A stretch of DNA of 47,530 nt, taken from positions 1 to 47,530 of the forward strand of contig CADEGN010000019.1 of assembly GCA_902826865.1 (NCBI GenBank), read 5' to 3'. Below are positions 1-47,530 of this stretch, in pieces (within the stretch, counting starts at the first letter, position 1; every line of letters begins with the position of its first letter). The position numbers were made by a program, and so were the translations under genes. The DNA comes from an uncultured Myxococcales bacterium (GTDB lineage: Bacteria > Myxococcota_A > Polyangia > Nannocystales > Nannocystaceae). The notes beneath the pieces were generated by a model, which ran no database searches, was not told the origin of the DNA, and saw only the letters and a list, made by a program, of their open reading frames with translations.

Positions 1-1675
1 CGTCGGTCGGTTCGCCATCCTCGCTGCGTTTCGCGGCTGGATCGGCTGCAGTCCCGCTGCTCGGACCCGGTGCATCGCCAGGTGCGGCCGAGGGTTGCGA
101 CGGGTCCGCGTTACCCGGGCCGGTAGCGCCTGGGGTCCCGGCCGGGGTTGTGCCTCCCTGCCCGCCGCTGCCATCGACCGCCGTGATCTCGAAATCGATG
201 CGCCGGTTCTTCGCCCGATTCGCGTCGCTGTCGTTGGGCACGACTGGATTGCGCGCACCCCGACCTTCGGTGGTGATCCGCGCGACATCGATGCCGCCGT
301 CGACCAGGTACTTCTTGACGGCCTCGGCGCGCCGACGCGACAGATCGAGATTGAACGCCTCGCTGCCGACATTGTCGGTGTGGCCGACGATGTTGACCCG
401 TACTTCTGGGAAGTCCTTGAGCGTAGCGATCGCTTCGTCGAGGAGCGGCCGCGAGACCGGCTTGATCGTGTCCTTCTTGAAATCGAACACGATGCCGGCA
501 ATCGTGCCGCTAAACTTCTTCACTGGCGGCGGCACGTCGTCGGGGCAACCATCATCGTCTTTGTAGTTGTTCTTGGTCTCGGGCTCGAACACGCAGTCGT
601 CGTCGGGATCGAGGAACCCGTCGCCGTCGCTGTCCTTGACCGGGCAGCCGTCGGGCGCCACGCCCGGGACCTCGACGCAGGCGTCGACTTTGTCGTGGAA
701 CCCGTCGCCGTCGGTGTCGGGGCAACCGTGCGGTGGAACGCCCGCGAGATCTGGACACGTGTCGTCGGCGTTGCGGATGCCGTCGCGATCGCGGTCGGGA
801 TCCTCCGGCGGTGGAAGAGGCGGCGGGTCCTTGGGCGGCTTGCGCCCGATGGTGAACGTCAGCGATGCCAGTACCTGTACATGCGAGGTCCCGCTGTTCT
901 GCAGGCCCTCCACGGCCGAGAGAATGTCGCGGACTTCAAGGCGGAAGCCGAGCAGTTTGCTGACCGCAATCTTGACGCCGGCGCCGTAGTGCACCGCCGG
1001 ATCGACGTCGCGCCCGAGAAACAGCAGGTTGGAGCGCACACCGAGCAGGCCACCGCCGACCAGCACGAATGGCACGACCGAGTAATACGGCAGCTGCGCG
1101 ACCACGTGGGCCTGAAACCCGTAGACAAAGACCGGGTCGTTGGTGGCGCTGCGCATGCGCGTGGGCATGGCGTTGAACTCGGCCTCGACCCCGAGCGAAC
1201 GCAGCGGGTAGAAGCCGCCGCGCACCCCGACGTCGGGCCCGATGCGCCACAGTGCCTCCGGTGGCTTCGTCACCGGATCGTAGAGGTCGTGCCGATCGGC
1301 GGGCAGGAACACGCCGCCGAAGATGCCGATCTCGCCGAGGTTGCGTTGGGGCGCCCAGCGGCGGATCCACGGCAGGCGGCGGAACCCCGTCGGGGGGCCT
1401 TCCGCTGCGCGGCGCTCCGCCGAGCGGCGCCGCAGCTCCGCGCGCGAACGCAACCGCGGCGCGTCGTCGCCGTCGCGCTCGCCCTCGGCACTCTGGTCCT
1501 TGGGCACCAAAGGCGGAGCGGCGGGCGGTGGGGCCGCAGGGGCGTCGCTCGATTCCGGCGCTGTCGCCGGCCCTCTGACGGCGACGGCTCTTCCCGCGCT
1601 CGACCTCGCCAATGCGGCGCTGGCCGAAGACATCGGCACGCATCCCGCGACGAGAACGGCGACGGTTCGCTTCAT
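1..1675 (-). CDS. OmpA-family outer membrane protein with thrombospondin type-3 repeats (C-terminus off the window)
   Basis: The protein starts at ATG 1673-1675 (MKRTVAVLVAGC...) with a signal peptide ending near SSASA. A Pro/Ala/Arg-rich linker and a region that reads like a small beta barrel (about residues 110-280) follow. Next come Asp-rich calcium-binding type-3 repeats (DRDRDGIRNADDTCPD, DTDGDGFHDKVDAC, DSDGDGFLDPDDDC; about residues 290-375). The OmpA C-terminal domain (about 385-493) carries FDFKKDTIKP and GHTDNVGSEAFN...SRRRAEAV, including the Asp and Arg that bind peptidoglycan. It probably tethers the outer membrane to the wall. A Gly/Pro/Ala-rich tail of at least 65 residues continues past the OmpA domain and off the left edge with no stop, so the true end is unknown. 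It faces the other envelope genes here. Confidence 0.9.
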   Translation of the reverse strand, partial: MKRTVAVLVAGCVPMSSASAALARSSAGRAVAVRGPATAPESSDAPAAPPPAAPPLVPKDQSAEGERDGDDAPRLRSRAELRRRSAERRAAEGPPTGFRRLPWIRRWAPQRNLGEIGIFGGVFLPADRHDLYDPVTKPPEALWRIGPDVGVRGGFYPLRSLGVEAEFNAMPTRMRSATNDPVFVYGFQAHVVAQLPYYSVVPFVLVGGGLLGVRSNLLFLGRDVDPAVHYGAGVKIAVSKLLGFRLEVRDILSAVEGLQNSGTSHVQVLASLTFTIGRKPPKDPPPLPPPEDPDRDRDGIRNADDTCPDLAGVPPHGCPDTDGDGFHDKVDACVEVPGVAPDGCPVKDSDGDGFLDPDDDCVFEPETKNNYKDDDGCPDDVPPPVKKFSGTIAGIVFDFKKDTIKPVSRPLLDEAIATLKDFPEVRVNIVGHTDNVGSEAFNLDLSRRRAEAVKKYLVDGGIDVARITTEGRGARNPVVPNDSDANRAKNRRIDFEITAVDGSGGQGGTTPAGTPGATGPGNADPSQPSAAPGDAPGPSSGTAADPAAKRSEDGEPTD

Positions 1676-1965
1676 CACGCTCGGTTCTATCGCACTCGGG
1701 CACCGCCGCGCCACCGCGAGTGCTCTTGCGGCCGTGATGATGCGGGTGCCGGTAGGGGCTCGGGTACGAGCTCGGACCGGTCCCCATCGACCGCACCCTT
1801 GTCGACCGGGCAGATCCATCGGCGCCGACCTTGTCCTCCACGGGCGCCGAATCGGGCGATGGGGACGGGTCCGATACGCATGTGCCCCCGGGCCAACCGA
1901 ACGCGATCACCGGCCCGCCCACCTCGCCCGTCGCCGAGGTGGGCCGCGAATGGGCGCTCATCCGC
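1676..1965. other. Gene-free spacer upstream of the OmpA gene
   Basis: These 290 bp lie between the OmpA start and the stop of the next upstream gene on the same strand. Open frames across it continue antisense frames of the flanking genes and have no domain content. It should hold the OmpA promoter and the 3' end signal of the lipoprotein gene; the only clear element is the inverted repeat at 1917-1944. Confidence 0.5.
1917..1944 (-). terminator. Perfect 10-bp inverted repeat after lipoprotein gene
   Basis: GCCCACCTCG (1917-1926) and CGAGGTGGGC (1935-1944) are exact complements with an 8-nt loop. The hairpin lies 22 bp past the stop of the minus-strand lipoprotein gene. No T-run follows, as is common in high-GC genomes, so factor-independent termination is inferred. 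Confidence 0.5.
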
Positions 1966-2523
1966 CTATTGGCAGGTGTTGGCCAGCTGCTCGCAGGTTG
2001 GCGGCTCGGGATCATCCATGCAGGCGAAGATGCATGCGATGCAGGGATCGAGCAGCGGCGGTTCTTCACCGCCCCCGCCCGTGCTCGTACCCCCGCCGGT
2101 GCCGGTTCCAGTGCTCCCACCGGTCGACGCGGCCGGGGGATCGCACTCCATGAGGTCGGCGCAGCGTTCGCTGCAGCAGTTGCCGAGGCGCAGGAGTTTG
2201 GTCGCCTCGGGTACGGTGAGTTCTTCCTCGCAATCGAGGAAGCACGACAGATCGGCCTCGTAGTTCGGATCCTGGATCAGCTGGGCGATGATGAAGGCCG
2301 CGCAGTCGCGGACGCAGTGAATCGCGTCGCGACAGGTCTTGTCGGGGGCAACGGTGGTCGAATCCAGGCCCGTCGTCGACCCGGTGCTCGTCGTCACGAA
2401 CCCGGTCGAGCCACCCCCTGTGGTGGTACTCGACTGCGCCGACTTGAAGCTCTCGTCGGAGTCGAAGCAGGCGCCGGTCGCGGCGAGGGCGAACAGCCAA
2501 GAGGCGCGCCTCGGGCAAGACAT
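1966..2523 (-). CDS. Cys-rich lipoprotein with Ser/Thr/Gly linker
   Basis: The ATG at 2521-2523 gives MSCPRRASWLFALAATGACF, a short basic n-region, a hydrophobic core and a lipobox ending in Cys19. A longer upstream in-frame extension exists but would bury the signal. After the lipid Cys comes a low-complexity linker (STTTGGGSTGF), then a Cys-rich segment (CRDAIHCVRDCAAF, CFLDCEEE, CCSERCADLMEC), another TGGSTGTGTGG linker and a final CIACIFACMDD...C segment. About a dozen Cys suggest a disulfide-bonded periplasmic or surface protein. This style of lipoprotein is abundant in Nannocystis-type myxobacteria. No enzymatic motif is visible; function unknown. It is divergent from the lipoprotein gene at 2640, with 116 bp between the starts. 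Confidence 0.75.
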   Translation of the reverse strand: MSCPRRASWLFALAATGACFDSDESFKSAQSSTTTGGGSTGFVTTSTGSTTGLDSTTVAPDKTCRDAIHCVRDCAAFIIAQLIQDPNYEADLSCFLDCEEELTVPEATKLLRLGNCCSERCADLMECDPPAASTGGSTGTGTGGGTSTGGGGEEPPLLDPCIACIFACMDDPEPPTCEQLANTCQ

Positions 2524-2639
2524 GGAGGGCAGCCTAGCAGCCCGCAGTGAAACGCCGCAACACGAGGTTTTGAAGGCGACGCCTCGGAGCGCGCAGCTCT
2601 CGTCACGGCAAGCCCATGGCATCTGGCTTGTCATGACCG

Positions 2640-4064
2640 GTGCGACGGGGTCAAAATGCGTGGGTGCAAGTCACTTGGCCTCGCGACAATGGCGGTGCGA
2701 CGGCCGCTCTCTCACCGGCAACGGCGCGCGGCTCCCGCGTGGGGCTCGCGGCGGGAATCATTGCGAGCGTCGCGATCGGGACCGGCGGCTGTCGCGGCGA
2801 GGACATCACGTTCGACTGCGAAAACCAGCACATGACGTTCAACAAGCGGGTCAGCGAGCTCTCGCCCCCGTTGCGCGCGGACATCCCCGCCAAGGGCCCC
2901 TTCCCTGTCGCGGTGCAGCTGACCAGCACCGGCATTCGCAAGCTCCTCGCCAACGTCATCGACGAGGGCGTCCCATTTAGCGGAAGCATCCCGTTCGGCG
3001 TGCTCCCACAGGGACCCGCCGATGCCGACATCAAACCGTCGAGCACCCCGCAGATCCTCCTGAAGGACGTCCCCAACTGTCCGAACTGCGTGGTGTTCCA
3101 CCTCGACTTCGATGTTCGCCTGGCATCTGGCGAAAAGCCGCTCTCGTCGGGGGCGGGCTACGTCGATCTCAACATCCCGCTGCGGCTCGATGCCGACGCC
3201 GCCACGGGCAACACGACGCTGGTCGCCGAATACGGCAAGGCGACGATCGGCGATTGGTTCATCAGCGTCTACGGGTTCGACTCGAACACGCACACGATGC
3301 TCTCGGGAGCGCTCAAGGTCCTCATGGGGGAGCAGATCACCGAGAACTACGACGACGTCGAGCTTTTCACCCTGGGCTCGTGGAGCATCGGCAAGGGCAA
3401 CGTCAAGCTCGTCGCCCGCGACCTCCAGGTCTACCCCGAGCTCGACAAGATCGTGCTCGGGATGCACACCAACCTCCCGCTTCCCGCCAGTGTGTCGGTC
3501 GACACCTCCCTGCAGCTTCCGCCGACCACGGTCATGACCGTGTCGATGGCCCCCGGCCTGTTCGCGGCCATGGCCCAGCGGATGTTCGACGAGGGCGAGA
3601 TCGCCCGACATTACGACGAGAACGGCAAGCCCGATCCGGGCGGGATCTACGGTATTACCCTCGACGACATCGCGGCCGATGCCCAGGGCGAAGAGCGCCT
3701 TCTGACCACCTTCGACGTGTGGCGGGTGGCCGACGGCTACTGCGGCTACGTGAGAGCGGAGATGCCGATGGGCCTGGCTACCGACATGGCCTTCCAGAAG
3801 ATCGTCGTCACCCCCGGCGAGGCCACCCTCATCGAGGGCAAGGGCAGCGGCGCGGCAGCCCTCGAGGAGCAGGAGCTGGTCGACCAGAACAAGGATCTGA
3901 TCAGTCGTTTCAGGGACGATCTCGCCGAGCAGATCGGCAAGACCGTTAACTACGAGGCGCTCAGCATCGAGGACAGCGACATCGTGTTCACCACCCAGGG
4001 GATCGACGTCGAGCCCGGCGAAATGCGGACGTATATCGACGTCCTTGTGCTCGCCGAAGAGTGA
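2640..4064 (+). CDS. Predicted lipoprotein, unknown function
   Basis: This is a 474-residue protein with lipobox AIGTGGC (lipid Cys51). The long N-terminus comes from the GTG at 2640; a GTG at 2664 would shorten it, and no ATG is available before the lipobox. The mature part starts GEDITFDCENQHMTFNKRV and reads as a mostly beta, soluble domain: GYVDLNIPLRLDADAATGNT, YGKATIGDWFISVYGFD, VKLVARDLQVYPELDKIVLG. A Glu-rich helical segment (EEQELVDQNKDLISRFRDDL) precedes a last beta region. I do not recognise the family; the alternating amphipathic strands could suit a lipid-binding or barrel-lining protein, which is speculation. It is divergent from the Cys-rich lipoprotein gene. Confidence 0.75.
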   Translation: MRRGQNAWVQVTWPRDNGGATAALSPATARGSRVGLAAGIIASVAIGTGGCRGEDITFDCENQHMTFNKRVSELSPPLRADIPAKGPFPVAVQLTSTGIRKLLANVIDEGVPFSGSIPFGVLPQGPADADIKPSSTPQILLKDVPNCPNCVVFHLDFDVRLASGEKPLSSGAGYVDLNIPLRLDADAATGNTTLVAEYGKATIGDWFISVYGFDSNTHTMLSGALKVLMGEQITENYDDVELFTLGSWSIGKGNVKLVARDLQVYPELDKIVLGMHTNLPLPASVSVDTSLQLPPTTVMTVSMAPGLFAAMAQRMFDEGEIARHYDENGKPDPGGIYGITLDDIAADAQGEERLLTTFDVWRVADGYCGYVRAEMPMGLATDMAFQKIVVTPGEATLIEGKGSGAAALEEQELVDQNKDLISRFRDDLAEQIGKTVNYEALSIEDSDIVFTTQGIDVEPGEMRTYIDVLVLAEE

Positions 4065-4372
4065 TCCCGGCCGGCGGGGGGCGGGTCCGCGGGCGCGGAA
4101 GTGAGGTGCCGCAGTTTCGTGCCCGCGGGGACCGCGGACAGCGCCAACGGCCGTATTCGCCCATGGGAAGGCGAAGTTCCGCGATCGCACGCGCGCCTGT
4201 TTGCCCCGAGGGCTTGCCAAGATCGGGGCCCGGCGGCACGAACCGGGAGCGAGGGGCTTGGGATCCGACGCAGGGGTGTGCTACCAACCGGCGCCCCCCA
4301 GGGAACACCCTGGGCGCCCCCGCCGCCCGGGACGCCGTTCCGGGTGTGCCCCGGCCGCACGAAGGATCTCCG
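4065..4372 (+). other. 308-bp gene-free spacer with several hairpins
   Basis: No start-to-stop frame here looks real; the open frame running in from 4061 has no protein-like content until the ATG at 4373. The spacer contains inverted repeats: GCCCCGA/TCGGGGC (4203-4209 and 4223-4229), the long hairpin at 4290-4318, and CCGGG/CCCGG near 4340-4355. It may hold the terminator of the upstream lipoprotein gene and a structured leader for the small gene downstream. Confidence 0.45.
4290..4318 (+). promoter_or_regulatory. Strong bulged hairpin in leader of small gene
   Basis: GGCG (4290-4293), a 3-nt bulge, and CCCAGGG (4297-4303) pair around an AACA loop with CCCTGGG (4308-4314) and CGCC (4315-4318): 11 pairs in total. 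It sits 54 nt before the ATG at 4373. It could be a terminator for the upstream gene or a leader structure; no T-run follows. Confidence 0.45.
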
Positions 4373-4699
4373 ATGAAACGCACCGACCAGGAACGCATCG
4401 AGCGCGAGCTGAAGCGGCGCGAGAAACACGCCAAGGCCCACGACCGCAAGGACGGGGAGGCGCCAGTCGGGACGTCGGTCAGCGACTACGTGAAGAACCT
4501 CGTGGCGCTTCTGCAGTACGACGAGGTTCAGATCTACAACACGCGCGACGACGAAGACGTGTTCGAGCTCCTGCTCAACATGAAAAACGACCTACCCGAG
4601 AAGCAATGGGACGCCGTGCTCAAGAGCGCGATCCAGAAGACGAAGGTCGCCGAGAAGGACCTCGCCTTCACCGAGCTCAAAGCGCTCCTGGCCGACTGA
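4373..4699 (+). CDS. Small charged helical protein, unknown function
   Basis: A 108-residue protein starting at ATG 4373, preceded by AAGGATC (weak ribosome site). The first 30 residues are very basic and helical (MKRTDQERIERELKRREKHA), then TSVSDYVKNLVALLQYDEVQ, then acidic and helical to the end (LAFTELKALLAD). No signal peptide or membrane segment is present, so it is cytoplasmic. The basic-then-acidic helix layout would fit a nucleic-acid or partner-binding protein, but I recognise no family. It is the only well-formed frame in this interval and has clear third-position G/C bias. It converges on the Pal-like gene with 24 bp between the stops. Confidence 0.7.
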   Translation: MKRTDQERIERELKRREKHAKAHDRKDGEAPVGTSVSDYVKNLVALLQYDEVQIYNTRDDEDVFELLLNMKNDLPEKQWDAVLKSAIQKTKVAEKDLAFTELKALLAD

Positions 4700-4723
4700 G
4701 TGCGACGTGCCGCGTTCGAGCCG

Positions 4724-5551
4724 TCAGCGCCAGATGAACTGAACCCGGCGTTCGCGGCTGCGGGCACCCTCGTCGACGGCGACCGCCTCGAGGCTGCCCT
4801 TGGCGATCACCTGCATGCGCTCCGGCGCCACACCTTCTTGCACGAGGAGGGTCTTCACCTCGTTGCCGCGGCGCTCCGTGAGCAAGATGTTGTACTCCTC
4901 GGTGCCGCGGTTGTCTGCGTGCGCCTCGAGCAGGACGACGACGCCTTGCTCGGCGATGCAGGCAGCGGCCGCCTTGAGGTCGGCTTGGGTCTTGGGTGTG
5001 AGGACATCGCTGTCGAACGCGAAGTACACGGCCGGAAGCCCGCACGGACCGCCATCGTCGTCGCCGATGTCGCCCGAGAAAATGCACATCCCACCGTCAC
5101 AGATCTCGTCCATCGAGCACTGATCGTCGGTGGTGCATGAGTTGATCGGGCTACACCGACCGGTGTCGGCGTTGCACGGACCGGTGCCGCAATCGCTATC
5201 CGTGGTGCACTGCTCGCAGGTGCCCGACTTGCACGCGAGTCCGCCGATACAGTCGCTCCGCTGGGCACACGGGCCGTGCTCGTCGCTGTGGGTCGACGAC
5301 GCGGCGGCCGCCAACTCGCCAGGGGCGACGCAGCGAAAATCGCGGCATACAAGGGCCGCGCCACCGATGGTGGGCTTGCCAGCGCAGTCGCCGTCAACCT
5401 TGCAATTCTGGCAGCTGCCGTCCACGCAGCGTTCGGCCAGCTCGGCCTTGCAATCCCCGTCCTGGCGACACGCGGGGTACGTCTTGCGGCAGCCGCCGAT
5501 GGCGAGCGGCAACGCTGCCACGAGGCCAAGCCATCGGGTCGCGAGGAGCAT
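4724..5551 (-). CDS. Pal-like OmpA lipoprotein with Cys-rich N-terminal half
   Basis: A 275-residue protein from ATG 5549-5551. MLLATRWLGLVAALPLAIGGC is a clear lipoprotein signal (lipid Cys21). Residues 26-160 are packed with Cys in spaced motifs (CRQDGDC, CVDGSCQNCKVDGDC, CTTDSDCGTGPC), like the disulfide repeats of many myxobacterial surface proteins. Residues 174-273 form an OmpA/Pal peptidoglycan-binding domain: YFAFDSDVLTPKTQADL, HADNRGTEEYN, TERRGNEV, with Asp213 and Arg228 at the diaminopimelate-binding positions. It likely anchors the outer membrane to the wall. Normal Pal lacks the Cys-rich half, so this is a domain fusion. No tol genes flank it, so it is probably not the main Pal of the cell. 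Confidence 0.88.
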   Translation of the reverse strand: MLLATRWLGLVAALPLAIGGCRKTYPACRQDGDCKAELAERCVDGSCQNCKVDGDCAGKPTIGGAALVCRDFRCVAPGELAAAASSTHSDEHGPCAQRSDCIGGLACKSGTCEQCTTDSDCGTGPCNADTGRCSPINSCTTDDQCSMDEICDGGMCIFSGDIGDDDGGPCGLPAVYFAFDSDVLTPKTQADLKAAAACIAEQGVVVLLEAHADNRGTEEYNILLTERRGNEVKTLLVQEGVAPERMQVIAKGSLEAVAVDEGARSRERRVQFIWR

Positions 5552-5684
5552 GCGCAGTTTCGGTTTGTAGCACGGCCCGGCCCCGCGATGTTCGCGGCTC
5601 GCGCTTGGTCAGGTTGGCAGCGCGCCCGCCGTCAGAAGGAATTTGCCGGCCCCAGACGACGCGGTCCGGGGCAAACTGCCGCCT

Positions 5685-7307
<1,623 letters not shown>

Positions 7308-7351
7308 CCCCACCTGGCGCGGGGCATCCCGCGCGCACCTGGAGCCCGAGA

Positions 7352-8626
7352 ATGCAGACCCCGAAAACGACATCCGCGCTGACCTTCACCGACGCGCGTT
7401 GGAAGAACATCACGCGCCCCTATAGCGCCGATGACGTCATGCGCCTGCGCGGCAGCGTCGTCGTTGAGCACACGCTCGCGCGACTTGGTTCGGAGCGCCT
7501 CTGGGAGATGCTCCACCGCAAGCCCTTCGTCGCCGGGCTCGGCGCGCTCACCGGCGGCCAAGCCGTGCAGCAGGTCCGCGCCGGGCTCGAGGCGATCTAC
7601 GTCAGTGGCTGGCAGGTCGCCGCCGACGCCAACCTCGCCGGCGCCACCTATCCCGATCAGAGCCTGTACCCGGCCAACAGCGTGCCCAACCTGGTCCGCC
7701 GGATCAACGCCGCGTTGCATCGCGCGGATCAGATCGAGAGCAGCGAGGGCGGCGTCAAGCGCAACTGGTTTGCGCCGATCGTCGCCGATGCCGAGGCCGG
7801 CTTCGGTGGTCCGCTCAATGCCTACGAGATCATGAAAGGCATGATCGAAGCCGGGGCGGCCGCGGTTCACTTCGAAGACCAGCTCTCGTCGGAGAAGAAG
7901 TGCGGCCACCTCGGGGGCAAAGTGCTGGTGCCCGGCAGCCAGTTCGTCCGCTCGCTGATCGCGGCTCGCTTGGCCGCCGATGTCGAGGGTGTGCCGAGCA
8001 TCATCGTCGCCCGCACCGATGCCGACGCCGCTCGCCTACTCACCGCGGACATCGACGAGCGCGATCGCCCGTTCATCACCGGCGAACGCACGGCCGAGGG
8101 TTTCTTTCAGATCAAGGGGGGCGTCGAGATGGCGATCGCTCGCGCCCGTGCCTACGCGCCCCACGCCGACTTGCTGTGGTGCGAAACGTCCACGCCGGAC
8201 CTACGCGAGGCCAAGCAGTTCGCCGAGGGTGTCCGCGCTCAGTTCCCCGACAAGATGATGGCGTACAACTGCTCACCATCATTCAACTGGAAGAAGAACC
8301 TCGACGACGCGACCATCGCAAAGTTCCAACGGGAGCTCGGGGCGATGGGCTACAAGTTCCAATTCGTCACGCTCGCCGGCTTCCATTCGCTCAACTTCGG
8401 GATGTACGAGCTCGCCCGAGCCTATGCCGCGTCCGGCATGACCGCCTACAGCGAGCTCCAGCAGGCTGAGTTCGCGGCGGAGGCGTCTGGGTACACCGCC
8501 ACCCGCCACCAGCGCGAGGTGGGCACGGGTTACTTCGACGAGGTGTCGAAGATCGTCTCGGGCGGCCAAGCCTCGACGCTGGCTATGGAAGCCTCCACCG
8601 AGGCGGCGCAGTTCGACCGCTCGTAG
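7352..8626 (+). CDS. aceA: Isocitrate lyase
   Basis: Splits isocitrate into glyoxylate and succinate. The ATG at 7352 follows GGAG (7341-7344) at a good distance; a TTG at 7304 overlapping the malate synthase stop is unlikely. The 424-residue product has the active-site KKCGH (Cys184), [61 protein letters not shown] and [11 protein letters not shown]. Length and motifs match the compact bacterial type. Glyoxylate passes to the upstream malate synthase; succinate would enter the sdhCAB complex at 33.7-37.1 kb. The shunt supports growth on acetate or fatty acids, which suits a predator using prey lipids. Confidence 0.97.
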
Positions 8627-8645
8627 GTCATCCGTTGCGGCGGCC

Positions 8646-8679
8646 GGCGTACGTGAATCACTCTTTGATCACGTACGCC
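8646..8679. terminator. 11-bp perfect inverted repeat between aceA and a convergent gene
   Basis: GGCGTACGTGA (8646-8656) pairs exactly with TCACGTACGCC (8669-8679) across a 12-nt loop. It begins 20 bp after the aceA stop; its right arm encodes the last residues of the convergent methyltransferase, whose stop is in the loop. It can fold in transcripts from either side, so a bidirectional terminator is likely. Confidence 0.6.
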
Positions 8680-9383
8680 GTCGGCGTTCGTGCGTGGGGC
8701 AGGCTTCGCATTCGGACGCGCTTGTCGGCGAAGAAGCGATCGACGCCGTCGCTCTCGCTCCAGCGCCCAATCGCGTACTCGTCGAAGACGACCACGCCGC
8801 CGGGTGTAACGCGTGGCCACAGGGCTTTGAGCGCATGGTACGTGGGCTCGCCGAGATCGAGATCCATGTGCAAGAGCGAAATGCGAAAGCCGGGGCTGTC
8901 GCTGGCGTAGATCGCCGTGGTTCGGCGAACGTCGCCGGGCACGAGGGCACACCGGTCGCGCCCGATGCCGGCGGCGTCGATGGCGGCGAACAGGTCATCA
9001 ACCGAAGTGCCACCATGACCGGTTTCGCGCACGAAGGCCTGAACCACCGCAACATCTCCGGCGCTGCTGGGGGCAGCAAACGCGTCGAAGGTGTCGAAGC
9101 CGATCACGCGCTTGGCCGATCCGGGAGCATGGATCGTGAGGAACTTGAGCCACGTTAAGAGCCCCGCCCCTTTGAACACGCCGCACTCGACGATATCGCC
9201 GGGCACATCGAGGCTCATGCGAAAGAGCTCGTGGCGAACGAGCAGCTTGCGCAGCCGCTCCGTATCGGGTCCCAGGAGGAGCGTGTGATAGGCGTCCCAC
9301 AACGCGGCGTCGTCGGCCGCCGGCTCGGCCGGCACGGGCAGTCCCATGTCGCGTTCGTAACGGCCCGGCCGCTCCGCGGCCAC
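8658..9383 (-). CDS. TylF/MycF-like O-methyltransferase
   Basis: A 241-residue SAM-dependent methyltransferase related to macrocin O-methyltransferase TylF. The SAM site reads GDIVECGVFKGAG (about residues 62-74); later KRVIGFDTFDAFAAP, LHMDLDLGEPTYHALKALW and PGGVVVFDEYA supply the acidic residues that bind the metal in this family. The start is GTG 9383; an ATG at 9347 (MGLPVPAEP) is possible and no ribosome site decides. TylF relatives methylate sugar hydroxyls in macrolides, but many act on surface sugars. It follows mmsA by only 25 bp and is probably cotranscribed, though no sugar pathway genes are nearby. Substrate unknown. Confidence 0.88.
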   Translation of the reverse strand: MAAERPGRYERDMGLPVPAEPAADDAALWDAYHTLLLGPDTERLRKLLVRHELFRMSLDVPGDIVECGVFKGAGLLTWLKFLTIHAPGSAKRVIGFDTFDAFAAPSSAGDVAVVQAFVRETGHGGTSVDDLFAAIDAAGIGRDRCALVPGDVRRTTAIYASDSPGFRISLLHMDLDLGEPTYHALKALWPRVTPGGVVVFDEYAIGRWSESDGVDRFFADKRVRMRSLPHARTPTAYVIKE

Positions 9384-9408
9384 GGCGTGTCCGCCTTCGG
9401 GCCGCCGC

Positions 9409-10860
9409 TCACCAGCGCGAAATCACGACCTTCGCATCGGTGAAAAACCGGATCGCATCGGCGCCATGCGCCTTGAGGTCGCCGAAGAAACTGCTCTTGT
9501 GCCCGCCAAACGGAAAAAACGCCATCGGCGCGGCAACTCCGATGTTCACGCCGAGCATGCTGACGCCGACCTCATGGCGGAACTTGCGGGCCGCCGCGCC
9601 GCTCTGGGTGACGATCGAGCAAGCGTTCGCGTATTCGCTCCGCCGGACCATCGCAATCGCCTCGTCGAGATCGGCCGCCCGGCGAAGGATCATCACCGGT
9701 CCAAACACCTCGTCGCGGGCGATGGTCATTTCATCGCGAACCTCCGCGAAAATCGTCGGCCCGAGGAAGTGCCCACGCGGAAGGCTGGGCACCCCCACCG
9801 CGCGGCCATCGATCAGCGGCACCGCGCCCTGGGTGATCGCCTGGTCGATGTAGGCGATCACGCGCTCGCGTTGGCGGGCGGATACGAGCGGCCCCATGAC
9901 GGTGCGGGCATCGCCACCATCGCCGATCACCAGGGCCTTCGCCGCGCGTACCAGTGCATCGGCGAGCCGCTCGTAGGCGCTGCCGATCCCGACGACGACG
10001 CTCCCCGCGAGACAGCGTTGCCCCGCGCACCCGAACACGCTCTCGGTCGCGATCTCGCAGGCCATCGCCAGGTCGGCGTCGGGCATCACGAGGATGTGGT
10101 TCTTGGCCCCGCCGAGGGCTTGCACGCGCTTGCCTGCCGCACTGGCCCGGGCATAGATCGCCTTGGCGACCGGCGTGGATCCGACAAACGAGATTCCTGC
10201 GATCCCGGGATGATCGCACAACGCCTCGGCGCACGCGCGTCCGCCGTTGACGAGGTTGAGCACGCCGGCCGGCAAGCCAGCTTCGGCGGCTAACTCGGTG
10301 ATCCGCCGCTGCGCCAGTGGCACCTGCTCCGATGGCTTGAGCACGAAGGTGTTGCCGGTCGCGACCGCGTAGGGCCAAAACCAAAGCGGGATCATGGCCG
10401 GGAAGTTAAAGGGTGAGATCCCGGCGAACACGCCGATCGGCTGGCGCACCGATTCGCAATCGATCCCGCGGGCCACGTCTTCGAGCATGTCGCCGAACAT
10501 CAGGCTCGGGATCCCGCAGGCGTGCTCGACGTTCTCGATCCCACGGCGCACCTCGCCGGCGCTCTCAGGCACCGTCTTGCCGTGCTCGAGCGTGACGAGG
10601 CGGGCGAGCTCGTCTTTGTGGTCGTCGAGCAGCGCCTTGAAGCGGAACAAGACGCGCGCGCGGTCGAGCGCCGGCACAGCGCGCCAGCTGCCAAACGCGG
10701 CGGTTGCCGCCGAGACCGCGCGCTCAACCTCACCAGCCGCGCCAAGCGGAGTCTCGCACAGCGGTTCGCCGGTGGCCGGATTCGCCACCGGATGAACCTC
10801 CGTGGCCGACGACTGCACCCAGGCGCCACCGATGAAGTCCGTGAGTCGACCCCGCGACAT
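9409..10860 (-). CDS. mmsA: Methylmalonate-semialdehyde dehydrogenase (CoA-acylating)
   Basis: Oxidises methylmalonate semialdehyde to propionyl-CoA (and malonate semialdehyde to acetyl-CoA), late steps of valine and beta-alanine or inositol breakdown. The 483-residue protein starts at ATG 10860 (MSRGRLTDFIGGAWV). It has the ALDH fold with features of this subfamily: ESVRQPIGVFAGISPFNFPA, VLKPSEQVPL, FVGSTPVAKAIYARA, LGGAKNHILVMPDAD, and the nucleophile in GCAGQRCLAGS (Cys283). The end FFPFGGHKSSFFGDLKAHG is typical of MmsA. The usual ALDH general-base Glu is absent (ALGGAKNH), as expected for the CoA-dependent group. First gene of a two-gene unit with the O-methyltransferase; divergent from the Mpo1-like gene. 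Confidence 0.95.
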   Translation of the reverse strand: MSRGRLTDFIGGAWVQSSATEVHPVANPATGEPLCETPLGAAGEVERAVSAATAAFGSWRAVPALDRARVLFRFKALLDDHKDELARLVTLEHGKTVPESAGEVRRGIENVEHACGIPSLMFGDMLEDVARGIDCESVRQPIGVFAGISPFNFPAMIPLWFWPYAVATGNTFVLKPSEQVPLAQRRITELAAEAGLPAGVLNLVNGGRACAEALCDHPGIAGISFVGSTPVAKAIYARASAAGKRVQALGGAKNHILVMPDADLAMACEIATESVFGCAGQRCLAGSVVVGIGSAYERLADALVRAAKALVIGDGGDARTVMGPLVSARQRERVIAYIDQAITQGAVPLIDGRAVGVPSLPRGHFLGPTIFAEVRDEMTIARDEVFGPVMILRRAADLDEAIAMVRRSEYANACSIVTQSGAAARKFRHEVGVSMLGVNIGVAAPMAFFPFGGHKSSFFGDLKAHGADAIRFFTDAKVVISRW

Positions 10861-11094
10861 ACCGTGCCTCCGCGCCCGCGCGAGGCGGTTCGCAGCGGTC
10901 ACGGTAGTGGCGGCGGCACGCCGGTGTCAAACGCCGCACCCGGCCTCGCCCGACGGCGATCCCTGCGGCGCGCGGGGAAGAGGCTCGACGCCCCTGCGAC
11001 TTCGCGCCATGCTTGCTGCTAGGTTCCGCCACCCATCTCGCACACCCATTTGGCCGTCCTTCTGGCCCATCCTGACCCATCTGGGCGCGCCGCC

Positions 11095-11427
11095 ATGCCG
11101 ATGCTCAAGCTCAACCGCGAGTGGTCCGCGCTCATGCAGCGCTACGGTGCCGATCACCAGCACCCCACGAACCAACTCTGTCACACGATCGGCATCCCGC
11201 TCATCGCCGCATCGGTGCCGGTGGGACTATCGATCGTCGGACTGCCGCTTGCCGCGGCGATGTTTGGCGTCGGTTGGACCTTCCAGTTCGTCGGCCATGC
11301 CTTTGAAGGCAAGAAGCCGTCGTTCGTGTCCGACAAGCGCCAACTGCTCGTGGGCCTGCTGTGGTGGACCAAGAAGGTCGGCATCGACCTCGTGGCGACC
11401 GAGCCGGTCGCCGCCAACGACCCGTGA
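11095..11427 (+). CDS. Mpo1-like (DUF962, YGL010w-type) membrane protein
   Basis: A 110-residue protein from ATG 11095. The family His/Asn pattern is present: YGADHQHPTNQLCHTIGIP (His21, His23, His30) and FQFVGHAFEGKKPSF (His68). Two hydrophobic stretches, about residues 34-60 and 84-102, point to an inner-membrane protein. In yeast, Mpo1 is an iron-dependent dioxygenase that shortens 2-hydroxy fatty acids by one carbon (phytosphingosine degradation). Some Sphingomonadales and myxobacteria make sphingolipids, so a lipid alpha-oxidation role is possible, but this is inferred from the family. It converges on the TetR gene with 12 bp between the stops. Confidence 0.85.
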   Translation: MPMLKLNREWSALMQRYGADHQHPTNQLCHTIGIPLIAASVPVGLSIVGLPLAAAMFGVGWTFQFVGHAFEGKKPSFVSDKRQLLVGLLWWTKKVGIDLVATEPVAANDP

Positions 11428-11439
11428 TCGCCCACGACG

Positions 11440-12117
11440 TCAGCGATCGAGCCGCACGAGGAGCTCGATCACCCGCTCGGGGCGAGCGAATGTGCGGACG
11501 ATCTGACGATTGGCGGAGTCCGCGACCGCATCGGCTGATTCGCGCATGTGGTTGCTGATCCACACCGCCAGGCGCACCTGGCCCATAGCGGTGGCCGTAC
11601 GCGCGCACAGTTCCGCGTCGTCCTCGACCAGCAAGCCGTCGTCCATGGCCTGACGAAACGCCGCGGTCAACATCACCAAGCCGGTCTCCCACGCCCGCGT
11701 CTGCTCCGGCGTGCGTAGCTCGTCGGTGGTTCCCCAGGGCACACGCTCGCGCAGCTGGACGCGCAGGAAGTCGGGGTGCTGGATGTGAAACCGCAGGTAA
11801 CCCTCGAGCCCGAACCGGAGGCGATCAAACGCGTCATGGGCCGCGATCACTCGCTCGCCCACCTCGCGCAGAAGGGCATCGAGCATCTCCGAGTGCAGCG
11901 CGCGGAAGACCTCCCACTTGCTCGGGAATGCGGCATAGAAGGCGGCGAGCGACACGCCGGCTCGCTTCGCGATGTCGTTGACCTTCGCGTTCTCGTAGCC
12001 GAAGTCCGCAAACTCGCGGAGCGCGGCCCCGCCGATGCTCCCGCGGACCAGCGCCCGACGGGCCTGGATCAGACGCTCGCGGGGGTTGCTCGACTCGTCT
12101 TGGACGGTGCTTGACAC
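11440..12117 (-). CDS. TetR-family transcriptional regulator
   Basis: A 225-residue protein starting at GTG 12117. Residues about 15-65 form the TetR DNA-binding domain: GAALREFADFGYENAKVNDI followed by AKRAGVSLAAFYAAFPSKWE. The rest is a helical ligand-binding domain (FGLEGYLRFHIQHPDFLRVQ, MLTAAFRQAMDDGLLVEDD). It is transcribed away from the Rieske oxygenase gene with an 83-bp spacer, the usual arrangement for a repressor of its divergent neighbour. The effector is unknown but is expected to be the substrate or a product of the Rieske-ALDH-GMC operon. Inverted repeats in the spacer are candidate operators. Confidence 0.93.
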   Translation of the reverse strand: MSSTVQDESSNPRERLIQARRALVRGSIGGAALREFADFGYENAKVNDIAKRAGVSLAAFYAAFPSKWEVFRALHSEMLDALLREVGERVIAAHDAFDRLRFGLEGYLRFHIQHPDFLRVQLRERVPWGTTDELRTPEQTRAWETGLVMLTAAFRQAMDDGLLVEDDAELCARTATAMGQVRLAVWISNHMRESADAVADSANRQIVRTFARPERVIELLVRLDR

Positions 12118-12129
12118 GGCTCTCGCGGC

Positions 12130-12179
12130 CAGAATACCACTTTACCGGATCAGAATCGCCATTCTGCGGCAACGCCGCA
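12130..12179. promoter_or_regulatory. Candidate TetR operators in divergent spacer
   Basis: The spacer holds CAGAAT (12130-12135), CAGAAT (12151-12156) and its complement ATTCTG (12161-12166); the last two form a perfect 6+4+6 inverted repeat, and the two direct copies are 21 bp (two helical turns) apart. Beside it, TGCGGC AAC GCCGCA (12165-12179) is a second perfect palindrome. Position between a TetR gene and its divergent operon supports operator function; binding is inferred. Confidence 0.5.
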
Positions 12180-12200
12180 GGCCTGCGGGAATGCCTGACG

Positions 12201-13337
12201 ATGAACGAGCTCAGCGACCACGCCCCCGGACCGCCACCCACCTTCGAGCAAGCCAAGAACCGCCGCCAGAAGGCGCGCGCAGCAGGCCTGGATCCGAATC
12301 ACTGGTACGCAGTCGAGCGCTCGTCTTCGCTGCGCAAGGGCGACCGGATCGAGGCTTCTTTCCTTGGCCGCAAGATGGCGGTCTTCCGCGGCCATGACGG
12401 GATCGTGCGCGGACTCGAGAACCGCTGCGCCCATCGTCATCTCAAGCTCACCGAGGGCGCGGTCGAGGGCTGCAGGTTGGTCTGTCCGTACCATGGCTGG
12501 GCCTACGACGGCGACGGCAAGGCCCACATCCCGCACGACCTCTTCGGCCACCGCGAGCCCAACATCCGCATCGCCACCGTTCCCGTCAAGGAGCGCTACG
12601 GCCTGGTGTTTGTGTTTCCCGGCGACCCTGAGCTTGCAACGGTGCGCGACATCCCGAGCATCCCCGAGCTCGAAGGACCGCGCCCGTGGCCCCACGCGAT
12701 CGTCCTATTCGATTGCGTCGGCCACCACTCGATGCTGCTCGAGAACGTCTCGGACTTCACGCACGGTTTTCTTCACCGCAAGTTCAAACCGTTCGAAGGC
12801 ACCGAGGTCTTGCGCTGCGAAGAGGTGGGGGATCGGGTCGAGATCGAGTACAAGTCGAAGATCGCCGCCGGCCGGCTGCAGAACCTGTTTATCGATCGCA
12901 GCGCCTCCGACTGCGATCACATGTTGGCGTGTTTCGACTACCCGTATCACTGGTCGAACACCGACGATCGGATCAAGCACTTTCTGTTCACGCTGCCGCA
13001 GGACGACAGCCACAACCGCCACATCTTCATCTTCTACGTCCGCCCCGACATCATCCGCCTGCCGTTTCTCGGCGCCAAGCTGCCGTATCGCCTCGTCTCG
13101 GCGATGATGAAGGCCCAGCGCTACATGACGCTGCAGCCGCTCCTCGGCCAAGACGTCTGGGTGCTGCGCCACGAGCAGGAAGGCTGGGAACACCACTGGG
13201 ACCGCCCGGCTCCCGAACTGTCGCCGGTCGTTCGCGCGTTCCAGGACCTCACCATTCGCAAATGGGAGGAGTATCTCGCCAACCGTAAACCAGCACGCCG
13301 CGAGCACCTCGTCGCCGCAGGAGAGCTGACCCGATGA
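12201..13337 (+). CDS. Rieske non-heme iron oxygenase, oxygenase subunit
   Basis: A 378-residue protein from ATG 12201. The Rieske [2Fe-2S] site is complete: CAHRHL (Cys76, His78) and CPYHGW (Cys95, His98). The mononuclear iron site is in ENVSDFTHGFLHRKF (Asp185, His188, His192). The two His are separated by three residues instead of the more common four. Single-subunit size and lack of a beta-subunit gene place it near vanillate demethylase, 3-ketosteroid hydroxylase and related enzymes. No ferredoxin or reductase gene is adjacent, so electrons must come from elsewhere. It overlaps the ALDH gene by 4 bp, and the GMC gene follows with another overlap. Likely hydroxylates, demethylates or desaturates a hydrophobic substrate; identity unknown. 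Confidence 0.92.
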   Translation: MNELSDHAPGPPPTFEQAKNRRQKARAAGLDPNHWYAVERSSSLRKGDRIEASFLGRKMAVFRGHDGIVRGLENRCAHRHLKLTEGAVEGCRLVCPYHGWAYDGDGKAHIPHDLFGHREPNIRIATVPVKERYGLVFVFPGDPELATVRDIPSIPELEGPRPWPHAIVLFDCVGHHSMLLENVSDFTHGFLHRKFKPFEGTEVLRCEEVGDRVEIEYKSKIAAGRLQNLFIDRSASDCDHMLACFDYPYHWSNTDDRIKHFLFTLPQDDSHNRHIFIFYVRPDIIRLPFLGAKLPYRLVSAMMKAQRYMTLQPLLGQDVWVLRHEQEGWEHHWDRPAPELSPVVRAFQDLTIRKWEEYLANRKPARREHLVAAGELTR

Positions 13338-14929
13338 ACACAGTCGTCGAAATGCGAGCCGACACCCGCCAAATCCGCTGCTTCGATCCGGCGACGCGGG
13401 AGCTCTTGGGCGCGGTCGCGATCGACCCCCCCGAGCGCGTGCACGAGGTGATCGCCAGGGCCAAGGCGGCCCAGATCGGTTGGCGCGAGACCGACTTCGC
13501 CCGCCGGCGCGCGGTGCTGCGCCGCATCGCTGACCACCTCGTGGATCACATGGACGAACTCGTCGACGTCGTCGTGCGTGACGCGGGCAAGACCCGCGAG
13601 AACGCGCTGATGGGCGAGATCTGGCCGGTGCTTGAGAAACTGCGCTGGACCGTCGCGAACGGCGAAAAGCACCTCCGTCCGGAGCGAGTTTCGTCGGGCC
13701 TCCTCATGCACAAGCGCGCGCGCCTCGAGTATCACCCGCTCGGGGTCGTAGGCGCGATCATCCCGTGGAACTACCCGCTGCAGAACATCATGAATCCCCT
13801 GGTGCCGGCGCTGATGGCTGGCAACGCGGTCGTGGTCAAGCCGTCGGAGTGGGTAGCCTGGTCTTCCGGGCGGATCGTCGAGATCGCTCGGGCGGCGCTC
13901 ATGGCCGAGGGGCAGTCGCCTGATCTGGTCGGATTGGTCCAGGGCTATGGCGAGACTGGTCAAGCGCTGATCGCCGGTGGAATCGACTCCCTGGTGTTCA
14001 TCGGATCGGTTCACAATGGCCAACGGGTGCTCGAGGCTGCGGCCAAGGCCCTCATCCCCGTGGTGCTCGAACTCGGTGGCAAGGATCCATTCATCGTCTG
14101 TGATGACGCGGATCTCGAGCAAGCCGCGCACGCGGCGATGGCCGGGTGCTTCATCAATGCCGGTCAAAACTGCGTCGCTTCTGAGCGTCTGCTCGTGCAG
14201 GACGCCGTCTACGACCGGTTTGCCGATCGCGTCGGCGAGCTCGCTCGCGCGCTGCGTCAGGGCGACCCCAAGCGCAGCGCCGTCGACGTGGGCGCGATGG
14301 TCACACCTTTGCAGATCGAGATCGTCGAGCGCCTCGTACAAAAGGCGATCGCCCAGGGCGCACGGGTGCTCGCCGGGGGCCGGCGCGTGCTCACCGGCGA
14401 AGGCGACTTCTTCGCCCCGACGGTTCTCGCCAACGTCACGCCAGATATGGAGATCATGCGCGAGGAGGTGTTCGGCCCGGTGATGCTGCTCTGCCGCGTG
14501 CGCGACGATCACGAGGCGGTCGCGGTGGCGAATGGCACCGGCTTTGGATTGTCCTCCTCCGTGTTCAGCCGCGATCACGCCCGCGCCCGGTGCATCGCCG
14601 ATCGCCTCCAGGCGGGCATGACCGCGATCAACGATTTTGGTGGCATGACGTACATGGCCCAGGATCTCACGTTCGGTGGGGTCAAACAGTCCGGCTTCGG
14701 ACGGATGAACGGCCGCGATGGACTGCGCTCGTTTTGCAACGTGAAAGCCGTCCTCGATGATCGCCTGCCGCTGCACTTCGCCAACAAGCTGTTTCCGATC
14801 ACGGAGCAGACGTTTGATGGCATCGGTGCCACGTTGCGTCTCGTATACGGACGCGGTCCGGGGCGTAAGCTTGCCGGGGTCGTGGGCTGGGCACGCTCGA
14901 TCGGCGAGCGTCTGTCGAGGCGGTCGTGA
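13334..14929 (+). CDS. NAD(P)-dependent aldehyde dehydrogenase with C-terminal extension
   Basis: Oxidises an aldehyde to the acid. The 531-residue product starts at ATG 13334, overlapping the oxygenase stop. ALDH motifs are complete: VVGAIIPWNYPLQNI (143-152 region), VVKPSEW, VLELGGKDPFIV with general base Glu246, and nucleophile Cys280 in NAGQNCVASE; EVFGPVM and GMTAINDFGG follow. About 50 residues beyond the normal fold end (LFPITEQTFDGIGATLRLVY... to the terminal RRS) are amphipathic and may touch the membrane, as in fatty-aldehyde dehydrogenases; that is inference. The GMC partner downstream would generate the aldehyde from an alcohol. Confidence 0.95.
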   Translation: MNTVVEMRADTRQIRCFDPATRELLGAVAIDPPERVHEVIARAKAAQIGWRETDFARRRAVLRRIADHLVDHMDELVDVVVRDAGKTRENALMGEIWPVLEKLRWTVANGEKHLRPERVSSGLLMHKRARLEYHPLGVVGAIIPWNYPLQNIMNPLVPALMAGNAVVVKPSEWVAWSSGRIVEIARAALMAEGQSPDLVGLVQGYGETGQALIAGGIDSLVFIGSVHNGQRVLEAAAKALIPVVLELGGKDPFIVCDDADLEQAAHAAMAGCFINAGQNCVASERLLVQDAVYDRFADRVGELARALRQGDPKRSAVDVGAMVTPLQIEIVERLVQKAIAQGARVLAGGRRVLTGEGDFFAPTVLANVTPDMEIMREEVFGPVMLLCRVRDDHEAVAVANGTGFGLSSSVFSRDHARARCIADRLQAGMTAINDFGGMTYMAQDLTFGGVKQSGFGRMNGRDGLRSFCNVKAVLDDRLPLHFANKLFPITEQTFDGIGATLRLVYGRGPGRKLAGVVGWARSIGERLSRRS

Positions 14930-16530
14930 CCGAAGCGTTTGACTACGTTGTGATCGGCGGCGGCTCGGCCGGTTGTGTTGCGGCCGGCAAGTTGGCCGAT
15001 AGCGCGAGCAACCGCGTGCTCGTGCTCGAGACCGGTCCGGCCGCCGAAGCCCACCCCGAGACGTTGTCGGCCGACGGCTACAAGTACGCGTTCGCGAACG
15101 ACGCCGTGATGTGGGAGCGCTTCACCGTTCCGCAGCGCCACGCCGGCGATCAGCGGATCTTTGTCGGCAGTGGCGCCGTCGTCGGCGGGAGCGCGTCGGT
15201 CAACGGTATGGTCTATACGCGCGGGTCGAAGTTCGACTACGACGAGTGGCCAGAGGGCTGGCGCTGGAACGACGTCGTGCCCGACTTCGAGGGCATTGAA
15301 GCGGGGCTGCGACCGCGCCGGCGACCGCCGACGCGCTGGACCGAGGCGTGCATTTCGGCCGCTGTCGCATGCGGGTTTGAGCGCCGCGAAGACCTCAACG
15401 ACGGCGACTTGTCGAACGTCGTCGGCTACGAGTGGATGAACTACGAAGGGGGCGAGCGGCGAAATTCATACGTCGCATTCGTTCGCGACGCGGGGCCGCG
15501 CGATAACCTCCGCATTGCAACCGACGCGCGGGTCCATCGCATCGTATTCGACACGGACAAGCGCGCGGTTGCGGTCGAGTACGAGCACCAAGGGCGCCTT
15601 GCCCGAGTCGACGTGGGGCGCGAGGTCGTCATGGCCGCGGGCGCGCTCGAGACCCCAAGGCTCCTCATGCTCTCCGGCGTCGGTCCGTCTCAGGGTTTGC
15701 GCGCGGCCGGGATCCAAGTCGTTCACGATCTACCTGCGGTCGGTCAGAATCTCCACGATCATCCCAACGTGCCGCTGTTCTTCGTCTCGCGCGGCCTCGT
15801 CGATTGCCAGTATCCGCAGCTGTACAGCTTCTACCGCACGCTCGCCGGGGCCGATCTCCCGCCCGGCCAAAGCGACACCTGTTACGTGTATTGGCCCGCG
15901 CCGTCGGCGATGAAGCAGGCGATGCAGCGCGTTTTGCCCGGCAAAGTGCTGCCCGAGCGAATGTACGACGGCCCCCTCAAGGCGGCGATCCGCTCGGGAC
16001 TCGACGTCGCGTTCGGGTTCGACACCGTGAACCGGATCGTCGATCACCTCTACGGCATCGTCGTCATCCTCGGCAAGCCGCGCAGTCGCGGCAGCGTCCG
16101 GTTGGCGTCGGCGGACGTGAAGGTGCCGGGGATCATCGACCCGGCGTACTTCTCCGATCCGGCCGATATGCAGACCATGGTTGAGGGCGTGCGCATGGCG
16201 CGACGGATCTCGCAGTCCGGCGGACTGGGGGCGTGGCGCAGCCGAGAGCTCCAGCCCGGGCCATGGAATCGCAGCGATGAAGCCGTCGCGCGTTGGGTGG
16301 CCGGCAACGCGATCACCACCTACCACTTCGCTGGCACGGTGCGGATGGGCACCAGCGCCCACGCACCGTGCGACCCGCGCCTGCGCCTTCGCGGGGTCAC
16401 GGGCGTACGCATCGCCGACGCGTCGACGATCCCGTTCACGCCCGTATCGGCGCTCAACGCACCCAGTATGCTGGTGGGGTGGCGAGCTGCGCGGTTTATC
16501 GCTGAAGAAGCGCGCGCTGCTGCAACCTGA
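14926..16530 (+). CDS. GMC-family FAD-dependent alcohol oxidoreductase
   Basis: A 534-residue flavoprotein from GTG 14926, overlapping the ALDH stop by 4 bp. It has the FAD-binding DYVVIGGGSAGCVAAGKLAD at the start, VVGGSASVNGMVYTRG, MAAGALETPRLLMLSGVGP, VGQNLHDHPNVPLFF and the catalytic TYHFAGTVRMG (His467) with NAPSM (Asn511). It resembles choline dehydrogenase-type GMC enzymes that convert primary alcohols to aldehydes. No signal peptide. With the ALDH it makes an alcohol-to-acid module after the Rieske oxygenase, so a methyl or hydroxymethyl group could be oxidised in steps. Substrate not identifiable from sequence. Confidence 0.94.
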   Translation: MTEAFDYVVIGGGSAGCVAAGKLADSASNRVLVLETGPAAEAHPETLSADGYKYAFANDAVMWERFTVPQRHAGDQRIFVGSGAVVGGSASVNGMVYTRGSKFDYDEWPEGWRWNDVVPDFEGIEAGLRPRRRPPTRWTEACISAAVACGFERREDLNDGDLSNVVGYEWMNYEGGERRNSYVAFVRDAGPRDNLRIATDARVHRIVFDTDKRAVAVEYEHQGRLARVDVGREVVMAAGALETPRLLMLSGVGPSQGLRAAGIQVVHDLPAVGQNLHDHPNVPLFFVSRGLVDCQYPQLYSFYRTLAGADLPPGQSDTCYVYWPAPSAMKQAMQRVLPGKVLPERMYDGPLKAAIRSGLDVAFGFDTVNRIVDHLYGIVVILGKPRSRGSVRLASADVKVPGIIDPAYFSDPADMQTMVEGVRMARRISQSGGLGAWRSRELQPGPWNRSDEAVARWVAGNAITTYHFAGTVRMGTSAHAPCDPRLRLRGVTGVRIADASTIPFTPVSALNAPSMLVGWRAARFIAEEARAAAT

Positions 16531-16555
16531 TCACGCGCTCGCGTCCGCGCCGAGT

Positions 16556-16578
16556 CAGCGCAGACCTTCCCTGCGCTG
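16556..16578. terminator. Bidirectional terminator hairpin
   Basis: CAGCGCAG (16556-16563) and CTGCGCTG (16571-16578) pair perfectly across a 7-nt loop. It lies in the 49-bp gap between the converging GMC and peptidase genes and can fold in both transcripts. Confidence 0.6.
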
Positions 16579-16579
16579 C

Positions 16580-18157
16580 TCACCGCGCGCGCCGACGCGC
16601 ACCCAGTAGCGGGAGGATCCACGCAAACCCGACCGGCGATCCGCCGCCCGACGGGGCCGTGCACCTGCACGCCCCGTCGCTTTGCGCATCATCGGCGTCC
16701 AGCATTCCACCCTCCGACATTGCATCGTCACTCGAGCCGCCGCCGGAGCTGCCATCGTCGCTGCTGCCGTGCCCGTCCGCTCCGTCGTCCGCCTGCGGAT
16801 CATCGATCAACCAGATGCCCTCAGTGCTGCCGCGGACGAGGAACGGCGGCCCCTCCAACGCCGAGCCCTGCCCCAGCTCGACCAGCTCATCCTCGTCGAC
16901 GATCGTTGCCGTGCTCGGGTCGAAGCGCCACTTGGCCACGGCATCCGGCGCAACCAGGCGACGACGCCCCTGATCGACAAGCCACAGTTCGGGAGCTGTG
17001 ACCGTGCGTAGCAGTACGGGTGCCGCGCCGAGCTCGACGCCCTCGGGCACGCCCACCAACGTAGCTTCGTCGACGTGCGCGACATCCCAAAGCGCCGAGA
17101 AACGCCAACGCTCGAACGCCGCGGCATCGGGGACCCGCCGCCGCACACCGTCCGGGAGCTCCGGAGGCAAACAGTTCACCGACGCGACCGAGATCGCCAA
17201 CTCTGCGTTTTCGGCGCCGGCATCGTCGATCGCGAACGCGCGAACGCTGTGATCGCGACCATCGGCGAACCCGCGCGGGAACGGCAACGAAAAACCATGG
17301 GCGCACGAACCGAGCGCCTCACACAGATCGTCGCGGACCAGATCCGCGAGTACGCGGACCGAGGTCGCCTGCGGATCCCCCAGCGCGCCGTCAAAGACGA
17401 TGTCGACAAAGATCGATTGCTCGGCGACATCGAGATCCTGCGCCCAGCCATGGATCTCCTCGCACGTGGCTGCGTCCACGGCACCCTGCGGAGGCGTCGC
17501 GACATCGCAGATGCCACCGCCGGGTCCGCCGCCCCACCACTCCCAGTGCCAATCCTCGCTGGGCACGGTCTCCTCGAACCCATATTGCGCACCGTGGGCG
17601 GCCAGCCAGGCGTATACACCCGCCGCGCTGGTGTTGAGGTCGAGCGCGTGGCCGCTCTGATGATTGCTATAGCCGGGCGGCGCGGCAACATTGCCACTAT
17701 TGCAGCAGTCGCACCGGTAGCACATATACAGGTACTCCTGCTCCGCCATCGTGCGAAAGCCGCTGATGACGTGCAGGTCCACGCCATCCGCCGCAGCGGC
17801 CTCGCGCATGACCCCGTAGGCGTCGGCAGTGTCCCTCTCGACTGGCTTGCCGTCGATATGGACAACCGTGATCTCGAACGGGACACCGTCGACGTAACCA
17901 ACGTCCGCCGACTGGGTGCAATCGATGACGGGCTCATGGGGCTGCACGTCGACCTCAGCTCCGAGTCCGCAGTCGCCACCAGGATGGACCGCGCGCCCTT
18001 CGGGAGCAGTCACACCGATCGAGATGAACGCCAGGGCGAGCGAGGGCAGCACGTCAGACACATCGTCGCTCAGGCGTCGACGAGAGTGCAGCGGGTTTCC
18101 GCGAGGGCTACGCGGATCTGCGTGGACACGCCAGCTGGCGCGGGGCGAACCGCACAT
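16580..18157 (-). CDS. Secreted M15 (VanY/D-Ala-D-Ala carboxypeptidase-type) peptidase with MYXO-CTERM-like tail
   Basis: The peptidase domain (about residues 70-215) has the M15 zinc site: SGFRT, SNHQSGHALDL (His166, Asp173) and EDWHWEW (Glu201, His204). It should cut D-Ala peptides of peptidoglycan, its own or a prey's. Residues 225-450 form an unrecognised Cys-containing region, then an Asp/Ser/Gly linker, and the C-terminus CRCTAPSGGG + hydrophobic PVGFAWILPLL + ARRRAR, the layout of the MYXO-CTERM surface-sorting signal. The ATG at 18157 gives a long Arg-rich start; GTG at 18061 (VSDVLPSLALAFISIG) gives a cleaner signal peptide and may be right. The product is probably displayed on the cell surface. 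Confidence 0.87.
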   Translation of the reverse strand: MCGSPRASWRVHADPRSPRGNPLHSRRRLSDDVSDVLPSLALAFISIGVTAPEGRAVHPGGDCGLGAEVDVQPHEPVIDCTQSADVGYVDGVPFEITVVHIDGKPVERDTADAYGVMREAAAADGVDLHVISGFRTMAEQEYLYMCYRCDCCNSGNVAAPPGYSNHQSGHALDLNTSAAGVYAWLAAHGAQYGFEETVPSEDWHWEWWGGGPGGGICDVATPPQGAVDAATCEEIHGWAQDLDVAEQSIFVDIVFDGALGDPQATSVRVLADLVRDDLCEALGSCAHGFSLPFPRGFADGRDHSVRAFAIDDAGAENAELAISVASVNCLPPELPDGVRRRVPDAAAFERWRFSALWDVAHVDEATLVGVPEGVELGAAPVLLRTVTAPELWLVDQGRRRLVAPDAVAKWRFDPSTATIVDEDELVELGQGSALEGPPFLVRGSTEGIWLIDDPQADDGADGHGSSDDGSSGGGSSDDAMSEGGMLDADDAQSDGACRCTAPSGGGSPVGFAWILPLLGARRRAR

Positions 18158-18227
18158 GTTCGCAGGCGGCTGTCGACTGGCGCCTCGTCTTACGGCGGCC
18201 GGCGCCGGCCGCGTGGGCCTTCCACCG

Positions 18228-19307
18228 CTACTCGGCGGCCGCGCTGCCCGGGACGGCCACGAGCGCGTCGCGGTCGACCATCCCCGCCTGCGCGAAAAAT
18301 TCGTACGCTTCCATAACGGCCGAGCGAATGTCGGTGGGCATCCAACCGAGTTCGGTCCTCGCCTTGCTGGTGTCCGCGTGCCGCTGCATCGTGAGGATCT
18401 TGATCGAGCCGGGCGTAAGACGCTGCGGCACGTTGGGGAAGAACCGCGAGAGAGCCCCGGAGTAGACGCTCGACACGGCGGACATCAACCGCGCCGGGAT
18501 CCGCATCGGTCGGCTGCGCGGTCCGACGGCCTCACGCCAGAACTCAAGCAGATCGCCGAGCGTGTGGAACGCGGTTGCGAACACGTACTTGTGCCCCTTG
18601 CGTCCGTACTCCATCGCCCTAACGTGGCCGTCGGCGACGTCGGGCCCCGCGACGAACTCGAAGCCGCCGGGCACGTAGGCGCGGACCTTGCCGCGGCTGA
18701 AGTCGCACATGGTCCGGCCCATGCGCGACGGAATGTAGTCCCACGGCCCGATGCACGAGCAGGACGTCGCGATCACGGCGTCGAGCCCGTCCGCGACGAC
18801 TTTGAGCATCTCGTGCTCCGCCAGGGCTTTGCTGCGTGCGTATGGGAGCACCGCGGAGTCGAACGGCCAGTGCGGCATGTCATCGGTGGAGGCCTTGCTC
18901 GGATCGTCCGGATCGTAGCCGACCGCGGAGAACGACCCGGTTAGCACCGCACGCGCGACGCCACACTGCAACGCCGCACGCATCACGTTGCGCGTACCGA
19001 TCACGTTGATCCCGAAGATGTCCTTGTACTCATTGGCACTCGGGCTGAGAATCGAGATCTTGGCGGCCACATGGTAGACGCGCGTGCAACCGCGGATCAC
19101 TTTGGTCATCGTGTCCAGGTCGCGGATGTCGCCCTCGACCAATTCCACTTCGAGCCCCTCGAAGGCCCGCCGATCGCCGCCGGGTTCGACGAGACAACGG
19201 ACGTCTTGGCCGTCGGCCAGCAGGCGTCGGACCAGGTTGGCACCGACGTGGCCGGTGCCACCTGTGACGAAGACCTTGCCACTGGGGATCTCGACTCGCG
19301 GATTCAT
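18228..19307 (-). CDS. Extended SDR, NAD-dependent epimerase/3-beta-HSD/DFR-like
   Basis: A 359-residue protein from ATG 19307. It has the nucleotide-binding TGGTGHVGANLVRRL near the N-terminus, VEGDIRDLDTM, the catalytic YARSKALAEHE (Tyr-x3-Lys), and SCSCIGPWDY in the substrate region. This type includes dihydroflavonol reductase-like and 3-beta-hydroxysteroid dehydrogenase-like enzymes, which reduce or oxidise a hydroxyl group on a lipid, sugar or polyketide. The C-terminal third (RIPARLMSAVSSVYSGALSR) is typical of hopanoid- or sterol-linked members, but the substrate cannot be fixed here. It is divergent from the Sua5 gene with a 163-bp spacer. Confidence 0.88.
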   Translation of the reverse strand: MNPRVEIPSGKVFVTGGTGHVGANLVRRLLADGQDVRCLVEPGGDRRAFEGLEVELVEGDIRDLDTMTKVIRGCTRVYHVAAKISILSPSANEYKDIFGINVIGTRNVMRAALQCGVARAVLTGSFSAVGYDPDDPSKASTDDMPHWPFDSAVLPYARSKALAEHEMLKVVADGLDAVIATSCSCIGPWDYIPSRMGRTMCDFSRGKVRAYVPGGFEFVAGPDVADGHVRAMEYGRKGHKYVFATAFHTLGDLLEFWREAVGPRSRPMRIPARLMSAVSSVYSGALSRFFPNVPQRLTPGSIKILTMQRHADTSKARTELGWMPTDIRSAVMEAYEFFAQAGMVDRDALVAVPGSAAAE

Positions 19308-19470
19308 CGGGCGCTCCAGCCGCGGGGCGGCGGAGTCTGTTACCACCGCGGTCGCGCCGCCGTCCATGGGCCGGCCGGCGCCGGGGCGTGAGGCTGCCGG
19401 GCAAGCCGGATGAAACCGCCGCCCCCCCGGTGGATCTGAACGCGAGCTTGGGTCAGAGTCCGGCTCGGCC

Positions 19471-20430
19471 GTGGCCGACGACGAACTCGAGCAGGCGCGT
19501 GCGATCCTTCACCGTGGCGGCCTCGTGGCAGTGCCCACGGAGACGGTCTACGGGCTGGGTGTGGATTGCCTCAACGTCGCCGCCGTCCGCCGGATGTTCG
19601 CCGTCAAGGGCCGCCCGGCCGACCACCCTGTCATCGTCCACATGGCGCCGAGCGACGAGCTCGGCCGCTGGGCCGTGCGCATCCCGGCGATCGCCGAACG
19701 TTTGGCGGCGGCGCTTTGGCCCGGCCCGCTGACCTTGGTGCTGCACCGAGATCCGCGGATCCCCGACGTGGTCACGGGCGGGCTCGATAGCGTGGGCATC
19801 CGCGTACCCGATCACCCCCGCACGATCGCCCTGCTCGAGCGCTTCGGTAGCATCATCGCGGCGCCGTCGGCCAATCGATTCGGTTCGATCAGCCCCACAA
19901 CCGCCGAGCACGTGCGTGTCGATCTTGGAGACGATGTCGACCTAGTGCTCGAGGGCGGGTCGTGCCGGGTCGGGCTCGAGTCGACGATCGTCGACGTTCG
20001 CGATCCGGCGCAGCCGCGGATCCTTCGACCGGGCGGAATCGCGGCCGCGACGATCTCCGCGATCGCAGGCATTGAGGTCGCCGAGGGACCGGCCGATGCC
20101 GTGCGCGCTCCAGGCATGCTGCGCTCGCACTACGCGCCTCGCACGCCGGTGGAGATCCTCGGCCCGGATGAGATCCTCGCCCGCGCTGCGGATGGAGCCC
20201 ACATCGCGGTGCTGACGGATGACGCCGAGCTCGCCGCGCGCATCACCGCCCTCCGGCCGAGCTTGCCGGTGGCCACAGCACTTCCCGGGGAGCCCTTTGC
20301 CCACGCGCTCTACGCCGCGTTACGTCGGCTCGATGCCGCCGGGACCGACGCCATCTTGTGCACGTGGCCAAAGAAGAGTCCGCTCGCCGATGCGATCGCG
20401 GATCGCCTCCGTCGGGCCGCCACGCGTTGA
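19471..20430 (+). CDS. L-threonylcarbamoyladenylate synthase (Sua5 type)
   Basis: Makes threonylcarbamoyl-AMP from Thr, bicarbonate and ATP, first step of the t6A37 modification of ANN-decoding tRNAs. The 319-residue product starts at GTG 19471. The YrdC domain shows GGLVAVPTETVYGLGVDC, FAVKGRPADHPVIVH, LWPGPLTLVL, VGIRVPDHP and SAPSAN-like AAPSANRFGSISPTTAEHV. The linker RAPGMLRSHYAPRTPVEIL leads into the Sua5 C-terminal domain, so it is the long Sua5 form rather than the short TsaC. Stands alone in the operon sense; an essential housekeeping gene. Confidence 0.95.
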   Translation: MADDELEQARAILHRGGLVAVPTETVYGLGVDCLNVAAVRRMFAVKGRPADHPVIVHMAPSDELGRWAVRIPAIAERLAAALWPGPLTLVLHRDPRIPDVVTGGLDSVGIRVPDHPRTIALLERFGSIIAAPSANRFGSISPTTAEHVRVDLGDDVDLVLEGGSCRVGLESTIVDVRDPAQPRILRPGGIAAATISAIAGIEVAEGPADAVRAPGMLRSHYAPRTPVEILGPDEILARAADGAHIAVLTDDAELAARITALRPSLPVATALPGEPFAHALYAALRRLDAAGTDAILCTWPKKSPLADAIADRLRRAATR

Positions 20431-20502
20431 TCGGAATCAGGCGAGGCGATCGTCCGACGACGCCCTTGTACCGCCGCTGCGAGCGACCGCGCCTCACCAC
20501 GC

Positions 20503-23304
20503 CTACCTTGGCGCCGCCAGCCAAGCATCGATCGCATCGATTTGCGCCTTCCAGCGCTCGCCGACCGCGGCGTAGGTCGTCTTCGCCTCGCGAGCGAAGG
20601 CCAACGCGGCCGCGCGATCAGACGGATCGCGAGCCGTCCGCCAGCGTGCCTGCGCCAGGGTGAACATGGTCTCGGCGAACAGAGTTGGGTCGACTTCGGC
20701 TTTGCCCCGCAGTCCGAGGGCACGCTCAAGCGGCGCAATCGCCTCGCCAGGCTCGTCCGCCGCGAGCGCGGCGGCTCCAAGTGCGTTGCAGGCATAGACG
20801 ATGTAGGGATGCTCCGCCCCGGCGCTGACCTCGAACATCGCCAGCGCCCGGCGATCGATCTCGACGGCTTCGCTGGCGCGGCCGGCGGCCGCAAGGGTGT
20901 AGCCGACATTGAGCAACGACACCGCGAGGTCGGGATGAGGATCGCCGAGCACCTTCTCCCAGATGACGAGCGCTTCGCGATGCCGAGCCAAGGCCGCCTC
21001 GAGATCTCCGGTGTGCCGCGCGGCGCGGCCGAGATCATCGAGCAACGTTGCGACGGCAATGCTCTGCGGCCCTCGAGCAACCCGCTGAATGGCCAGCGCG
21101 CGCTCGAGGGGAACGATGGCGTCGGTGAACCGTCCGGCGTCGGACAACGCCATGCCGAGCTCACGCTCCGAGCTGGCAACGAGCGGATGGTCAGCACCGT
21201 AGGTCGCGGTGCGGATCGCCAGCGCTCGCGCGTGGGCGCCCAGCGCGGCGTCGAGTCGCCCAAGCCTGATGTCCGCCGCGCCGATGTCGGCGAGGGCGCG
21301 GGCGACTTCAAGGCCATCGGGCCTGATCGCCTGCCAATGCGCAAGCGACCGCTGGTGCGCGTCGATCGCTTGCGCGTATTGGCCCGCAGCGACCAGCGTG
21401 GCGCCCTCAGCTGCGTCGAGCTCGGCAGCACGATCAGCGTCGCCACCCTGTCGCTCGACGAGCGCGCGACCGATACGCAGCCAGATCTCGCCACCACGCC
21501 GGTCGGCGAGGGCATAGCCGACCTCGAGCGCGAGGCGCCCCGCCAACTCGGCAGCCGCGGCATCGTCACCCACAACGATCGCGTCCGCGAACCCTTGCTC
21601 CCAGAACTCACGCGCGCGCTGCGGCACACCGGCGTCGGATTCGATGATCCCGAGCCACAACCGCACCGCTGCCCCGAAGCGAGGCCCACCACCCGCGGAG
21701 GCTGTCACCGACAGCGGTCCCAGCAACATGCGCGCCTCGGAATAGCGGCCGAGAGCGACGGCCGCCTGGACATGGGCGAGGGTCGAGAGCGCGGCGCGAA
21801 CGGCCGGATCGCCGGCGAGCGCGTCTTCGGCGGTTCGATCGGCCTCACAGCTGCTGGCCGGCAACAGTGCAGCGACCGCGTCGATCGCCCGGTCGATCGC
21901 GGCGGCATCGGCATGCGCCATCGCGGTGATCAGCGCGTCGAGCTCGAGCCGTCGGCGATCGAGGCATGCCATTTTGCGCTCGAGCACGGCCTCACTCTGC
22001 TCGCCGGTCACGCGGGTCGCCCGACATACCGCCGTGCGCGCGGTAATCCACGCGTCGGCTCGCGCGTCGACGGCGGCCGCAACCGTAGCCGCGACCTGCG
22101 GCGCATAGCTCAACCCGGTGCGCTCAAAGGCATCAACCAGGACCGCGCGCCGCTCGGAATTCCACGTCTCGCCGAGCGCGTCTGCGCTGCCGGTACAGGC
22201 GGCCGCGCCCACGTCTTGGGCTTTCCCGGACATTCGTGCGCCAACCGCAACGCCGCCAGCGAGCAGCAGCAACGCGCCGCCAAACACAGCCGCGTGCCTG
22301 CGACGGCGCGTGGCGACGCCATCGGCGAGGGCCGCCAGCAGCGCGTTCATGCTCGGATGGCGGCGCTTGTCGTCGGTCGAAAGACCACGCGTGAGGGCAG
22401 CGATGATCCGGCGCGGCACACGGCTGGACGACGGCACCTCGCGGAGACGGCCCTGGAGCACGTCAACCGAGAGCGCAGCCACCGAGTCACCGGCAAACGG
22501 ACGCTGGCCAAACAGCGCCTCCCACAGCGCGACGCAGAACGAGAACTGATCCGAAGCCGCCAGCGCCGGCATGCCCTGGTACTGCTCCGGTGACATGTAC
22601 GCCGGCGTCCCGAGCACCGCGCCCTCGGCGGTGAGGGACTGACTCAGCGGGGCGCCAAGCGTCGATCTCGCCCTGGCTGAGACCTCGAGCGACACGTGAT
22701 CGTCGGGCGCGAGCGTTGGGCTATCCTCGCTTCTTCGCGCGAGCCCAAAATCGAGCACGCGCACCCGGCCGTCGCGACCGACCATCACGTTGTCCGGCTT
22801 GAAATCGCGGTGGATCACACCGGCGGCATGGGCTGCTGCGAGTCCGCGGCCGGCATCGACGAAGCGCGCGAGTACCTCTTGCCACGGACGTTCGCCGTCG
22901 CCGCACCAGCGGCGCAGGGTCACGCCATCGACCATCTCCATGGCGACGAACACCACGCCCGCCTCGACCCCGACATCGAACACGGGGATGACGTTGGGAT
23001 GGGACAACTTGGCGATGGCCTGCGCTTCGCGGAGCAAGCGCGCGCGCTCGGCCTCGCCGCGCCCCACCGAGACCAGCTTGAGCGCGATGCTCCGATCGAG
23101 ATCGGGATCGAACGCACGATAGACGACGCCCATGCCACCGGCGCCGAGCCGATCGACCAGGACATAGCGATCGATGGTTCGCCCGCGCGGTAGGCCGTCG
23201 AGCGCGTCGATGGCGTGGGATCGCTCGCCGCTCGGAGCTCCGGTCTCGCCGGCCACCGTCTGGGCCACGCCGGAATCGTCGCCCAGACGGTGGGTGTCGC
23301 TCAC
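20503..23304 (-). CDS. Membrane Ser/Thr protein kinase with TPR sensor domain
   Basis: A 933-residue protein from GTG 23302-23304 (MSDTHRLGDD...); the frame stays open 76 codons further upstream but that part is Arg-rich and unlike protein. The kinase (47-320) has the Gly loop LGAGGMGVVYRAF, Lys76, HRDFKPDN (165-172), DFGLARR (185-191) and the activation/substrate loop GTPAYMSPEQY. All catalytic residues are present. One membrane segment (about 337-357, AAVFGGALLLLAGGVAVGA) follows a basic stretch. The rest is helical with TPR-like repeats in the last 350 residues (EVARALADIGAADIRLGRLD, LDDLGRAARHTGDLEAAL, SLLNVGYTLAAAGRASEAV). This PknB-like kinase plus TPR layout is common and highly expanded in myxobacteria; the target is unknown. 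Confidence 0.93.
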   Translation of the reverse strand: MSDTHRLGDDSGVAQTVAGETGAPSGERSHAIDALDGLPRGRTIDRYVLVDRLGAGGMGVVYRAFDPDLDRSIALKLVSVGRGEAERARLLREAQAIAKLSHPNVIPVFDVGVEAGVVFVAMEMVDGVTLRRWCGDGERPWQEVLARFVDAGRGLAAAHAAGVIHRDFKPDNVMVGRDGRVRVLDFGLARRSEDSPTLAPDDHVSLEVSARARSTLGAPLSQSLTAEGAVLGTPAYMSPEQYQGMPALAASDQFSFCVALWEALFGQRPFAGDSVAALSVDVLQGRLREVPSSSRVPRRIIAALTRGLSTDDKRRHPSMNALLAALADGVATRRRRHAAVFGGALLLLAGGVAVGARMSGKAQDVGAAACTGSADALGETWNSERRAVLVDAFERTGLSYAPQVAATVAAAVDARADAWITARTAVCRATRVTGEQSEAVLERKMACLDRRRLELDALITAMAHADAAAIDRAIDAVAALLPASSCEADRTAEDALAGDPAVRAALSTLAHVQAAVALGRYSEARMLLGPLSVTASAGGGPRFGAAVRLWLGIIESDAGVPQRAREFWEQGFADAIVVGDDAAAAELAGRLALEVGYALADRRGGEIWLRIGRALVERQGGDADRAAELDAAEGATLVAAGQYAQAIDAHQRSLAHWQAIRPDGLEVARALADIGAADIRLGRLDAALGAHARALAIRTATYGADHPLVASSERELGMALSDAGRFTDAIVPLERALAIQRVARGPQSIAVATLLDDLGRAARHTGDLEAALARHREALVIWEKVLGDPHPDLAVSLLNVGYTLAAAGRASEAVEIDRRALAMFEVSAGAEHPYIVYACNALGAAALAADEPGEAIAPLERALGLRGKAEVDPTLFAETMFTLAQARWRTARDPSDRAAALAFAREAKTTYAAVGERWKAQIDAIDAWLAAPR

Positions 23305-23517
23305 CTGGTGATCATCGCATGGGTCGACACCTCGCGATCGTTCCCATCGGCTCCCATGTCCGGACGTGCGGTGGGGTGCTGCAGAGGCCGGCGAGTGTCG
23401 ACGCACTGCGGGCCGGTCTGTCGCACGTCGAAGACAGTGCGCGTCGTCGTGGAGTCTCACACCCACCCGCGGTTCCGCGCCTTGCGTGCGTCGTTTGGGG
23501 CGTCGTATTCGTCGAGC

Positions 23518-24726
23518 ATGGGTTCCTCCCAACGGTCATCGTGGTCGGCGGCGCTCGTGCTGGCATCGGTCACCTGCACGAAAGACGCAACGGTTGAAAC
23601 AGAAGCAAAGACGGCGAGCTCCCACGTTAGCCTCGCCGCGGCCGCGCCGGCGAGTCCAGGCAAGGCCACGCCGGCGGTCCACGGGAAGGACGCAGGCAAC
23701 GCCGCGGAAACGCCGACCCAGGCCGCAATCGCAGCCATCCCGCTTGCCCGTCATCCGACGACCTTGATGCCACTTGAGGGTCCATTCGAGACCATCGAAG
23801 ACATCTGCGCAAAGTTCTTTCCTAGCGAAAATGGTGCAACCACGACCTGCGTCGACATGACGTCGCTGGAGGGCATCCCGCCCACCGCGTTTTTCTCCGA
23901 TCAAATTCTCGAGGGATCGATCGCCGAGCTCCGGCCACTCGCCACGCGCGGGTACGACGACCGACTCCATCTGCATCTGGCCGCACGAATGCGCGACCGC
24001 AGGTGGTTTCTCGCTACAGATCTACTGGACTGGGAGAGCGATGCCCCGTCCGAGCTGCCAAAGAGCCTTGAGGTCCGTGGGATCTCCCTCAAGGGCCACG
24101 ACACGCGCTTCTTGCTTGAGGCAACGGTGGCCGAGACCGCGCCAGGAAGCCGGACGTACTCGCGCCTGTGGGCCTGCGGCAGCCACGCTGGCATCCCCAT
24201 TTGCTCGCTCCCGATCGAGACGTCAGGTCTTTCGCCCTCCTCGCCCAAGCTCGATGCGACGCTCATGGACGACATTCTCGTGATAACCGGGATCGGAGAC
24301 GCCGACCCTCTCGGCGTTGTCGGACAGCAACGCTTGGGTTTCGTCGTGACGGCCGAGATTGCGAGAACCGCGGCGACATTCACCGCCGAAGTCGCTGCCA
24401 TGGCGAAGGCGGGCAAGTGGACGCAGTTACGCGAATACATGATCGCGACCGCCATCGCCGGGGGGACCGACGACGAGGGGTCTGAGGCGAGCGGCCGCGC
24501 CGCAACACTGGCATGGTTGAAACGGCATCCACGCAGCCTCGACCAGCTGGCGAAGCTGATCGAAGGCGGCTGCGGATGGGCTTCGGCCGAGAGCCTCATC
24601 TGTCCGCGCGAGCTTGCCCTGGTAGAGGAGTACGGCAACACGCCGCGGGTCGGGCTCATCTACTCGTCGGGCGCGTGGTGGTTGGAGATGGTCATTGCCG
24701 ATCAATCGCCGGGACCGCGGGGATAG
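23518..24726 (+). CDS. Predicted lipoprotein, unknown function
   Basis: From ATG 23518 the 402-residue product begins MGSSQRSSWSAALVLASVTC, with lipid Cys20, then an Ala/Pro/Lys/Thr-rich linker to about residue 80. The folded part has paired Cys (DICAKFF...TTTCVDM; RLWACGSHAGIPICSLP; EGGCGWAS...LICPREL) and strand-rich segments (FLLEATVAETAPGSRTYS, LGFVVTAEIARTAATF). An in-frame extension back to 23215 overlaps the kinase gene on the other strand and is not supported. I recognise no family. It is divergent from the kinase gene, 213 bp between the starts, so it may be a kinase-linked envelope protein, which is only a guess. Confidence 0.72.
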   Translation: MGSSQRSSWSAALVLASVTCTKDATVETEAKTASSHVSLAAAAPASPGKATPAVHGKDAGNAAETPTQAAIAAIPLARHPTTLMPLEGPFETIEDICAKFFPSENGATTTCVDMTSLEGIPPTAFFSDQILEGSIAELRPLATRGYDDRLHLHLAARMRDRRWFLATDLLDWESDAPSELPKSLEVRGISLKGHDTRFLLEATVAETAPGSRTYSRLWACGSHAGIPICSLPIETSGLSPSSPKLDATLMDDILVITGIGDADPLGVVGQQRLGFVVTAEIARTAATFTAEVAAMAKAGKWTQLREYMIATAIAGGTDDEGSEASGRAATLAWLKRHPRSLDQLAKLIEGGCGWASAESLICPRELALVEEYGNTPRVGLIYSSGAWWLEMVIADQSPGPRG

Positions 24727-24752
24727 CCCGGCAATGACCCGGGGCTGCGGAT

Positions 24753-24772
24753 TGGTACCGGCTGCCGTACCA
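24753..24772 (+). terminator. Short inverted repeat after lipoprotein gene
   Basis: TGGTAC (24753-24758) and GTACCA (24767-24772) pair across 8 nt, 27 bp after the lipoprotein stop and 64 bp before the formaldehyde dehydrogenase start. It may end the upstream transcript or be a regulator site for frmA. Confidence 0.35.
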
Positions 24773-24836
24773 TCACGGACGCGGTGCCGCGGCGAGCTCG
24801 CACCCTCGATCCCCGAGACCCGGAGCATTGTTGTCC

Positions 24837-25946
24837 ATGAAGACGCGCGCAGCGATTGCATTCGAAGTCGGCAAGCCCCTTGTGATCGACGAGGTCGATC
24901 TCGACGGACCCAAGGCGGGTGAAGTCCTCGTCGAACTCAAGGCCACCGGCGTGTGCCACACCGACGAGTTCACGCGTTCGGGGGCCGACCCCGAGGGTCT
25001 GTTCCCCGTCATCTTCGGCCACGAAGGCGCGGGCATCGTCCGAGAGATCGGCGCGGGCGTGACGTCGGTTGCGCCCGGCGACCATGTAATCCCGCTCTAC
25101 ACACCCGAGTGTCGCGGGTGCAAGTCGTGCCTGTCGCGCAAGACGAACCTGTGCACGGCGATTCGTGCCACCCAAGGCAAGGGCGTGATGCCCGACGGCA
25201 CCAGCCGCTTCTCCTATAAGGGGCAGAAGATCCACCACTACATGGGCTGCTCGACCTTCGCCAACCACACCGTGCTGCCCGAGATCGCCTTGGCCAAGGT
25301 CCGCAAGGACGCGCCGTTTTCGTCGATCTGCTACCTCGGGTGCGGGGTGACCACCGGGGTCGGCGCGGTGCTGTGGACCGCCAAGGTCGAGGCGGGTGCG
25401 AACGTGGTGGTGTTCGGACTCGGCGGCATCGGCCTCAATGTGATCCAGGGCGCACGGATGGTGGGTGCGGACAAGATCATCGGCGTCGATGTGAATCCCG
25501 CCCGCGAGGCGATCGGTCGCCAGTTCGGCATGACGCAGTTCGTCAATCCAAAGCGGATCACCGGGGATCTGGTCGCCCACCTTGTTGAGTTGACCGGTGG
25601 AGGCGCGGACTATTCGTTCGAGTGTGTTGGCGACGTCAAGCTCATGCGCCAGGCCCTCGAGTGCTGCCACCGAGGATGGGGCACGAGCGTCATCATCGGG
25701 GTGGCCGGAGCCGGCCAGGAGATCGCGACTCGTCCGTTCCAACTCGTTACCGGACGCGTGTGGAAGGGCTCGGCGTTTGGCGGCGCGCGCGGGCGCACCG
25801 ATGTGCCGAAGCTGGTCGATTGGTATATGGACAAGAAGATCGCGATCGATCCGCTCATCACGCACAAGCTCCCGCTCGAGCGCATCAACGACGCATTCGA
25901 TCTCATGCATGTCGGCGAATCGATTCGCGCGGTGGTCGAGTTCTAA
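24837..25946 (+). CDS. frmA: S-(hydroxymethyl)glutathione dehydrogenase (class III alcohol dehydrogenase)
   Basis: Oxidises the glutathione adduct of formaldehyde to S-formylglutathione with NAD. The ATG at 24837 follows GGAG (24822-24825). The 369-residue protein has the catalytic zinc ligands in TGVCHTDEF (Cys40) and GHEGAGIV (His62), and CYLGCGVTTG (third ligand). The structural zinc Cys are in CRGCKSCLSRKTNLC (92, 95, 98, 106), and the nucleotide fold VFGLGGIGLNVIQGARMVGA. The segments FSYKGQKIHHYMGCSTFANH and GVAGAGQEIATRPFQLVTGR are typical of class III. The hydrolase gene overlaps its stop by one base (TAATG), so the two steps are coupled in translation. Confidence 0.96.
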   Translation: MKTRAAIAFEVGKPLVIDEVDLDGPKAGEVLVELKATGVCHTDEFTRSGADPEGLFPVIFGHEGAGIVREIGAGVTSVAPGDHVIPLYTPECRGCKSCLSRKTNLCTAIRATQGKGVMPDGTSRFSYKGQKIHHYMGCSTFANHTVLPEIALAKVRKDAPFSSICYLGCGVTTGVGAVLWTAKVEAGANVVVFGLGGIGLNVIQGARMVGADKIIGVDVNPAREAIGRQFGMTQFVNPKRITGDLVAHLVELTGGGADYSFECVGDVKLMRQALECCHRGWGTSVIIGVAGAGQEIATRPFQLVTGRVWKGSAFGGARGRTDVPKLVDWYMDKKIAIDPLITHKLPLERINDAFDLMHVGESIRAVVEF

Positions 25947-26791
25947 TGCCTGGATCCAACTTGACCGACCGCAGCTCGCAGGCATGCTTCGGCGGGACCC
26001 TGGGCTTTTACGCCCACGCATCGCGCTGCACGCAGACCGAGATGCGGATCGGGGTGTACGTGCCGCCCCATCCTCCGGGTGCACGGATGCCGGCGCTGTA
26101 TTTCCTGGCTGGGCTCGCGTGCACGGAGGAGACATTCGCCATCAAGGCCGGAGCCCAGCGCGGCGCCGCGCGGCACGGCCTTGTGCTCATCACGATGGAT
26201 ACGAGCCCGCGGGGGCTCGATCTGCCGGGTGAGAGCGAGCACTGGGACTTCGGCGTTGGCGCAGGGTTCTATGTCGACGCCACCGTAGCGCCGTGGGCAA
26301 GCAACTACCGCATGTACTCGTACGTCAGCGAGGAGCTGCCCGCGCTCATCGAAGCCGAGTTTCCCGTTGATGAACGCCGTGGGATCTTTGGTCACTCGAT
26401 GGGTGGTCATGGTGCGCTGGTGATCGCGCTGCGCAATCCGGATCGATATCGATCGGTCTCTGCGTTTGCTCCGATCTGCAACCCCATGGCCGTGCCTTGG
26501 GGGCAGAAGGCGTTCTCCCGCTATCTCGGCGACGACCAACACGCGTGGGCAGCGTACGACGCGTGCGAGCTCGTACGTCGTCGCCCGTTGGCCGGCGGCA
26601 TCCTGATCGATCAGGGCGACAACGACTCATTTCTCGCGCGCGAGCTCCGCCCTGAGGCGCTCGAAGACGCCGCGAAAAGCTCGGGCCAGTCGCTGACAAT
26701 GCGCCGACACCCCGGCTACGACCACTCGTATTGGTTCATCCAGTCGTTCGTGGATGACCACCTCGCGTGGCACGCCGAACAACTCGGCTAG
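25946..26791 (+). CDS. fghA: S-formylglutathione hydrolase
   Basis: Hydrolyses S-formylglutathione to formate and glutathione, completing formaldehyde detoxification. The 281-residue alpha/beta hydrolase starts at the ATG overlapping the dehydrogenase stop. It has the nucleophile elbow GHSMGGHGAL (Ser151), YFLAGLACTEETF, MDTSPRGLDLPGES, FGVGAGFYVDAT, the acid in IDQGDNDSFL and the catalytic His in HPGYDHSYWFI; all match the esterase D/FrmB family. Formaldehyde could arise inside the cell from demethylations, for example by the Rieske enzyme at 12.2 kb, or from the environment. Confidence 0.95.
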   Translation: MPGSNLTDRSSQACFGGTLGFYAHASRCTQTEMRIGVYVPPHPPGARMPALYFLAGLACTEETFAIKAGAQRGAARHGLVLITMDTSPRGLDLPGESEHWDFGVGAGFYVDATVAPWASNYRMYSYVSEELPALIEAEFPVDERRGIFGHSMGGHGALVIALRNPDRYRSVSAFAPICNPMAVPWGQKAFSRYLGDDQHAWAAYDACELVRRRPLAGGILIDQGDNDSFLARELRPEALEDAAKSSGQSLTMRRHPGYDHSYWFIQSFVDDHLAWHAEQLG

Positions 26792-26966
26792 CACCTCGAC
26801 CCGGCGATCGTCCCCTCGGACGGGCCAGGAACGGCCTACGGGCGCTTTTGCGACATCCGACACCTGGCGCCGATCCGCGATGGGTGGGCGCAGCGTACGA
26901 CCGTCGAGCCAATCGACGCGGCCCCTGCCCGGGGAGCGCCGAGAGGTGCCAGGAGCCGCACCACCG

Positions 26967-28103
26967 ATGGGAACCAACGTCGAGCAGCGCACCCGAGCCT
27001 CCCATGTGGTGGGGCGGCTCCTGGCGGTTACCGCGACACTTGCGAGCTTCAGCGTCCCCGCGCTGGCCAGCGCGCACATGGGCAGCACCAAGTCGATCGA
27101 GCTCAGGCACACCTCCACGGGCGCGACCGTCCAGGTCGAGGTCGACGCAGTGGACGCCGCCCTCGCCATCGGTTTGCCGATGCGGGCAACCCCGGCACAG
27201 CTCGACCGCCACGCACCACTCGTGCGTGGCTGGCTGACCGCTGGGATCACCTTGGACTCAGGCGCGGGCCCCTGCACCTCCGCCACCGGCGAACTCGCCC
27301 ATGCTGAGTCCGACGGTCGCGCCATCGTGCGCGCCAGTATGTCGGTCGACTGCCCGGCGAGTGCCGGAGAGTTGCGACTCCGCGACGACACGGTGTTTGC
27401 CGACGACCCCGACCACGAGACGTTTGTGGCCGTTGTCGGCGACGGCGGGAGCGAGGGCCACGTGCTCCGTGGCGATTCGCGGACGCTTCGCATCGCGGCA
27501 ACACCGTCGAGTCTGCGCACCGCGGTGGCATTTCTTCGCGAGGGCGCTTTCCACCTCGTGACCGGATACGACCACCTGCTCTTCTTGCTCGCGCTCGTGC
27601 TCGCCTCCGGCCTGGCCGCACGAACGCTAGGCCTGCGCAGGGGATTCACCGACGTGGCTTGGGTGGTAACGGCATTCACCGCCGGGCACAGCGTCAGCCT
27701 CGCCGCCGCCGCCCTCGGGTGGATCGTTTTGCCTTCGTCGTTGGTCGAAGTGGCGATCGCGGGATCGATCGTCGTCGCCGCCGGGATCGAGCTCGTACGC
27801 CGTGGCCCGCCGGATCGTCGCCTGCGCCCCTGGCTCGCAGGAGCGTTCGGCCTGGTGCACGGGTTTGGTTTCTCCTCGGTGCTCGCCGAGGTCGGCCTGC
27901 CGACGGCTCAGCGCGTGCTCGCGCTGGCCGCCTTCAACGTCGGCATCGAGCTTGCTCAACTAGCGTTTGTCGCAGCGGTGATGGTGCCGCTCGTATGGGC
28001 CGCACGACACCCGGGCTATCGATTAGTAGTGGTACGCGGAGGTTCGCTGGCGATCGCAGCCTGTGGCTGCGTGTGGCTGGTCGAACGTGGCCTCGGATCG
28101 TAA
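26967..28103 (+). CDS. HupE/UreJ-type multi-span membrane protein
   Basis: From ATG 26967 (AGGAG at 26951-26955) the 378-residue product has a signal peptide cut near PALASA-H, then a periplasmic beta-rich domain (STKSIELRHTSTGATVQVEV...). A membrane part follows, about residues 185-375, with some six hydrophobic segments. The latter holds the HupE/UreJ hallmarks GAFHLVTGYDHLLFLLAL and FTAGHSVSLAAAALGW, with conserved His/Asp that could bind a metal; HGFGFSSVLAEVGL is also typical. Classical HupE and UreJ are linked to nickel handling, but no hydrogenase or urease genes are here, so this may carry another metal or act in another way. A second frame start at 26754 overlaps fghA and is not credible. 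Confidence 0.87.
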   Translation: MGTNVEQRTRASHVVGRLLAVTATLASFSVPALASAHMGSTKSIELRHTSTGATVQVEVDAVDAALAIGLPMRATPAQLDRHAPLVRGWLTAGITLDSGAGPCTSATGELAHAESDGRAIVRASMSVDCPASAGELRLRDDTVFADDPDHETFVAVVGDGGSEGHVLRGDSRTLRIAATPSSLRTAVAFLREGAFHLVTGYDHLLFLLALVLASGLAARTLGLRRGFTDVAWVVTAFTAGHSVSLAAAALGWIVLPSSLVEVAIAGSIVVAAGIELVRRGPPDRRLRPWLAGAFGLVHGFGFSSVLAEVGLPTAQRVLALAAFNVGIELAQLAFVAAVMVPLVWAARHPGYRLVVVRGGSLAIAACGCVWLVERGLGS

Positions 28104-28120
28104 GCGCCGATCAGGGCGCT
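28103..28120 (+). terminator. Hairpin overlapping the HupE stop codon
   Basis: AGCGCC (28103-28108) and GGCGCT (28115-28120) pair perfectly around GATCAG. The first base is the last base of the TAA stop. A partial terminator or an RNA-processing stem inside the operon are both possible. Confidence 0.4.
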
Positions 28121-28154
28121 CACAGCCAGCCACGATCTATCAAGAGAGAAAAAT

Positions 28155-28182
28155 GGGAGCGCGCCACCAGGCTTTCGCTCCC
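28155..28182 (+). promoter_or_regulatory. Hairpin just before the ribosome site of the propeller lipoprotein gene
   Basis: GGGAGCG (28155-28161) and CGCTCCC (28176-28182) pair across 14 nt; GGAGG (28185-28189) and the ATG (28194) follow at once. The stem's right side ends two bases before the ribosome site, so it could tune translation or protect the 5' end after processing. Confidence 0.4.
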
Positions 28183-28193
28183 GTGGAGGACGC

Positions 28194-29153
28194 ATGCAAT
28201 ACAAAACAGCCATCCTACCAGGCGTCGCCGCCTTGGCACTCACCGCAGCCTGCGGCGGCGGGGAGTCGGCATTGCCCGACGAAGCGCCAACTGTCTTCGA
28301 GAGGATCGTGGACAAGGGGTTCCAAAACGCCGGAGCCGTCGACGCCAGTCCGGACGGCGCAACGTTGTCTGTCCCAGCCTACGACGACACAAACGTGCCC
28401 ACCATCTTCTCCGTCGACGTGGCCGGTCGCTCACTCGCGCCGATCGTCGGAGGCGTACCCCTACTCTACCCGTCGGATCTCGCGACCTCGTGCGACGGTG
28501 ACACGTTGTTTGTCAGCGATCTCGGGATTCCGAGCGCGGCATACGAGATCGGTGGCGACCCAACACCGGCAGCCGGCGGTGGATCTGTGTACGCCATCGA
28601 TCTTGCCGGCGGATCCATGTCCCAACTCGCCGCCACGGGGATCGCTCGCGCGACCGGAATCGCGATGGGCACCGACTGCAAGACGCTCTTTGTCGCCGGC
28701 TTCACAACGACGGAAGAGCCCGCCGTGTTTGCGCTACCGATCGGTGGCGGCGAAGCCGAGGCTCTCCACGCCGGCGCACCATTCCGCTCGCCCACCGGGC
28801 TCCACGTCGACGAACAAGACACGGTGTGGATGCTCGATCACGCCGCGCACGATGAAAACGGCGAGGGCGTCCTGTTCTCGATCACGCGCGACGGCGACGT
28901 GAACTTCATCGCCAGCGGCCTGGGCATGGGCCGGCACGGCGGCTGCAGCCTCGCACCCGGTGGCAAGACCGCGGTCATCCCGATCACGGAGGACGGTAAG
29001 ACGATGCTGTTCACCGCCAACACCGAAACCGGCGAGCTGAAACCCATTGCCGGCCCTGACCTCGAGTACCCCACCGGCGTGGCCGCTGCTTCCGCCGCCC
29101 CGGTGATGGTCGTGGCCAGCGAAACCGCGATCTTTAGCGCCATCTACGAGTGA
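28194..29153 (+). CDS. Lipoprotein with NHL/SMP-30-like beta-propeller
   Basis: A 319-residue protein with a lipoprotein signal MQYKTAILPGVAALALTAAC (Cys20) and strong ribosome site GGAGG. The rest repeats a propeller-like pattern: GAVDASPDGATLSVPAYD, YPSDLATSCDGDTLFVSDLG, IARATGIAMGTDCKTLFVAG, FRSPTGLHVDEQDTVWMLDH, GRHGGCSLAPGGKTAVIPI, EYPTGVAAASAAPVMVVAS. That is about six units of a sugar-lactonase or NHL-type blade. No lactonase active-site residues can be assigned. It sits 90 bp after the HupE-like gene and 18 bp before the DUF4331 gene, so the three are probably one operon. Role unknown; a scaffold or sensor in the periplasm is inferred. Confidence 0.78.
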   Translation: MQYKTAILPGVAALALTAACGGGESALPDEAPTVFERIVDKGFQNAGAVDASPDGATLSVPAYDDTNVPTIFSVDVAGRSLAPIVGGVPLLYPSDLATSCDGDTLFVSDLGIPSAAYEIGGDPTPAAGGGSVYAIDLAGGSMSQLAATGIARATGIAMGTDCKTLFVAGFTTTEEPAVFALPIGGGEAEALHAGAPFRSPTGLHVDEQDTVWMLDHAAHDENGEGVLFSITRDGDVNFIASGLGMGRHGGCSLAPGGKTAVIPITEDGKTMLFTANTETGELKPIAGPDLEYPTGVAAASAAPVMVVASETAIFSAIYE

Positions 29154-29171
29154 GAAACGGAGAAATCAACC

Positions 29172-30467
29172 ATGAATAACCGCACCACGATTCTGCTCTC
29201 AACCCTCGCATCAGCGGCCGGCTTGGTCGCGCTGCCCGGCACCGCGTCCGCATCCAGCCACCGCGAGGCTCCGGCAATCGGCGAGGACCAATTCGCTGAC
29301 AACACCGACGTATACAGCTTCATCAGTCCAAGCGACCCTAACCGCCTTGTGATGGTGGCCAACTACGTTCCGCTCTTGATCCCGTCGTCGGGGCCAAACT
29401 TCTACCGCTTCTCCGACAACGTTCGCTACGAATTCCGGATCGACAATAGCGGCGACGCTGTCCCTGACGTTGTGTACCACTTCGCGTTCTCGACCTCGGT
29501 CGCCAACGGCAACACGTTCCTTTACAACGTGGGACCGGTTGACTCCGTCGCGAGCCCGAACCTGAACGTCCGGCAGAAATATGACCTCTTCATGGCCTAC
29601 CGCGACGCCAACAACAACAAGAAGCTCGAGCAGCTGGTGGCCGGCGGTGTGGTAGCGCCCTGGCATGTCGGCGATCGCACGTTCCCCAACGAAAGCTACG
29701 AAGGCGTTGCACTCGGGGCGACCGCGACCGCTAGCGATGGCTCGAAGGTCTTTGCCGGCCCGCGCGATGAACCTTTCTTCGTCGATTTGCACGTGTTCGA
29801 TCTGCTTGGGGTCGGCGGCGCCCCGACCACCGATGGCATCAACGTGATGTCCCTCGTGCTCGAGGTCCCGATCGATCGGATTTCCAGGCTGCAGCAACGC
29901 CCGGCGGATGCCTCGGCGAAGCAAGCCATCGCCGGGATCCAGGCCCGCGCGTTGCGTCCGACCGTCACTGTGCGACTCGGCAACAGCCCCGATATCAACT
30001 TCGGCGGGTTCACCCAGGTATCGCGGCTCGGTTGGCCCCTCGTCAACGAGGCCGTGATCCCGCTCAAGGACAAGGACAAGTACAACCGCAGCGAGCCAGC
30101 ACAGGACGTGCAGAACTTCGGGGCCTACATCCTCAATCCTGAGCTGCCCGGCCTGCTCAACCTCGTGCTCAACGCAGGCTGCGCAGATACACCGCAGGGC
30201 GGACGTACGGACATCGTCGGCCTGCTCGCACCCAACGGAACCGCGCCGGCGGATCTGCTGCGGATCAACATCGCCCAGGGCCAGACCTACGCCCACTCCG
30301 GCTTCCCCAACGGGCGCAAGCTCGAGGACGACGTCACGGATACGCTGCTGAGCGTGATCTGCAACAACGGTGGACCACTCGGCGACGGCGTCGACAGCAA
30401 CGACCTACCGTTCACCGAGACGTTCCCCTACCTGGCGTCGCCGCACTCCGGCAACCCGGCGATGTGA
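29172..30467 (+). CDS. Secreted DUF4331 protein
   Basis: The 431-residue product starts at ATG 29172 after GGAGA (29159-29163). A signal peptide ends at PGTASA. The mature start SSHREAPAIGEDQFADNTDV, then YSFISPSDPNRLVMVANYVP, is the classic DUF4331 opening. Later come FYRFSDNVRYEFRIDNSGD and LHVFDLLGVGG and FPNGRKLEDDVTDTLLSVI. DUF4331 proteins are secreted; the family has no firmly assigned function that I can rely on. Here it follows the propeller lipoprotein by 18 bp and lies in a unit with a HupE-like membrane protein. That repeated company, if conserved in other genomes, would point to a metal- or stress-related envelope system. Confidence 0.9.
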   Translation: MNNRTTILLSTLASAAGLVALPGTASASSHREAPAIGEDQFADNTDVYSFISPSDPNRLVMVANYVPLLIPSSGPNFYRFSDNVRYEFRIDNSGDAVPDVVYHFAFSTSVANGNTFLYNVGPVDSVASPNLNVRQKYDLFMAYRDANNNKKLEQLVAGGVVAPWHVGDRTFPNESYEGVALGATATASDGSKVFAGPRDEPFFVDLHVFDLLGVGGAPTTDGINVMSLVLEVPIDRISRLQQRPADASAKQAIAGIQARALRPTVTVRLGNSPDINFGGFTQVSRLGWPLVNEAVIPLKDKDKYNRSEPAQDVQNFGAYILNPELPGLLNLVLNAGCADTPQGGRTDIVGLLAPNGTAPADLLRINIAQGQTYAHSGFPNGRKLEDDVTDTLLSVICNNGGPLGDGVDSNDLPFTETFPYLASPHSGNPAM

Positions 30468-30484
30468 GGGATCTACGACGCGGA

Positions 30485-30510
30485 GTCGCCGTGGGTTCCG
30501 CCCCGGCGAC
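30485..30510. terminator. Terminator hairpin after DUF4331 operon
   Basis: GTCGCCG (30485-30491) pairs with CGGCGAC (30504-30510), with a 12-nt loop. It lies 17 bp past the operon's last stop and between convergent genes, so it can serve both strands. Confidence 0.55.
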
Positions 30511-30539
30511 GCCGGTTCGCGATCGACACGGACGGCTAC

Positions 30540-31217
30540 CTACGGCGGCAACGCAGGGCGGGCGCCGGACGCTGCGGTTCGCACCCAGAGGCCGCCACTG
30601 AGGGCAGCATCCATCAAGTGCGGGGGCGCGGTCCCGGGTGTGGTGAGGATCTCGCGCAGCCGTTGGCGGACGTTGCCGCTCACCTCGGTCCACACGACCT
30701 CGTTGGGGGCGTCCGCGCGGGCGAGGATCAGCGTGAACATGCCGGCAGCTTGCGGAGCCAGATCTGCACTCGCGAACGTCAGCTGGGTCTCGTCGGACCA
30801 AACCAACCCGGTCGCCGCGTCGTAGTGCGGAAATGCCGCGGGGTGTGGAACCGGGCGCCCGAGCATTCCCCGAAGGATGTCGACCGCACCCACGAAGCCG
30901 ACGGCGCGCCCCATGTCATCGACCACTACCAGGTGACGGCGGCCGGACTCCGCGATGCGTTCCGCGGCGGTGCGGATCGGAGCATCCGCTGTGATCGTGT
31001 CGACCGGAACCGTCATCAAGGCGATCACGTGGGTCGTCGGGTCGCTGACGATGAGGTCCCGGAACGAGACAAAACCGACGGGTGTCCCATCGCGATCGAG
31101 CACGGGCGCCCCGATGATCCCGAGGGAAACGAAGAAGCGCTGGACGTCGGCGGCACGCTCCGAGGTGCGCACGCCGAACAGCTCGGGGTTCATGATCTCG
31201 GACACAAGCAGAGCCAT
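30540..31217 (-). CDS. CBS-pair protein with unknown C-terminal domain
   Basis: A 225-residue cytoplasmic protein from ATG 31217, chosen because AAGGAGG lies 8 nt before it. Residues 1-125 are a tandem CBS pair: VSEIMNPELFGVRTSERAAD, GAPVLDRDGTPVGFVSFRDL, VDTITADAPIRTAAERIAES, HLVVVDDMGRAVGFVGAVDI. Such pairs bind AMP, ATP, SAM or similar ligands and sense energy state. Residues 126-225 (DETQLTFASADLAPQAAGMF, VWTEVSGNVRQRLREIL) form a small domain I do not recognise. Neither a channel, IMPDH nor transporter domain is attached, so it is a stand-alone sensor or adaptor. Divergent from the EEP lipoprotein gene with 236 bp between the starts. Confidence 0.86.
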   Translation of the reverse strand: MALLVSEIMNPELFGVRTSERAADVQRFFVSLGIIGAPVLDRDGTPVGFVSFRDLIVSDPTTHVIALMTVPVDTITADAPIRTAAERIAESGRRHLVVVDDMGRAVGFVGAVDILRGMLGRPVPHPAAFPHYDAATGLVWSDETQLTFASADLAPQAAGMFTLILARADAPNEVVWTEVSGNVRQRLREILTTPGTAPPHLMDAALSGGLWVRTAASGARPALPP

Positions 31218-31225
31218 TGCAGCAG

Positions 31226-31232
31226 CCTCCTT
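31226..31232 (-). promoter_or_regulatory. Consensus ribosome site for CBS-pair gene
   Basis: On the minus strand AAGGAGG stands 8 nt before ATG 31217. It is the best Shine-Dalgarno match I saw in the window and sets the start against a longer in-frame alternative at 31283. Confidence 0.75.
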
Positions 31233-31453
31233 GGAAGAGCGCCGTGGATAGCGTAACCCTCCACTGGAGGCGACCAAGCGCACAGCTTGCGCGACCTAGG
31301 CCGAGCTGCCTGGTCGCACCATGACCGGGTATCTCGGTGCATTTGCGCCGCAAGGCACCGGGCGGGGCGACACGAGGGCCCCCCCGTGCGAGCGCTCACG
31401 ATGAAGCGAGCCGCGTTTGCAGATCCGCGGTTTCACCTGGATGCTCGTCAGCC

Positions 31454-32629
31454 GTGAGGGTCGTCGCGCTTGCAATGCTCGCCAGCCTCGGCGGGTCTTG
31501 TCATCCCAACGCGGCCGAGGAGGCGGCGCCCGTCGAGCTGTCGGATGCACCGGGTGTCGTGCGCGTCGCGGTGTTCAACGCATCTCTGTTTGGCGATCGC
31601 CCCGGCGACTTGGCCCAATCCCTGGCCGCCGGCGATGACACCGCGCGCGCCGTGGCCGAAGTCCTCCAGCGCGTTGCACCGGACGTCGTGCTCCTCGCGG
31701 AGTTCGACGAAGATGCGCGGGCGCTCGCCCGCTTCGCGTCGGACTATCTCGCCGCCGCGCAAGGTGACGCAGCGCCGCTCGTGCTGCCCCACCTATGGGC
31801 ACCGCGGTGCAACACCGGCGTGCCGTCTGGCCGCGATCTCGACCACGACGGGCGCGCCGATGGCCCCGGCGACGCATGGGGTTTCGGCGCGTTTCCAGGG
31901 CAATATTGCTTCGCGATCCTCTCGCGATTTCCCCTCCTCACGGACCAGGCTCGCACGTTCGCCGAGCTCCGTTGGGCCACCCTGCCCGGGCACGGCATGC
32001 CCCCAGGGTTTTGGCCGGAGGATATCGCCGGCGAGTTGCGTCTCAGCTCCAAAAGCCATGTCGATATGCCCGTGGCGGTCGGAGATCGGATTCTGCATCT
32101 GCTCGCCGCCCACCCGACGCCACCTACGTTCGACGGACCAGAGGATCGCAACGGTCGCCGCAACGCTGACGAACTGCGCCTGTGGGCCGAATATCTGTCG
32201 AACGATCCCTCGGCATCATGGCTCATCGATGATCGCGGCCAGCGCGGTGGTCTCCCGATCGAGGCATCGTTCGTCGTGATCGGCGATCTCAACGCGGATC
32301 CAAACGACGGGGACAGCCGCCCCGGTGCGATCCAGCGCCTGCTCGAGCACCCTCGTGTGGGCGCGAGCTTCGTGCCCACCAGCGTCGGTGCCCGCACAAA
32401 GAGCGAAACCGATGGAGGCATCAACCGCACGCATCGCGGTGATCCGGCCGCCGACACGGCCGACTTCGGCGACGAACGCCCGGGGAACCTCCGGGTCGAC
32501 TACGTGCTGCCGTCGCGTGATGTCAAAGTCCGCGGCGGCGGCGTGTTCTGGCCCGGCCCAGACGACCCGCTGGCCCGGCTCTCAGACGTTTCCGACCATC
32601 ACGGGGTGTGGCTCGATCTGGCTTGGTGA
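31454..32629 (+). CDS. Lipoprotein of the endonuclease/exonuclease/phosphatase (EEP) fold
   Basis: Starting at GTG 31454 the product reads MRVVALAMLASLGGSC, a short lipoprotein signal with Cys16; the frame opens 39 codons earlier but that part lacks signal features. The mature 375 residues contain EEP motifs: VRVAVFNASLFGD at the first strand, APDVVLLAEFDEDARALARF with the metal-binding Glu, FVVIGDLNADPNDGD (Asp-Asn pair) and RLSDVSDHHGVWLDLAW (Asp-His). The family includes nucleases and lipid or sugar phosphatases; secreted, lipid-anchored members often act on extracellular DNA or phosphate esters. Several charged inserts (LDHDGRADGPGD) suggest calcium. Substrate is not fixed by sequence. 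Confidence 0.88.
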   Translation: MRVVALAMLASLGGSCHPNAAEEAAPVELSDAPGVVRVAVFNASLFGDRPGDLAQSLAAGDDTARAVAEVLQRVAPDVVLLAEFDEDARALARFASDYLAAAQGDAAPLVLPHLWAPRCNTGVPSGRDLDHDGRADGPGDAWGFGAFPGQYCFAILSRFPLLTDQARTFAELRWATLPGHGMPPGFWPEDIAGELRLSSKSHVDMPVAVGDRILHLLAAHPTPPTFDGPEDRNGRRNADELRLWAEYLSNDPSASWLIDDRGQRGGLPIEASFVVIGDLNADPNDGDSRPGAIQRLLEHPRVGASFVPTSVGARTKSETDGGINRTHRGDPAADTADFGDERPGNLRVDYVLPSRDVKVRGGGVFWPGPDDPLARLSDVSDHHGVWLDLAW

Positions 32630-32679
32630 GCCCGGCGCAGCGGCCTTCGCGAGCGGCGCAGCGGGTGGTGAGATGGGCC

Positions 32680-33249
32680 CTAGCCGCGCGGCCGGTGGGC
32701 GTAGCTCAGCTTCGCGCAGGCGTGCGCCGCGATCAGCGTGGCCGATTCGCTCGGCACCGAGCTGTCGACGTCAACGTCGCGGAGCTCGCCGAGCTCGCGT
32801 CCGAGGATCGCGGCCGCCGCGTGCGCGTTGGCATGGGCAACGGCGAGCGCTGCCTCGCTCGCGCGGGCACGCGCGGTATGGGGATCGCGAAGGCCCCAAA
32901 TGATCGTCGAACCCACGGTCGCGCCGGCCATGATGGCGACGTCGAGCAGCACCCCTGTGGCTTCGGGAGGCATCTGGGCCTTCATCACTCGGCGCAGGCG
33001 GTAGCCAAGATGACCACTGTCGTCAAAGAGTGGGACGAGGTCGCGTTCGACCTCCGTGACCGTTTCCGGTAAATGCGCCTCGGCCTCGCGGATCGAGTCG
33101 AGCACGATCGTGAGTCGCTGCGCGCTCGCGCTCGCTGCCTCGCTGGCGGTCTTGCCCTCGACGACAAGCACCAAGCGAAGCCAGGCGACATCGCTCGATA
33201 CCGGCACGGTAGCTTCGCCGGTCACGGTCAGCGTAGATTCGGTCCCCAT
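32680..33249 (-). CDS. SIMPL-domain (DUF541) protein
   Basis: A 189-residue protein (ATG 33249; a GTG at 33270 would add 7). The opening STLTVTGEATVPVSSDVAWL and LVVEGKTASEAASASAQRL are typical of SIMPL/DUF541 proteins, and the final third SEAALAVAHANAHAAAAILG follows the family pattern of a helix carrying Ala-rich turns. Most relatives have a signal peptide; none is seen here, so it may be cytoplasmic or start further upstream. The family is structurally known but functionally vague. It follows the small Cys-rich lipoprotein by 24 bp on the same strand. Confidence 0.8.
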   Translation of the reverse strand: MGTESTLTVTGEATVPVSSDVAWLRLVLVVEGKTASEAASASAQRLTIVLDSIREAEAHLPETVTEVERDLVPLFDDSGHLGYRLRRVMKAQMPPEATGVLLDVAIMAGATVGSTIIWGLRDPHTARARASEAALAVAHANAHAAAAILGRELGELRDVDVDSSVPSESATLIAAHACAKLSYAHRPRG

Positions 33250-33273
33250 CGGGGTGAGTATATCCCGCACGCT

Positions 33274-33663
33274 TCAGTCGATGCACGCTTCGATCGATCC
33301 GCCGACGCCTTCGCGGTCCACGTCGTGGCACTCGTAGTCGTCGCGACAGTCGGAGTCGAACTCACAGGCGAGCAGGCAGATCCCGCCCGCCCGATCAACG
33401 CACACCGCCCCGCCTGGACAGTCCCCGTCGTCGCGGCAGTCGACCGTGCATGTCCCGTGCGGAAAGCCTCTTCCCCGCTGGCATCGCTCATGGCAGTGGC
33501 TGTCGCTGTCACAGGCGCCGCCGACCAACGCTCCATCCCAGCCGATGTCGTCGTCGTGGCCACACTGATGGCAGCTGACCAGGCCGAACCCTAGCGCGAG
33601 GATCACCCCGATCCACGGGTGGCCACCTGATTTCGCCTGACGGTGAAGCATCGCCGAGATCAT
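33274..33663 (-). CDS. Small Cys-rich lipoprotein
   Basis: A 129-residue protein from ATG 33663 (a second Met at 33651 is possible). After a basic n-region and the core IGVILALGFGLVSC (lipid Cys31) come about a dozen Cys in the style CDSDSHCHERC, CTVDCRDDGDC, CVDRAGGICLLACEFDSDC. Disulfide-rich surface proteins of this kind are widespread in myxobacteria; no enzyme motif is present. It lies 51 bp after sdhB on the same strand and 24 bp before the SIMPL gene, so it may ride on the sdh transcript. Confidence 0.75.
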   Translation of the reverse strand: MISAMLHRQAKSGGHPWIGVILALGFGLVSCHQCGHDDDIGWDGALVGGACDSDSHCHERCQRGRGFPHGTCTVDCRDDGDCPGGAVCVDRAGGICLLACEFDSDCRDDYECHDVDREGVGGSIEACID

Positions 33664-33714
33664 ACCACCGTCTGTCGACCACCCCCGTAACCGCGAGCCG
33701 AGGGGTCGCGGGGA

Positions 33715-34461
33715 CTACGACTCGCCGGTCGCGACCGCGCGCATGAATTCGCGATTGAGCTTTGCGATGGCGTCGAGGCTGATCGATTTCGGACAGACGG
33801 CCTCACACTCGCCGTGGTTGCTGCAACCGCCGAAGCTCTCCGCATCCATCGCCGCGATCATCCGCGATGCCCGGGCGGTGCGCTCGACTTGCCCTTGGGG
33901 CAGAAGCGCCAGGTGGGACACCTTCGCCCCGACGAACAGCATCGCGCTCGCATTTGGGCACGCCGCCACACACGCACCGCAGCCAATGCAGGCCGCATAA
34001 TCGAACGCCTTCTCGGCGGTGTTCTTGCCGATGGGAATCGCGTTGGCGTCAGGCGCAGCGCCTGTGCGAACCGAGACATAGCCACCGGCAGCAATAATGC
34101 GATCGAGCGCCGAGCGATCGACCATGAGGTCCTTGACGACGGGGAACGCGTAGGCGCGCCACGGCTCGATGGTGATCTCGGCGCCGTCGGGAAACTCGCG
34201 CATGTGGATCTGGCAGGTGGTCGTCGCCGCGCGCGGGCCGTGCGGTACGCCGTCGATCACCAGGGAGCACGCGCCGCAGATGCCCTCTCGGCAGTCATGA
34301 TCGAACGCGATCGGATCCTCTCCCTTACGGATGAGCTCGGCGTTGAGCACATCGAGCATCTCCAGAAATGACATGTGCTCGTCCGCCTGGACGGCGTACG
34401 GGACGAGGCGTCCGGGCTCGCGGGAGTTTTTCTGCCGCCAAATGTGCAGTTGCAGTCGCAC
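33715..34461 (-). CDS. sdhB: Succinate dehydrogenase/fumarate reductase iron-sulfur subunit
   Basis: Passes electrons from the flavoprotein to the quinone site. The 248-residue protein begins at GTG 34461 after TAGGAG (34467-34472), which overlaps the sdhA stop. All three cluster motifs are visible: [15 protein letters not shown] with a later Cys for the [2Fe-2S] centre, [15 protein letters not shown] for [4Fe-4S], and [16 protein letters not shown] for the [3Fe-4S] region. The N-terminus ([17 protein letters not shown]) is the form seen in enzymes with a single cytochrome b. Third gene of sdhCAB. Confidence 0.96.
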
Positions 34462-34469
34462 GAGAGCTC

Positions 34470-36398
<1,929 letters not shown>

Positions 36399-36422
36399 GG
36401 CCGTGGCTCGAAGGCGTGGCGA

Positions 36423-37136
36423 TCAGGGTTTGACGAGGTCGAGCAGGCACGCCACCGGAACACTAGCGAACCCGACGAACAGCAACACGCCAAGCGCTGG
36501 GCCGACTCGCTCACAGCTGCGCCGCAGCGCACCGGAAGAGATTCCGAGCGTGCGCAACACGCTGCTCGCGGCGTGGGCGACGTGCATCGACACGGCCGCG
36601 GTCGCGATGACGTACGTGCCCGTGATGATCGGGCTTTGAAAGCTGCGCACGAAGTTGCCGTACACGTCGGTGCGACCGAGCGCATCTTTGAGGGCGAAGT
36701 ACTGGGGATGTACCCACCCCAAGGTGAAGTGCGCGAGGTGGTAGATGAGGAAGGCGACGAATACGAGGCCTGACAGCAACATGGTCCGCCCGTACGGCGT
36801 CGACCGCTGCGCCCGCTTCACCGCGTAGGCGTGGGGCCGAGCGCCCTTGTTGCGCGCCGCAAGGGTTAGCCCGCTGCGCACGTGCACGACAAGCGCGGCG
36901 AGAAGCCCGAAGCGGACCAGCCATTTCAATCCGCCGAGGCCCTGGAGGAACGCGGCGTAAGCGTTGTAGTCATCGCGACCGGCATAGACCTTGAGGTGGC
37001 CGGCCATATGGGCCAGCGCGAATCCGACAAGGACCGCGCCGCTCAGCGCCATCACGACCTTGCGCCCGATCGTCGACCCCAGCGGTTGCGGGCGCTCACT
37101 CGAATTGGCCGGCTTAGGGTCAGGCACCACTGGCAT
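36423..37136 (-). CDS. sdhC: Succinate dehydrogenase cytochrome b subunit (single large type)
   Basis: A 237-residue membrane anchor from ATG 37136, with about five membrane helices: KVVMALSGAVLVGFALAHMA, WLVRFGLLAALVVHVRSGL, TMLLSGLVFVAFLIYHLAHF, IITGTYVIATAAVSMHVAHA and GVLLFVGFASVPVACLL. Several His (GFALAHMAGH, VVHVRSG, IYHLAHF, MHVAHA) can ligate two hemes, as in the di-heme b558 type (class B) quinone oxidoreductases of Bacillus and Bacteroidetes. One such subunit replaces SdhC plus SdhD of E. coli. First gene of sdhCAB; the promoter should be in the 135-bp divergent spacer to the gene at 37272. Confidence 0.93.
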   Translation of the reverse strand: MPVVPDPKPANSSERPQPLGSTIGRKVVMALSGAVLVGFALAHMAGHLKVYAGRDDYNAYAAFLQGLGGLKWLVRFGLLAALVVHVRSGLTLAARNKGARPHAYAVKRAQRSTPYGRTMLLSGLVFVAFLIYHLAHFTLGWVHPQYFALKDALGRTDVYGNFVRSFQSPIITGTYVIATAAVSMHVAHAASSVLRTLGISSGALRRSCERVGPALGVLLFVGFASVPVACLLDLVKP

Positions 37137-37271
37137 GGGGCATTTACCATGGGCGCCTGCAGGGGCAAGGGTTTCGCGCGGCGCGCCGCCCGGCACGTAA
37201 CCGGCCACGCGACGGATCCCGTCGAATGCGCGCGGCCGCGCCCACCCGTCCCCGAGCGACTTGTGTTATGA

Positions 37272-39236
37272 ATGAGCGCTCCGATGGTCGAGGCCGCAAC
37301 CGTCGTGGTGGTCTGCTGCGCGAGCGATCATGCCGACGCGATCGCGGCGGTGGATCTCCTGGCTGGACGCGGCCGCGACGTGCGACTGCTCGACGGTGTC
37401 GACCTCGATCCGCGGGCCCTGGCGAGCGTCCTCACCGAGTTGCACAGCGAGGGCTTGTACGTGCTCGTGCGCGGCGGCGGCCTCGCGCGCGACAAGCTCG
37501 ACGCGCTGCGCGAGGTGCTGCTGGCCCACCGCGTCCCGTTCGCACGCACTTTGACGGTCGCGGCCGCGACGGCTGACGAGCTTGTCGATCGGATCGAGTC
37601 GGGATTCAAGAAGCTTGGCGCCCCGGCCAACGAAGGTCCGTCGATCGCCGGGCCAACGAAGGTCCGTCGATCCACGGTGCCATTTACCGGCGCGACGACG
37701 AACAAGCCAGCCGCCCCGGCGCGTGCATTCGCGCCCGCATCGATCGCCGTCGCCCCACCGGCCCGTGCCGAGGCGCCCAGGGACGCGCCTCGGGCAACCA
37801 CACCATCGGCAAATGCCGTGACACCCATTGCGGCACGATCCGACAACGCCGCGCAGACGTTGTCGATCGACGAGGCTGAGACGCGGGTCGATAGCGTGGT
37901 GGCGACGATCGATAGCGTGGTGTCGGCGATCGAGGTCGACGCCGAACTTCTAGAGGATTCGGTCGCCAACGGGAGCTGCCCGAGCGACGATGAACTCGAC
38001 CTATCGGCGCCGATTGACCTGGCCGGGGTGCTCGATGGCATCGGAGAGGCGCCCGATCCGATCGTGCCCAAGGGCCGAGTGGTTACCCTCGTGGCGGCGA
38101 CAGTCCCCGTCGAAGCTTTCGGCGACGAGATCGAGCTGTCGTTGCAGGACGGTCAGATGATCGATGCTCCGGATCCGGGCGATCGCGGGCAGCCTGAACC
38201 CGTCGATCGCACGGTCGTCTCACCTATCGATCGCACGGTCGTCTCACCTATCGATCCCACGGTCGTCTCACCTATCGATCGCACGGTCGTCTCACCTGTC
38301 GATCGCACCCTCGTCAGCCCAGGTCCACCCGACGTCGTGACCCGCCCCGTCGCGGCCGGAAACGTCCCCGCATCCGCGCCGACCGAGTCGGCCCCAGCGC
38401 CGGCGGTTGCCGTTCGTACCAAGGCGGCGCCGACAGGAGCGGGAAAACGTTGGCTCGGCGGCGTAGCGCTCTCGCTCGCCGGAATCGGCGTGCTTTCGGT
38501 GATCGCGTGGCGGCAGCGTGGGACGGCCGACCTGGCGTCCATCGAACCGGCCCGAGCCGCGGCGATCGCCCAGCCGTCCGCCCCGGCGGCGGAACTCGAA
38601 GCAGGTCGCAGTGACGCCTCGCGCCCGTCATCGGCGTCCGGATCAGCGCCAGAACCGGGTCCTGCGCCGCCTGTTACGCCCGCCGCGGGCACCCCCGACA
38701 ACGCCGCGGGACCTCCCGCGACAGCTCCCGTGACCGATGGCCAGCGCGAACCCAATCCCGACGCCAACGGGGATAAGAGCGCCGCTTCTTCGAAGCCGGA
38801 GACTCCACCGCTCGCCTCGCCGACCATACCGCCGCCCACGCGGCAGCCCAAGGCCGGGCGCGTGGCGGCGCCGAATGCAGCAGAGCCGCCGGCCACGACG
38901 CGGGTGCAAGCGGCACTGCGGGCTCGTACGATCCGAGCGCTCGACATCCTCTTGGTGGCGCGCAAGATCGCGGGTCCGATGAGCTTCGCCAACGCAACGT
39001 CTCATTGCGCTGGGCTCGAGATCGATGGCATCGGCAACTGGCGTCTACCGGAGCTGGGCGAGCTCGCTTCCCTCAGCGACGCGGGCATGATCGGCGATGG
39101 CGCCTTCTGGTCGAGAACTTCGGCCGACACATTCGGCGACAGCCACATGGCCTGGAGCGCGCGAACGCGCCAGGGCGCCCAGCGATTCAAGGCGGCGGCC
39201 GTTCTGTGTGTCCGCGGAGATCGAGACAGCCCATGA
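37272..39236 (+). CDS. Membrane-anchored multi-domain protein with low-complexity middle and DUF1566-like C-terminus
   Basis: A 654-residue protein from ATG 37272. Residues 10-115 are an alpha/beta domain (ATVVVVCCASDHADAIAAVD, EGLYVLVRGGGLARDK) that resembles a TIR or receiver-like fold without clear catalytic residues. A long Ala/Pro/Thr/Asp-rich linker (120-390) holds five VDRTVVSP repeats. A membrane helix (WLGGVALSLAGIGVLSVIAW, about 395-415) is followed by another Pro/Ala-rich linker. The last 80 residues (SFANATSHCAGLEIDGIGNW, RLPELGELASLSD, MAWSARTRQGAQRFKAAAVL) look like a DUF1566/Lcl domain. The orientation would put one end domain in the cytoplasm and the other outside. It overlaps the next gene by 4 bp. 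Function unknown; a signalling role is inferred. Confidence 0.78.
   Translation: MSAPMVEAATVVVVCCASDHADAIAAVDLLAGRGRDVRLLDGVDLDPRALASVLTELHSEGLYVLVRGGGLARDKLDALREVLLAHRVPFARTLTVAAATADELVDRIESGFKKLGAPANEGPSIAGPTKVRRSTVPFTGATTNKPAAPARAFAPASIAVAPPARAEAPRDAPRATTPSANAVTPIAARSDNAAQTLSIDEAETRVDSVVATIDSVVSAIEVDAELLEDSVANGSCPSDDELDLSAPIDLAGVLDGIGEAPDPIVPKGRVVTLVAATVPVEAFGDEIELSLQDGQMIDAPDPGDRGQPEPVDRTVVSPIDRTVVSPIDPTVVSPIDRTVVSPVDRTLVSPGPPDVVTRPVAAGNVPASAPTESAPAPAVAVRTKAAPTGAGKRWLGGVALSLAGIGVLSVIAWRQRGTADLASIEPARAAAIAQPSAPAAELEAGRSDASRPSSASGSAPEPGPAPPVTPAAGTPDNAAGPPATAPVTDGQREPNPDANGDKSAASSKPETPPLASPTIPPPTRQPKAGRVAAPNAAEPPATTRVQAALRARTIRALDILLVARKIAGPMSFANATSHCAGLEIDGIGNWRLPELGELASLSDAGMIGDGAFWSRTSADTFGDSHMAWSARTRQGAQRFKAAAVLCVRGDRDSP
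37625..37672 (+). repeat. 22-nt direct repeat, 26-nt offset, inside the linker
   Basis: The 22-nt sequence starting GGCCAACGAAGGTCCG occurs at 37625-37646 and again at 37651-37672. The offset of 26 is not a multiple of three, so the copies are read in different frames (ANEGPSI versus PTKVRRS). It lies in the low-complexity linker, where a frame change is tolerated. Confidence 0.85.
38202..38321 (+). repeat. Five tandem 24-nt repeats
   Basis: Units start at 38202, 38226, 38250, 38274 and 38298 with consensus RTCGATCGCACGGTCGTCTC + ACCT. Units 1-4 differ at one or two positions; unit 5 is more diverged. Each encodes VDRTVVSP or IDRTVVSP, an 8-residue acidic/Thr/Ser-Pro repeat in the linker before the membrane helix. 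Confidence 0.92.
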
Positions 39237-39862
39237 GCGCACACCCCTTGCGCTTGATGGTGTTCGATCGCACGGCCCGCGGTCCGTTTTGGCCAGGCCT
39301 GAGCACGGCGTGGCGAACGGGCGGATGGATCTACGAGCACGTGTTGCGCCGCTTCGACGCCTACCACGGGGTGAGTTCATGGCCAGAGGCGTTCACTTGG
39401 ATCGCCGCCCAGGATCCGGCGCGTCCGATTGCGGAGATCCAATATTGGGGGCACGGCAACTGGGGCGGCGCGCGGGTCGGCGGCGAGATCTTCGACATAC
39501 GCGGACTATCGAGCGTCCACCCCTACCGACCGCTCATCGACGCGATCCGAGCGCGCCTGCTGCCCGGTGCCGCTTCGCTGTTTTGGTTCCGTACGTGCGA
39601 GACGTTCGGTGCCGACGTGGGGCAGCAGTTCGCGCGCGCCCTGGCCGATCGGCTCGCTGCACGCACGGCCGGTCACACCTTCGAAATCGGTACCTGGCAA
39701 AGCGGGCTGCACTCGCTCGGCCCAGGCGAAACGCCGAGTTGGCCAGCCGATGAAGGACTGCACGCGGGCTCACCGAGCGCTCCGCTCGTGGCCCGCCCCT
39801 CGCGACCGTGGCTCGTGCACACCATCTCGTGCCTGCACGGCCGGATCCCGCCGGGATACTAA
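39233..39862 (+). CDS. Small protein with His-Gly/Cys pair, DUF4347-like (caspase-fold?)
   Basis: A 209-residue protein from ATG 39233, overlapping the previous stop by 4 bp. No signal peptide. The core reads IAEIQYWGHGNWGGARVGGEIFD, then a helix, then LFWFRTCETFGADVGQQFARALA. A strand ending in a His-Gly pair and a second strand ending in a Cys, followed by G...F...LA, is the arrangement of DUF4347 and other caspase-like proteins of the CHAT/clostripain group. The similarity is a pattern I see by eye, not a proven homology. It is translation-coupled to the membrane protein at 37272, so the two likely work together. It converges on the endopeptidase gene, 11 bp between the stops. Confidence 0.68.
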   Translation: MSAHPLRLMVFDRTARGPFWPGLSTAWRTGGWIYEHVLRRFDAYHGVSSWPEAFTWIAAQDPARPIAEIQYWGHGNWGGARVGGEIFDIRGLSSVHPYRPLIDAIRARLLPGAASLFWFRTCETFGADVGQQFARALADRLAARTAGHTFEIGTWQSGLHSLGPGETPSWPADEGLHAGSPSAPLVARPSRPWLVHTISCLHGRIPPGY

Positions 39863-39873
39863 TCGGAGCCAAC

Positions 39874-40950
39874 TCAGAGGCCGCCGTGCGAACGCGCGCG
39901 GCAACGGACGTTGCCGTCTTCGCACTTGAAGCGCACGTGCATGTGATCACGGTGGCCCGACTCATGGCGGACGATCGTCGCGCGGCGCGGGTCGCGATTC
40001 ATCACGTCGAACATGCCGGCGAGCTCGTCGCCGCTGAGCTCTTTGGCGGCCTCGCGGGCGAGCAGTCGCTGCACGCGGATGCTCATGAAAACCTGCTGGA
40101 CCTCGCCCGTGGCGATGAGCGCCTTGAGCAACCGCCAGCTCCGCGCCACGTCGAGGTTGCGTTCGTCGGCGAAACGCCAATAACGTCCAGAATCGGCGGG
40201 CTCGCTCAGGACGTAGCCGATATCGACATCGCGGCCGCTGCGGTGCGACACGTGTGGTGACAGCTTGCCGCCGTAGCGCGCTGAAATCTCACCGATCCGC
40301 ACCGGTGGCGCGTGGGCATCGTCGGCGCCGTAGACACGCAGCGCGGTCAGTAACCCCTCGATGGTATTGCGCGCCCCAAAGACGTGGGGCCGGTGCTCGC
40401 GCATGACCCAGTGCGCACCTTCCGGGAGTGGAATCCCCGCATGCAAGCGTCCCTTGGTCGGCGCACCGATCGATCGCGTGGGCCGCCGAGAATCCTCGCG
40501 ATGCACCAACAGTCGGGTCCCTTCGTCGAGCCAGTCTGTGGACCCGAGTTCCGGGTTGAGTTCGCGGAGCTCGCTCGGCCATAGGCCCCAATGGCTGCAA
40601 ACCTCGTTGAGCCGCATCCGCCGCGGAACCGTCCACCGCACCCCCGAGAGTTCGTCGGCCGAAGCCGCGGCGACCGGCGCTTCGCTTTCGGGCGGGAGCT
40701 CGAGCATTCCCGCGGGCTGTTCCGGCGCGACAGGGGCCACGGCGCTCAGCACCGCGTCGGCGCTCAGCACCGCGTCGGGGGCGAGGATCGGCGGCGGGGC
40801 CACCGGATGCGCGTGCGCGACACCGAGCGCACTGAGGCTCGCGGCCCCCATGCCCGCCGCTTGCAAGGCATTGGACGAGGCCCTTTCCGTAACTGAGGCG
40901 GCTGCCATCGCAAGCAACGGGAGCGCAACCAGAAGCGATCGCAGTCGCAT
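39874..40950 (-). CDS. MepA-like murein endopeptidase (M74) with LysM-like domain
   Basis: From ATG 40950 (or 40965) the protein opens with MRLRSLLVALPLLAMAAASV, a signal peptide, then a Pro/Ala-rich linker with a DAVLSA duplication. Residues about 105-150 form a LysM-like wall-binding domain (VPRRMRLNEVCSHWGLWPSE, LRELNPELGSTDWLDEGTRL). The final 190 residues are a penicillin-insensitive endopeptidase: VFGARNTIEGLLTAL, LSPHVSHRSGRDVDIGY with zinc His and Asp, and RHESGHRDHMHVRF with the last ligand. MepA cuts the D-Ala to diaminopimelate cross-link in peptidoglycan. A LysM extension is not in E. coli MepA. A role in remodelling or prey wall digestion is plausible. Confidence 0.9.
   Translation of the reverse strand: MRLRSLLVALPLLAMAAASVTERASSNALQAAGMGAASLSALGVAHAHPVAPPPILAPDAVLSADAVLSAVAPVAPEQPAGMLELPPESEAPVAAASADELSGVRWTVPRRMRLNEVCSHWGLWPSELRELNPELGSTDWLDEGTRLLVHREDSRRPTRSIGAPTKGRLHAGIPLPEGAHWVMREHRPHVFGARNTIEGLLTALRVYGADDAHAPPVRIGEISARYGGKLSPHVSHRSGRDVDIGYVLSEPADSGRYWRFADERNLDVARSWRLLKALIATGEVQQVFMSIRVQRLLAREAAKELSGDELAGMFDVMNRDPRRATIVRHESGHRDHMHVRFKCEDGNVRCRARSHGGL
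40742..40777 (-). repeat. 18-nt tandem duplication in endopeptidase linker
   Basis: Two identical 18-nt copies (40742-40759 and 40760-40777; GCGCTCAGCACCGCGTCG on the plus strand) encode DAVLSA twice in the linker. In frame, so harmless. Confidence 0.85.
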
Positions 40951-41223
40951 CAGCGTCGCGACCATAGCCGAACGCGCCCAGCCGAGAAAGCATCTCGACG
41001 TTTTTCGTGGGGTTTGCGAGCAGGTAGTAGGAGAAATTTAGCCGATGGGAGTCACGGGAATTTCATATCCGCGCCCAATCTCCTGAGGCGCGTGTGCGCC
41101 AGGGTACCGGAGTGAACGGCGACCTGCGATCTCGCCAGCCACCGTCGAGATGTGAGCACATCCTCGGTGCGAGGCGGCGCTCGGGTCACATCGCCCACTC
41201 AGCCCAGCTTCGGCGCCCCGACG
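40951..41223 (-). other. 273-bp spacer between upp and the endopeptidase gene
   Basis: It holds no credible gene. It includes an unusually AT-rich patch for this window (about 41010-41075, with GAAATTTAGCC and GGAATTTCATATCC on the plus strand) that may be the promoter of the endopeptidase gene. It also has a GGCGC/GCGCC hairpin (41087-41100) that could end the upp transcript, and the palindrome at 41149-41162. Confidence 0.5.
41149..41162. promoter_or_regulatory. GATGTG-AG-CACATC palindrome
   Basis: Perfect 6-bp arms around a 2-bp centre, with CGA before and CTCG after nearly extending it. It lies upstream of the endopeptidase gene and just downstream of upp. The form fits a binding site for a dimeric regulator; which one is unknown. 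Confidence 0.4.
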
Positions 41224-41856
41224 TCACTTCGTGCCAAACAGACGATCCCCGGCGTCGCCCAACCCGGGAATGATGTACCCGTGGTCGTTGAGCCTCTGAT
41301 CGATGGCCGGCGTGTAGATGGGGACGTCTGGGTGGTGCTCGTGGAAGGTGCGGATGCCCTCGGGCGCGGCGAGAAGGCAGACGTACTTGATCGATCGCGC
41401 GCGGGTCTGCTTGATCCGTGCAACCGCGGCGACCGCCGAGTTGCCGGTTGCAAGCATGGGATCGACGAGGATGACCTGCCGATCCTCCATCTGTTGCGGC
41501 AGCTTGAAATAGTACTCCACCGGGATGAGTGTCTTGGGATCGCGGTACATGCCGATGTGGCCGATTCGCGCGGATGGCAGCACCTTGAGGATGCCCTCGA
41601 GCATGCCCATTCCGGCCCGCAAGACCGCGACGATGACGACCTTCTTGCCCGAAACCATCGGCGCCATCATCGGCGCGAGTGGAGTCTCAATCTCGCGCAG
41701 CTCGGTGGGAAGATCGCGGGTAACTTCGTAGCCCATCAGCATCGAGATCTCTTCGAGCAGGGCGCGAAAGCTGTAGGTGCTCGTGTCGCGCTGGCGCATG
41801 AGCGTCAGCTTGTGTTGGATGAGCGGGTGTTCGATAAGATGGACCTGGCCGGACAT
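41224..41856 (-). CDS. upp: Uracil phosphoribosyltransferase
   Basis: Joins uracil to PRPP to give UMP. The 210-residue product starts at ATG 41856, with AGGAG at 41868-41872. It has the PRPP-binding [31 protein letters not shown], and the uracil-binding C-terminus [19 protein letters not shown]. It is the third gene after urc1 and urc4, and in the URC route of yeast the same enzyme (Urc6) is required for uracil breakdown, because the pathway works on a phosphoribosylated intermediate. So here it probably feeds catabolism as well as salvage. Confidence 0.95.
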
Positions 41857-41896
41857 CGCGGTTTGCTCTCCTGAAGGACAATAGAGATCGAGCGGA

Positions 41897-43126
41897 TCAG
41901 AAGACGGTGCCGTCGCTCTCGATCGTGATCGGCGGCGCTCCAGATGGGCGGCGCTCCGCCGCGATCTCTCGCCCCGCCGCCCAGCTGCCCCCCTCGAGGA
42001 CCTGGGCGAGCGGTAGCTCGGCGGCACTGCGTCCAAGCGCGGCCCGCATGCTGTCGGCCACGCGGTCGAGCAGGGCGACGGTCAGGGCGCGCCACTCGAC
42101 GATCACCGTGTCGCCGGGTCGGTGTGCGAGCGTCGTGATCTCCGCGCGGCGAGGCACGATCACGCCCGCATCCACAAACAGGCCGCCGTTGCGGTACTCG
42201 GCCAGCCCCGTCAACGCCTCGAGCCCAACCACCCGCAGACCTGCGGCACGCAGCGGCGCGCACAACGAGTACGTGAGCCACTGGGAGAGCTTGTGAAACG
42301 GGACGAGGCCGCCGGTGAGCCCTTCCCCGCCGGCCGCCGGGTGCTGCCAGACATCACCGAGGTTAACCCCACCCAGGGCGATGCGACCGGGCCAGATCGA
42401 TCCAAGCCCGCGCAGGATCACATCGAGCACATCCTTCGCAGCGACCGCACCGTCGGTGGCGTTGGCCACCAGGTGATCGACGAGATTGCCGGGTCGCGGC
42501 GCGCTGCGGCCAAAAAACTCCGGCGCCTGCCGAAGTGCAACCCCGAGGCTCCGCAGAAGCTCCGTGCGCCCGCCCAGCCCGACGAGCGGGTTGGTCGCGC
42601 TCACCTGAAAGAACCGCGCTACGCTCGACTGATCGAGGCGGACGAGCGCCTCGGCATCGGCGCGCCACGGATCGCCGGATGTGGCGGAAAACGCACCGCC
42701 GGCGAACATGTGCCAGCTCCCCACGGCGAGCCCCTCGGAGCGGGCGAATCGAACCCCATCCTCAACGAAGCCCCAGCTGTCGCCGGCTCCGGCATCGAGC
42801 AACACCGAGGTCACGACCAGATCGATCAGGGCTCGCGCGCGCGCCAGCGGCTCGCGCCCGGCCAGCGCGGCCTCGGTCTCCAGCCAGCGATCGCGTCCGC
42901 CGACTGCGAAATGCAGACGTCGACCGTGCTCGACGATGTCGCCGCTCGGGTAGCGCCGGGCAGTCACGGCAAGCACACGCTCAACAACCCCGGGTAGTCG
43001 GCCCACGTCGACGGTAAAGTGCTGCAGATGTCCGGCTTCGCCGGCCGCCAGGATCGCATGGCACCGCCCGCGGACCGTGGCCGGGTCGCGCAGGATCGCC
43101 ACCGCTTCGCGGGCATCGGTGGTCAT
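41897..43126 (-). CDS. urc4: DUF1688 protein, Urc4-like uracil catabolism
   Basis: A 409-residue cytoplasmic protein of the DUF1688 family. Typical segments are [65 protein letters not shown]-free [47 protein letters not shown] and [20 protein letters not shown]. In Lachancea (Saccharomyces) kluyveri, URC4 is essential for use of uracil as nitrogen source; its reaction is still poorly defined. It overlaps urc1 by 4 bp (ATGA) and is followed by upp, the same trio as in the yeast pathway. Confidence 0.9.
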
Positions 43127-44403
43127 TCGTCGAGCCGCCGACCCTTGGCGACGGCCAGTTCGCTAGCGTCGGGCACCGCGTCGGGGGTGAAGTAGCCGGC
43201 CGCCATCTTGGCGTCCATCTCGACCTGAGCGTCCGCCGGAACCAGCTCCGGTGGGATGCGCACCCGCTCCCCGACAGTGATCCCAGCCGAGACGATCGCG
43301 TCGTACTTCGCATTGCTCATGGAAACGAGGCGATCGATCCGACCGATCCCAAGCCAACGCAGCACGTCGGGCATGAGCACCTGGAAGCGCGCATCTTGAA
43401 CCCCGGCCACACACTCCGTGCGCAGGAAATACGCGTCGGCCCGATCCCCGCCCTCCTGCCGCTTGCGCGCGTTGTAGACCAGGAACTTCGTGACCTCGCC
43501 GAGGCCGCGGCCCTCCTTGCGAAAGTACACGATGAGGCCGTTGCCACCGCGCTGGGCCGCGCGGATGCACTCTTCGATCCCGTGGGCGAGGTAGGGCCGG
43601 CATGTGCAGATGTCCGAACCGAACACATCGGAGCCGTTGCATTCATCGTGCACGCGTGCCGTGAGCTCGACGCCTTCGCGCCCCAGCGTGCTCGGGTCGC
43701 CGAACATATATACGGTTTGGCCGCCGATCGGCGGCAAGAAGACCTCGAGGTCGCCCCGCGTGACCAGCTCCGGGAACATCCCTCCGGTTTGCTCGAACAG
43801 CGCGCGGCGCAGGTCGGACTCTGCGCATCCGAATCGACGAGCCACGCCGGGCAACCACCACACCGGCTCGATCGCCGCCTTGGTCACGACGACGTCGCCG
43901 TTGCTGAAGATGACTTTGTCGTCGGCTTGGACCCGACCCGCTGCGATCGCGTCGCGGATCTCCGGCATGTTGAGATGGGCCTTCGTGACCGCGATCGTCG
44001 GCCGGATGTCGAGGCCTTGCACGAGCAGATCGCCATATAGCTCCGCGACCAGCGCGCCGAACGGATCGAGCGAGACGATCGCGTCGCGATCTCCCCATTG
44101 TGGGAAGGGGCCGATGCGATCGGTAGGCGTTGTGTTGGTGAGATCGGGCCGCCGCAGCGGATCGAGGCTGCCCGAGGCGATCGCTAGGGCGCGGTAGACG
44201 GCGTAGGAACCGGAGTGCGTACCGATGCAGTTGCGCTTGTCCGGATCGGTCGTCGTCGCGATGATCGGACCCCGCTGGCGCGGATCGGCGGCCCCCCAGA
44301 CGATCGGCAGCGGAGGCGTGCCGTGCCCGTCTGGGTGTGAGGTGAGCTTGATCGGCCGGATCGACTTCGGCTTGGGAGTGCTCGGCTGCCCGGGGTCGGC
44401 CAT
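43123..44403 (-). CDS. urc1: GTP cyclohydrolase II-like protein, Urc1-type
   Basis: A 426-residue protein; the C-terminal half is a RibA (GTP cyclohydrolase II) domain with zinc Cys in HDECNGSDVFGSDICTC, YFRKEGRGLGEVTKF, and SMSNAKYDAIVSAGI near the end. An N-terminal half of about 190 residues (THSGSYAVYRALAIASGSLD, PTIAVTKAHLNMPEIRDAI) is absent from RibA and is what marks Urc1. In the yeast URC route this enzyme is thought to act on a uracil-derived nucleotide rather than GTP. No other riboflavin gene is near, and the partners urc4 and upp follow directly, so riboflavin synthesis is unlikely. Confidence 0.93.
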   Translation of the reverse strand: MADPGQPSTPKPKSIRPIKLTSHPDGHGTPPLPIVWGAADPRQRGPIIATTTDPDKRNCIGTHSGSYAVYRALAIASGSLDPLRRPDLTNTTPTDRIGPFPQWGDRDAIVSLDPFGALVAELYGDLLVQGLDIRPTIAVTKAHLNMPEIRDAIAAGRVQADDKVIFSNGDVVVTKAAIEPVWWLPGVARRFGCAESDLRRALFEQTGGMFPELVTRGDLEVFLPPIGGQTVYMFGDPSTLGREGVELTARVHDECNGSDVFGSDICTCRPYLAHGIEECIRAAQRGGNGLIVYFRKEGRGLGEVTKFLVYNARKRQEGGDRADAYFLRTECVAGVQDARFQVLMPDVLRWLGIGRIDRLVSMSNAKYDAIVSAGITVGERVRIPPELVPADAQVEMDAKMAAGYFTPDAVPDASELAVAKGRRLDE

Positions 44404-44445
44404 AGGCGGGGGACGATAGCAGAAAGCGCCTGTCCTAGCGGTCGC

Positions 44446-46017
44446 TCAGGCCTCGAACAGCCCGCATGCCGCCAGCTGGGTCAGGGTGTGGTTCAGCGCC
44501 GACCGCAGCGCTTCGCGGATCCGTGGCGGATCTGTGAGTGGGCCCGCATCGTCGCGCAGGTTGATCCGTCCGCCTTCGGCGAGAGCCACGAGATGCTCGA
44601 GCATCTCGGTTTCGTCCCTGGTGCCGTCGGCAACGATCACCACCTCGCGCGCGACCGTGTCGAGATCGAGGCGAAGGTGACGCCCGCTTGTGGCGAACGA
44701 GTGGCGCAGCGCTTGAACGCGAGCCACCCGCGGCGCGCGAGGTCGGATCGACAGATGCGTCACCAGTGGCGGCGGCTCAGTGCGTAAGTCGATCCCACCG
44801 CCCGCGACCAGGCACTCGAGCAGATCGGCCGCCAGCGCCACGCGCGAACCGTCGTCGTCGGCGGCGGGAATCCCAGCCTCCCCGAGCAATCCGCGCGCTC
44901 GCGTAAACAGCTCGGCGAATGCGAGGTCAAGGGGCCACATCTGACGCAGAACCACCAGCGCCGCCTTCGTGATCGCGAGCGAGCTGGTGATCTTCATCGA
45001 GTCGGCGTTCTCAAACTCTTGGGCGAGGCCCGGCGAAAGATCGATCGGCCCGCCTTTGGCGGCGAAGCCGATCCGAAACGCCATGATCGAGTCGGGGCCC
45101 AGTGAACGCCGAAGCGGCACGCCGGCCTTGCACACGAGCGAGGCCCGAAACTGCCGATTGCGCACGAAGTCGGCGTATTGCTCGAGGCTGATGATGTCCG
45201 AGGAAACGCGATCGAGCGTCTGCCGAGTATCGGCATCCATGCCCCGGGTGAGCATCATGTGAATGTCGGTCTCCGCCAGATACTGCAGGTCGTGTCCACG
45301 CAGGCGATCGACGAACTCGTGGAAGTAGACCGGCCGATTGTCCTCTTCGAGGTGTTCGTGATAGACGTAGTCGTCACCGCTACGGGACAAGAGCGCGAGC
45401 TCCTTTTGGAGCAGTAGCGCGTACGGGCCCGACTGCTCGGCGGCGGCGCGAGCGAGGAAGTCGATGAGCGCCCGTGCTTGCTTCACGCGTTGGTCCGGAT
45501 TGCCGAGGCCACGCACGTGGTAACGCATCATGTGGCGCACGGCGTCGCGCAAATGCCAGCCGGGATACGTGTTGTAGCTGATATAGGCGATGCCGTCAGG
45601 CGTCGTGCACTCCTGGCAAATGCGGAGGATGGCCTCTTGCACGGCCGCCGGCACCCACGAATAGACCCCGTGACAGATGACGTAGTCGAATCGTCCCCAA
45701 CTGGCGTCGACGTCGGTGATGCTCGCGTGGCGCAGCTCGAGGTTGGTCAAACCTGCCGCGCGCGCGAGCTCCTTGCCCGCTTCGACCTGGCGGGCGGAGA
45801 GGTCGACGCCGACGAACTCCGAATCCGGCAATCGCTCCGCCATGGGTGCAAGGTTGCCACCCGCGGCGCAGCCGAGCTCGAGCACGCGGGCCCGCCCTGG
45901 CGAAGCCGCTTCGACCCCGAACAGGCGGGCGATGCTGCACAGGCGATCGGGATGCGTGCGGGCGTAGGGGAAGCTCGTGTAGGGGACGTCGTCGTAGCTC
46001 GTCGGGTCGCTGGCCAT
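44446..46017 (-). CDS. Methyltransferase with regulatory domain, PKMT-like
   Basis: A 523-residue protein from ATG 46017. The N-terminal class I SAM domain shows VLELGCAAGGNLAPMAERLP, EFVGVDLSARQVEAGKEL and FDYVICHGVYSWVPAAVQ. This is followed by SYNTYPGWHLRDAVRHMMRY and YVYHEHLEEDNRPVYFHEF, the 'methyltransferase regulatory domain' (about 215-300). The rest is helical and ends in a winged-helix-like part (IVADGTRDETEMLEHLVALA). Rickettsial relatives (PKMT1/2) methylate lysines of outer-membrane proteins. Substrate unknown here. The gene stands 42 bp upstream of urc1 on the same strand, so it may share its transcript, but no pathway link is evident. Confidence 0.9.
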   Translation of the reverse strand: MASDPTSYDDVPYTSFPYARTHPDRLCSIARLFGVEAASPGRARVLELGCAAGGNLAPMAERLPDSEFVGVDLSARQVEAGKELARAAGLTNLELRHASITDVDASWGRFDYVICHGVYSWVPAAVQEAILRICQECTTPDGIAYISYNTYPGWHLRDAVRHMMRYHVRGLGNPDQRVKQARALIDFLARAAAEQSGPYALLLQKELALLSRSGDDYVYHEHLEEDNRPVYFHEFVDRLRGHDLQYLAETDIHMMLTRGMDADTRQTLDRVSSDIISLEQYADFVRNRQFRASLVCKAGVPLRRSLGPDSIMAFRIGFAAKGGPIDLSPGLAQEFENADSMKITSSLAITKAALVVLRQMWPLDLAFAELFTRARGLLGEAGIPAADDDGSRVALAADLLECLVAGGGIDLRTEPPPLVTHLSIRPRAPRVARVQALRHSFATSGRHLRLDLDTVAREVVIVADGTRDETEMLEHLVALAEGGRINLRDDAGPLTDPPRIREALRSALNHTLTQLAACGLFEA

Positions 46018-46266
46018 GGTTCGCGCGCGCGATCATACGAGCACGCGGACGAACCAGAGCTCGGCGCCACGCAACACGCAACGGCCGCCCCTCCTGGCGG
46101 CACGGGCGCGTCGCCCTCTCCCCCGGCACGGGCGTCCAGGCCGCAGCAGCCGCCGTGCGCAGCTTAAGAACCCATGACCGGCGCGCCGATCGCCCGCGTC
46201 ATAGAACTCGCCCGTATCGGACATGCGTGGGTCGAGGCCCGCAAACCGGGCTGACGTGAATCGCCA
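46018..46266. other. 249-bp divergent spacer
   Basis: Lies between the starts of the methyltransferase and the lipoprotein genes. No tRNA or convincing small gene is visible. A 63-codon minus-strand frame (46033-46224) is Arg/Gly-rich and not protein-like. Promoters for both genes should be here. Confidence 0.45.
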
Positions 46267-46974
46267 ATGCCACCCTTGGACAAGGCCCTCATCGTGCCGC
46301 GCCGCCGCGCGCGTGCCCTACGCTCCAAACCGAAAAAGACGCGCATCCGGGGAGACGCGCGCATGGTTGCGGCTGCCCTCCTCACGCTGTGCGCGGGAGG
46401 CTGCCCCAGCAAAGGTGGGGTCGACAGTGCGAGCGGGTCTGCTGCCACGAATTCGGTGGAGGGAAGTGCCACCGACGCGGGCGAGGACACGACCGCAGGG
46501 ACCAGCACGGGTTCGAGCACGACAGCCCAATCAAGCGCCGAAGAGGGATCGACGGTCTCCTCATCGACCACCGACGGCACCATGCCGCAAGTGGAGGACT
46601 GCTTCGCTGCACGCGACGAAGCCGCCTGCCAGGCCATTGACGGCGTGGACTTCAGCTGCGCTTGGTACAGCCCCGTTTATCCATTCACCTACGATGGCCG
46701 TACGTGCACGTTGGCGGAGCCCACCGGCTGGTGTGCGGCCCACGTGCTAATCGATACGGGATGCGCGGACAATGAGACTCTGTTCGCCTGCCAGGATGGC
46801 AGTACGATCGAGGCCCTCGTGGTTCGCGACGCGGAAGACGGCACCGGTCTTGTGACCACCGCAGTCGCGCCGAACTGTGGCACCCTTTTGGGCCCAGGGT
46901 GGGCTGTGTGTGGCGACGAATTTGATGGATCCCCGCCCCCATGTGCGTGTGGATGCGATCCAGGGCTGCCATGA
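46267..46974 (+). CDS. Lipoprotein with Ser/Thr/Gly linker and Cys-rich C-terminus
   Basis: A 235-residue protein. From ATG 46267 an Arg/Lys-rich leader (RRRARALRSKPKKTR) precedes MVAAALLTLCAGGC (lipid Cys46); a second ATG at 46363 with GGGGAG (46349-46354) before it would start directly at that core. The mature part opens with a Ser/Thr/Gly/Ala linker (about 60 residues), then a folded region with spaced Cys: EDCFAARDEAACQAIDGVDF, CTLAEPTGWC, CADNETLFACQDG and a CACGCDPGLP end. Function unknown. The layout is that of the Nannocystis-type lipoproteins elsewhere in the window. Confidence 0.7.
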   Translation: MPPLDKALIVPRRRARALRSKPKKTRIRGDARMVAAALLTLCAGGCPSKGGVDSASGSAATNSVEGSATDAGEDTTAGTSTGSSTTAQSSAEEGSTVSSSTTDGTMPQVEDCFAARDEAACQAIDGVDFSCAWYSPVYPFTYDGRTCTLAEPTGWCAAHVLIDTGCADNETLFACQDGSTIEALVVRDAEDGTGLVTTAVAPNCGTLLGPGWAVCGDEFDGSPPPCACGCDPGLP

Positions 46975-47392
46975 GGATCGGCCGGGTGGCGCGCCGACGT
47001 CGGTATCGAGAGCACCGAACGCGCTGAGTTCGGCGGCCGCCCGAATGCGCGCGAGTTCGCGGAAGTCGACGACCGCATCGACGAAGCGGGTGAAGATGCC
47101 TCCCGCGTGGTGAGCAGCCCACGGGCGTCGAACGACCCCCCTGGGTCGCGCGGGTCAGCGTCGCTGCGCGCCCGTCGTCCCTGCCGGCCGAAGGCGCGGC
47201 ACGCCACCACCAGCTGCCGTTCGTCCCGAGCGGGCATCGCGGCTGCGATCGCGCCCTTACACAATTAAGATCGCCAGGCTTGGACACGCGATTGCGGGCG
47301 CGTAGGATCCTCGTCGTGCGTGAGCTTGAGAAGCGCGGCGGCAGTGCGAAGGCGCCCGCCGCTCACTGACCCGAGCGAGCGGGGATAAGAAC
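46975..47392. other. 418-bp stretch without a convincing gene
   Basis: All six frames are broken or Arg-rich. One minus-strand frame over about 46978-47101 has strong third-position G/C and reads FVDAVVDFRELARIRAAAEL without a start codon, so a decayed gene fragment is possible. Minus-strand frames of 190-200 codons here overlap the lipoprotein gene and look like shadows. Confidence 0.4.
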
Positions 47393-47530
47393 ATGGGTTG
47401 GCACTCGGATATCCCCGCGGACATGGGCGCCGCCAACCGTGCGCGGCCGGTCGACACGTCGAACCCGCACAATCCCCAACCCCTGATCGCGCCGACCGGG
47501 AGTCCCGGTCTTAACTCCGTCATCGACGTC
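47393..47530 (+). CDS. Possible gene start, runs off the right edge
   Basis: ATG 47393 opens a frame that stays open to the window end, 46 codons: MGWHSDIPADMGAANRARPV... A purine-rich GGGGATAAGAA lies just before the ATG as a possible ribosome site. The piece is too short for a domain call. Third positions are mostly G/C. It may be the start of a real gene or chance. Confidence 0.35.
   Translation, partial: MGWHSDIPADMGAANRARPVDTSNPHNPQPLIAPTGSPGLNSVIDV

Follow-up and report, generated by a model that had tools for sequence, protein, structure and literature searches.

DUF4331 proteins and HupE- or NicO-type permeases form a conserved gene module with a putative role in envelope metal handling

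Three genes and their surroundings

The window analyzed here, i.e., the whole stretch of 47,530 nucleotides from an uncultured Myxococcales bacterium (GCA_902826865.1, contig CADEGN010000019.1, positions 1-47,530, forward strand), carries three consecutive genes encoding a HupE/UreJ-type permease, a propeller lipoprotein and a secreted DUF4331 protein, with the following features:

26967..28103, + strand: HupE/UreJ_2 permease with an N-terminal Ang-1-type periplasmic domain (378 aa; PF13795, E 2.9e-44)
26967..27074, + strand: predicted HupE signal peptide, ending ...ALASA (inferred from sequence; AxA before H, as in relatives)
27075..27077, + strand: predicted mature His1 codon of HupE (ASA before HMGS; cleavage inferred from the -3/-1 residues)
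27552..27575, + strand: HX5DH motif of the HupE permease (mature H160, D166, H167)
28194..29153, + strand: propeller lipoprotein (319 aa; lipobox LTAAC, Cys20)
29172..30467, + strand: secreted DUF4331 protein (431 aa; PF14224, E 5.3e-104)
29172..29252, + strand: predicted DUF4331 signal peptide, ending ...GTASA (inferred from sequence and the -3/-1 residues in relatives)
29253..29261, + strand: predicted mature DUF4331 N-terminus Ser-Ser-His, an ATCUN-type X-Z-His (His3 shared with relatives)

The intergenic gaps measure 90 bp (HupE-propeller) and 18 bp (propeller-DUF4331), the window DUF4331 covers the PF14224 profile end to end (1-421 of 421), and the identical three-gene order is kept in a sister genome (locus L034). 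Promoter and terminator scans were uninformative. An earlier sequence-only reading had given the coordinates, identities and gaps of the three genes, which held, with profile matches for HupE and DUF4331. It had also claimed that the HupE protein bears a large periplasmic domain, which held (approximately residues 1-145 of the mature protein, as predicted by the model); that the His/Asp motif of the family is kept, which held in all 19 of the 19 aligned sequences, where HX5DH is invariant; and that the usual HupE partners are missing, which held genome-wide.

Specifically, the genome of the window, which is 91% complete, gave no match for urease, the NiFe-hydrogenase large subunit or CbiC, and 0 matches for NicO, a search in which matches were obtained in 5/14 controls. 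Among 32 DUF4331 genomes, a strong urease match (E<1e-50) was found in 3, a NiFe-hydrogenase match over the cut-off in 6 (2 of them as one full-length match) and CbiC in 1. A search for Ni-SOD gave no match anywhere, controls included, and therefore says nothing.

The middle gene product matches designed 'Pizza' propellers (phmmer, E 9e-9), and its lipobox Cys20 is kept in 16/17 aligned members. Its NHL match lies below the Pfam cut-off (E 0.039, 14.4 bits vs 20 required), and therefore it is named only a propeller lipoprotein here.

Folds and predicted N-termini of the permease and DUF4331

The window HupE shares a predicted signal peptide and mature His1, an Ig-like domain and a membrane domain with the anglerases Ang-1/Ang-2 fused to HupE/UreJ-2 permeases (PMC12537917, 2025). 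It has its membrane domain and the HX5DH motif in common with the HupE/UreJ nickel permeases encoded in hydrogenase or urease clusters; unlike these, it has an extra periplasmic domain and belongs to a genome without a hydrogenase or urease match. In the model of the mature protein (pLDDT 89.9), the top VIA row for the Ang domain is Cu-bound Ang-1 9GCE (Z 12.6, rmsd 3.1, 136 residues), with residues 1-143 of the model aligned on chain residues 1-157 at a sequence identity of 13%. Zinc-binding ZrgA ties with it (Z 12.2 vs 12.6), zinc-binding PA4063 and ZrgA together match about as well (Z 11-12), and 9GCE ranks fourth by Foldseek E-value. The ZrgA and PA4063 entries (8f1b, 7amx), which share the Ang-domain fold, are described as zinc-bound and were deposited without a permease domain. 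Sequence searches of the PDB with DUF4331, HupE and their profiles gave no match. Described anglerases have a second oxygen ligand, Asn41 or Asp33, the former not highly conserved (PMC12537917), and no invariant Asn/Asp column was seen in the Ang part of the 19-sequence HupE alignment.

A predicted start at His1, preceded by Ala, was found in 24/24 HupE ORFs whose match reaches the N-terminus (15 counted by script and 9 by eye, with 4/28 hits that stop short of it omitted, and with both copies of one duplicated contig, L034 = L074, included), as well as in 56/57 of the NicO permeases described below (1/58 hits omitted, its match falling short of the N-terminus). Rows of the HupE alignment were picked for His at position 1 and those of the DUF4331 alignment for His at position 3, and therefore His invariance within these alignments reflects selection; the N-terminus counts were not so chosen.

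A mature X-X-His start, with A/G/S at -1, is predicted in 123/123 distinct DUF4331 genes of other loci (124 ORFs, with L074 and L034 sharing one contig), and the HMM used for this count lacked those N-terminal residues. The crude background was 0/226, a poor control whose cleavage rule also missed His1 of the permeases. The Ser-Ser-His of the window protein meets the ATCUN rule (His in third place, preceded by a residue other than proline), as do serum albumin and histatin-1, which carry X-Z-His, with Z not proline, at a free amino terminus (PMC8277166). Unlike in these two, the free terminus of DUF4331 would be made by signal peptidase, and on a large conserved bacterial protein for which metal binding is inferred. 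The motif itself is observed, whereas its standing as an ATCUN-type Cu(II)/Ni(II) site is inferred from a predicted cleavage site that fits the -3/-1 rule. In the 6/6 diverged split DUF4331 genes examined His3 is retained, while residues 1-2 become AD or SD and residue 4 also changes. His3 shares its degree of conservation with A6, P7 and other residues, and because this conservation spans SSHREAP, His3 may be structural.

The mature DUF4331 model has a pLDDT of 91.3, with residues 1-10 among the least certain (pLDDT 69). Its fold gave only Ig-like beta-sandwich rows of middling score (antibodies, Z <=6.2), from which no family was concluded; in the absence of a clear PDB match, function cannot be read from the fold. 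In a single relative, DUF4331 is joined to a plastocyanin-family domain (E 3.8e-12, above the cut-off), the sole plastocyanin fusion among the 124 ORFs. Additionally, T2SS genes lie beside DUF4331 in 5/5 Rhodobacterales records examined, a T9SS tail is found on DUF4331 in some lineage, and actinobacterial forms carry a C-terminal membrane anchor. It can be inferred, from sequence alone, that several lineages equip DUF4331 with surface-export features.

Gene neighborhoods of DUF4331 across bacteria

In Myxococcota, HupE_UreJ_2 lies <=5 kb from 20/33 full-length DUF4331 genes (32 genomes), against 0.098 expected, which makes a chance neighborhood very unlikely. This count left out contig-end partial matches (G184:C79, G258:C54), shorter or split DUF4331 forms, and HupE rows that were weak or second-half only; split or short matches are all that 41 of the 73 matching genomes in the Myxococcota survey contain, so that the six split genes described above represent only a minor share of such forms. 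The other 13/33 genes have no HupE nearby, some of them lying on short contigs, and HupE is frequent in the phylum (194/282 genomes). The propeller gene is directly upstream of DUF4331 in 19/33 Myxococcota loci, and all three genes fall within <=5 kb in 11/33 (window excluded; G258 and G265 give two loci each).

Outside Myxococcota, a TPR gene is found just downstream of DUF4331 in 66/69 testable loci and upstream in 0/74; one of the three loci scored as lacking it (L122) does have a TPR gene, overlapping the DUF4331 end. The TPR protein of the window's genome is encoded on a different contig. The permease slot is filled by an RcnA-like NicO protein in 54/65 non-Myxococcota loci (55 with L082), including most actinobacterial loci and several of the Chloroflexi and Acidobacteria loci examined; 49/79 of loci L075-L153 are, going by record title, from Streptomyces. 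These proteins occupy the same slot beside DUF4331-TPR, resemble the nickel-cobalt efflux transporter RcnA (three proteins matched at E 3e-31 to 4e-48, short of the curated cut-off) and have, as a domain of their own, a secreted part beginning HPLGNF. Homology between the HupE and NicO periplasmic domains is not claimed, profile-profile comparison being weak (prob 40-50). Thus, two metal-permease families, HupE in Myxococcota and NicO elsewhere, occupy one slot, and in six bacterial phyla DUF4331 is accompanied by its TPR partner or a permease.

The neighborhood survey, named by the sequence-only reading as a possible refutation, shows that the three genes do co-occur within the phylum. A correction is needed: the exact trio is a mainly myxococcal version of a DUF4331-TPR-permease module, with the propeller being a mainly myxococcal addition. 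ECF sigma genes, commonly stress regulators, lie <=3.5 kb away in 45/65 loci. In a Pfam tally of other neighbors (78 of 214 neighbor ORFs, shortened by hand from the nearest 148; top 25 families), no family occurred in more than 2/78 proteins, and therefore no further conserved partner was seen and no efflux-pump partner is prominent. Anglerase genes have been described next to DUF4198, indigoidine A-like, PfkB, metallophosphatase and DUF916 genes (PMC12537917), and that paper does not mention DUF4331, NicO, RcnA, ATCUN or a lipoprotein. In the literature searched, no paper names DUF4331 in its main text, and none on a DUF4331-permease system was found, including under HPLGNF and type II secretion in Rhodobacterales.

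Proposed mechanism and its alternatives

Metal handling is supported by HupE, with its Ang-1-like fold and predicted His1, by the X-X-His of DUF4331, by the NicO slot and by the plastocyanin fusion, and with it the earlier suggestion that the genes make up an envelope system not described before, possibly one for metal; the metal named below and its direction are inferred, not demonstrated, and for the sensing role also suggested for these proteins there is evidence neither for nor against. Our working proposal, for which the evidence does not quite reach the balance point, is that a divalent transition metal, most likely copper(II) and next most likely nickel, is captured by the module on the extracytoplasmic side and delivered to a permease of the inner membrane. 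Cleavage by signal peptidase would expose two metal sites, the ATCUN-type Ser-Ser-His of DUF4331 and the His1 at the start of the Ang-1-like domain of HupE. Metal picked up by DUF4331 at the cell surface or farther out would pass to the Ang domain of HupE, and the permease would move it inward via its conserved His/Asp helices, with the lipid-anchored propeller (in the window) or the TPR protein (in other lineages, and from another contig here) serving as a putative docking scaffold. Metal binding, transfer between the proteins, import and the scaffold role are all inferences. A bolder reading, which we hold to be more doubtful than probable, sees in DUF4331 the first known component of a metal relay widespread at bacterial surfaces, in which copper would be passed between two sites freed by signal peptidase, the X-X-His of DUF4331 and the His1 of a permease that is HupE or NicO by lineage. 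The capture-and-handover proposal meets an energetic objection. ATCUN sites bind Cu(II) with sub-picomolar to femtomolar Kd (PMC8277166) and measured anglerases at 62-220 nM (PMC12537917), e.g., 74 nM for Cu2+ and 220 nM for Ni2+ in RbAng-1a; therefore, Cu(II) passage from DUF4331 to HupE would be uphill unless the copper is reduced, and the reverse would be downhill.

This outward order of affinities speaks for a possible but less likely alternative, in which copper, nickel or cobalt is expelled by the permease, taken over by the His1 domain and sequestered by DUF4331 at the cell surface or farther out, so that the envelope is protected. Export is also consistent with the likeness of the NicO partner to an efflux transporter, with the nearby ECF sigma genes, and with the T2SS, T9SS and anchors that put DUF4331 outside. 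Against it, a role of HupE/UreJ members in nickel transport has been reported (PMC2667541), uptake was proposed for anglerases (PMC12537917), the RcnA similarity stays below its curated cut-off, and no efflux-pump partner is prominent among the 78 neighbor proteins tallied. It is unlikely, in turn, that the module supplies nickel or cobalt to an unrecognized enzyme, as classical HupE/UreJ and NiCoT do: HupE and NicO are nickel/cobalt families, ATCUN sites bind Ni(II) too, and some DUF4331 genomes do have NiFe-hydrogenase (6/32) or strong urease (3/32), but the window's genome has no match to urease, NiFe-hydrogenase or CbiC, and CbiC occurs in only 1/32.

Somewhat less likely still is that DUF4331 acts at the surface, as an enzyme or otherwise, with no part in metal handling; SSHREAP would then serve folding or docking, and the permease partner would be incidental or regulatory. 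Conservation of A6, P7 and other residues at the level of His3, and a fold without a clear PDB match, speak for this view; the split forms examined, which keep His3 while residues 1, 2 and 4 change, the two permease families in one slot, both with a predicted His1, and the plastocyanin fusion speak against it. That the three genes are mere chance neighbors is very unlikely: HupE is common and absent near 13/33 DUF4331 genes, but the excess of 20/33 over expectation, the trio in 11/33 loci and the order shared with the sister genome argue otherwise.

From these findings DUF4331 gains a partner set and a likely location. If the capture-and-handover proposal is true, it would make the recently described anglerases part of a larger system, offer a reason for the persistence of a HupE-type permease in a genome without recognized nickel enzymes, and mean that Streptomyces and other bacteria have an unrecognized metal pathway. 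Viral contigs scanned with the DUF4331 protein yielded no relative. Among bacteria the family is widespread, with at least 590 matching stretches in a genome-contig scan, of which the best 80 were kept, and with a match in 47 plasmid records, 11 of which were examined.

The gene trio and the neighbours of DUF4331 within Myxococcota

The three genes of the window are co-directional, with intergenic gaps of 90 bp and then 18 bp:

26967-28103, + strand, HupE/UreJ_2 protein (permease)
28194-29153, + strand, propeller lipoprotein
29172-30467, + strand, DUF4331 protein

The trio recurs in unchanged order in the sister genome (G099, locus L074), whose contig is deposited as a Nannocystaceae bacterium MAG. 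The propeller falls below the Pfam NHL cut-off and is matched by designed Pizza propellers (E 9e-9). Located 5' of the trio (24828-26791) are genes for a class III alcohol dehydrogenase and an S-formylglutathione hydrolase, the glutathione-dependent formaldehyde pathway pair; nothing indicates that they belong to the module described here, i.e., DUF4331, a TPR protein and a metal permease (HupE or the RcnA-like NicO).

Among 282 genomes of the phylum, HupE_UreJ_2 is present in 194 and DUF4331 exceeds the cut-off in 72, with full-length genes in 32. Of the 33 full-length DUF4331 genes, 20 have HupE within 5 kb, where gene numbers and genome sizes would predict 0.098 (Poisson P 2.6e-39, kinship ignored), and these 20 cases span 8 of 14 families. 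When 33 Myxococcota loci were read individually, the window being excluded, HupE and a TPR protein were found within 5 kb of DUF4331 in 19 and 23, respectively, and a propeller directly 5' in 19; 11 had both HupE and the propeller, and NicO occurred within 5 kb in none of the 33. The window's genome encodes a TPR homologue on a separate contig (E 1e-49, 36% identity), and no DUF4331 or HupE match was found in the 18 kb examined around it.

In many Myxococcota, DUF4331 is split into two ORFs (e.g., L067, L069, L170, L171, L172, L173), followed by a HupE gene at L171 and a TPR-like ORF at L172; the window's genome has split halves at the termini of contigs C171 and C300. Near DUF4331 in six Myxococcota loci (L038, L039, L042, L043, L047, L056) lie Ig-like lipoproteins that belong to one cluster; the one at L047 carries DUF4399/DUF6130-like domains and repeated GHxH stretches, and the one at L038 matches under the cut-off. 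Proteins of another single cluster are encoded immediately 5' of DUF4331 at L051, L052, L053 and L065; the scanned member (L052) is collagen-like with a DUF7151 domain.

The module outside Myxococcota

A scan of named genomes yielded at least 79 further DUF4331 loci, 49 of them from Streptomyces and the remainder from other Actinobacteria, Chloroflexi, Acidobacteria, Eisenbacteria, and unassigned or Proteobacteria MAGs. A TPR gene is located downstream of DUF4331 in 66 of the 69 loci with 2.5 kb available (67 counting the overlapping one of L122) and upstream in none of 74. Where 3.5 kb was available, 54 of 65 loci carry a NicO permease and one carries HupE; no permease was found by script in 10, among which L082 has NicO in a longer frame. 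By group, NicO is present in 43/44 Streptomyces loci, and the other 21 hold 11 NicO and the one HupE. An ECF sigma gene lies within 3.5 kb of DUF4331 in 45/65 loci, and all three anti-sigma proteins that were scanned are of the RskA type. No other Pfam family occurred in more than two of the 78 neighbour proteins scanned.

DUF4331 matches were also found on 47 plasmid records, 11 of which were examined. The combination DUF4331-TPR-HupE occurs on those of Marinobacter, Lichenicola (weak TPR match, E 0.004) and a Comamonadaceae bacterium, whose locus also carries a gene annotated SMP-30 that lacks a Pfam match; DUF4331-TPR occurs in Adhaeribacter and Miltoncostaea. The Pseudoalteromonas record shows the order sigma/anti-sigma/DUF4331/Ig-like/TPR-like, and five Rhodobacterales records have no TPR or HupE annotated near DUF4331.

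The sequence-only reading had suggested an undescribed envelope system. The HupE/UreJ-2 permease type with an Ang domain has been described since 2025 (PMC12537917). The DUF4331-TPR-permease module is undescribed in the literature searched (most subscription papers and preprints being outside scope), where no metal role of DUF4331 was found either; the anglerase paper mentions none of NicO, RcnA, ATCUN or DUF4331 (PMC12537917). Relative to known metal-capture permease systems, the secreted DUF4331 would be a new partner.

Predicted mature N-termini and the likeliest metal

With the first five mature residues stripped from the DUF4331 profile, His occupies position 3 of the predicted mature protein in 124/124 matching ORFs (123 distinct). 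The predicted starts are SSH (118), ASH (4), SGH (1) and GGH (1), preceded by A (116), G (7) or S (1) at -1 and by A, S, T, G, L, V or I at -3; six split, diverged genes that were examined start with ADH or SDH, retaining His3. Among 226 signal-peptide-like proteins of the same loci, His stands at +3 in none and at +1 in 4, although this control is crude, its rule having failed to pick the permeases' own His1. ATCUN motifs consist of X-Z-His with a free amine, Z not being proline (PMC8277166), and the predicted DUF4331 start fits this definition, a match inferred from sequence alone, without binding data. The permeases start A|H in 56/57 NicO and 24/24 HupE matches reaching the N-terminus (for HupE, 15 by script and 9 by eye). 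In both families the signal-peptide ends are likewise inferred, no cleavage predictor having been used.

The mature HupE model (pLDDT 89.9) has as its top VIA row 9GCE, the Cu-bound Ang-1 domain (Z 12.6, rmsd 3.1 over 136 residues, aligning model 1-143 with chain 1-157). ZrgA ties with it (Z 12.2) and PA4063 is next (Z about 11), both of them zinc proteins; by Foldseek E-value, 9GCE ranks fourth. Ang-1 binds Cu2+ at 74 nM and Ni2+ at 220 nM (PMC12537917). The mature DUF4331 model (pLDDT 91.3) combines strands and helices, is weaker over residues 1-10 (pLDDT 69), and found no clear relative in PDB searches.

In one myxococcal genome (G147), the C-terminal about 100 residues of DUF4331 (L061, 8657-10297) form a plastocyanin-family domain (Copper-bind, 46.9 bits vs a cut-off of 21.2, E 3.8e-12). 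Urease, NiFe-hydrogenase and CbiC are all without match in the window's genome. Among the 32 DUF4331 genomes, urease is strong (E<1e-50) in 3 and barely above cut-off in 3 more, NiFe-hydrogenase is above cut-off in 6 (one full-length match in each of two, partial matches in four), and CbiC is present in 1. The fusion and the scarcity of these proteins therefore favour copper over nickel or cobalt as the likeliest metal; this is an inference without binding data that excludes neither, and nickel enzymes beyond those searched may exist. A Ni-SOD search matched nothing, controls included, and carries no weight either way.

Cellular location and direction of transport

Type II secretion genes adjoin DUF4331, facing it from the opposite strand, in 5/5 Rhodobacterales plasmid records examined:

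L157, 6983-8608, DUF4331 facing a GspK/PulK gene
L161, 7001-8638, DUF4331 facing a GspK/PulK gene
L162, 7001-8608, DUF4331 facing a GspK/PulK gene
L163, 358-1920, DUF4331 facing a GspK/PulK gene
L164, 6986-8545, DUF4331 facing a GspK/PulK gene

A prepilin peptidase gene also adjoins DUF4331 in four of these, L163 beginning too near the record end. These neighbours suggest that the Rhodobacterales protein serves as a dedicated type II secretion substrate. The Adhaeribacter protein carries a T9SS sorting domain. A C-terminal hydrophobic segment was scored in 56/124 ORFs; two myxococcal cases look false-positive, and most of the others are actinobacterial anchors with arginines after them. Because of these secretion neighbours, the sorting domain and the anchors, DUF4331 seems destined for the surface.

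The proposal we lean towards is that metal would be captured outside and then imported via the permease, since HupE-family members are reported as nickel transporters (PMC2667541) and Ang-1 is proposed to feed its permease (PMC12537917), i.e., to pass metal inward. Both direction and transfer are inferred, and our preference falls short of an expectation that import will prove correct. The close rival is export of metal to a surface sink. ATCUN sites bind Cu(II) far more tightly than the measured anglerases, so that flow to such a sink would run downhill, and NicO, the partner in other lineages, is similar to RcnA, an efflux pump; the nickel transport reports and the inward anglerase model speak against it. 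Judging from the reported affinities, thermodynamics is the strongest objection to import, which would need reduction to Cu(I). Affinity order and RcnA likeness thus leave export a possible reading close behind import, which remains the favoured one.

As a separate observation, the NicO-type partner at L127 (10900-13254) apparently combines a pair of permease modules in a single protein; an HX4DH motif lies in the second of them.
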